Origin: an uncultured Lachnospiraceae bacterium
GTDB taxonomy: Bacteria; Bacillota; Clostridia; Lachnospirales; Lachnospiraceae
DNA length: 32,909 nucleotides
Assembly: GCA_946536155.1 (NCBI GenBank)
Contig: CAMNEB010000011.1
Span: 1-32,909 of the forward strand
Direction: 5' to 3'
A model generated the notes under the pieces. The model saw only the letters and a program-made list of their open reading frames with translations, was not told the origin of the DNA and searched no databases. Positions within the stretch are counted from its first letter, which is position 1; the number at the start of each line of letters is the position of its first letter. Positions 1 through 32,909 of this stretch are shown piece after piece. A program made the translations under genes and the position numbers.

Positions 1-52
1 TCCCGGATACCGCTTCATCTCAGGTATCTTTTAATCCCGCGAGATTTTGTCA

Positions 53-1666
53 TTAAATCCGCCTGCTCCTGTCTGTCTCAATGCAGCTGCGTATGAATCC
101 CTTAAAAAGAGGATGAGCTTTGTCGGGTCTTGACTTGAACTCCGGATGGTACTGGACTCCGAGATAAAAACCTTTATCCGTCAGCTCCATCTCTTCGACA
201 AGCTTGCCGTCCGGCGACATTCCCGCAAATGTGGCTCCCGCTTTTTCGAAAGCCTCTTTGAAATCATTGTTGAATTCATATCTGTGGCGATGACGCTCCG
301 AGATCTCCTCTGCTCCGTAGAATCCTCTCATCCTTGAGCCCTCAGAGATCCTGCAGGGATAAGCCCCGAGCCTTAAGGTGCCGCCCTTATTGATGGCATC
401 GCTCTGTCCCGGCATGAAATCGATCACCTTGTGCGCGCAGAGTTCGTCGAACTCTCCCGAGTTTGCATCCTCTATCCCGAGGACATTTCTGGCAAATTCG
501 ATACATGCTATCTGCATTCCGAGACATATGCCGAAGTATGGAATATCATGTGTCCTGGCATATCCTGCGGCGGTTATCATTCCCTCTATGCCTCTGTCTC
601 CGAAGCCGCCCGGAACTATTATCCCGTCCACATCCCCGAATACCGCACCGGCATTTTCTTCGTTGATCTTCTCGGAGTCTATCCACTTTATGTTCACCCT
701 TGCACTGTTCTCGTATCCCGCATGACGGAGCGCCTCCGCAACTGAAAGATATGCATCATGGAGCTGCACATATTTTCCGACGAGGCCGACGGTGACATTT
801 TTTTCCGGATTCTTTATCCTCTCGACCATTTCCCTCCAGTGGGCAAGATCGGGTTCGGGCGCCTCAAGTCCCAGCTCCCTTAAGACTATCCCGGAGAACC
901 CGGAATCCTCGAGCATGAGAGGTGCTTCGTACAGGACCGGGAGCGTCCTGTTTTCAATGACGCAGTCTTCCTTCACATTGCAGAAATGTGCGATCTTTTT
1001 GAATATCTCCTCTTCAAGAGGTTCATCGCATCTTAAGATCAGGATATCGGGAGAGATCCCCATTCCCTGAAGTTCTTTGACGGAATGCTGTGTGGGCTTT
1101 GATTTATGCTCATCCGATCCGTGCAGAAAAGGAACAAGTGTCACATGGATGAAGAGACTGTTCTCCCTTCCCGTTTCCAGGGATATCTGACGGACCGCCT
1201 CTATAAAGGGCTGTGATTCGATATCACCGACTGTTCCGCCGATCTCCGTGATGACCACATCGGCTCCTGTCTTTTTTCCGACGCTGTAGACAAAATCCTT
1301 TATCTCATCTGTGATGTGAGGGATGATCTGAACGGTGGAGCCCAGATACTCTCCCCTTCTTTCGCGGTTTAATACATTCCAGTAAACTCTTCCTGAGGTG
1401 AGATTTGAATATTTATTCAGATCCTCATCTATGAACCTCTCATAGTGCCCCAGGTCAAGATCCGTCTCGGCACCGTCCTCCGTAACATAAACCTCACCGT
1501 GCTGATAGGGGCTCATTGTTCCGGGATCCACATTTATGTACGGATCGAGCTTCTGTGCAGCCACCTTAAGGCCCCTTGCCTTAAGGAGCCTTCCCAGAGA
1601 TGCTGCGGTTATTCCTTTTCCCAGGCCGGACACCACTCCGCCCGTTACAAAAATATATTTAGTCAT
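53..1666 (-). CDS. pyrG: CTP synthase (glutamine-hydrolysing)
   Basis: Makes CTP from UTP, ATP and glutamine in the cytoplasm, the last step of pyrimidine nucleotide synthesis. The 537-residue product matches the usual family length of about 535. It opens with [19 protein letters not shown], the amidoligase P-loop signature. The C-terminal class I glutamine amidotransferase domain has GICLGMQ with the nucleophile Cys381, and VQYHPEF near the end supplies the His and Glu. An in-frame ATG four codons upstream (1678) and another at 1756 exist. I chose 1666 because MTKY is the conserved family start and the longer form would run back into asnB. The start lies 20 nt after the asnB stop, so the two are very probably one operon. 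Like asnB it consumes glutamine, which fits its place at the end of a glutamine-producing cluster. The terminator is outside or at the window edge. Confidence 0.97.
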
Positions 1667-1686
1667 ATATGCACCCATTGATCCGT

Positions 1687-3273
1687 TTATTTTCCGCTGG
1701 CACCGTAATTGGACAGGACTCTTGCAGAAGGATCGTTTACATTGCATCCTTCCCATTCTTTGTTCGGCATCCAGAAATCAACTACCATCTGTGACTGCCC
1801 GGGATAATACTTCTCAAATATCTCCCTGTAGAGAAGGGATTCTTTTGTAAAAGGACGTGCGTGTCTGTATTTTGCGGAAAGTGTCTCAAACTCCTCCTGC
1901 GTGTATTTCGACTCCGCATATTCCTTCAGGTGATCTACCATTGAGTGGCCTACGGCATCAGAGAAAGCCGCTTTTTCCCTCATGAGGATCTCATCGGGAA
2001 GATAGTCCAGGCCTTCGAATGCATGCCTGAGAAGGTATTTGCCTTTTCCGTATCTGTTCATCTTCATTTCAGGATCTATCGACATGCAGTATCCCACAAA
2101 ATCAAGATCACCGAAGGGGACTCTGGCTTCGAGGGAATTGACGGAGATGCATCTGTCGGCTCGGAGGACATCATACATATGGAGTTCATGGACTCTCTTC
2201 TCAGCTTCTTTCTGAAAAGCTTCGGCATCAGGCGCAAAATCGGTATACTTATATCCGAAGATCTCGTCCGATACCTCTCCGGTCAAAATGACACGGATGT
2301 CGGTCTGTTCATGTATCGCCTTGCAGAGCAGGTACATTCCCATGCTGGCTCTTATGGTGGTGATGTCATATGTACCGAGAAGATGTATGACATCTTCAAG
2401 AGCATTCAGGACATCCTCTTTTGTGATGATCACCTCGGTATGATCTGCCTTGAGGTAATCTGCCGTCTGCCTTGCATATTTCAAGTCGATGGCATCCTCG
2501 TTCATGCCTATGGCAAATGTCCTTATGGGCTTATCGCTCTTTCTCTGTGCAATGCTGCACACAAGTGATGAATCAAGGCCTCCGGAAAGAAGAAAACCAA
2601 CCTTGGCATCTGCGATCAGCCTCTTTTCAACGGCCGAGATCAGTTTTTCCCTTATGTTTCCGCAGACGGTTTCCAGATCGTCCCTGCATACCTTTGAAGC
2701 TTTTGAGATATCGTTGTAGCAGATGAATCTGCCGTCCTTATAGTAATGACCGGGAGGGAAGGGATAGATCCTGTCGCTTGAAACCTCCGTAAGATTCTTG
2801 GGCTCGCTGGCAAATATCACGCTTCCGCCCTTGTCAAATGTATAGTAGAGGGGTCTGATCCCGATGGGGTCTCTTGCGGCGATCCACTCATCGTTTTTTC
2901 CGTCGTAGATGACGCAGGCAAATTCTGCATCCAGCTTTGAAAACATTTCGGTCCCGTACTCTTCATACAATGGAAGAAGTATCTCGCAGTCACTGTCACT
3001 CTTAAAGCTGTATCCCTTTGTCCTGAGTTCTTCCTTAAGAGCGGCAAAACCGTAGATCTCTCCGTTACAGACGACAAAGCTGTCATTCAGTTCAAAGGGC
3101 TGCATTCCTTCCGGAGTAAGGCCCATTATCGAAAGACGCCTGAATCCGATGATACCTCCCTTTATATTCAATATACGCGCATCATCGGGGCCCCTTGAGA
3201 CAGTCTTGTCAAGGGCCGCGGCAAATGCTCTCTCGTCAGCGCCTCTTCCGCACCAAGCCATGATCGAACACAT
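1687..3273 (-). CDS. asnB: Asparagine synthase (glutamine-hydrolysing)
   Basis: Converts aspartate, glutamine and ATP to asparagine, glutamate and AMP. The 528-residue protein has the N-terminal nucleophile amidotransferase domain (roughly 1-190) with Cys2 as catalytic residue after Met removal. RGPDD is at 27-31 and NGEIY at 70-74. The C-terminal synthetase domain has the pyrophosphate loop SGGLDSS at 230-236. The start is fixed by the need for Cys at position 2 and by GGAGG eight to nine nt upstream. The N-terminus reads MCSIMAWCG rather than the commoner MCGI, a harmless variant. It lies 97 nt after glnN, with a hairpin in between that may terminate or stabilise, and 20 nt before pyrG. I see no convincing promoter in the glnN-asnB gap, so asnB may depend on readthrough from glnN. 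Confidence 0.95.
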
Positions 3274-3314
3274 TTTTTCATCCTCCGGATTCGGTAGTTT
3301 TTATTGCATCCTGT

Positions 3315-3355
3315 AAAAAAGGTATCGTCCGGGCTGCCCGAAGGCAGGCCCGGAC
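3315..3355 (-). terminator. Hairpin between glnN and asnB, possible leaky terminator
   Basis: On the minus strand GTCCGGGC and GCCCGGAC pair, then TGCC with GGCA around a UUCG tetraloop, with one bulged C. This gives a very stable 12-bp stem starting 16 nt after the glnN stop. The U-tract (six T) comes six nt after the stem rather than directly after it. It could therefore be a weak terminator or an RNA-stabilising hairpin at the 3' end of glnN. Confidence 0.55.
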
Positions 3356-3370
3356 CGTTTTAACATCAGA

Positions 3371-5473
3371 TCATCTTACGGAAAACAGCATGTCGCCGTA
3401 TGAAGGATAAGGCCAGTCTTTGGAAGAAACTATCGTTTCCGCCTCATCGACTGCGGCTCTGAGTTCTCCCATTCCGGGGATGAGCCTGTCTCTTATCGCA
3501 GCGCTCTCAGCCATGATATCCTCCGCATCGGCAAGAGAGATAACAGCCTTCTCAACCTCTCCCGCTCTTTCGTATATCCTGTCCGCAAGATATGAAAGTC
3601 TTGAGATGACTCCCGTCTCATAGGAGCATGCAAGGGAGGCATTAAGTGCCTTCTTTGCGGAGGCGGTTTCGGAAAGCTTTTCCGAGTATGCGGTGACAGC
3701 CGGGAGTATCTGTCTGTATGCCATATCGATCATCGTATTTGCCTCGATACGGACCTGTTTGCAGTAGTTCTCCAGCATGATCTCGCATCTGGACTCGATC
3801 TCTTTTTTGGTGAACACTCCGTGTCCTGTGAGGACTCTGACATTCTTTTCGTCGAGGATATGAGGCATGCAGTCGGGGGTCGTTCTGTAGTTGCTGAGTC
3901 CCCTGACTTCGGTGGCTTCTTTGACCCAGGCATCATCGTAACCGTTTCCGTTGAACAGGATCCTCTTGTGATCCTTGATGGTCTTTTTGATCATCTCATG
4001 AAGGGTCTTTTCGAAATCCTCTGCTCCTTCAAGTCTGTCAGCATAGATCTTGAGTGATTCGGCGACCACGGTGTTGAGCATGATGTTTGCACATGCAATG
4101 GAGTTGGATGAACCGAGGCTTCTGAATTCGAACTTATTGCCGGTAAATGCAAAAGGCGATGTTCTGTTTCTGTCCGTTGTGTCTCTGGGGAATGCGGGGA
4201 GAACATCGACTCCCAGCTTCATGATCTTCTTCTCTGTTCCGCTGTAGGGCTTATCTTCTTCGATTGCATCAAGGATAGCGGAAAGTTCGTCGCCCAGGAA
4301 TACGGAGATGATAGCGGGAGGTGCTTCGTTGGCTCCGAGTCTGTGATCGTTTCCGGCGGTTGCGACCGAGAGTCTGAGAAGATCCTGATAATCGTCAACA
4401 GCCTTGATGACAGCACAGAGGAAAAGCAGGAACTGTGCATTCTCATAAGGCGTATCTCCGGGGGAGAGAAGGTTTACTCCCGTATCCGTAGCCATTGACC
4501 AGTTATTGTGCTTGCCGCTTCCGTTTACACCGGCGAAGGGCTTCTCATGAAGCAGGCACACAAGTCCGTGTCTGGATGCGACCTTCTGCATGATCTCCAT
4601 CATCAGCTGGTTCTGGTCGGTGGCGATATTTGTGGTCGAGAAGATCGGTGCAAGCTCATGCTGTGCGGGAGCAACCTCATTGTGCTCTGTCTTGGCAAGG
4701 ATTCCCAGTTTCCAAAGTTCCTCGTTAAGATCGTTCATAAACGCCTGTACTCTGGGCTTGATGACTCCGAAATAATGATCGTCCATCTCCTGGCCCTTGG
4801 GAGGTCTTGAACCGTAAAGAGTTCTTCCGGTGTATTTAAGATCGGGACGCATGTCATACATTTCCTTGGTTATGAGGAAATATTCCTGCTCCGGTCCGAC
4901 CGAAGTCTTGACGTTCTTAACAGATGTATTTCCGAAGAGACGAAGTATCCTGAGTGCCTGTTTATTCAGTGCTTCCATAGAACGGAGCAGAGGGGTCTTC
5001 TTATCGAGTGCCTCTCCGCTGTACGAACAGAAAGCAGTGGGGATGCAGAGAGTCTTATCCTTGATGAAAGCATATGAAGTGGGATCCCATGCGGTATATC
5101 CCCTCGCCTCAAATGTTGCTCTCAATCCTCCGGAAGGAAAGGATGATGCGTCGGGCTCACCCTGGATGAGTTCCTTGCCGGAAAACTCCATTATGACACT
5201 TCCGTCAGGTGAAGGGGTGATGAATGAATCATGCTTCTCGGCAGTGATGCCTGTAAGGGGCTGGAACCAGTGCGTGAAATGTGTTGCTCCTTTTTCGAGA
5301 GCCCATTCCTTCATTGCCTGGGCTACCGACTCCGCAACCTTGGGATCAAGCTTCTTGCCCTCGTCGATTGTCTTTCTGAGGGAAGCATAGACTTTTGATG
5401 AAAGTCTGGATCTCATCTGACGATCGTCAAAAACAAGTGCTCCGAAATAATCAGGTACTGAATGTGTTGCCAT
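3371..5473 (-). CDS. glnN: Type III glutamine synthetase
   Basis: ATP-dependent synthesis of glutamine from glutamate and ammonium; the type III enzyme is a large dodecamer distinct from GlnA. The 700-residue length is typical of GSIII. Family motifs seen are [13 protein letters not shown] at 63-75, GPEQEYFL at 193-200, [12 protein letters not shown] at 265-276 and [10 protein letters not shown] at 317-326. The open frame extends 29 codons upstream, but AAAGGAGG sits just before the ATG at 5473 and the upstream codons lie in the leader terminator, so 5473 is the start. It has its own promoter and a leader with an ANTAR-type hexaloop hairpin overlapping a terminator. Expression is therefore probably set by antitermination, with the regulator gene directly upstream. 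A second, type I synthetase lies two genes upstream. Confidence 0.96.
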
Positions 5474-5495
5474 AATACGTTCCTCCTTTTTTTGG

Positions 5496-5551
5496 AAAAA
5501 CAGAAAAAGACAAAGGCGCCTTTTCTGCTGGTTACAGAAAAGACGCCTTTG
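5496..5551 (-). terminator. glnN leader terminator (attenuator)
   Basis: A 17-bp stem with one G-U pair: 5' arm 5551-5535 (CAAAGGCGTCTTTTCTG), seven-base loop 5534-5528, 3' arm 5527-5511 (CAGAAAAGGCGCCTTTG), then TCTTTTTCTGTTTTT. It lies between the glnN promoter and its ribosome binding site, so unregulated transcription should stop before the gene. The 5' arm reuses the loop and 3' arm of the hexaloop hairpin at 5537-5558, making the two structures mutually exclusive. Confidence 0.88.
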
Positions 5552-5558
5552 CCTTTTC
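5537..5558 (-). promoter_or_regulatory. ANTAR-type hexaloop antiterminator hairpin, glnN leader
   Basis: GAAAAGGC (5558-5551) pairs with GTCTTTTC (5544-5537), eight bp with one G-U, closing the loop AAAGGC (A at position 1, G at position 4). Known ANTAR targets are hairpins with six-base loops having A1 and G4. The hairpin begins at the predicted RNA 5' end. If held by the regulator it would sequester the terminator 5' arm. Classical ANTAR sites have two such hairpins; only one is seen here. Confidence 0.72.
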
Positions 5559-5565
5559 AAATGAT

Positions 5566-5594
5566 AAATTACTACCGGATGCCTGCGTTGTCAA
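5566..5594 (-). promoter_or_regulatory. glnN promoter
   Basis: TTGACA (5594-5589), 17-bp spacer, TAATTT (5571-5566). The predicted start, about 5559, is the first base of the hexaloop hairpin. A matching layout is found at gltB and amt. Confidence 0.75.
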
Positions 5595-5617
5595 GCGGTA
5601 AGTTTGGGATATATATC

Positions 5618-5651
5618 ATAAAACCGTTTCATGTGCGCAGACCGGTTTTAT
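5618..5651 (-). terminator. Possible terminator after the ANTAR gene
   Basis: ATAAAACCG (5651-5643) and CGGTTTTAT (5626-5618) form a perfect nine-bp stem with a 16-base loop, overlapping the stop codon. There is no separate U-tract beyond the 3' arm, so termination is likely inefficient. Confidence 0.4.
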
Positions 5652-6232
5652 CCGTAAGTCTTCAGAATATTTTCCGCAGTCTCTTTTTTGCTCAGGCACA
5701 GATCCATGGCCTGTTTCTGGATATATCTGTGGGCTTCGTCCTCGGTCATGGAGCAGGATTTGATAAGTGCCCACTTAGCCCTGTTGACGAGTCTTATCTC
5801 TTCCATCTTGTCCTCAAGAGAAACCGTCTTTTTGCCTATCGCTCTGAGTCTTTCCCTTACGCTGCACATGGAATCTATGAGCTGCTGCATTACGGTCAAG
5901 GACAGGGGCCTCCTTGCGACCAGCACTCCCCTTGAAGTCATGGACAGATTGATGTCATCGTACATCTCGTTTTTGACGAGAAGAAGTGCGACTCTCTCGC
6001 TTTCGGTACAGATATCCACCGCAAACTTCCTTCCGAAATCATCAGGGAGCGGCGAGTTGATGATCACGATATCGTAATCCCTCTCGGACATGATCCTCTG
6101 TGCGGCAGCCACGGACGACACTTCGGTGACGGGATCGAACCTGCCTCCGTTAAACATCGGCACGATCGCACTATTCAGTTTTTCAGATGCCGATACGAGC
6201 AGCACACTGTATATTCGTGACGCCGGTGTCAT
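5648..6232 (-). CDS. ANTAR-domain RNA-binding antitermination regulator
   Basis: Predicted RNA-binding transcription antiterminator of the pseudo-receiver plus ANTAR type, 194 residues. The first 120 residues have receiver-like secondary structure (VLLVSAS, then DYDIVIINSPLPD), but the phosphoacceptor Asp position reads Asn/Ser (IINS, 57-60) and the switch Lys-Pro reads RRP. It is therefore unlikely to be a phosphorylated response regulator. Residues about 137-194 carry the ANTAR three-helix domain (EEIRLVNRAKWALIKS, then MTEDEAHRYIQKQAMD). The start at 6232 follows AAAGGGAATAA. It lies between glnA and glnN, 70 nt after glnA. The leaders of glnN, gltB and amt in this window contain the kind of hexaloop hairpin ANTAR proteins bind, so its targets are probably these genes. 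A related clostridial arrangement (a glnA-linked ANTAR gene called nitR or glnR) is known; the local target assignment is inference. Confidence 0.93.
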   Translation of the reverse strand: MTPASRIYSVLLVSASEKLNSAIVPMFNGGRFDPVTEVSSVAAAQRIMSERDYDIVIINSPLPDDFGRKFAVDICTESERVALLLVKNEMYDDINLSMTSRGVLVARRPLSLTVMQQLIDSMCSVRERLRAIGKKTVSLEDKMEEIRLVNRAKWALIKSCSMTEDEAHRYIQKQAMDLCLSKKETAENILKTYG

Positions 6233-6245
6233 TTATTCCCTTTCA

Positions 6246-6265
6246 TCCTGACTCATATGTCAGGA
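6246..6265 (-). promoter_or_regulatory. Hexaloop hairpin just before the ANTAR gene start
   Basis: TCCTGAC and GTCAGGA form a perfect seven-bp stem around the six-base loop ATATGA, ending a few nt before the ribosome binding site. It resembles the nearby ANTAR targets in loop size and A1, but position 4 is T, so it fails the G4 rule. It may affect translation of the regulator. Confidence 0.4.
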
Positions 6266-6302
6266 ATAGTTTTTTCAGCCGGGATGATCTCTACCGCAGG
6301 GA

Positions 6303-7517
6303 TCAGTTCTTACCGCCCAGATACGCACCGAGCAGTTCTGCGGGGACAACTTCCTTCAGGAAGGAGCTTTCCGATGCTGTCTTTACGGCCTCACTCAGGG
6401 AACCGGGAAGTCTCTTGACGGGCAGGGAATCCGCAGGTTCTCTGTACAGGTTCCTTGTGATCTTATCCGGTGCATTCATGCCTTTATCCATTCCGGCAAG
6501 TCCGGCATAGATGAGAAGTCCGAATGCAAGATAGGGATTTGCGAGGGGATCGGGAGATCTGAGCTCCGCTCTTTTAAATTCTCCGAATGCCGCAGGGATC
6601 CTGATGAGCGTCGATCTGTTCTCATCCGCCCATGCCACGATTCCGGGAGCCTTGGATGATCCGAGTCTTTTATATGAATCCTGGGAGGGATTCATGAATA
6701 CTGTCATATCCTCAACATACTCGAGTATTCCGGCAACTATATGGTCCGGTTCCACGTATGTTCCGTCTTTTTTTACCGAGAAATTGATATGCATTCCGTT
6801 CCCGGGCTTATCCTTTAAAGGCTTGGGGGAAAAATCGGCACTGGTTCCGTTCCTGGAAGCGATGACTCCCACCACCGAGCGGAAGGTCATTGCATCATCG
6901 GCCGCTTTCAGTGCATCGCAGTATCTGAAATCTATCTCGTTCTGTCCCGGGCCCTCCTCATGGTGGGAGCTCTCAGGGAATATGCCCATCTGTTCGAGTG
7001 TTATGCATATCTCTCTGCGTATATTCTCTCCCTTATCCGCAGGGGCGATATCCATATATCCCGCATTGTCATAAGGTATTCCGGTACTTTCACCCTCAAG
7101 GTCATTTCTGAACAGATAAAACTCCTGTTCCGTTCCGAAGCTGAAGGTGTATCCCTTTGCCTTTGCGGTCTCTATCGCTTTCTTGAGGAAAGTTCTGGTA
7201 TCACATTCAAAGGGTCTTCCGTCGGGCCAGGTGATATCACAGTACATTCTTACAACCCTTCCGTGCTCGGGTCTCCATGGCAGAAATGCCAGCGTGTCGG
7301 GATCCGGGTGAAGGAAAATATCGGATCTGTCAAAACCTTCGAATCCCGCAACAGACCATGCATCTATGGATATCCCCTCACTGAATGCCCTCTCAAGTTC
7401 GGTCGGCATTATGGATACGTTTCTGGGTCTTCCGAAGACATCGCAGAATGCGAGACGGATGAATTTCACATCCTCTTCCTCAACAAACTGCATAACTTCC
7501 TGCTTGGTGTAATTCAT
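6303..7517 (-). CDS. glnA: Type I glutamine synthetase, short C-terminus
   Basis: Glutamine synthesis from glutamate, ammonium and ATP. Active-site motifs are GTEQEF at 128-133, HHEEGPGQNEID at 185-196, GNGMHINFS at 239-247 and an ENRSTLIRIP block. The protein is only 404 residues, whereas class I enzymes are about 440-470. It ends soon after the NLY loop that precedes the final helices, lacking the usual C-terminal EW..YR..V..WE segment that joins the two rings. Other frames after the stop do not restore it, so this does not look like a frameshift. The ATG at 7517 is chosen over an upstream in-frame ATG because GGGAGG lies five nt before it. It follows gltD by 114 nt. Its leader has only the terminator stub seen in full at amt, gltB and glnN. 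Confidence 0.93.
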   Translation of the reverse strand: MNYTKQEVMQFVEEEDVKFIRLAFCDVFGRPRNVSIMPTELERAFSEGISIDAWSVAGFEGFDRSDIFLHPDPDTLAFLPWRPEHGRVVRMYCDITWPDGRPFECDTRTFLKKAIETAKAKGYTFSFGTEQEFYLFRNDLEGESTGIPYDNAGYMDIAPADKGENIRREICITLEQMGIFPESSHHEEGPGQNEIDFRYCDALKAADDAMTFRSVVGVIASRNGTSADFSPKPLKDKPGNGMHINFSVKKDGTYVEPDHIVAGILEYVEDMTVFMNPSQDSYKRLGSSKAPGIVAWADENRSTLIRIPAAFGEFKRAELRSPDPLANPYLAFGLLIYAGLAGMDKGMNAPDKITRNLYREPADSLPVKRLPGSLSEAVKTASESSFLKEVVPAELLGAYLGGKN

Positions 7518-7553
7518 AAATCCTCCCTGCAAAAAAAGGCGTTTTTGTTTCAA

Positions 7554-7582
7554 AAAATACAATATGTCCGTTCATTAGTCAA
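7554..7582 (-). promoter_or_regulatory. Candidate glnA promoter with a terminator relic downstream
   Basis: TTGACT (7582-7577), 17-bp spacer, TATTTT (7559-7554). The predicted leader then reads AAACAAAAACGCCTTTTTTT, that is, the 3' arm and U-tract of the cluster's leader terminators without a matching 5' arm or hexaloop. From this promoter glnA should escape the attenuation seen at its neighbours. Confidence 0.55.
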
Positions 7583-7631
7583 ACAGTTTCTTTACGGACG
7601 TTCCGGATCTGTCAGGGCTCTTGTATCTGCG

Positions 7632-9095
7632 TTATGCGTTTCTGTAACCCATCAGGTATTCATCCACCTCTGCCGCCGCAGCGGTTCCTTCTGCCAGAGC
7701 CCATACAACAAGGCTCTGTCCGCGCCTCATATCCCCGGCGGCAAAAACTCCGGGAATATTTGTGGAATATTTTCCTTCCGGTGTTGCGACCGCTCCTCTC
7801 TGTGTCATTTCGAGCTTAAAGAGTTCGGGAAGTTTTTTCTCCGCACCGACGAATCCCGCTGCTATGAGGAGAAGGTCGCACTTTATCTTCTTCTCGGTAC
7901 CTTTTACATTTATGAGTCTGCCGTTTTCAAATCCGGTTTCAACGGTCTCTATCTCGGTGATCTTTCCCTTTTTTGAGATGACTTTCCTGACCGTTGTCTT
8001 GAATACTCTGGGATCTTCTCCGAATACTTCCTTCGCCTCAACATGTCCGTAATCGGTCCTGAGGGTCTTCGGCCATTCGGGCCAGGGATTGTTTTCGGTT
8101 CTGTTAACGGGAGGCTTTGGCATCATCTCAAGAGCCGTTACGGATCTGCATCCCATTCTGATGACGGTTCCGATACAGTCATTGCCCGTATCTCCTCCGC
8201 CTACGATCACGACATGTTTATCCTTTGCATCAAAGCATGCGGGAAGAGGTTCAATATCAAGAACATTTCTTGTTGCGGCCTTAAGAAAATCCACGGCATA
8301 GTAAATGCCCTCGCAGCCTTCCATACCCTCGGCATTCAGGGCTCTGGGCTGCTTTGCACCGCAGCACAGCACCACCGCATCATATTCCTTCTTAAGTGAG
8401 CTGACCTTTACTTTATCTCCGACAGAGACCCCCGTCTTAAAGACGATGCCCATATCCTCCATGAGCTTCTGCCTTCTTGCAATGACGCTCTTATCAAGCT
8501 TCATATTGGGAATACCGTACATAAGGAGCCCGCCGATGCGGTCGTCTCTTTCATATACGGTGACCGCATGACCTCTTCTTCTGAGAGCATCGGCCGCCGC
8601 AAGTCCGGATGGTCCGCTGCCGATAACGGCGACCTTTTTGCCGCTTTCCCTGACCGGAGCATCCCCCTTCATCAGACCGTTTTTGTAGCCCTCTTCAATA
8701 AGATAGAGTTCATTGTCCCTGACGGTGACGGGATCGTCATACTGTCCGCAGATACATGCCTTCTCACAGAGGGCGGGGCAGACCCTTCCGGTGAATTCGG
8801 GGAATCTGTTCGTCTTAAGGAGCCTTGCGAGGGCATGTGAATCCTCGCCTCTGTAGATTGCATCATTCCACTCGGGGATCAGATTGTGAAGCGGACATCC
8901 GACGACCATTCCGCTGAGCTGCATCGCAGACTGGCAGAAAGGGACTCCGCAGTTCATGCATCTGGCACCCTGACATCTTCTTACTTCCTCGGATGCAAAA
9001 GTATGGAATTCCTTATAATTCTTTATTCGTTCCCCGGCCGGTATCTCATTGTTTTCTTTCCTGGCATATTCAAGAAATCCTGTCTGTTTTCCCAT
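7632..9095 (-). CDS. gltD: Glutamate synthase (NADPH), small subunit
   Basis: Supplies electrons from NADPH through FAD and iron-sulfur clusters to GltB for reductive synthesis of glutamate from 2-oxoglutarate and glutamine. The 487-residue length is typical. N-terminal cysteines that ligate two [4Fe-4S] clusters are at 46, 49, 54 and 67 (RCMNCGVPFCQS, then GCPLH) and 106, 110, 114 and 116 (RVCPALCEKACIC). The FAD site is KVAVIGSGPSGLAAADALRR and the NADPH site is HVVIVGGGDTGNDCIG. The start at 9095 follows an AGGT-like binding site and gives the conserved family N-terminus. It lies 74 nt after gltB and is surely co-transcribed. The gap contains a small GTCCG-GATA-CGGAC hairpin but no clear terminator. 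Confidence 0.96.
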   Translation of the reverse strand: MGKQTGFLEYARKENNEIPAGERIKNYKEFHTFASEEVRRCQGARCMNCGVPFCQSAMQLSGMVVGCPLHNLIPEWNDAIYRGEDSHALARLLKTNRFPEFTGRVCPALCEKACICGQYDDPVTVRDNELYLIEEGYKNGLMKGDAPVRESGKKVAVIGSGPSGLAAADALRRRGHAVTVYERDDRIGGLLMYGIPNMKLDKSVIARRQKLMEDMGIVFKTGVSVGDKVKVSSLKKEYDAVVLCCGAKQPRALNAEGMEGCEGIYYAVDFLKAATRNVLDIEPLPACFDAKDKHVVIVGGGDTGNDCIGTVIRMGCRSVTALEMMPKPPVNRTENNPWPEWPKTLRTDYGHVEAKEVFGEDPRVFKTTVRKVISKKGKITEIETVETGFENGRLINVKGTEKKIKCDLLLIAAGFVGAEKKLPELFKLEMTQRGAVATPEGKYSTNIPGVFAAGDMRRGQSLVVWALAEGTAAAAEVDEYLMGYRNA

Positions 9096-9169
9096 TTTCT
9101 TTACCTGTTTCCATTACTCGTTTTTACTCATGACCGGACATTTTTTTCGCCTGTCCGTATCCGGACCGG

Positions 9170-12100
9170 TCATACTGCAGAACCCGTCAGTTCCCTGAAT
9201 GCTTCAAGCTCGGAATCTTCCCTCGAAATGCCCTGCTCTTCGTATTTCCCGATAGTCCTTATCATTTTCTGATAATCCCTTGCGATGACTTTCTTAAATC
9301 CGGGAAGTTCATCATCGAAATCATCAAGTATCTTTCTGCCGAGTTCGGATCCCGTTGATCTGACATAATCTTCAAGTATGCCTTTTAATTCCTCGATGTC
9401 ATACTTTTCTCTCACCTCTTCGAGTTCGACCATATCCTTGTTGATCTTACGGTAAAGGCTGTGGTCCTTATCCAGTACATAAGCGATACCGCCGCTCATG
9501 CCGGCAGCGAAGTTCTTGCCTGTAGTGCCGAGTATCACGGCTCTTCCGCCGGTCATATACTCAAGTCCGTGATCTCCGCAGCCTTCCGCAACCGCCACTG
9601 CACCTGAATTCCTGACGCAGAATCTTTCACCCGCTATACCGCATATATATGCCTTTCCCGAGGTCGCACCGTAGAGGGCGACATTACCTGCTATGATATT
9701 TTCCGAAGCCTTGAAAGGACTCTTTTCGGGAGGCGTGAGGATCAGCTTTCCGCCGGACAATCCCTTTCCGAATCCGTCGTTTGCATCACCGCATAGCTTT
9801 ATCGTAAGTCCGTGGGGAATGAATGCACCGAAGGACTGTCCGCCGCCGCCTTCGCAATTTACCACGAATCTGTCTTCGGAGAGCCTTGCGCAATCCTCTC
9901 CGTATTTTCTTACTATCTCAGATCCGAGTATCGTTCCGAAGGTCCTGTCTGTGGAACTTACCTTAAGAGAAACTGATGAGCTCTTCTCCTTTGACTTTAC
10001 GGACTTTTCAAACCAGGGAAGGAGCTTTTTCTCATCAAGGGTCTTCCCGAGTTCAAAGTCAAAGCTCTGCTCAGGGTCGAATCTGTTTTCCTTTACCTTC
10101 TCAAACCCTTCGGTAAGTATGCGGTCAAAGCATATGGTCTTTGCATGAGGCTGTTTTAAATGCTCTCTTTTTCTCAGGCAGTCCGTGCGGCCTATCATCT
10201 CATCGATGCTCTTAAAGCCCAGCTCTGCCATGATCTCCCGAAGCTGCATGGCGACGAATGTCATGAAGTTCATGACGTGCTCCGGCTTGCCTGCAAATCT
10301 CTTCCTGAGGAGCTCATTCTGTGTTGCGATACCCACCGGGCAGGTATCCTTGGAGCATACTCTCATCATCATGCATCCGAGTGATACCAGAGGAGCGGTT
10401 GCGAATCCGTATTCCTCGGCACCGAGGAATGCTGCGATGGCCACATCACGGCCCGTCATGAGCTTTCCGTCGGTCTCTATCCTCACCCTCTGTCTCAGGC
10501 CGCTCTCGATGAGTGCCTGGTGTGTTTCTGCGACCCCGAGTTCCCAGGGAAGTCCGGCTGAGTGCACTGAGCTGTACGGAGCAGCACCGGTTCCTCCGTC
10601 ATAACCGGATATAAGGACGACCTGCGCACCCGCCTTTGCAACACCGGATGCGATGGTGCCGACACCCGCTTCCGAAACGAGCTTTACCGATATCCTCGCA
10701 TCTCTGTTTGCATTCTTAAGGTCATATATGAGCTGTGCGAGATCCTCAATGGAGTAGATATCATGATGAGGAGGAGGGGATATCAGCTGCACGCCGGGCG
10801 TCGAGCATCTGGTCTTTGCAACCCAGGGATATACCTTCTTTGCAGGAAGATTTCCGCCTTCTCCGGGCTTTGCGCCCTGCGCCATCTTTATCTGTATCTC
10901 TTTGGCGGAAAGAAGGTATTCCTCAGTGACTCCGAAACGTCCCGATGCTACCTGCTTCACCGCACTGTTCCTGTCAGTTCCGAATCTGTCGGATGCTTCT
11001 CCGCCTTCACCGGTATTTGAGCGTCCGCCGAGTCTGTTCATAGCGATGGCTATGGTCTCGTGAGCTTCTCTTGAAAGCGAACCGTAGCTCATGGCACCAA
11101 CCTGGAATCTCTTTACGATCTCGGAAACGGGCTCGACATCATCTATCGAAACAGGTTCACCCGCGGGAACAAATTCAAGAAGTCCCCTTAATGTATGAGG
11201 ATGTTCCGCATCATCCACAAATGCGGTATATTCCTTGAATTTTTCATAGTCCCCCGTTCTGACTGCCTGCTGTAGGAGAACTATTGTCTTGGGACTGTAG
11301 AGATGATCCTCCTTGCCTGCGCCGCTCCTTAAGTTATGGAAACCCGTGCTGTCAAGGACCGGATCGATGGGAAGACCCATCGGATCGAAGGCTCTGTCAT
11401 GTCTGTATGCGATGCCCTCTTCGAGTTCCTTCACTCCTATACCGCCGACCCTGCTTGATACGCCGGTAAAATATTTCTCAATGACTTCATCTGAAAGTCC
11501 GATCGCTTCGAAGATCCTTGCGGACTGATAGGACTGGATGGTGGAGATACCCATTTTCGCGGCTATTTTGACCACTCCGGAAAGAAGCGCTTTATCAAAA
11601 TCATCGATAGCAGTATGGAGGTCCTTGTCGAGAAGCCCCAGTGTGATAAGTTCTTCGATGCATTCGTGTGCAAGATAAGGATTGACCGCACGTGCACCGA
11701 ATCCCAGGATACATGCGGTCTGATGCACATCCCTCACCTCAGCGGTCTCCACGATGAGTGAAACCGCGGTTCTCTTTTTGGTATGGACAAGGTGCTGCTC
11801 AACTGCGGATACCGCAAGAAGAGCGGGGATGGGGACATGGTTTTCATCCACTCCTCTGTCCGAGAGGATGATGATATTAGCTCCGCCCGATACTGCGCGG
11901 TCAACTGCCAGATAGAGCTGTTCCACGGCGCGTGAAAGCGAGGTGTGTTTATAGTAAAGGAGTGATACCGTTTCGTTTTTGAATCCCTTGTGCTTCATCG
12001 ATCTTATCTTCATAAGATCCACACCGGTGAGGACCGGGTTGTTTACTTCGAGTACAGTGCAGTTCTCACTCTTTTCACTTAAAAGGTCTCCGTCCGAGCC

Positions 12101-13699
12101 TATATATACCGTTGTGTCGGTCACGATCTTTTCACGCAGCGAATCTATGGGAGGATTTGTGACCTGTGCAAACTGCTGCTTAAAGAAGCCGTAGAGCAGC
12201 GGATGGTTTTCCGAAAGCGATGCAAGGGGAACATCATGTCCCATGGATACCGTCGGCTCCGCTCCGTTTGCTGCGGCCTCGAGAATATAGGACTTGACCT
12301 CCTCATAGCTGTAGCCGAAAACCTTGTACAGTCTGTCGCGCTCTTTCTGTGTATGTACCGGAACCTGATGGTTCGGGATAGTCAGATCCTTCAGATGGGT
12401 CAGGTGCGCATCCAGCCATTCACCGTAGGGATGGGATGAAGCATAGAATTCTTTGCACTCTTCATCCGAGATGATCCTCTTCTTGCGGGTGTCCACAAGG
12501 AGCATTCTTCCCGGAGTGAGCCTTGATTTTTTGATGATGTGCTCCGGAGCTATATCAAGTACGCCAACCTCGGATGAAAGGATAAGACGGTTATCATCGG
12601 TAATGTAATATCTGGAAGGTCTGAGTCCGTTACGGTCAAGTGTCGCACCGAAGAGCTCACCGTCAGTAAAGAGGATTGCGGCGGGTCCGTCCCAGGGCTC
12701 CATCATCGTCGCATAGTAATGGTAAAAATCCTTCTTGGATTCGCTCATGAAGCGGTTGTGCTTCCAGGGCTCAGGGATGAGTGCCATCATGGCGAGAGGA
12801 AGATCCATTCCGTTCATGTAGAGGAATTCAAGAGTGTTGTCGAGCATTGCGGAATCCGATCCGCTGGCTGAGATGACGGGATAGATCTTGCCGGCATCCT
12901 CTTCCAGGAGCTTTGAATGCATCGTCTCTTCGCGCGCCAGCATTCTGTCGGAGTTGCCGCGTATGGTGTTGATCTCACCGTTATGTGCGATGAATCTGTA
13001 CGGGTGGGCCCTCTCCCAGCTGGGAAGAGTGTTGGTGGAGAATCTGGAATGAACCAGTGCGATCGCCGAGAGGTAATCCCTGCTCTGAAGATCGTCATAG
13101 AATCTCCTGAGCTGTCCCACCAGGAACATTCCTTTATAAACTATGGTACGTGATGAAAGTGAACAGATATAGGTATCATCTGAGCTCTGTTCAAACTCTC
13201 TTCTCACCACATAAAGTCTTCTGTCAAAATCGATACCCTTCTCCACCTGCCCGGGCTTTTTAAGGAAGCACTGCCAGATGGAAGGCTGACAGTCCAGGGC
13301 TCTCTTTCCGAGGATCTCGGGATGGATGGGAACCTCTCTCCAGCCTATCGTATCGATCCCTTCTTTGCCGGCAATGACTTCAAAGAGTCTCTTGGCAAAA
13401 GTTCTCTTGAGTTCATCCTGAGGCAGGAAGAACATTCCTATGCCGTACTCGCCCGCTGATCCGAGCTTAATGCCGGACTTCTTACATACGGCGGAAAAGA
13501 AGGAATGTGAGATCTGCAGCATAATGCCGACACCGTCTCCGACCTTTCCGCTGGCATCCTTTCCCGCTCTGTGCTCAAGCTTTTCAACTATTGTAAGCGC
13601 ATCATCCATTACGGAATATTCGGGAACGCCGTCGATCTTGACTATCGCACCTATACCGCAGGCATCATGTTCTCTGTCGTATGAAAGATTATTGTTCAT
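9170..13699 (-). CDS. gltB: Glutamate synthase (NADPH), large subunit
   Basis: Catalytic subunit of bacterial GOGAT: a glutaminase domain releases ammonia, which is channelled to an FMN site that aminates 2-oxoglutarate. The 1509 residues are full length. A 13-residue propeptide precedes the nucleophile Cys14 (HDACGIGAIV). The FMN-binding and synthase centre follows, with KPGEGGNLPAKKV and the phosphate-binding ISGYDGGTGAAPYSS. Cysteines 1109, 1115 and 1120 (GCMMMRVCSKDTC) ligate the [3Fe-4S] cluster with the family spacing. The C-terminal glycine-rich GXGXG beta-helix domain is present. AGAGG sits eight to nine nt before the ATG. Expression starts from its own promoter and passes an ANTAR-type leader. 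With GltD and the two glutamine synthetases it completes the ammonium-fixing cycle. Confidence 0.97.
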   Translation of the reverse strand: MNNNLSYDREHDACGIGAIVKIDGVPEYSVMDDALTIVEKLEHRAGKDASGKVGDGVGIMLQISHSFFSAVCKKSGIKLGSAGEYGIGMFFLPQDELKRTFAKRLFEVIAGKEGIDTIGWREVPIHPEILGKRALDCQPSIWQCFLKKPGQVEKGIDFDRRLYVVRREFEQSSDDTYICSLSSRTIVYKGMFLVGQLRRFYDDLQSRDYLSAIALVHSRFSTNTLPSWERAHPYRFIAHNGEINTIRGNSDRMLAREETMHSKLLEEDAGKIYPVISASGSDSAMLDNTLEFLYMNGMDLPLAMMALIPEPWKHNRFMSESKKDFYHYYATMMEPWDGPAAILFTDGELFGATLDRNGLRPSRYYITDDNRLILSSEVGVLDIAPEHIIKKSRLTPGRMLLVDTRKKRIISDEECKEFYASSHPYGEWLDAHLTHLKDLTIPNHQVPVHTQKERDRLYKVFGYSYEEVKSYILEAAANGAEPTVSMGHDVPLASLSENHPLLYGFFKQQFAQVTNPPIDSLREKIVTDTTVYIGSDGDLLSEKSENCTVLEVNNPVLTGVDLMKIRSMKHKGFKNETVSLLYYKHTSLSRAVEQLYLAVDRAVSGGANIIILSDRGVDENHVPIPALLAVSAVEQHLVHTKKRTAVSLIVETAEVRDVHQTACILGFGARAVNPYLAHECIEELITLGLLDKDLHTAIDDFDKALLSGVVKIAAKMGISTIQSYQSARIFEAIGLSDEVIEKYFTGVSSRVGGIGVKELEEGIAYRHDRAFDPMGLPIDPVLDSTGFHNLRSGAGKEDHLYSPKTIVLLQQAVRTGDYEKFKEYTAFVDDAEHPHTLRGLLEFVPAGEPVSIDDVEPVSEIVKRFQVGAMSYGSLSREAHETIAIAMNRLGGRSNTGEGGEASDRFGTDRNSAVKQVASGRFGVTEEYLLSAKEIQIKMAQGAKPGEGGNLPAKKVYPWVAKTRCSTPGVQLISPPPHHDIYSIEDLAQLIYDLKNANRDARISVKLVSEAGVGTIASGVAKAGAQVVLISGYDGGTGAAPYSSVHSAGLPWELGVAETHQALIESGLRQRVRIETDGKLMTGRDVAIAAFLGAEEYGFATAPLVSLGCMMMRVCSKDTCPVGIATQNELLRKRFAGKPEHVMNFMTFVAMQLREIMAELGFKSIDEMIGRTDCLRKREHLKQPHAKTICFDRILTEGFEKVKENRFDPEQSFDFELGKTLDEKKLLPWFEKSVKSKEKSSSVSLKVSSTDRTFGTILGSEIVRKYGEDCARLSEDRFVVNCEGGGGQSFGAFIPHGLTIKLCGDANDGFGKGLSGGKLILTPPEKSPFKASENIIAGNVALYGATSGKAYICGIAGERFCVRNSGAVAVAEGCGDHGLEYMTGGRAVILGTTGKNFAAGMSGGIAYVLDKDHSLYRKINKDMVELEEVREKYDIEELKGILEDYVRSTGSELGRKILDDFDDELPGFKKVIARDYQKMIRTIGKYEEQGISREDSELEAFRELTGSAV

Positions 13700-13720
13700 G
13701 TTCTTTTCCTCTCAGATCAG

Positions 13721-13770
13721 AAATAAAAAGAAAAAAGCGCCTCTGGTGCCGTTTTGACACCAGAGACGCC
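13721..13770 (-). terminator. gltB leader terminator (attenuator)
   Basis: A 14-bp stem with two G-U pairs: 5' arm 13769-13756 (GCGTCTCTGGTGTC), loop AAAAC, 3' arm 13750-13737 (GGCACCAGAGGCGC), then TTTTTTCTTTTTATTT. It sits between the promoter and ribosome binding site. The G-U pair falls at a base that must also pair in the overlapping hexaloop hairpin, as in the glnN leader. Confidence 0.87.
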
Positions 13771-13779
13771 ATTGCCTCT
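13762..13779 (-). promoter_or_regulatory. ANTAR-type hexaloop antiterminator hairpin, gltB leader
   Basis: AGAGGC (13779-13774) pairs with GTCTCT (13767-13762) around AATGGC, giving A1 and G4. The stem differs from the glnN one but keeps pairing, the closing C-G and the neighbouring G-U. It begins at or just after the predicted RNA 5' end and overlaps the terminator 5' arm. Confidence 0.7.
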
Positions 13780-13787
13780 TGCAGAAT

Positions 13788-13816
13788 AAAATAATCTTTT
13801 TAGCACACTATGTCAA
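13788..13816 (-). promoter_or_regulatory. gltB promoter
   Basis: TTGACA (13816-13811), 17-bp spacer, TATTTT (13793-13788). The predicted transcription start is about 13781, immediately before the hexaloop hairpin. Confidence 0.75.
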
Positions 13817-13868
13817 GAAAAAATTTATTCTGCAGGAGTTATTATGTTTTTAACATGATCCGAATACC

Positions 13869-15629
13869 TTACTCCACATCCTGCAATGCAGCATAATCCT
13901 CTTCGCCTGTCCTGATCTTCACGACTCTGCTGACAGGATATACGAAAACTTTACCGTCGCCGATCTTGCCGGTGTAAAGAGTCTTCTTGGCGGTTTCGAT
14001 AACAGCATCAACAGGGATCTTGCTGACAACAACTTCCATCTTGATCTTGGGAAGAAGTGTCATATCCATCTCCACGCCTCTGTACATCTCTCCCGCACCC
14101 TTCTGGATACCGCATCCGGTAACCTGGGTAACGGTGATACCCGTAACACCGAGATCGTTGAGCGCTCTCTTCATTGCATCATATCTGGAGAGCTTGGTGA
14201 TGATGACAACCTTGTGCATTCCGGTATCTGCCACTACACCCGCAGCCTTCATTTCCTTCTCAGCGTCAACAACCTGTACGGATGCTTTCTTCTGAGCATC
14301 GCTTGCCTTATCGTAATCAGCGGTTCCGAGACTGGTGTTCTCGTTCTCACTCATTACAGCACCTGAAAGATCAACAATGCTGAAGCCTGCATATGCGGAT
14401 GCAAGACCGTGCTCTTTGATATCGAGACCTTCGATCTCCTCTTCTTCGGTAACGCGGAGTCCGAAGATTGCTTTGATTATCGAAAATACTACTACCATTC
14501 CGACTACGGTCCATGCTGCAACAGCCGCAAATCCGAGGAGCTGTTTTCCGAGAAGCTCAAATCCGCCGCCGTAGAAAAGACCGGTAAGTTCACTGTCCGG
14601 AGCGGTGGGTGTTGCAAAGAGACCGACTGCGATGGTTCCCCAGATACCGTTCATCATGTGTACCGCAACGGCACCGACAGGATCATCAACATGAAGCTTG
14701 TAATCAAGAAGCCATACGCCGAAGCATACAAGAAGTCCGGCAACAGCACCGATAATAATTGCACCGAATGCATCGGTTACATCACAGGGAGCGGTGATCG
14801 CTACGAGACCTGCGAGTGAAGCGTTCATACACATTGAAACATCGGGCTTGCCATATTTGATCCAGGTAAAGATCATACATACGACTGTTGCGATTGAAGG
14901 AGCGATCGTTGTCGTTACGAATACGGATGCGAGCTGATCTACAGAAGTACATGCAGCACCGTTGAATCCGTACCAACCGAGCCAGAGAATGAATACACCG
15001 AGTGCACCGATGGGAATGTTATGTCCGGGGAATGCGTTTACCTTGGTAACCTTACCCTTGGAATCTTTTTCAAACTTTCCGATACGGGGTCCTACCATGA
15101 TCGCACCGATAAGTGCTGAGATACCGCCGACCATGTGGATTGCACATGATCCTGCGAAATCATGGAAACCGAGCTGAGCGAGCCAGCCGCCGCCCCAGAT
15201 CCAGTGTGCCTCAATGGGATAGATAAGTGCCGAGATAACTGCGGAGTATACACAGTAGCTCAAGAATCTGGTTCTTTCTGCCATAGCACCGGATACTATG
15301 GTTGCGGTTGTTGCACAGAACACAAGGTTGAATACGAAGTTTGACCAGTCAAAATTTTCGTAAGCGGTGAAGATGTCGAATCCGGGCTTTCCGATAAATC
15401 CGCAAAGATCCTCACCAAGCAGTAATCCGAAACCGATCAGGATAAACACGCAGCATCCAATGCAGAAATCCATCAGGTTCTTCATCAGGATATTTCCGGC
15501 ATTCTTAGCCCTCGTAAATCCCGTTTCCACCATCGCAAATCCGGCCTGCATCCAAAACACCAGTGCCGCACCGATCAGAAACCATACGGCAAAAAGTTTT
15601 CCGTCAACAATACTTAAGATCTCTTCCAT
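13869..15629 (-). CDS. amt: Ammonium channel fused to a PII regulatory domain
   Basis: A 586-residue fusion. Residues about 1-410 form an Amt/AmtB ammonium channel with some eleven membrane helices. The pore twin-histidines are probably His165 (AIHMVGG) and His324 (AVHMMNG), and the cytoplasmic tail includes EEEEIEGLD. A 50-residue polar linker leads to a complete PII (GlnB/GlnK) domain at about 471-580. It has the T-loop Tyr516 (MYRGVE), which corresponds to the uridylylation Tyr51, and the C-terminal PII signature TGKIGDGKVFVYP at 553-565. PII normally plugs Amt in response to nitrogen and energy state, so a covalent fusion suggests a built-in gate. The ATG at 15629 is chosen over an earlier in-frame one because AGAGGAGG precedes it. 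It is the first gene of the nitrogen cluster and has a tandem attenuator leader. Confidence 0.95.
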   Translation of the reverse strand: MEEILSIVDGKLFAVWFLIGAALVFWMQAGFAMVETGFTRAKNAGNILMKNLMDFCIGCCVFILIGFGLLLGEDLCGFIGKPGFDIFTAYENFDWSNFVFNLVFCATTATIVSGAMAERTRFLSYCVYSAVISALIYPIEAHWIWGGGWLAQLGFHDFAGSCAIHMVGGISALIGAIMVGPRIGKFEKDSKGKVTKVNAFPGHNIPIGALGVFILWLGWYGFNGAACTSVDQLASVFVTTTIAPSIATVVCMIFTWIKYGKPDVSMCMNASLAGLVAITAPCDVTDAFGAIIIGAVAGLLVCFGVWLLDYKLHVDDPVGAVAVHMMNGIWGTIAVGLFATPTAPDSELTGLFYGGGFELLGKQLLGFAAVAAWTVVGMVVVFSIIKAIFGLRVTEEEEIEGLDIKEHGLASAYAGFSIVDLSGAVMSENENTSLGTADYDKASDAQKKASVQVVDAEKEMKAAGVVADTGMHKVVIITKLSRYDAMKRALNDLGVTGITVTQVTGCGIQKGAGEMYRGVEMDMTLLPKIKMEVVVSKIPVDAVIETAKKTLYTGKIGDGKVFVYPVSRVVKIRTGEEDYAALQDVE

Positions 15630-15666
15630 AACTTTTTCCTCCTCTGGATTTTCGGAGCTCCTGTTC

Positions 15667-15714
15667 AAAACAAAAAAGGCGCTTTCAACTTCCGGTAAAG
15701 TCAAAAGCGCCTTT
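15667..15714 (-). terminator. amt leader terminator 2
   Basis: A 17-bp stem made of AAAGGCGCTTT (15714-15704) with AAAGCGCCTTT (15685-15675), extended by TGACTT/AAGTTG around loop TACCGG, then TTTTTTGTTTTG. It is the closest sequence match to the glnN terminator. Confidence 0.86.
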
Positions 15715-15719
15715 GCTTT
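15704..15719 (-). promoter_or_regulatory. ANTAR-type hexaloop hairpin 2, amt leader
   Basis: AAAGC (15719-15715) pairs with GCTTT (15708-15704) around AAAGGC, with A1 and G4. This is the same loop as at glnN with a shorter stem. Its loop and 3' arm form the 5' arm of terminator 2. Confidence 0.65.
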
Positions 15720-15730
15720 ATACAGGTTAT

Positions 15731-15765
15731 AAAAAAGGAGTTCCGGATCTTCTTTCCGGAACTCC
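15731..15765 (-). terminator. amt leader terminator 1
   Basis: A perfect 11-bp stem, GGAGTTCCGGA (15765-15755) with TCCGGAACTCC (15747-15737), seven-base loop, then six T. It lies about 15 nt after the predicted transcription start, upstream of a second terminator, so amt is doubly attenuated. Confidence 0.88.
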
Positions 15766-15775
15766 CTTGCTCCAA
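15756..15775 (-). promoter_or_regulatory. ANTAR-type hexaloop hairpin 1, amt leader
   Basis: TTGGAGC (15775-15769) pairs with GTTCCGG (15762-15756) around AAGGGA, with A1 and G4. The stem has G-U pairs, including one next to the closing C-G as in the glnN and gltB hairpins. It overlaps the 5' arm of terminator 1. Confidence 0.65.
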
Positions 15776-15786
15776 TTTATGCTCGA

Positions 15787-15815
15787 ATAATACTCTGTAA
15801 AAAAATATTTGTCAA
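15787..15815 (-). promoter_or_regulatory. amt promoter
   Basis: TTGACA (15815-15810), 17-bp AT-rich spacer, TATTAT (15792-15787). The best -10 of the nitrogen leaders. Predicted start about 15780. Confidence 0.8.
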
Positions 15816-15824
15816 CAAAAAATC

Positions 15825-15851
15825 AAAAAAATTTTATGACATTTGTGTCAT
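15825..15851 (-). terminator. trpEG terminator
   Basis: ATGACA and TGTCAT form a six-bp stem with loop CAAA right after the trpG stop, followed by AAAA and seven T. It is short and AT-rich, so termination is probably partial. It lies just upstream of the amt promoter. Confidence 0.55.
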
Positions 15852-15853
15852 TA

Positions 15854-16420
15854 TCATTTATCCAGGAAATTCCGGAGCATTTTTCTTCCCTCCGGAGTAA
15901 GGATGGACTCGGGGTGGAACTGAACTCCGTACACCTCAAATTCCCTGTGCTCAACAGCCATCACTTCCCCGTCATCCGTAACAGCGGTGACTTTAAGAAC
16001 ATCGGGCATCGTCGATTCATCCGCCGCAAGGGAATGATATCTCGCAACCTCCGTTTTTTCGCCGAACCCCCTGAAAATCTTAGAAGTATTATCGAGTGAC
16101 ACAACAGAACTCTTCCCGTGCATCAGCTGTTTGGCATATGTGACCGTAGCGCCGAATGCGGCGCATATTGCCTGATGTCCGAGGCATACTCCGAGTATCG
16201 GTATCTTTCCGGAAAGCTTCTTTACCACATCCATGCATACGCCGGCGTCTTCAGGTCTTCCCGGACCGGGGCTTAATATGATATGCGAAGGTGAGAGCCT
16301 TTCGATCTCCTCTGTCGTCATCGCATCGTTCCTTATGACATTAATGTCAGGATTTATCTCTCCGACAAGCTGGAAAAGATTGTATGAGAAACTGTCGTAA
16401 TTATCCACAAGAAGTATCAT
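15854..16420 (-). CDS. trpG: Anthranilate synthase, glutamine amidotransferase subunit
   Basis: Hydrolyses glutamine and passes ammonia to TrpE for anthranilate synthesis, the first step of tryptophan formation. At 188 residues it is a complete single-domain class I amidotransferase. The oxyanion motif is SPGPGRPEDAG at 50-60, the nucleophile is Cys79 in GVCLGHQ, and the His169-Glu171 pair is in VQFHPES. The start at 16420 is one base after the trpE stop, with GGAGG lying in the last trpE codons, so the two are translationally coupled. By sequence alone it could also serve PabB in folate synthesis. The Trp T-box upstream of trpE points to tryptophan as the main role. Confidence 0.93.
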   Translation of the reverse strand: MILLVDNYDSFSYNLFQLVGEINPDINVIRNDAMTTEEIERLSPSHIILSPGPGRPEDAGVCMDVVKKLSGKIPILGVCLGHQAICAAFGATVTYAKQLMHGKSSVVSLDNTSKIFRGFGEKTEVARYHSLAADESTMPDVLKVTAVTDDGEVMAVEHREFEVYGVQFHPESILTPEGRKMLRNFLDK

Positions 16421-16421
16421 A

Positions 16422-17870
16422 TCAAACCTCCTCCGACATCTTTATTGCCTTGACCACGGCAGATGCCTTATTGATGCATTCGTTAAATTCACTGTCGGGA
16501 ACCGAATCTGCAACTATCCCGGCACCGCTCCTTACAAATACCCTGCCCTTCTTCTTGTAGGCAAGCCTGATGGAGATACAGGTATCCATGTTGCCGGTGA
16601 AATCTATATATCCGATAGCTCCGCCGTATATGCCCCTCTTGCTGCCCTCGAGCTCATCAATTATCTCACACGCCCTGATCTTGGGTGCACCGGAAAGAGT
16701 TCCCGCGGGAAGCACGGAGCCTATCGCAGAGAGCGCATCCTCATCGTCCCTTATCTCGCCTCTTACCGTCGAGCCAATATGCATCACATGTGAGAAGAAT
16801 TCGACGCTCCTGAGCTTCTCGACACTCACCGTTCCGAATTTTGATATCCTTCCCAGATCGTTCCTTCCAAGATCCACGAGCATGTTGTGCTCGGCAAGTT
16901 CCTTGGGATCCGAGAGAAGATCCTTAACAAGCTCTTCATCCTCGGCTTCGTTTTTTCCGCGCTTTCTCGTACCCGCAAGAGGGAAGGTATGCAGTACTCC
17001 GTCCTGAAGTTTTACGAGAGTTTCGGGAGAAGCGCCCGCAAGCTCAAGATCCTTTGAGCAGAAGTAAAACATATAGGGTGAAGGATTGATGGTCCTGAGC
17101 ATCCTGTAAGTGTTCAGGAGCGAACCTTCAAAGGGTGCACTCAGCTTATTCGAGAGAACGATCTGGAAGATATCTCCCTCGACGATGTGATGCTTTCCCT
17201 TCTCAACCATCTCACAGTACTGATCGTGATCGAATTCGGGAACAAATTCTCCCGTAGCCCTTCCGGATATATCATCAGACATCTCACCGCATTCGATGAG
17301 TTTTCTGAGTCTTTCAAGTTCCTCCTCCGCTCTTCCATATCCGGCTTCTATATCGTCAAGGCGGATATTTACGATGATGATTATCTTCTGCTTCAGATGA
17401 TCGAATGCGATCACCTTGTCAAAGAGCATAAGGTCTATATCGTTGAATCCTTCTGGATCATCCTCTGTAAGATGAAGAGAGCTCTCGGCATACTTGATAT
17501 AGTCATAGGCAAAATACCCCACGAGTCCTCCCGTAAAGGGCGGGAGCGAGGATATCTTGGGACTTCTGTAGCGGGAGAGCACCTTTCTGATATGCTCCTC
17601 CGGTTTATCTGTCTCTGTCGTCTCATCACCGATCTTTATGATTCCGTTGAGGCAAGTGATCTCGAGCTTCGGATCAAATCCCAGAAATGTATATCTTCCG
17701 AAGGTTTCGTTTTCCTTGGCCGACTCGAGAAGATAACAATGATCCGATACGTTTTTGAGTATCCTGAGGACCTGTATCGGAGTTCTCATGTCGGACAGCA
17801 TCTCACAGCTTACCGGTGCGATATCATACTCTCCGGTCTCCTTATATGCTTTCAGTTCTTCAATGGTCAT
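16422..17870 (-). CDS. trpE: Anthranilate synthase component I
   Basis: Chorismate-binding subunit that makes anthranilate from chorismate and ammonia supplied by TrpG. The 482-residue product has the tryptophan feedback motif LLES at 47-50, characteristic of TrpE rather than PabB. The chorismate-binding C-terminal core is AGTLSGAPKIRACEIIDELE, then YGGAIGYIDFTGNMDTCISI and SGAGIVADS. The frame opens nine codons earlier at 17897, but AGGAGGAGCAGG lies just before 17870, so that is preferred. No other trp genes follow; only trpG does. Expression should respond to uncharged tRNA-Trp through the T-box leader. A near-copy of the first codons lies 55 bp upstream in a different frame. Confidence 0.95.
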   Translation of the reverse strand: MTIEELKAYKETGEYDIAPVSCEMLSDMRTPIQVLRILKNVSDHCYLLESAKENETFGRYTFLGFDPKLEITCLNGIIKIGDETTETDKPEEHIRKVLSRYRSPKISSLPPFTGGLVGYFAYDYIKYAESSLHLTEDDPEGFNDIDLMLFDKVIAFDHLKQKIIIIVNIRLDDIEAGYGRAEEELERLRKLIECGEMSDDISGRATGEFVPEFDHDQYCEMVEKGKHHIVEGDIFQIVLSNKLSAPFEGSLLNTYRMLRTINPSPYMFYFCSKDLELAGASPETLVKLQDGVLHTFPLAGTRKRGKNEAEDEELVKDLLSDPKELAEHNMLVDLGRNDLGRISKFGTVSVEKLRSVEFFSHVMHIGSTVRGEIRDDEDALSAIGSVLPAGTLSGAPKIRACEIIDELEGSKRGIYGGAIGYIDFTGNMDTCISIRLAYKKKGRVFVRSGAGIVADSVPDSEFNECINKASAVVKAIKMSEEV

Positions 17871-17925
17871 CCTGCTCCTCCTGTCATTTTCAGACATATA
17901 ATGATTTCAGTTCTTCAGTGGTTAT
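17846..17925 (-). repeat. Imperfect direct repeat of the trpE start region
   Basis: Bases 17925-17901 match 17870-17846 at 22 of 25 positions. The downstream copy is the trpE start (ATGACCATTGAAGAACTGAA); the upstream copy has ATA in place of the ATG and is offset by 55 bp, so it is in another frame and runs into a stop after about ten codons. It looks like a decayed local duplication between the T-box terminator and the ribosome binding site. Confidence 0.7.
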
Positions 17926-17942
17926 CTCAAGGTTACAAAGAT

Positions 17943-18200
17943 AAAAAAATCCCTGACAGTATACTGATACTGTCAGGGACGAATAATCATCTTACTCGCG
18001 GTGCCACCCTGCTTCATGGTATGACCCATGCTCTTGCGGGATACCTTCATATCCCCGGCAACTGACGTATGCCTCACGTCGCAGTATTTCCTCTGCGCCC
18101 TCCGGAGTCCATTCACAGGGGACCGTACTGTGCGGATCACACCATCCCGCACTCTCTCTTAAGCCGCTTTCCCGGGCTACTCCTCTCCGTCATCGGTTTT
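17943..18200 (-). promoter_or_regulatory. Tryptophan T-box riboswitch
   Basis: Leader RNA that senses uncharged tRNA-Trp. Stem I has the GGAGTA and AGAGAGAGTGCGGGATGGTG elements. The specifier codon is UGG at 18111-18109 in the context GTGAATGGACTCC. The T-box AGGGTGGCACCGCG lies at 18010-17997; its UGGC bulge would pair with tRNA 3' GCCA, which suits the G discriminator of tRNA-Trp. AGGG pairs with CCCT of GTCCCTG to form the antiterminator. The competing terminator (17979-17943) is a perfect 13-bp stem TCCCTGACAGTAT/ATACTGTCAGGGA with loop CAGT followed by seven T. All parts are in the correct order for control of trpE-trpG. Confidence 0.95.
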
Positions 18201-18215
18201 ATATAAGTTTTTAAC

Positions 18216-18244
18216 AGAATAATATATTTGCGGATACATTTCAA
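18216..18244 (-). promoter_or_regulatory. Candidate promoter for the trp T-box transcript
   Basis: TTGAAA (18244-18239), 17-bp spacer, TATTCT (18221-18216). A start near 18209 would give a short lead-in to stem I. The AT-rich TTATATAAAA just downstream is an alternative -10. Confidence 0.45.
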
Positions 18245-18252
18245 TATTTTTT

Positions 18253-18344
18253 TGATCCGCAAAGCACGATCTTCCTGATCCGCTTATCATGATCTTCTTG
18301 ATCCGCTTATCACTATCCTTTTGATCCGTGGCGCATAGTCTTTA
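18253..18344. repeat. Four-copy 23-bp tandem repeat
   Basis: Units start at 18253, 18276, 18299 and 18322, exactly 23 bp apart, each beginning TGATCCG on the plus strand. Units 2 and 3 share TGATCCGCTTATCA; the outer units have diverged. The last unit runs into the stop codon of the histidine phosphatase gene. No repeat of this kind is seen elsewhere in the window. Its function is unknown; it could be a replication-slippage array or a protein-binding array in front of the trp promoter. Confidence 0.85.
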
Positions 18345-19034
18345 TCTGTTCTCAAGCCTGTGATAGCGGTTCTCATGAATGTGGCGTCCGTCATTTGCCA
18401 GTTCAAAACAGGGCAGGGAACACATACCCTCCCTCCTATCCATTCTGATGATGGTTATCCCGGTGAACTCAAGATGCAAAAGAGCACACATATAAGGGAA
18501 GGGAAGATTCAGGATATGCGCCATCGCGGCCGCCGAGGACCCGCCGTGGCTGAAGAGCGCTATGGTCCTGTGCTTTTCATCTCCTGCGGTATGCCTGTAA
18601 TAAAACCCTTCCCTGACATAGCCGAATCCCGCAAGCCAGTCATCTATTCCGGCTTCGACCCTGTCAACATATTTAAGGACTTTGTTTGTCTTAAAAAAGC
18701 GGCCCTCTCTCCAGTCATTGTCATTCAGATTGATATTGAGTCTCGCCATCTCATCCACGATATTCCACGGATGTCCGTCCGAATAAAGAGGCTCTCCGTC
18801 GGTACTGCCCCAGCTGACCTCATGCATGAAATCCAGCGTTTTTATCGGAAGCCCGAGGACCTTTGATGTTGCCGCGGCAGTCTGCTGCGCTCTTCCCATG
18901 GGAGATGCCCAGATCTCCTCTATGCCCTCGCATTTAAGTCTCTCCGCACACTGCTCCGCCTGGATGAGTCCGCTCTCAGTCAGGCAGTCATGCTCATAAT
19001 CCGGTTCCCCGTGTCTTATAAACAAAATTCTCAT
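18342..19034 (-). CDS. Histidine phosphatase family protein
   Basis: Member of the phosphoglycerate mutase-like histidine phosphatase superfamily, 230 residues, cytoplasmic. The N-terminal RHGE motif (Arg7, His8) supplies the phosphorylated histidine; SPMGRAQQTA has the second catalytic Arg and SHGGSS the second His. It lacks the length and core insertions of a true glycolytic GpmA, so it is more likely a broad phosphatase; the substrate cannot be read from sequence. A bidirectional terminator separates it from the GH5 gene upstream, so it probably has its own promoter in the short AT-rich gap. A 23-bp tandem repeat array begins at its stop codon. Confidence 0.85.
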   Translation of the reverse strand: MRILFIRHGEPDYEHDCLTESGLIQAEQCAERLKCEGIEEIWASPMGRAQQTAAATSKVLGLPIKTLDFMHEVSWGSTDGEPLYSDGHPWNIVDEMARLNINLNDNDWREGRFFKTNKVLKYVDRVEAGIDDWLAGFGYVREGFYYRHTAGDEKHRTIALFSHGGSSAAAMAHILNLPFPYMCALLHLEFTGITIIRMDRREGMCSLPCFELANDGRHIHENRYHRLENR

Positions 19035-19059
19035 ATTTCAATATACCTTTTCCGTTTTT

Positions 19060-19098
19060 TTATTATAAAAACGGTCCCGTCTCAGCCGGGACCGTTTT
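19060..19098 (-). terminator. Terminator of the GH5 gene
   Basis: AAAACGGTCCC and GGGACCGTTTT form a perfect 11-bp stem with a nine-base loop, five bases after the GH5 stop, followed on the minus strand by T-rich sequence. The A-tract on the other side makes it potentially bidirectional. Confidence 0.85.
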
Positions 19099-19103
19099 AA
19101 GAT

Positions 19104-20132
19104 TTACAGCAGTCTTATCAGTTTCTCCCTTACATCCTTAAGATCATCCGAAGTGAGGCCGAAGTCCATCTCCCTGAATGACCACGCAGCCCTTCCGATG
19201 CTGAATCTGTTAAAGGAATCGCTGATCATCTCATACCACTTAAGGGTATCCTCCGGGGATGCGTTTTCTATGACACCGTATTCTCCGCAGTAAAGGGGAA
19301 CATTGCGCTCCTCTGCAACTCTGACGGCTTCCTCGAAGCATTTGTCAAAATAATCCGATCCGAGCTTTGCATCCGGATCAAAGGATGCGAATGCGCTTCC
19401 GCTTCCGGGCTGAAGCTCATCGGATGCAGCGGCAAGCTCTCTGTATGTGACATCAACGCTCATCCTGAAATCATGAGCCATCCCTTCGACCCATCCCGCG
19501 CCCTGGTGTGTAAAGACAAGGGGATCGTAGCAGTGGAAATTGTAGACGATATTCTCATCATAAGGTGCGGCAAGATCCTTGAGTGCCACTATGCTGTTGT
19601 TATAATATCCTCCGACGAGTATCTTCACATCCGGAAGGATCGCTCTGATCCTCTTTATGCACTCGCAGGATATCCTGTTCCACTCATCGCTGTATTCCTT
19701 TTTGGTGACTTCGTTCAAAAGTTCGAAAGCAAGCCTGTCACCGTATCCGGAGAATTCTTTTGAAAGCTTCTCCCAGAGCCTGTAGAAACGCTCCTGATAA
19801 TCCTTATTCTCAAAAAATCCGCTCTCACCGTATCCCAGATCGAATGAGAAGCCGTAGGTCTTATGAAGATCGAGGACAGTGTTCAGTCCGTATTTTCCGG
19901 CATAGCCGAGAGCTTTTCTGATATATTCGAAGCCCTCTTCCCTGTACTCTCCGTTTTCATCCTCCACAAGTTCGTAATCGATAGGAAGTCTGACATGGTC
20001 GAGTCCCCAGTCCGCAATGGTCTTAAAATCAGCCTCAGATATGAAACTGTCATATCTATCCTTTGTATGATCGCACTGGGAATACCATCCCCCGAGATCT
20101 ACGCCGTGTACAAATCCTTTAAATTCTCTCAT
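19104..20132 (-). CDS. Glycoside hydrolase family 5 (cellulase-type) protein, no signal peptide
   Basis: Retaining beta-glycosidase of the GH5 TIM-barrel family, 342 residues. The acid/base is probably Glu141 (FELLNE), the nucleophile Glu284 (YCGEYGV), with the conserved HVRLPIDY strand at 46-53 and His200/Tyr202 in FHCYDP. The protein starts MREFKGFVHGVDLGGWYS with no signal peptide, membrane segment, dockerin or carbohydrate module. It is thus predicted to act inside the cell on imported oligosaccharides. The linkage specificity (glucan, mannan or other) cannot be assigned. CGGGAG five nt before the ATG supports the start. It lies 64 nt after the chemoreceptor gene with a hairpin between, so linkage to that gene is doubtful. 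Confidence 0.9.
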   Translation of the reverse strand: MREFKGFVHGVDLGGWYSQCDHTKDRYDSFISEADFKTIADWGLDHVRLPIDYELVEDENGEYREEGFEYIRKALGYAGKYGLNTVLDLHKTYGFSFDLGYGESGFFENKDYQERFYRLWEKLSKEFSGYGDRLAFELLNEVTKKEYSDEWNRISCECIKRIRAILPDVKILVGGYYNNSIVALKDLAAPYDENIVYNFHCYDPLVFTHQGAGWVEGMAHDFRMSVDVTYRELAAASDELQPGSGSAFASFDPDAKLGSDYFDKCFEEAVRVAEERNVPLYCGEYGVIENASPEDTLKWYEMISDSFNRFSIGRAAWSFREMDFGLTSDDLKDVREKLIRLL

Positions 20133-20156
20133 AAATACTCCCGGTAATTTTATTTT

Positions 20157-20178
20157 GAAAACAGCCTGTGCAGGCCGT
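20157..20178 (-). terminator. Candidate terminator after the chemoreceptor gene
   Basis: ACGGCCTG and CAGGCTGT pair (one G-U) as a tight eight-bp hairpin followed by TTTTC. The short U-tract makes efficiency uncertain. Confidence 0.5.
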
Positions 20179-20196
20179 CTAACTGCATCAGATCAT

Positions 20197-21675
20197 TCAG
20201 GTCTTGAGCTGTTCTGCGTCATTATTGAGGCTCTCAACCAGTTTGTTGATCTTATCGACGATCTCCTGATTCCTCTTGCTGATATCAAATGTCGCGGAAG
20301 CATGTGCGGTGACCTCCTCCGTGACAGCGGATGCCGTCTGGATGTTGTTGACTATCTCTTCGTTTGCACCTGACAGGCTCGCTACGACTCCGCCAAGTTC
20401 TAAGGCATGCTGCTTGATGATATCAACGGTTCCGGAGATCTTCTCAAAGCTCCTGGCGGTATCGGCGGCACATCTGCTCTCTTCCTCTCCGGCTTTAAGA
20501 AGCTTTTCGATGGTTGCTACCATGGTTCCGACCTGGCCCACGACCTGTGATATCAGGTTGTTTATATTCTCCGTGGCATCTGCGGTCTGTCCCGCAAGGT
20601 TCGATATCTCGCTGGCAACCACCGCAAATCCTCTTCCCGCTTCTCCGGCTCTTGCCGCTTCTATCGAGGCATTGAGTGCAAGGAGTCTTGTCTGGGATGC
20701 CACATTGGTGATTATATCTGTGATGGAATTCATCTCGTCCGCTGTCTTTTTGAAAGTATCGAGTGCCGAAGCAACATCCTTGCCGGCATTATCGACTTCC
20801 GCGGTAAGATCGGTCATCCTGTTGATATTGTCGCGTCCGACGGATACCGCCTCGGTTGCGACACTTACATTGTCGCTTATGACCTCTGAGGAATCTCTGA
20901 CGTCATCCACATGGCCGGAAATATTGGTAGTCTGGACGAGCTGACTCTGTGCGGCATCCGCCGATTCCAGGGTCCCCTGTGATACCTGTTCCATCGATTC
21001 GATGGTCTGGTCTATGGATTCCTTCAATGTGCTCATCTCCTCCGAGAGCTGTGAAGCGGTATTGCTGACTCTCTCGGATACCTGAAGGACATTATCGAGA
21101 AGCTCCGTAGTCTTATCATTTGCCTCTTTTAACCTGTCGGTCCGTCCGAGCTGGAGCTTGTGGTTGACCCTGCCTACGAGCGTCAGATAAAGTACTACCA
21201 TTATCGTGACGAGAACCTGGATCTCGGCAACGGCGGAATCGGCGATCATCCCTTTAGAGGCCTGAATCGCGACGGAGATCAGGTTAAGTATCACGCAGCC
21301 CGCTCCTATGGCCGATATGAACCTGAAGTCATCATACATTGTTATGACTATGAGCATAGGGAATGCGTATGTGAAGACCAGAACATTCTCTGTGGTGAAG
21401 AGTACAAATGCATACATCAGTGCATATCCGACAGCCCCGACATGCCTGACAAGGTCTGAAGAACGGTCCTTCGAATAGATAAACCACCCTATGGCAGGCG
21501 GTATGAGTGCGAGTGCGACCACCACAAGCGTATACCCTATCGTCCTGGTATGCTTGATCACCTCAATGATGTAAGCGATCGTGATCAGCGAACAGATCGC
21601 CGTAAGTGTCTGCAGAGTCAGTTTGTTGACGATCGCGATTTCTTCCTTTTCCGACTGAAGATTATGATCATTCAT
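20197..21675 (-). CDS. Methyl-accepting chemotaxis protein with six-helix membrane sensor
   Basis: Chemoreceptor of 492 residues that would signal to CheA/CheW. The N-terminal 20-170 region is almost entirely hydrophobic, with about six membrane helices and no large extracellular loop. The sensor is therefore membrane-embedded rather than a periplasmic Cache or four-helix domain, and a clear HAMP domain is not evident. Residues about 180-490 form the long coiled-coil signalling domain; the highly conserved hairpin tip is at about 323-353 (IITNVASQTRLLALNASIEA, then RAGEAGRGFAVVA). GGGAG nine nt before the ATG supports the start. It follows the reverse transcriptase gene by 60 nt. No che or flagellar genes are in the window, and the ligand is unknown. 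Confidence 0.93.
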   Translation of the reverse strand: MNDHNLQSEKEEIAIVNKLTLQTLTAICSLITIAYIIEVIKHTRTIGYTLVVVALALIPPAIGWFIYSKDRSSDLVRHVGAVGYALMYAFVLFTTENVLVFTYAFPMLIVITMYDDFRFISAIGAGCVILNLISVAIQASKGMIADSAVAEIQVLVTIMVVLYLTLVGRVNHKLQLGRTDRLKEANDKTTELLDNVLQVSERVSNTASQLSEEMSTLKESIDQTIESMEQVSQGTLESADAAQSQLVQTTNISGHVDDVRDSSEVISDNVSVATEAVSVGRDNINRMTDLTAEVDNAGKDVASALDTFKKTADEMNSITDIITNVASQTRLLALNASIEAARAGEAGRGFAVVASEISNLAGQTADATENINNLISQVVGQVGTMVATIEKLLKAGEEESRCAADTARSFEKISGTVDIIKQHALELGGVVASLSGANEEIVNNIQTASAVTEEVTAHASATFDISKRNQEIVDKINKLVESLNNDAEQLKT

Positions 21676-21735
21676 AGCATTTTTCTCCCGTTCTTAGGAT
21701 AGGTAAAACCTTTTTCATATATGTAAAGTATATTG

Positions 21736-22953
21736 TTATCTCGGGGCATTGGCAAGCGATTTCGAGGCATAATACTCCGCCACAAGACTGCGGAAGCCCC
21801 ATTCTTTGAGCGTCTCGTATGAAATACGGTAATTGCCCTTATAATGCCTTCCGGTAACGCAGAATCTGGCATATTTCCGCATGTACTCATCTATCTCTTT
21901 AAGATCGTCTCCCGAAGTCAGATTAGGAAAAAACCATCTGCTCCAGGAAAACTCCCCTTCTTCCCCATCGTCGAAGAATTTCCGGTTCATGGCCCCGATA
22001 AATCCCTTTGCCGCCCTGTCTCCGGGGAGGTTCTTTTTTTCCGCCCATCGCCTGAGGGCTCTGGCCTTTCGTCTTATCCTGCCCTTTATCTTGGATATGG
22101 AATGTTCCGACATTCCGACCCTGCCCTCCGAAAATGAAAAACCCAGAAAAACAAAGGCCTCACCCGGAGAGATCTCCATCCTTTTCGAAGCGTTAAAACA
22201 AAGCCCCGCACCGGATATCCTCTCATCCAGCTGCGCCTCCAGTCTGTGCAGAGCATCCCTGTCCTCCGCAAAAATAAGGATGTCATCGGAATATCTGAAA
22301 TAACGCACATTTTCTTTTTCAAAATATGCATCCAGATCCGAAAGATAGACATTTGCCAGGAATGCGGAGGTCGGTGTACCGGCCATGACTCCCCGGTGTA
22401 CGGATCCGGTTTTCTTACATTGAAGATCAGCCGGGATCAGCATTTTCCGGAGGAATTCATACACATCCCCGTCCTCTTTTCCGAGAAAAGAAAGCTTCTC
22501 CATAAGAGATTCCGGAGGGATCGAATTGAAGTAATCATGAAGATCCGTCTTAAGACCGAAGAGCCGGCGGATATCACTGTCATTCCTGATCCTCCGCACA
22601 GCATCACAGGCTCCGGTATCCCTCCTGAAAGCATAGCAGTTACTCCTAAGCAGAGAGTCGTACTTAACGGAGAGTCTGTAGGCCAGCATCTTAAGGAAGA
22701 TAAGATCATCGCCCTCATACAGATAAACGACCCTTTTCCCGGGACCCGAATTCTTGGAGATCTCCCGTCTTGCGGGTTCCGGCAGCTCAAGTGCACACGA
22801 AGACAGTGCCTCCGCATAAGGGAGATATCTCTTTTCATCGATGAAACTCCTTAAGTCCCTGCGTTCGGAGGCAGGCATATGTCGTGTCACCGCTCTGTAT
22901 TCATAAAATTCATTCCAGCATTCTTCGGATGCCAGTTCTTCTGAGATCATCAT
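21736..22953 (-). CDS. Stand-alone reverse transcriptase of undetermined group
   Basis: RNA-directed DNA polymerase, 405 residues. Catalytic aspartates are Asp137 in motif A (LKTDLHDYFNSI) and Asp223-Asp224 in motif C (RYFRYSDDILIFA). Motif B is GVMAGTPTSAFLANVYL at 188-204 and motif D/E is FVFLGFSF at 267-274. No maturase X, HNH, integrase, protease or RNase H domain is visible, so it is not an intact group II intron or LTR element. Motif B lacks the SQ of diversity-generating retroelements. A VTG triplet at 366-368 recalls the retron thumb motif, but the flanking RHYKGNYRISYE is unfamiliar to me. Translation starts at 22953 with a weak GGA site. It has its own promoter and is preceded by a structured RNA within 18-bp inverted repeats. 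No partner gene adjoins; neighbours are cysK and a chemoreceptor. It may belong to one of the unknown-group (UG/DRT) reverse transcriptases. Confidence 0.88.
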   Translation of the reverse strand: MMISEELASEECWNEFYEYRAVTRHMPASERRDLRSFIDEKRYLPYAEALSSCALELPEPARREISKNSGPGKRVVYLYEGDDLIFLKMLAYRLSVKYDSLLRSNCYAFRRDTGACDAVRRIRNDSDIRRLFGLKTDLHDYFNSIPPESLMEKLSFLGKEDGDVYEFLRKMLIPADLQCKKTGSVHRGVMAGTPTSAFLANVYLSDLDAYFEKENVRYFRYSDDILIFAEDRDALHRLEAQLDERISGAGLCFNASKRMEISPGEAFVFLGFSFSEGRVGMSEHSISKIKGRIRRKARALRRWAEKKNLPGDRAAKGFIGAMNRKFFDDGEEGEFSWSRWFFPNLTSGDDLKEIDEYMRKYARFCVTGRHYKGNYRISYETLKEWGFRSLVAEYYASKSLANAPR

Positions 22954-22969
22954 GTTTTTCCGGAAAAAT

Positions 22970-23121
22970 ATAAAAAAGAAAGAGAAAACGCTTTGAAGGA
23001 ATTAAAGCGTGCTTAATTCCACCGGACCGTACACATCCCGGCTGCCTGCAAAGCCCCTTTGAGGGATCCTGCTGGGCCCGGTCACAGGCGCGGATATTCC
23101 GCATTTCTCTTTCTTTTTTAT
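22970..23121 (-). ncRNA. Putative retron-like structured RNA upstream of the reverse transcriptase
   Basis: About 150 nt between promoter and RT start. The ends are a perfect 18-bp inverted repeat: ATAAAAAAGAAAGAGAAA at 23121-23104 and its complement at 22987-22970. Inside, in order, are hairpin GCGGA/TCCGC (23102-23090); an eight-bp outer helix ACCGGGCC (23082-23075) with GGTCCGGT (23028-23021, one G-U); a nested stem CCTCAAAG/CTTTGCAGG around GGG (23064-23045); and hairpin GGAATTAAG/TTTAATTCC around CACGC (23020-22998). An alternative stem ACGCTTT/AAAGCGT (23010-22988) runs into a T-rich stretch. Paired ends around a folded core just upstream of the RT are the layout of retron msr-msd RNAs and of some DRT non-coding RNAs. 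The purine-rich arms are low in complexity, so the role as template or primer is inference. Confidence 0.6.
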
Positions 23122-23150
23122 CCGATCGATAGGAAATACCTTCTTCGTCA

Positions 23151-23179
23151 ATTATACATTTGAGTGCATTTCCGTACAA
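23151..23179 (-). promoter_or_regulatory. Promoter of the reverse transcriptase unit
   Basis: TTGTAC (23179-23174), 17-bp spacer, perfect TATAAT (23156-23151). Predicted start about 23144, about 23 nt before the first inverted-repeat arm. It lies directly after the cysK terminator, so the RT unit is transcribed independently. Confidence 0.72.
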
Positions 23180-23185
23180 GAAGTG

Positions 23186-23223
23186 AAAAAAATACCCTCC
23201 CTGCCGGCGGCCGGCAAAGAGGG
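23186..23223 (-). terminator. cysK terminator
   Basis: CCCTCTTTGCC and GGCAGGGAGGG pair over 11 bp (two G-U) with loop GGCCGCC, then TA and seven T. It closes the metY-cysK unit. Confidence 0.88.
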
Positions 23224-23248
23224 CATGCATCAGTATATGGTCTTATGA

Positions 23249-24184
23249 TCATTCATCTTTGAAAAGATCGGTCGAATAGTATCTGTCTCCGCTGTCGGGA
23301 AGAAGGACCACGATGGTCTTTCCCTCGGACTCGGGACGCTTTGCAACCTCAAGAGCTGCCCAGAGAGCCGCACCGGATGAGATGCCTACCTGGAAGCCTT
23401 CTGTCTTTGCAAGTTCCTTGCCGGTCTCAAAGGAAACCTCGTTGGGAACCGGTATGATCTCATCGTAGATTCCTGTATCAAGAGTGGCGGGTACGAATCC
23501 GGCTCCGATGCCCTGGATCTTATGTGCTCCTGCCTTTCCCTCGGAAAGAACGGGTGATGTGGCGGGCTCGACTGCGACGACTTTGACTCCGGCCTTCTTC
23601 TCCTTGAGATACTTTCCTGCGCCGCTTAAGGTTCCGCCGGTTCCGACGCCTGCAATGAACACATCGACCTCTCCGTCGGTATCGTTCCAGATCTCAGGTC
23701 CGGTGGTCTCGTAATGAGCCCTGGGATTGGCGGGATTCTCGAACTGTGAAGGGATAAAGCTGTTCTCGATCTGTGCATGGAGCTCGCCTGCCTTCTCGAT
23801 AGCTCCCTTCATTCCCTTGGAACCATCGGTGAGAACGATCTCCGCACCGTATGCCTTTATGATGTTCCTGCGCTCTACGCTCATGGTCTCGGGAAGAACT
23901 ATGATGAGCTTATAGCCCTTTGCCGCAGCAATGGCTGCAAGTCCGATTCCGGTATTTCCTGAGGTGGGCTCGATGATGGTGGATCCGGGCTTAAGAGAAC
24001 CGTCCTTCTCCGCGGTCTCGATCATAGCCTTTGCGATACGGTCCTTTACGGATCCTGCGGGATTGAAATACTCGACCTTTGCAAGGACTCTTGCCTTAAG
24101 TCCGTATTTCTCCTCGATCCTGGTGAGTTCGAGAAGAGGGGTGTTACCGATAAGTTCTATAGCGCTCTTATATATCTTTGACAT
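23249..24184 (-). CDS. cysK: Cysteine synthase (O-acetylserine sulfhydrylase)
   Basis: PLP enzyme that makes cysteine from O-acetylserine and sulfide. The 311-residue product is family length. Lys47 in NPAGSVKDR binds PLP, PTSGNTGIGLA is the asparagine loop contacting substrate, and GVGTGGTLSGAGKYL binds the PLP phosphate. The frame has an earlier ATG at 24190, but AGGAGG lies only two nt before it and eight nt before the ATG at 24184, which is preferred. It follows metY by 85 nt with no clear terminator, only an AT-rich palindrome (TATTTTTTAAAAAATA). The two are likely co-expressed as a sulfide assimilation pair. Confidence 0.95.
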   Translation of the reverse strand: MSKIYKSAIELIGNTPLLELTRIEEKYGLKARVLAKVEYFNPAGSVKDRIAKAMIETAEKDGSLKPGSTIIEPTSGNTGIGLAAIAAAKGYKLIIVLPETMSVERRNIIKAYGAEIVLTDGSKGMKGAIEKAGELHAQIENSFIPSQFENPANPRAHYETTGPEIWNDTDGEVDVFIAGVGTGGTLSGAGKYLKEKKAGVKVVAVEPATSPVLSEGKAGAHKIQGIGAGFVPATLDTGIYDEIIPVPNEVSFETGKELAKTEGFQVGISSGAALWAALEVAKRPESEGKTIVVLLPDSGDRYYSTDLFKDE

Positions 24185-24269
24185 GATCATTTCCTCCTGT
24201 CATTTGTATTTTTTAAAAAATAAGTTCAACAGTTATTTACTATATAAATCCTTATTTGTAAACAGTGTA

Positions 24270-25568
24270 TCAGCCCAGTGCCTTCACTGCCTCGAAGCCC
24301 TGCTCAAGGTCCCAGATGATATCATCGATATGCTCCGTTCCGATGGAAAGGCGGATGGTGCTCTGACTGATGCCTGCCGCCGCAAGCTGCTCGGGAGTCA
24401 TCTCAGCATGGGTGGTATCGTAGGGATGAATGACGAGACTCTTAACATCGGCAACGTTTGCAAGAAGTGAGAATATCTTCAGACCGTCGATGAATGCATA
24501 GGCTTCCTTCTGTCCGCCCTTGATGTCGAAGGTGAAAATGGATCCGGCACCGTTCGGGAAATATTTATTGTAAAGCTCATGCTGGGGGTGATCCGCAAGT
24601 GAAGGATGATTTACCTTCTCAACAAGAGGATGATTTGCAAGGAATTCAACGACCTTCTTTGTATTCTCAACATGTCTGTCCAGTCTGAGCGACAGTGTCT
24701 CAAGTCCCTGGATGAGGATCCATGCGTTGAAGGGAGATATTGCGGAACCGGTGTCCCTGAGAAGGATCGCTCTGATATAGGTTACAAATGCTGCAGCTCC
24801 CACAGCGCCTACGAAGGATACTCCGTGATAGCTGGGATTGGGCTCTGTGAACTGAGGGAATTTTCCCGAAGCGCTCCAGTCAAACTTTCCGCCGTCCACG
24901 ATGATGCCGCCGAGGGTCGATCCGTGTCCGCCGATGAACTTGGTGGCGGAATGAACAACGATGTCCGCTCCGTGCTCAAGAGGACGGATGAGGTAAGGTG
25001 TTCCGAAGGTATTGTCGATAACGAGAGGGATGTTGTGGGAATGTGCTATTTCCGAAAGTGCCTCGATATCGGGGATATCCGAATTGGGATTTCCGAGGGT
25101 CTCGATGAAGAGGACCTTTGTCCTGTCGTTTACGGCCGCCTTTACGCTCTCAAGATCGTGGATATCGACGAAGGTCGTATCGATGCCGTATCCGGGAAGA
25201 GTGTTATCCAGGAGATTGTAGCTTCCGCCGTAAATGCTGTTCTGGGCCACAACATTGTCGCCTGCCTTTGCAAGAGCGAGAATGGTATATGTGATGGCTG
25301 CCGCACCGGATGCCACCGCAAGTCCTGCGACACCGCCCTCAAGAGCTGCGACTCTCTCTTCGAGAACGCCCTGGGTGGAATTGGTAAGTCTTCCGTAGAT
25401 ATTTCCCGCATCCCTTAATCCGAAACGGTCCGCTGCATGCTGTGCATTATGGAAGACATAGCTCGTAGTCTGGTAAATGGGAACCGCTCTTGCGTCTGTA
25501 GCGGGATCTGCCTGCTCCTGTCCCACATGAAGCTGTTTGGTCTCAAACTTAAATTCGTGATCGCTCAT
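24270..25568 (-). CDS. metY: O-acetylhomoserine sulfhydrylase
   Basis: PLP enzyme of the Cys/Met metabolism family that makes homocysteine from O-acetylhomoserine and sulfide, feeding methionine synthesis. The 432-residue length is typical of MetY and longer than cystathionine synthases or lyases (about 380-400). Lys210 in HSATKFIGGHGS carries PLP; NIYGRLTNST binds the phosphate of the neighbouring subunit. GAGGAGG precedes the ATG at 25568, so this start is preferred to an in-frame ATG at 25613, which overlaps the stop of a short leader ORF. Sulfide-specific function is assigned by length and by the cysK neighbour; substrate preference is inference. It is divergent from metQNI. Confidence 0.93.
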   Translation of the reverse strand: MSDHEFKFETKQLHVGQEQADPATDARAVPIYQTTSYVFHNAQHAADRFGLRDAGNIYGRLTNSTQGVLEERVAALEGGVAGLAVASGAAAITYTILALAKAGDNVVAQNSIYGGSYNLLDNTLPGYGIDTTFVDIHDLESVKAAVNDRTKVLFIETLGNPNSDIPDIEALSEIAHSHNIPLVIDNTFGTPYLIRPLEHGADIVVHSATKFIGGHGSTLGGIIVDGGKFDWSASGKFPQFTEPNPSYHGVSFVGAVGAAAFVTYIRAILLRDTGSAISPFNAWILIQGLETLSLRLDRHVENTKKVVEFLANHPLVEKVNHPSLADHPQHELYNKYFPNGAGSIFTFDIKGGQKEAYAFIDGLKIFSLLANVADVKSLVIHPYDTTHAEMTPEQLAAAGISQSTIRLSIGTEHIDDIIWDLEQGFEAVKALG

Positions 25569-25609
25569 TGTAATTTCCTCCTCTTTATATACCGCCTGCT
25601 GCTTTGCAT

Positions 25610-25657
25610 TCATCTCTGCCTGCGGCTTGTTGTTTTGTTGTTGATATCAAGATACAT
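25610..25657 (-). CDS. Candidate 15-residue leader peptide of metY
   Basis: ATG at 25657 follows GGAAGAGGAAAAGA, a plausible ribosome binding site, and encodes MYLDINNKTTSRRQR before TGA. The stop overlaps the ATG at 25613 that is in frame with metY (ATGA). The order is attenuator-like hairpin, leader ORF, metY. The peptide has no run of Cys or Met; it ends in arginine-rich codons (CGC AGG CAG AGA). It may couple or pause translation, but coding status is unproven. Confidence 0.4.
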   Translation of the reverse strand: MYLDINNKTTSRRQR

Positions 25658-25682
25658 TCTTTTCCTCTTCCTGTATAATCCG

Positions 25683-25723
25683 AAAAAATAAGAGCGGGCT
25701 ATAAATTTTTTCTATACCCTGCT
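25683..25723 (-). terminator. Attenuator-like hairpin in the metY leader
   Basis: AGC, GGG and TATA on the 5' side pair with TATA, CCC and GCT on the 3' side (ten bp, two single-base bulges, nine-base loop), followed by CTTATTTTTT. It lies about 25 nt before the leader ORF and would stop transcription arriving from further upstream. Confidence 0.5.
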
Positions 25724-25955
25724 TCTTTAGTTCCGTTTATTTATGTAAGATCTTTTCCGTTGCCCTATTTCGGAGCGGACTTAGGGCCGGATATTGAAAA
25801 AACAGTCCGGACAGGATATGTCCCCCGGATGGTTCATCCTGAGCGGTACAGAAGGCCGTATTCTTTACTGTTTTAATGTCTTCTCTCATAAATTTTAATG
25901 CCTTCTTCCGAAGTGCTATAGGCTGAACCTATAATTGATAATAAATTGTCCGTAT
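25724..25955. other. metY-metQ intergenic region with several hairpins, unassigned
   Basis: Holds short inverted repeats: GCCCTA/TAGGGC (25763-25788), GGACA/TGTCC (25809-25823), GGATG/CATCC (25827-25839) and TATAGG/CCTATA (25917-25933). On the minus strand a 50-codon ORF (25889-25737, beginning MREDIKTVKNTAF) runs through them after an AAGG site. I see no S-box, T-box or other riboswitch signature on either strand. The region may be the metY leader RNA, but this is not established. Confidence 0.35.
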
Positions 25956-25987
25956 TTTACTCATCCGCGATTCGATGTGATAATCAC
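25956..25987 (+). promoter_or_regulatory. Candidate metQNI promoter with operator-like palindrome
   Basis: TTTACT (25956-25961), 17-bp spacer ending in TGT (extended -10), GATAAT (25979-25984). The -10 lies within GTGATAATCAC (25977-25987), a perfect five-bp palindrome that could bind a repressor. A start near 25991 leaves a leader of about 42 nt, too short for a riboswitch. Confidence 0.45.
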
Positions 25988-26032
25988 CTCATGATCAGCG
26001 AAGATCAAATTAATTCAAAGGAGTAAAATATT

Positions 26033-26911
26033 ATGAAAAACAAAATCGTTAACAGGATCGCAGGAACAATAGCAAGTGCAGTCATTGCAGGAAGCCTTCT
26101 TGCAGGATGCGGAAACGCCGCGGCCGGAAATACCGCATCAGAGGGCGCTTCCGGAAACACAGGAGCAGCTCAGGCAGCAGGAGGAGTCATCACGGTTGCA
26201 GCAAGCCAGACACCTCACTCCGAGATACTTGAGGAAGCTGCAAAGATCCTCAAAGATCAGGGCTGGGAACTTAAAGTTACCGTGTTTGACGATTATGTCC
26301 AGCCCAACAATGTAGTTGAATCCGAGGAGTTCAACGCCAACTACTTCCAGCACATCCCCTATCTCAATTCATTCAATGAGGAACAGGGAACCCATCTGGT
26401 AAATGCCGGCGGTATCCATTATGAGCCCTTCGGTATTTACGCGGGAACCAAGTCATCCCTCGACGAGATTGCTGACGGAGACGAGATAGCAGTACCAAAT
26501 GATACTACCAATGAAGCAAGAGCTCTTCTCCTCCTTCAGGACAACGGAATCCTTACTCTCAGGGACGGAGCAGGCCTCACCGCTACCGTTAACGACATCG
26601 AATCCTACAACGTAAATGTCAAGATCGTCGAGCTTGCCGCAGAAAGCGTCAAGGACGCCATCCCCGATGCGGCATTCGTAGTCCTCAACGGTAACTATGC
26701 CCTTGAAGCAGGCCTCTCCGTAGGCAAAGATGCTCTCGCATATGAAGCAAGCGATTCAGAGGCCGCAAAGACCTATGTCAACATCATTGCAGTCAAAGAA
26801 GGACATGAGAATGACCCCGGGATCGTAGCACTTGTGGAGGTCCTTAAGTCCGATGCCATAACACAGTTCATCAAAGACACTTATGACGGAGCGGTAGTAC
26901 CTTTCAACTGA
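26033..26911 (+). CDS. metQ: Methionine ABC transporter substrate-binding lipoprotein
   Basis: Binds methionine (or a derivative) outside the cell and delivers it to MetNI. The 292-residue precursor has a charged N-terminus, a hydrophobic stretch and lipobox LLAGC with the lipidated Cys26. An Ala/Gly/Ser/Thr-rich linker (27-50) leads to the NlpA/MetQ domain (VTVFDDYVQPNNVV, then NANYFQHIPYL, then GIHYEPFGIYAG). AAAGGAG nine to ten nt before the ATG supports the start. Its TGA overlaps the first base of the metN ATG. Linkage to metN (with an NIL domain) and the divergent metY support methionine as substrate, though some NlpA proteins prefer D-Met or peptides. Confidence 0.94.
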   Translation: MKNKIVNRIAGTIASAVIAGSLLAGCGNAAAGNTASEGASGNTGAAQAAGGVITVAASQTPHSEILEEAAKILKDQGWELKVTVFDDYVQPNNVVESEEFNANYFQHIPYLNSFNEEQGTHLVNAGGIHYEPFGIYAGTKSSLDEIADGDEIAVPNDTTNEARALLLLQDNGILTLRDGAGLTATVNDIESYNVNVKIVELAAESVKDAIPDAAFVVLNGNYALEAGLSVGKDALAYEASDSEAAKTYVNIIAVKEGHENDPGIVALVEVLKSDAITQFIKDTYDGAVVPFN

Positions 26912-27945
26912 TGAGCAGGATCATAGAGATAAAAAAACTGAATAAAAGCTACAGGACCGATAAAGGCGAAGTCCAGGCTCTTACAGACATTAATCTGGAG
27001 ATAGAAGAAAAGGATATTTACGGTATCATAGGCCTCTCGGGGGCGGGCAAATCCACCCTCGTGAGGTGTATGAACCTCCTTGAAAGACCCAATTCGGGTG
27101 AGGTAATAGTAAAGGGCAGTGACCTCACAAAGCTGAGTGACAAAAGTCTTAGAGAACAGCGGAAAAAGATAGGTATGATCTTCCAGCATTTCAATCTTCT
27201 TATGCAGCAGAGCGTTCTGGATAATGTCGCTTTTCCTTTGGAGATAGCCGGTACCGGTAAAAAAGAAGCCAGGAGGAAAGCTCTTGAATATCTGGAGACC
27301 GTCGGCCTTTCGGAGAAAGCATCCTCCTATCCCGCACAGCTGTCCGGAGGTCAGAAGCAGCGTGTGGCGATAGCAAGAGTCCTTGCATCCCGGCCCGATA
27401 TCCTTCTGTGTGATGAGGCAACCAGTGCCCTGGATCCACAGACCACCAAATCCATACTCGGACTTCTTAAAGAGATCAACTCCAAATTCGGGATAACCAT
27501 TGTGGTGATAACGCATGAGATGTCGGTCATACAGGAGATCTGTACACATGTTGCGGTGCTCGACCACGGAGTATTGGTTGAGAGCGGCACCACCGATGAG
27601 CTTTTCAGGGCTCCAAAGACAGATGAAGCCAAAAGACTTGTGTTCAGCGGAAGCGAGCACATCATCAACATGACATCCGAAAATGTCGTAAGGATATCCT
27701 TTCACGGCGGAAGTGCTTATGAACCCATTCTCGGAAATATCATCCTGGAGATCAAAACACCGCTGAATATTCTTTATGCCGACACACGTACCGTAAACGG
27801 AAATGCCGAGGGTGAGATGCTGATACAGCTTCCCCCGGATGAAGAAAAAGCAAAACGCATAACCGATTATTTCAGAGAAAAAGGACTTGATCCGAAGGAG
27901 GTGGAAAGCAATGCTTACAGGCAAAGAAATTCTGATGATACTTGA
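26911..27945 (+). CDS. metN: Methionine ABC transporter ATP-binding protein
   Basis: ATPase of the MetNIQ importer, 344 residues. Walker A GLSGAGKST is at 41-49, followed by Q-loop QHFNLL, signature LSGGQKQRVAIARVL, Walker B ILLCDEATSALDP and H-loop THEM. The C-terminal 80 residues form the NIL (ACT-like) domain, where intracellular methionine binds and inhibits transport in the known MetN proteins. The start overlaps the metQ stop by one base; the 3' end overlaps metI by 35 nt. A long ORF on the opposite strand here is a shadow of this gene. Confidence 0.96.
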   Translation: MSRIIEIKKLNKSYRTDKGEVQALTDINLEIEEKDIYGIIGLSGAGKSTLVRCMNLLERPNSGEVIVKGSDLTKLSDKSLREQRKKIGMIFQHFNLLMQQSVLDNVAFPLEIAGTGKKEARRKALEYLETVGLSEKASSYPAQLSGGQKQRVAIARVLASRPDILLCDEATSALDPQTTKSILGLLKEINSKFGITIVVITHEMSVIQEICTHVAVLDHGVLVESGTTDELFRAPKTDEAKRLVFSGSEHIINMTSENVVRISFHGGSAYEPILGNIILEIKTPLNILYADTRTVNGNAEGEMLIQLPPDEEKAKRITDYFREKGLDPKEVESNAYRQRNSDDT

Positions 27946-28570
27946 GGGTCTTCGGGACACTCTCATCATAGTAGGTCTTTCCACGGTTTTCGGTTATATC
28001 CTGGGACTGCCCCTGGGAATAGTCCTGGCGGTCACCGATAAGGAGGGCATAAAGCCAAACAGGATCGTCTATAAAACACTGGATCTTATAACGAATGTAC
28101 TGAGAAGTTTTCCATTCATAATACTTCTTGTTGTACTCATACCGCTCACAAGAGCCATAGTCGGAAAAAGCTACGGTACCGGTGCCACCATCGTTCCGCT
28201 CGTCGTGGCTGCGGCACCATTCATAGGGAGAATGGTAGAAAGCTCGCTCAAGGAAGTTGACAAGGGTGTTATAGAAGCCGCACAGAGTCTCGGTGCGGAT
28301 AATCTTACCATTATATTCAGAGTGCTGATAACCGAAGCAAGGACTTCACTCCTCGTGGGGGCAACCATTGCTTTCGGTACCATCCTGGGCTACTCTGCCA
28401 TGGCAGGCGCTGTCGGAGGCGGCGGACTGGGAAGTATTGCGATAAGATACGGGTACAACAGATTTCAGCCGCAGATACTGTGGCCTTCCGTTATAATCCT
28501 CATACTGCTGGTACAGTTGTTCCAGATACTCGGAACACGCATATCCAGGAAACTGGACAGGAGAAAATAG
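27911..28570 (+). CDS. metI: Methionine ABC transporter permease
   Basis: Membrane subunit of MetNIQ, 219 residues, about five membrane helices, with the EAA coupling loop EAAQSLGADNLTIIFRVLI that docks on MetN. The frame is open from 27887, but AAGGAGGTGG lies seven nt before the ATG at 27911, giving MLTGKEIL. The start lies inside the end of metN. The gene ends with TAG only three bases before the TAG of the convergent znuB, with no terminator visible between them. Confidence 0.95.
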   Translation: MLTGKEILMILEGLRDTLIIVGLSTVFGYILGLPLGIVLAVTDKEGIKPNRIVYKTLDLITNVLRSFPFIILLVVLIPLTRAIVGKSYGTGATIVPLVVAAAPFIGRMVESSLKEVDKGVIEAAQSLGADNLTIIFRVLITEARTSLLVGATIAFGTILGYSAMAGAVGGGGLGSIAIRYGYNRFQPQILWPSVIILILLVQLFQILGTRISRKLDRRK

Positions 28571-28573
28571 GAA

Positions 28574-29410
28574 CTACTTTTTAAGGATCTTTCCGGCCAG
28601 GGAGAACACGGCAAAGAAAAGGATATCAACGGCAACGATGGTAGAACCCACCGGGGTGCTGTAGAGGATCGATACCACCATTCCCGCGAGCGTACATACG
28701 ACGGACAGTATCGCGGAACATATCGTCACAGACAGAAAGCTCTTAAATACCCTCATTGCCGAAAGCGCAGGGAATATGACAAGCGCCGAGACCAGCAGGG
28801 ATCCGACGAGATTCATAGCAGTGACGATAATGACAGCTATGATGACAGCGATCAGAAGATTAAAGGCATTGACCTTTGTTCCCACTGCCCTGGCAAAGCT
28901 CTCATCAAAAGTCACGGAAAATATCCTGTTGTAAAACAGGATGAACAGCACCACCACCGTAACGGACAAAAACGCACAGAGTATGACCTCGGCCCCCGTA
29001 AGAGTAAGGATCGAAAAGGATCCGAAGAGAGTTGTACAGACATCCCCCGAAACATTCGAAGACGTGGGGAACATATTCATAAGGAGATACCCGACAGCCA
29101 GTGCACCGACAGAAATCATGGCGATCGCGGCGTCTCCTTTTATTTTTGCATTCTGTCCGCTCCAGAGCAGAATGACTGCACTCAGTATCGTGACGGGAAG
29201 GGTAAGGATCATCTCATCCGTAAGCCCCACCACCGCGGCAACCGCCATGGCTCCGAAGGCAACATGGGACAGTCCGTCTCCTATATACGAAAACCTCTTG
29301 AGCACCAGGATCACACCCAGGAGTGACGCACAGAGTGCTATCAGAACACCGACTATAAAAGCATATCTGACAAAGGAATGCGAGAGGTACATAAGCAGTG
29401 TATCGATCAC
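28574..29410 (-). CDS. znuB: Zinc/manganese ABC transporter permease (ABC-3 family)
   Basis: Membrane subunit of a metal importer, 278 residues with eight or nine hydrophobic helices. It shows ABC-3 family sequence such as LVLKRFSYIGDGLSHVAFGA near the N-terminus and the coupling segment FDESFARAVGTKV. The ATG overlaps the znuC stop by four bases, as in tightly coupled operons. Zinc is inferred from the Fur-family regulator heading the operon; manganese or iron ABC-3 permeases look similar. No substrate-binding protein (ZnuA) gene is in this operon. Confidence 0.92.
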   Translation of the reverse strand: MIDTLLMYLSHSFVRYAFIVGVLIALCASLLGVILVLKRFSYIGDGLSHVAFGAMAVAAVVGLTDEMILTLPVTILSAVILLWSGQNAKIKGDAAIAMISVGALAVGYLLMNMFPTSSNVSGDVCTTLFGSFSILTLTGAEVILCAFLSVTVVVLFILFYNRIFSVTFDESFARAVGTKVNAFNLLIAVIIAVIIVTAMNLVGSLLVSALVIFPALSAMRVFKSFLSVTICSAILSVVCTLAGMVVSILYSTPVGSTIVAVDILFFAVFSLAGKILKK

Positions 29411-30111
29411 TTTTCATCACCTCCCGGCATATATATCTTTCCTTCATCCGACTTAAGATAATCCTCTGTGGTTCCGTAGAAAAATCCGGATCCCAGATGA
29501 AGGATGTGGCTGGCATATCTGACCGCGGAAACGATATCATGGGATATCATTATGACCGTGATGCCCTCGTGGTTAAGTTTTGCGATCAGCTCGTACATCT
29601 CAAGGGTGACCTTGGGATCCAGGCCCGAAACAGGCTCATCCAGAAGGATCATTGTCTCGGTCGCGCAAAGCGCCCTGGCAAGAAGCACTCTCTGCTGCTG
29701 CCCTCCGGAAAGCTCCCTGTAACAGCGGCCCGAAAGCTCCTCTATGCCAAGCCTTCTCATATTTGACAATGCCAGCTCTTTATCTTCTTTGTTATAGAAA
29801 AATCTCTTTCCGAGCCTTGACTGACATCCGGAAAGGACCACCTCATACACCGAGGCGGGGAAATCCTTCTGGACCACTGTCTGCTGGGGAAGATATCCTA
29901 TTCCGGTAGAATCGAGTCCATCCTCATAGATCACACTTCCGGACATGGGAGCCCTGAGCTTCAGTATCGTCTTCATAAGAGTGGATTTACCCGCGCCGTT
30001 TTCTCCGACGATGCAGAGATACTCTCCCCTCTTCACATCAAAACTCAGGTCCCTGACAAGGACCGTATTTTCATAACCCAGTGTGAGATTTTTACACGAT
30101 AAGATAGCCAT
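29407..30111 (-). CDS. znuC: Zinc/manganese ABC transporter ATP-binding protein
   Basis: ATPase partner of the adjoining permease, 234 residues. Walker A GENGAGKST is at 36-44, Q-loop YLPQQT, signature LSGGQQQRVLLARAL, Walker B MILLDEPVSGLDP and H-loop SHDI. It lacks the extra C-terminal tail of proteobacterial ZnuC. The start shares one base with the stop of the upstream regulator gene and the stop overlaps znuB, so all three are translated from one message. Confidence 0.93.
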   Translation of the reverse strand: MAILSCKNLTLGYENTVLVRDLSFDVKRGEYLCIVGENGAGKSTLMKTILKLRAPMSGSVIYEDGLDSTGIGYLPQQTVVQKDFPASVYEVVLSGCQSRLGKRFFYNKEDKELALSNMRRLGIEELSGRCYRELSGGQQQRVLLARALCATETMILLDEPVSGLDPKVTLEMYELIAKLNHEGITVIMISHDIVSAVRYASHILHLGSGFFYGTTEDYLKSDEGKIYMPGGDEK

Positions 30112-30521
30112 TATACATCACACTCACTGCAGATCCCGTATAGTACCGTTCTGATGCGGTCAATACGAAATCCATGTTCTTCCTTAACATGCTTCTCAAG
30201 TGCCGTGACATCTCTGCACTCAAGATGGATCAGCCTTCCACACTTCTCGCACTTCATATGGATGCAGTCCGCATGATCGCATCTGCCTCCGAGATACTCA
30301 TAGCACGCACTGCTGTTCTCATCGATGATATACTTTTTGACTTCTCCGGAGGATACCATCTCCTCCAGCTGTCTGTAGATGGTGGTCCTGCCCATCGGGC
30401 GTCCCATAAGTGCGAAATGATCGTAAACATCCGCGGCGGAGAAATGCTCATCCCCTCTGCCGTCCAGATATTCCCTGAGTTCTTCCTTATGTTTCGTCTT
30501 ATATTTTCCCTTTGATTCCAT
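30111..30521 (-). CDS. zur: Fur-family metal-responsive repressor, probably Zur
   Basis: Transcription repressor of 136 residues. The N-terminal winged helix contains RPMGRTTIYRQLEEMVSSGEV (recognition helix around 41-52). The C-terminal dimer domain has two structural-zinc CxxC pairs, Cys91/Cys94 and Cys131/Cys134, plus Cys/His-rich YLGGRCDHADCIHMKC that could bind the sensory metal. It heads the znuCB operon, so zinc sensing and autoregulation are likely; Fur, PerR or Mur roles cannot be excluded by sequence alone. GGAGGTG six nt before the ATG supports the start. Its promoter is surrounded by palindromes (see 30594-30668). Confidence 0.88.
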   Translation of the reverse strand: MESKGKYKTKHKEELREYLDGRGDEHFSAADVYDHFALMGRPMGRTTIYRQLEEMVSSGEVKKYIIDENSSACYEYLGGRCDHADCIHMKCEKCGRLIHLECRDVTALEKHVKEEHGFRIDRIRTVLYGICSECDV

Positions 30522-30593
30522 CCGGCATCACCTCCGAAACCGTATATGTCAGGCATTTTCACATATGCCTTTTACATATATCCGAAAAATAAA

Positions 30594-30668
30594 ATGAAAC
30601 TGATTTCCAAATTCATATTATATCAGTGAAAAAATCACTGTCAATACGGAAATGAAAACCGGTTTCAT
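30594..30668 (-). promoter_or_regulatory. zur-znuCB promoter with flanking operator-like palindromes
   Basis: TTGACA (30644-30639), 16-bp spacer, perfect TATAAT (30622-30617). The spacer contains CAGTGA-AAAAA-TCACTG (30624-30640), a perfect six-bp inverted repeat. Upstream of -35 is ATGAAAACCGGTTTCAT (30652-30668). Downstream of -10 is ATGAAACTGATTTCC (30594-30608), related to the upstream site in opposite orientation (GTTTCATTTTAT shared). Two Fur-box-like sites flanking the core promoter suit autorepression by the encoded Fur-family protein; which palindrome is bound is inference. Confidence 0.68.
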
Positions 30669-30682
30669 TTTATGAATGGGCC

Positions 30683-30709
30683 AAAAAAACTGTATTTAAG
30701 GTATCAGTT
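30683..30709 (-). terminator. Weak terminator after the HAD phosphatase gene
   Basis: AACTG and CAGTT form a five-bp stem with a 12-base loop overlapping the stop codon, followed by a run of T. The short stem makes this tentative. Confidence 0.4.
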
Positions 30710-31531
30710 GCTTACGGATCTTTCCAGATAAGGGGCAAGTCCGTCGTGATCGTTGTCCTCTGAAGTGACAGTATCCGCAGATCTCTTTACCGTATCTGAG
30801 GCATTGCACATGGCGATGCCCAGTCCCGCAGCCTCGATCATGGATATGTCATTCTCTTCGTCACCGGCCGCTATGGTGTTTTCAACCGGGATACCCAGAT
30901 ATTCCGAGAGCCGCTTTACCGCAGAACCCTTTCCCGCATCCTTTGTGATGATCTCCATATACCATGGATCTGATTTGGAATAAACGGTAGTGAGCGTATC
31001 CCCGTATTTCTCCATGATCTCCAGTCTGAATCTCTCCACCTTATCCCGGTCGTGCATCTCCACCGCGAGTATCTTGCAGGGATCTTCGGGAAGACTGCCC
31101 GCAATATCATCAGTCACCACAAGGGGCCTTTTGATTATCTTGTTATAATACTGCATCTCTTCTCCGTTATCGGGGGTAACGATGCTGTGGTCAGTATAGG
31201 TCTGGCAGTGTATCCCCCGCTCCGCAGCCAGTGCAAATATCTCAGGTACGAACTTAAGCGGAACGCCTGTACGGAAGACCGTCTTTTTCGTATCGCATTC
31301 GTATATCAGGGCACCGTTATAGCATATGAGGTACATTCCGGGATATTCCAGTCCCAGCTCGCTCCTGACGCTTATGACATTATCGACGCCCCTTCCGGTA
31401 CTGATGGCGAACACGTTCCCCGCGGCCACAAAATCATCGAGTGCCTTTTTTGTTTTTTCCGATATCCTCTTGCCTGTCGTAAGAAGTGTTCCGTCCATAT
31501 CGGAAAAAAATATCTTTTTTTTCATACTCAT
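30704..31531 (-). CDS. Cof-type HAD-IIB family phosphatase
   Basis: Haloacid dehalogenase superfamily hydrolase of 275 residues, likely a sugar-phosphate, FMN or PLP phosphatase. Motif I DMDGTLLTT is at 11-19 (nucleophile Asp11, acid Asp13), motif II is ISTGRG, the motif III Lys is near DAGKGSAVKRL, and motif IV is AAGDEENDISM. The large cap between motifs II and III is of the Cof/IIB type. The substrate cannot be assigned. The start at 31531 follows AAAGGA at a rather long spacing; the ATG two codons later (31525) is possible. It lies just after the serpin terminator, so it is probably transcribed on its own or by readthrough. Confidence 0.9.
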   Translation of the reverse strand: MSMKKKIFFSDMDGTLLTTGKRISEKTKKALDDFVAAGNVFAISTGRGVDNVISVRSELGLEYPGMYLICYNGALIYECDTKKTVFRTGVPLKFVPEIFALAAERGIHCQTYTDHSIVTPDNGEEMQYYNKIIKRPLVVTDDIAGSLPEDPCKILAVEMHDRDKVERFRLEIMEKYGDTLTTVYSKSDPWYMEIITKDAGKGSAVKRLSEYLGIPVENTIAAGDEENDISMIEAAGLGIAMCNASDTVKRSADTVTSEDNDHDGLAPYLERSVSN

Positions 31532-31552
31532 TTATCAGATCTGTTCCTTTGC

Positions 31553-31588
31553 AAAAAATACCGGGATCAGTGTCCCCGACCCCGGTAT
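31553..31588 (-). terminator. Terminator of the serpin gene
   Basis: ATACCGGGGTC and GATCCCGGTAT pair over 11 bp with one G-U and a nine-base loop, followed by TTTTTTG, about 45 nt after the serpin stop. Confidence 0.88.
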
Positions 31589-31632
31589 TATATCATATGC
31601 AGAACCTGTATTTACTTTTCATATCAGGCGCA

Positions 31633-32909
31633 TCATAGAGAGTTAACACATCCGATGAATACGGGAAGTCCCGTCTCGTTGTCGACTATCGCATATACGA
31701 AGGGACGGGTAAGGAAGATATCGATGGGCTCTTCGTATTCCGCTACCGCATCGCATCCGAGCACTGCTATTGCGGTTACGGCTGCGGCTCTGGTTCCCAT
31801 CCTGTCAACCTCTATATGTGTCCTGTGGAGGACATCATCTATCCAGACCTGATATCCGTCGGCATTCGATCTCATCAGTCCGGTAAGGTCGGAAGAGGTC
31901 TTGTCAAAAGGCACTTCCATACCGAGATCCGTAAGGACCTGCTTCATCGAAGCATCATAATCCATGGAAAATTCAGGGATCATAACGCGGATATCTCCGC
32001 CGTATGTTTTTGCATTCCTGACCGCTCCGGCAAAATCGGCGGAATCCGCTGCTATCTGTCTTACGTAATCCTCAACGCCGACTCCCTCTTCCGGAAGGAT
32101 TCCCACGAATGAAAACTCTCCTCCCTTATAGGGACGTACAAATCCGAGTCCGCCGCCGAGTTCAAAATAAAGATCCTCATTACTGCAGAGATATGTCACA
32201 TTGCCTTTACTTCCGTCATAATTGGTAAAGGATCTGTCTTCACTGATCCGGTCCTCTTCATATTCGTTCTGCCACTCGCCCTCAAATGCGAGAGCATTGA
32301 TGAGATACATCTTGGCTTCATCGGGGATGTGGTCGATTATCTCCGGGATCATATCATGAGTCTGATCCTTTACCCATGAATTGATGTCACCAACGGTCGT
32401 ATCGTCAAAAGGAGCTCTCCAGATATCCGCACCGTAATAGCTCTTTGCCGCAGAGGCAAATTCCGGAAGGACCTCCCAGCCGCACCCGTCCTTAAACCAT
32501 ACGGAATTTGCAACATTCCAGCTGACCTCCTCCGCATCCGAAAGGTGCTCCGAGAGAGCATACATGATCTCATTCATATCCTCACAGGAAACGCCGCCTC
32601 CTATGCTGTTTTCGATCTGGGAAAGAGTTTCTCCCTTTGCGCCGTTTTCCAGCATGCCGAATGCCATCATCATGGATGTGGGGGAGATAAGGATATTTTT
32701 TCCGTCCCCTTCTTCTGCAATAGTCTGAGCAAAGAGATCCGTTGATGCGGATGAAAGCGATGAGATCCATTCATCACTTACCTCTCCCGAATATGATACT
32801 TTTATCACCTCGGCATCTGCGGTGATATTTTCAAGTCCGTGCTCTTCAGACACCGTATTTCCAGATACTTCCCGGCCACTTTCTTCATCCCCTGAATTGA
32901 TCACGCCTA
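31633..32909 (-). CDS. Serpin-family protein, 5' end outside the window
   Basis: Serine protease inhibitor fold, at least 425 residues visible. The reading frame is open through the window edge; the GTG at 32904 is not a convincing start, so the secretion or lipoprotein signal is probably missing. Serpin landmarks are NILISPTSMMMAFGMLENGA, then NVANSVWF, YLINALAFEGEWQNEY, the hinge GTRAAAVTAIAVLG and the C-terminal TRPFVYAIVDNETGLPVFIG. The hinge has small residues at P12-P9, as in inhibitory serpins. Counting from the conserved GT at P15-P14 places Cys at P1 and Asp at P1'. The acidic N-terminal stretch looks like a surface linker. Bacterial serpins are known in gut and rumen clostridia, where they probably block host or microbial proteases. 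Confidence 0.92.
   Translation of the reverse strand, partial: GVINSGDEESGREVSGNTVSEEHGLENITADAEVIKVSYSGEVSDEWISSLSSASTDLFAQTIAEEGDGKNILISPTSMMMAFGMLENGAKGETLSQIENSIGGGVSCEDMNEIMYALSEHLSDAEEVSWNVANSVWFKDGCGWEVLPEFASAAKSYYGADIWRAPFDDTTVGDINSWVKDQTHDMIPEIIDHIPDEAKMYLINALAFEGEWQNEYEEDRISEDRSFTNYDGSKGNVTYLCSNEDLYFELGGGLGFVRPYKGGEFSFVGILPEEGVGVEDYVRQIAADSADFAGAVRNAKTYGGDIRVMIPEFSMDYDASMKQVLTDLGMEVPFDKTSSDLTGLMRSNADGYQVWIDDVLHRTHIEVDRMGTRAAAVTAIAVLGCDAVAEYEEPIDIFLTRPFVYAIVDNETGLPVFIGCVNSL

Follow-up and report, generated by a model that had tools for sequence, protein, structure and literature searches.

A one-hairpin ANTAR switch of ammonium-assimilation genes appears, from the sequences compared here, to operate in gut and rumen Clostridia. 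An ANTAR protein would act on a single 5' hexaloop hairpin that opposes an intrinsic terminator, and we put the probability of this attenuator model as a whole at roughly 0.8. The window, i.e., the whole stretch of DNA analyzed, comprises 32,909 nt from an uncultured Lachnospiraceae bacterium (contig CAMNEB010000011.1, assembly GCA_946536155.1), and the feature under study occupies positions 5496..15815 within it. An earlier note had described four hairpins there with A1/G4 hexaloops closed by C-G, and we located all four on the minus strand. They are given below with their genes (R1 is a covariance model of the hairpin-terminator module).

3371..5473, minus strand: glnN, type III glutamine synthetase (ATG 5473; 700-aa ORF; GSIII_N 2.9e-82)
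5503..5552, minus strand: glnN terminator and T-tract (loop and 3' arm common to the hairpin)
5537..5558, loop 5550-5545, minus strand: glnN predicted antiterminator hairpin GAAAAGGC[AAAGGC]GTCTTTTC (scan; R1 49.7 bits)
5566..5594, minus strand: glnN promoter TTGACA-17-TAATTT, weak -10 box (strict promoter pattern; missed by consensus scan)
5648..6232, minus strand: gene of the 194-aa ANTAR regulator (receiver-like domain in which N59 takes the phospho-Asp position, then a long helix and an ANTAR domain at the C terminus)
6303..7562, minus strand: glnA, type I glutamine synthetase (immediately precedes the ANTAR gene)
7632..9095, minus strand: gltD, glutamate synthase small subunit (Fer4_20, Pyr_redox_2)
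9170..13699, minus strand: gltB, glutamate synthase large subunit (protein domain search)
13730..13773, minus strand: gltB terminator and T-tract (folding, scans)
13762..13779, loop 13773-13768, minus strand: gltB predicted antiterminator hairpin AGAGGC[AATGGC]GTCTCT (scan; R1 46 bits)
13788..13816, minus strand: gltB promoter TTGACA-17-TATTTT (strict pattern and consensus scan)
13869..15629, minus strand: amt with a fused P-II (GlnK-like) domain (one ORF: Ammonium_transp 5.8e-122, P-II 3.4e-23; start ATG 15629 predicted from the sequence, ORF as listed begins TTG 15704)
15672..15714, minus strand: amt unit 2 terminator and T-tract (folding, scans)
15704..15719, loop 15714-15709, minus strand: amt unit 2 predicted antiterminator hairpin AAAGC[AAAGGC]GCTTT (scan; R1 38.7 bits)
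15731..15768, minus strand: amt unit 1 terminator and T-tract (folding, scan)
15758..15773, loop 15768-15763, minus strand: amt unit 1 predicted antiterminator hairpin GGAGC[AAGGGA]GTTCC, with two outer U.G pairs (scan)
15787..15815, minus strand: amt promoter TTGACA-17-TATTAT (strict pattern and consensus scan)

A generic scanner (A..G.. hexaloop, G/C closing pair, stem of at least 4, terminator overlap) applied to the two strands of the whole window found these four sites and no others. Each hairpin is mutually exclusive with an intrinsic terminator. That the loop and 3' arm form the 5' arm of a strong terminator, as the note had proposed, agrees with the folding of the three whole leaders (minimum free energies of -46.3, -31.9, and -49.9 kcal/mol; z = -10.2, -6.2, and -7.3). 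TTGACA stands at 17-nt spacing in the glnN, gltB, and amt leaders, and the distance from the -10 box to the hairpin start is 7 nt in glnN, 8 nt in gltB, and 13 nt in amt unit 1. Promoter consensus alone is weak evidence here (the region has 11 promoter-like sites, with 10.4 expected), and the consensus scan misses the -10 box of glnN, TAATTT, which lies under its threshold. The two amt hairpins do not form a classical pair; each belongs to a complete hairpin-terminator unit of its own, and the two units follow one another in the leader. The stem of unit 1, which R1 does not match in its own genome, recurs with loop AATGGA in loci L032 and L075 (one and the same genome).

We propose that each leader would serve as a transcription attenuator. 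By default, the nascent RNA would fold the strong terminator and transcription would stop ahead of the nitrogen gene. Alternatively, the ~20 nt of RNA that follow the predicted start site could form a weak hairpin with a C-G-closed A1/G4 hexaloop; the loop and 3' arm of this hairpin double as the 5' arm of the terminator. Active ANTAR protein, probably a dimer acting on one hairpin, would grip the single hexaloop, hold the hairpin, and so block the terminator. The predicted outcome is expression of glnN and gltB-gltD and, through two serial units, of amt-glnK. By analogy with NitR, the direction would be activation upon nitrogen limitation.

To follow the module beyond the window, we picked related loci by the likeness of their ANTAR proteins (40 regions of 129 matching family genomes; the best 80 of at least 576 confirmed stretches). 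Among 182 modules in 121 selected loci, 167 precede nitrogen or amide-transfer genes, in most cases glnN, gltB-like, glnA, or amt; the label "gltB" takes in a separate amidotransferase (L038: 364 aa, GATase_2). The rarer genes among the 167 are gdhA, asnB, purA, purC, and pyrG, named by eye from the protein start, with one example each checked in Pfam. The ANTAR gene follows glnA directly in 114 of 118 loci, the other four being contig ends. With a stem of at least 5, we counted 21 A..G hexaloop/terminator sites in 73 nitrogen-gene leaders (41 loci), versus a mean of 0.3 and a maximum of 2 in 20 dinucleotide shuffles. The module was absent from 47 of these 73 leaders, some of them owing to misplaced starts or operon-internal genes. 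The terminator was more stable than the hairpin in 161 of 162 modules (medians, -22.8 versus -3.9 kcal/mol); the 162 retain one false positive inside a coding sequence (the L039 glnA module, loop ATGGAG). Related genomes were counted as independent throughout.

The antitermination targets described in earlier work have two hairpins (PMC3369931, PMC8164766), and the sites could thus be classical dual-hexaloop sites whose first hairpin (P1) was missed, through an upstream start or an oddly looped P1. We consider this improbable. In 134 leaders of the selected loci, the stretch from the -10 box to the hairpin (up to 45 nt upstream) never contains another hexaloop hairpin with a stem of 5 bp or longer, so the classical P1 is missing. 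Weaker P1 candidates (A1/G4, at least 3 bp) were not above chance (8 of 162 versus 12.4 in shuffles). Moreover, the -10 box ends 5 to 13 nt ahead of the stem in 97 of the 117 leaders with a promoter call, which leaves no room for P1, although 17 of 134 first units lack a strong call. The P1 and promoter controls used single-letter shuffles. A nearly identical test, which differed in demanding a Watson-Crick closing pair, does detect upstream hexaloop hairpins in the wider phylum (9 of 21 versus 3.6 shuffled; 0 of 300 shuffles as high). Only some of these nine are P1-like (L206, L207, L209, L210, and perhaps L208); those in L211 and L213 are AT-rich, and that in L220 is an unrelated 14-bp hairpin. 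The test is imperfect, as it overlooked at least one bulged P1 visible by eye (L217), and in eut leaders, meant as a positive control, two of six modules (13 regions) had a P1 candidate; the phylum matches took over that role. The single hairpin claimed for glnN and gltB thus holds over the 134 leaders, but the number is not always one: two units, each with its own terminator, occur in 27 of 129 leaders.

Of 150 family genomes, 131 carry an ANTAR gene and 19 do not; R1 matched 65 of the former and none of the latter (P = 7.7e-6). Fourteen of the 150 supplied training sequences, and the named loci may overlap further genomes; by subtraction of the training genomes, the counts are 52 of 117 with ANTAR versus 0 of 19 without. 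In a phylum sample, R1 matched 25 of 119 genomes, all among the 65 with ANTAR and none of the 54 without. By BLAST, 19 of 29 fetched family R1 loci stand before glnN, gltB, glnA, or amt. The source genome (83% complete) has one ANTAR gene, and R1 matches there rise above noise in this cluster only, which fits the "self-contained" regulon of the earlier note. Raising E to 10 added no more than a pair of mirror matches inside the window and a single match at E 8.4. The strict promoter-plus-loop pattern gave five matches in the source genome, three of them in the window; a wider regulon was rejected, the two outside matches (C13 and C90) being without a hairpin. Alone, the pattern is too loose (143 of 150 genomes match), and because ANTAR-less genomes match too, we did not use it for co-occurrence.

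Slightly less probable still is that another effector (a small molecule, a tRNA, or another RNA-binding protein) acts on the modules and that the ANTAR gene is a bystander. The ANTAR-module link is one-way in these data, since about half of the ANTAR genomes (66 of 131) have no R1 match. On the other hand, none of the 73 examinations of ANTAR-less genomes gave an R1 match, and the modules of the window and of seven related loci match no Rfam family at its gathering cutoff. We rejected known riboswitch and leader families; over the amt leader, rli52 scored 32.2 bits versus a cutoff of 70, a match treated as chance. In published work, the ANTAR determinant is an A1/G4 hexaloop whose closing pairs are fixed (PMC3369931), and the protein retains the EutV contact residues K149, E160, and M172, invariant in 110 of 110 ANTAR homologues.

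The regulator is an ANTAR protein by its domain score (PF03861, 55.3 bits versus a curated cutoff of 27.3), and it shares the fold of EutV over 190 residues. Of the 110 homologues, 108 have His and 2 have Phe in place of Y164. Several other RNA contacts of EutV differ, which counts against the model: R168 is replaced by Glu in 86 and Gln in 17 of the 110; R175 and R177, which were among the residues changed in a triple mutant unable to bind, have mostly given way to Cys and Ser/Thr; and R142 aligns with Ile. The phospho-acceptor Asp of the receiver is missing from all 110 (Asn in 101, Gly in 7, Leu in 1, and Thr in 1), and receiver phosphorylation is unlikely to be the signal. A direct link of the regulator to GlnA as the signal is a guess.

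The stems of the four window hairpins differ and keep pairing, which the earlier note took as compensatory change. These four are separate sites, so their differences alone are no proof; orthologues do show compensation, contrary to the lack of stem covariation that would have refuted the note's reading. We chose 115 unique sites by promoter and loop with C..G closing letters only, not by pairing. All 115 have a stem of at least 3 bp, 111 reach 4, and 93 overlap a terminator; pairing at stem positions 3 to 7 exceeds all 500 shuffles, and position 8 does not. In the 69 sequences used for R1, two-sided changes occur in six of seven pairs (98 cells versus 37.6 shuffled), and the covariation score of 0.570 falls to 0.242 on shuffling and to 0.187 or less on sliding; these 69 were preselected for stems of at least 5, which favors pairing. 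Hexaloops numbered 106 in 230 leaders from the 121 loci, of which 101 are C-G closed and 100 are A1/G4. Other loop sizes (3 to 5 and 7 to 10) gave 22 to 86 sites in the same leaders, with 0 to 3 C-G closed. Taken by themselves, the small hairpins show no unusual stability (z = -1.1 for glnN, -1.1 for gltB, and -0.4 for amt unit 2; amt unit 1 was folded only together with its own terminator, which wins), so folding energy alone gives them no support. This lack of stability, the identity of loop AAAGGC with the 5' end of the terminator stem (its pairing with GCCTTT partly explains its conservation), and the symmetry of the glnN terminator, which yields a mirror R1 match on the opposite strand, would suit ordinary terminators in which AAAGGC...GCCTTT is an A-tract/T-tract stem and the hairpin a by-product with no protein partner, but this is the least probable reading: the 5' arm, outside the core terminator stem, still covaries with the 3' arm, C-G closure sets hexaloops apart from all other loop sizes, and none of the genomes lacking ANTAR (19 and 54) gave an R1 match.

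The attenuator model has close relatives. EutV/EutW of the Enterococcus faecalis eut leaders share the receiver-ANTAR protein, the A1/G4 hexaloop, and a hairpin over an intrinsic terminator; in contrast, the EutV targets described have two hexaloops with a 5- to 12-nt linker, both needed, and EutV is phosphorylated at Asp54, which is Asn here (PMC3369931, PMC8934654). Against the model, a single hairpin did not suffice in published work: P1 deletion ablated eutP induction, and deletion of the second stem-loop abolished binding by the EutV ANTARcc fragment (PMC3369931). NasR, whose leader has two hairpins, bound a lone hairpin only at ~12 uM (PMC7496416). AmiR has His at the G4-stacking position, as here, and a pseudoreceiver that is not phosphorylated (PMC8934654); the AmiR and NasR sensors differ (AmiC or a NIT domain). 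NitR of the Clostridium saccharobutylicum glnA cluster likewise sits with GS/GOGAT genes and is described in a review as their antiterminator on nitrogen limitation; a single-hexaloop, start-anchored RNA is not part of that description (PMC6316151). Predicted dual-hairpin targets at glutamate synthase, amt, P-II, and glutamine synthetase genes (PMC3369931; in actinobacteria, PMC8164766) share the domain, loop rule, and gene kinds; as described, those searches required two hairpins and so would not have reported one-hairpin sites. In 2022, a paper on the structure of EutV with RNA reduced the minimal ANTAR site to one hexaloop and called for a bioinformatic search, yet argued that antitermination still needs two, single hexaloops being expected only where polymerase sets no time limit (PMC8934654). 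Precedents with one hexaloop discussed there are the extra hexaloop of EutX and stem-loops of Mycobacterium tuberculosis that lie close to ribosome-binding sites and are not always dual; they were proposed for sequestration or translation, and neither for antitermination at a terminator that the hairpin overlaps (PMC8934654). The one-hairpin, promoter-anchored architecture appears to be new, whereas ANTAR control of nitrogen genes was already known.

The 134 leaders are a large natural set with one hexaloop per terminator, overlapping it, and offer a direct system for testing the role of P1. A lineage-wide class in which a single 5' hexaloop suffices without P1, receiver phosphorylation has been lost, and the state of GlnA switches the regulator is a tentative extension that we think doubtful. 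If true, it would conflict directly with the view that single hexaloops work only free of a polymerase time limit, and the state of the GlnA enzyme would determine how far the entire regulon for nitrogen assimilation and amide transfer is transcribed. The Lachnospiraceae and their relatives include many gut and rumen bacteria, for which the switch is a plausible global nitrogen-control circuit.

The minus strand of the window carries a nitrogen-assimilation cluster of glnN (type III glutamine synthetase), an ANTAR regulator gene, glnA, gltD, gltB, and an amt-P-II fusion. The two open reading frames preceding it on this strand, named by eye, are probably trpG and trpE. The following features lie in and around the cluster:

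13869-15704, minus strand: ammonium transporter and P-II protein fused in a single reading frame (domain matches), an arrangement that would tether the nitrogen sensor to the channel
17972-18202, minus strand: T-box leader ahead of the two probable trp genes, trpE/trpG (94.3 bits, barely above the gathering score of 93)
22984-23093, minus strand: RT-5 RNA family match (62.1 bits; gathering score, 45.7)

We scanned both strands (32.9 kb) for A..G.. hexaloops with a G/C closing pair on a stem of 4 or more, requiring that the 5' arm of an intrinsic terminator begin in the loop or the 3' arm. The scan returned exactly the four sites claimed in the earlier note, one each before glnN and gltB and two in the amt leader. 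These leaders fold as strong terminators, and the claimed overlap with the hairpin loop and 3' arm is present at all four sites (here called modules). By themselves, the small hairpins of the window leaders were no more stable than shuffles when folded. The ANTAR gene said to lie within the cluster is there and is the only one in the genome. A covariance model built from aligned modules (R1) matched the window's leaders, mirror matches, and one site at E 8.4, and nothing else in this genome; it missed amt unit 1, which has an atypical loop and stem that are nevertheless conserved in the relative locus L032.

Sites of this kind far exceed chance. The 73 leaders of 41 loci contained 21 A..G hexaloop/terminator sites with stem lengths of 5 or more, compared with 0.3 in 20 dinucleotide shuffles. 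With 80 further loci added (230 leaders), there were 106 hexaloop sites, of which 101 were C-G closed and 100 had A1 and G4. Loops of 3 to 5 and 7 to 10 nt in the same leaders gave 22 to 86 sites per size with at most 3 C-G closed, some of these presumably being the hexaloop hairpins themselves, scored with one pair too few or too many. In the module set, A1, G4, and the C-G closing pair are scan requirements and thus not free letters. Among the free letters of 162 unique modules, position 2 was A in 160, position 3 took all four bases, position 5 was G in 145 and A in 17, and position 6 was C in 144.

The compensatory change read from the four window stems held in a larger alignment. In 69 aligned modules, selected for stems of at least 5, 6 of 7 pairs changed on both sides, two-sided change cells numbered 98 (37.6 in shuffles), and the covariation score of 0.570 fell to at most 0.187 when the partner was slid by 1 to 3 columns. 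The glnN-type stem AAAGGC/GTCTTT is several compensated pairs apart from ATGAGC/GTTCAT, which is common before gltB-like and glnA genes. We also assembled a pairing-independent set, chosen solely by the pattern TTGACA-16..18-TANNNT-8..18-CAANGRNG (115 unique sites). At least 3 bp formed in all 115, one pair being given by the pattern, and at least 4 bp formed in 111. Pairing at stem positions 3 to 7 (115, 111, 105, 94, and 75 sites) was above all 500 shuffles (means of 87.6, 80.5, 53.8, 79.3, and 51.1), and pairing at position 8 was not above chance (34 versus 32.7). Position 2 was nearly invariant; the second pair was a G.U wobble in 96 of the 115 sites, which fits the published account that the top hairpin pairs are recognized by sequence (PMC3369931). 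By our terminator criteria, 93 of the 115 sites had an overlapping terminator.

The covariance-model search proposed in the earlier note tied the modules to ANTAR genes. An ANTAR domain occurs in 131 of 150 sampled Lachnospiraceae genomes, as a single match in 128 of them. R1 matched 65 of the 150 (E ≤0.1), all among the 131, and none of the 19 genomes without ANTAR (hypergeometric P = 7.7e-6). In the phylum sample, R1 matched 25 of 119 genomes, all among the 65 with ANTAR and none of the 54 without. The window genome belongs to both samples. The link runs in one direction only: no R1 match was found in 66 of 131 (family) and 40 of 65 (phylum) ANTAR genomes, with a model trained on closer relatives and strict filters applied.

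Promoter calls place the hairpin at the predicted transcript start. A promoter was called ahead of the first unit in 117 of 134 leaders, and in 97 of these 117 the -10 box ends 5 to 13 nt ahead of the stem; for second units of tandem leaders, this holds in 1 of 28. Transcription begins about 7 nt past the -10 box, so the hairpin should begin near the predicted +1 to +7. A single hairpin instead of the classical pair, as previously suggested, was also found in the relatives: upstream hairpins resembling P1, the first of the two in EutV-type targets, occurred in 8 of 162 modules (12.4 in shuffles). With the loop letters left free and a stem of 5 bp or more required, hexaloop hairpins were seen within 45 nt upstream in 21 of 134 leaders (24.6 in shuffles), and none of the 134 had one of at least 5 bp between the -10 box and the hairpin. 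A nearly identical P1 criterion gave 9 of 21 modules (3.6 in shuffles) at R1-hit loci elsewhere in the phylum, with clear P1-like hairpins of 5 to 11 bp in L206, L207, L209, and L210, so the test can detect P1 where it is present. Some first loops in these two-hairpin leaders are GANGGT rather than A..G, and the genes that follow are asnB-like, amt, glnA-like, and an amidotransferase (L209 glnA and L206 asnB by eye). Such leaders are possibly the ancestral form. Tandem leaders (27 of 129) repeat the whole unit, each with its own terminator; their loops are 54 to 138 nt apart, exceeding the published linker range of dual-hexaloop ANTAR targets.

Of 162 modules, 161 have a terminator that is stabler than the hairpin (medians, -22.8 versus -3.9 kcal/mol). 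This suggests that by default the terminator would fold and transcription would be off, and that a ligand would be needed to hold the hairpin against it. The proposed ligand is the ANTAR protein, the known partner of A1/G4 hexaloops. In the EutV structure, both ANTAR domains of one dimer grip a single hexaloop, and affinity is similar for a single P1 or P2, the second hairpin (PMC8934654). Antitermination via one hexaloop is therefore physically possible. According to the same source, single sites are to be expected only where transcription sets no time limit, and eutP is no longer induced once P1 is deleted (PMC3369931). That start-proximal pausing or a high protein level substitutes for P1 is a guess. 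Of the RNA-contacting residues of EutV, R175 is mostly replaced in the lineage by Cys (84 of 110) and R177 by Ser/Thr (93 of 110), at residues 179 and 181 of the window protein, which could be related to single-hairpin recognition.

The cluster's own regulator gene may be fed by, or escape, this control. Gaps of 69 to 74 nt separate gltB, gltD, glnA, and the ANTAR gene, and a minus-strand terminator scan of these gaps found none, so readthrough from gltB could reach the regulator. The glnA leader has the following elements:

7582-7554, minus strand: promoter-like TTGACT-17-TATTTT before glnA (9 of 12 consensus positions)
7525-7582, minus strand: leader region with this promoter-like site, then AAACGCCTTTTTTT

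The latter sequence is similar to a module terminator's 3' half, with the hairpin absent. Since L032, L072, and L074 have an intact glnA module, the window leader looks like a decayed copy. With its own promoter-like site and no hairpin, glnA and the ANTAR gene may be transcribed outside hairpin control in the window.

The suggestion of a previously undescribed minimal motif appears to hold in part. That ANTAR proteins control nitrogen genes is already established (PMC3369931), with NitR as a precedent (PMC6316151), whereas searches of the open-licence literature found no description of single-hexaloop antitermination leaders. What appears to be new is confined to the one-hairpin layout.

Most of the modules precede nitrogen genes, as expected from the window. 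Genes behind R1 matches were identified in fetched loci only: BLAST of 29 family loci gave glnN (13), gltB (3), glnA (2), and amt (1), two loci having no readable downstream frame, and 11 of 19 phylum loci precede glnA, gltB-like, amt, or glnN genes. In L174 and L188 (two genomes), the match precedes an aminotransferase-like frame (by eye). The 121 loci (3.92 million strand-bases) hold 182 modules, 15 of which do not precede nitrogen or amide-transfer genes; the remaining 167 (162 unique) do. A glnN-type module at L077 10784 (plus strand) is followed by an open frame without a glnN match in the scan. Behind the 167 lie glnN (83), gltB or a GltB-like amidotransferase (45), glnA (19), amt (9), gdhA (5), asnB (2), purC (2), purA (1), and pyrG (1); for the rarer genes, a single example apiece was checked in Pfam, and several names were given by eye. 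Modules or R1 matches precede gdhA in L080, L112, L131, L138, and L165 (the last by eye), asnB in L044, L050, L176, and L186 (the last two by eye), and purC (L138), purA (L119), pyrG (L140), purF-like (L181), and guaA-like (L170) genes (the last two by eye). Their placement before glutamate dehydrogenase, asparagine synthase, and nucleotide-synthesis genes suggests a wider amide-nitrogen regulon in the relatives.
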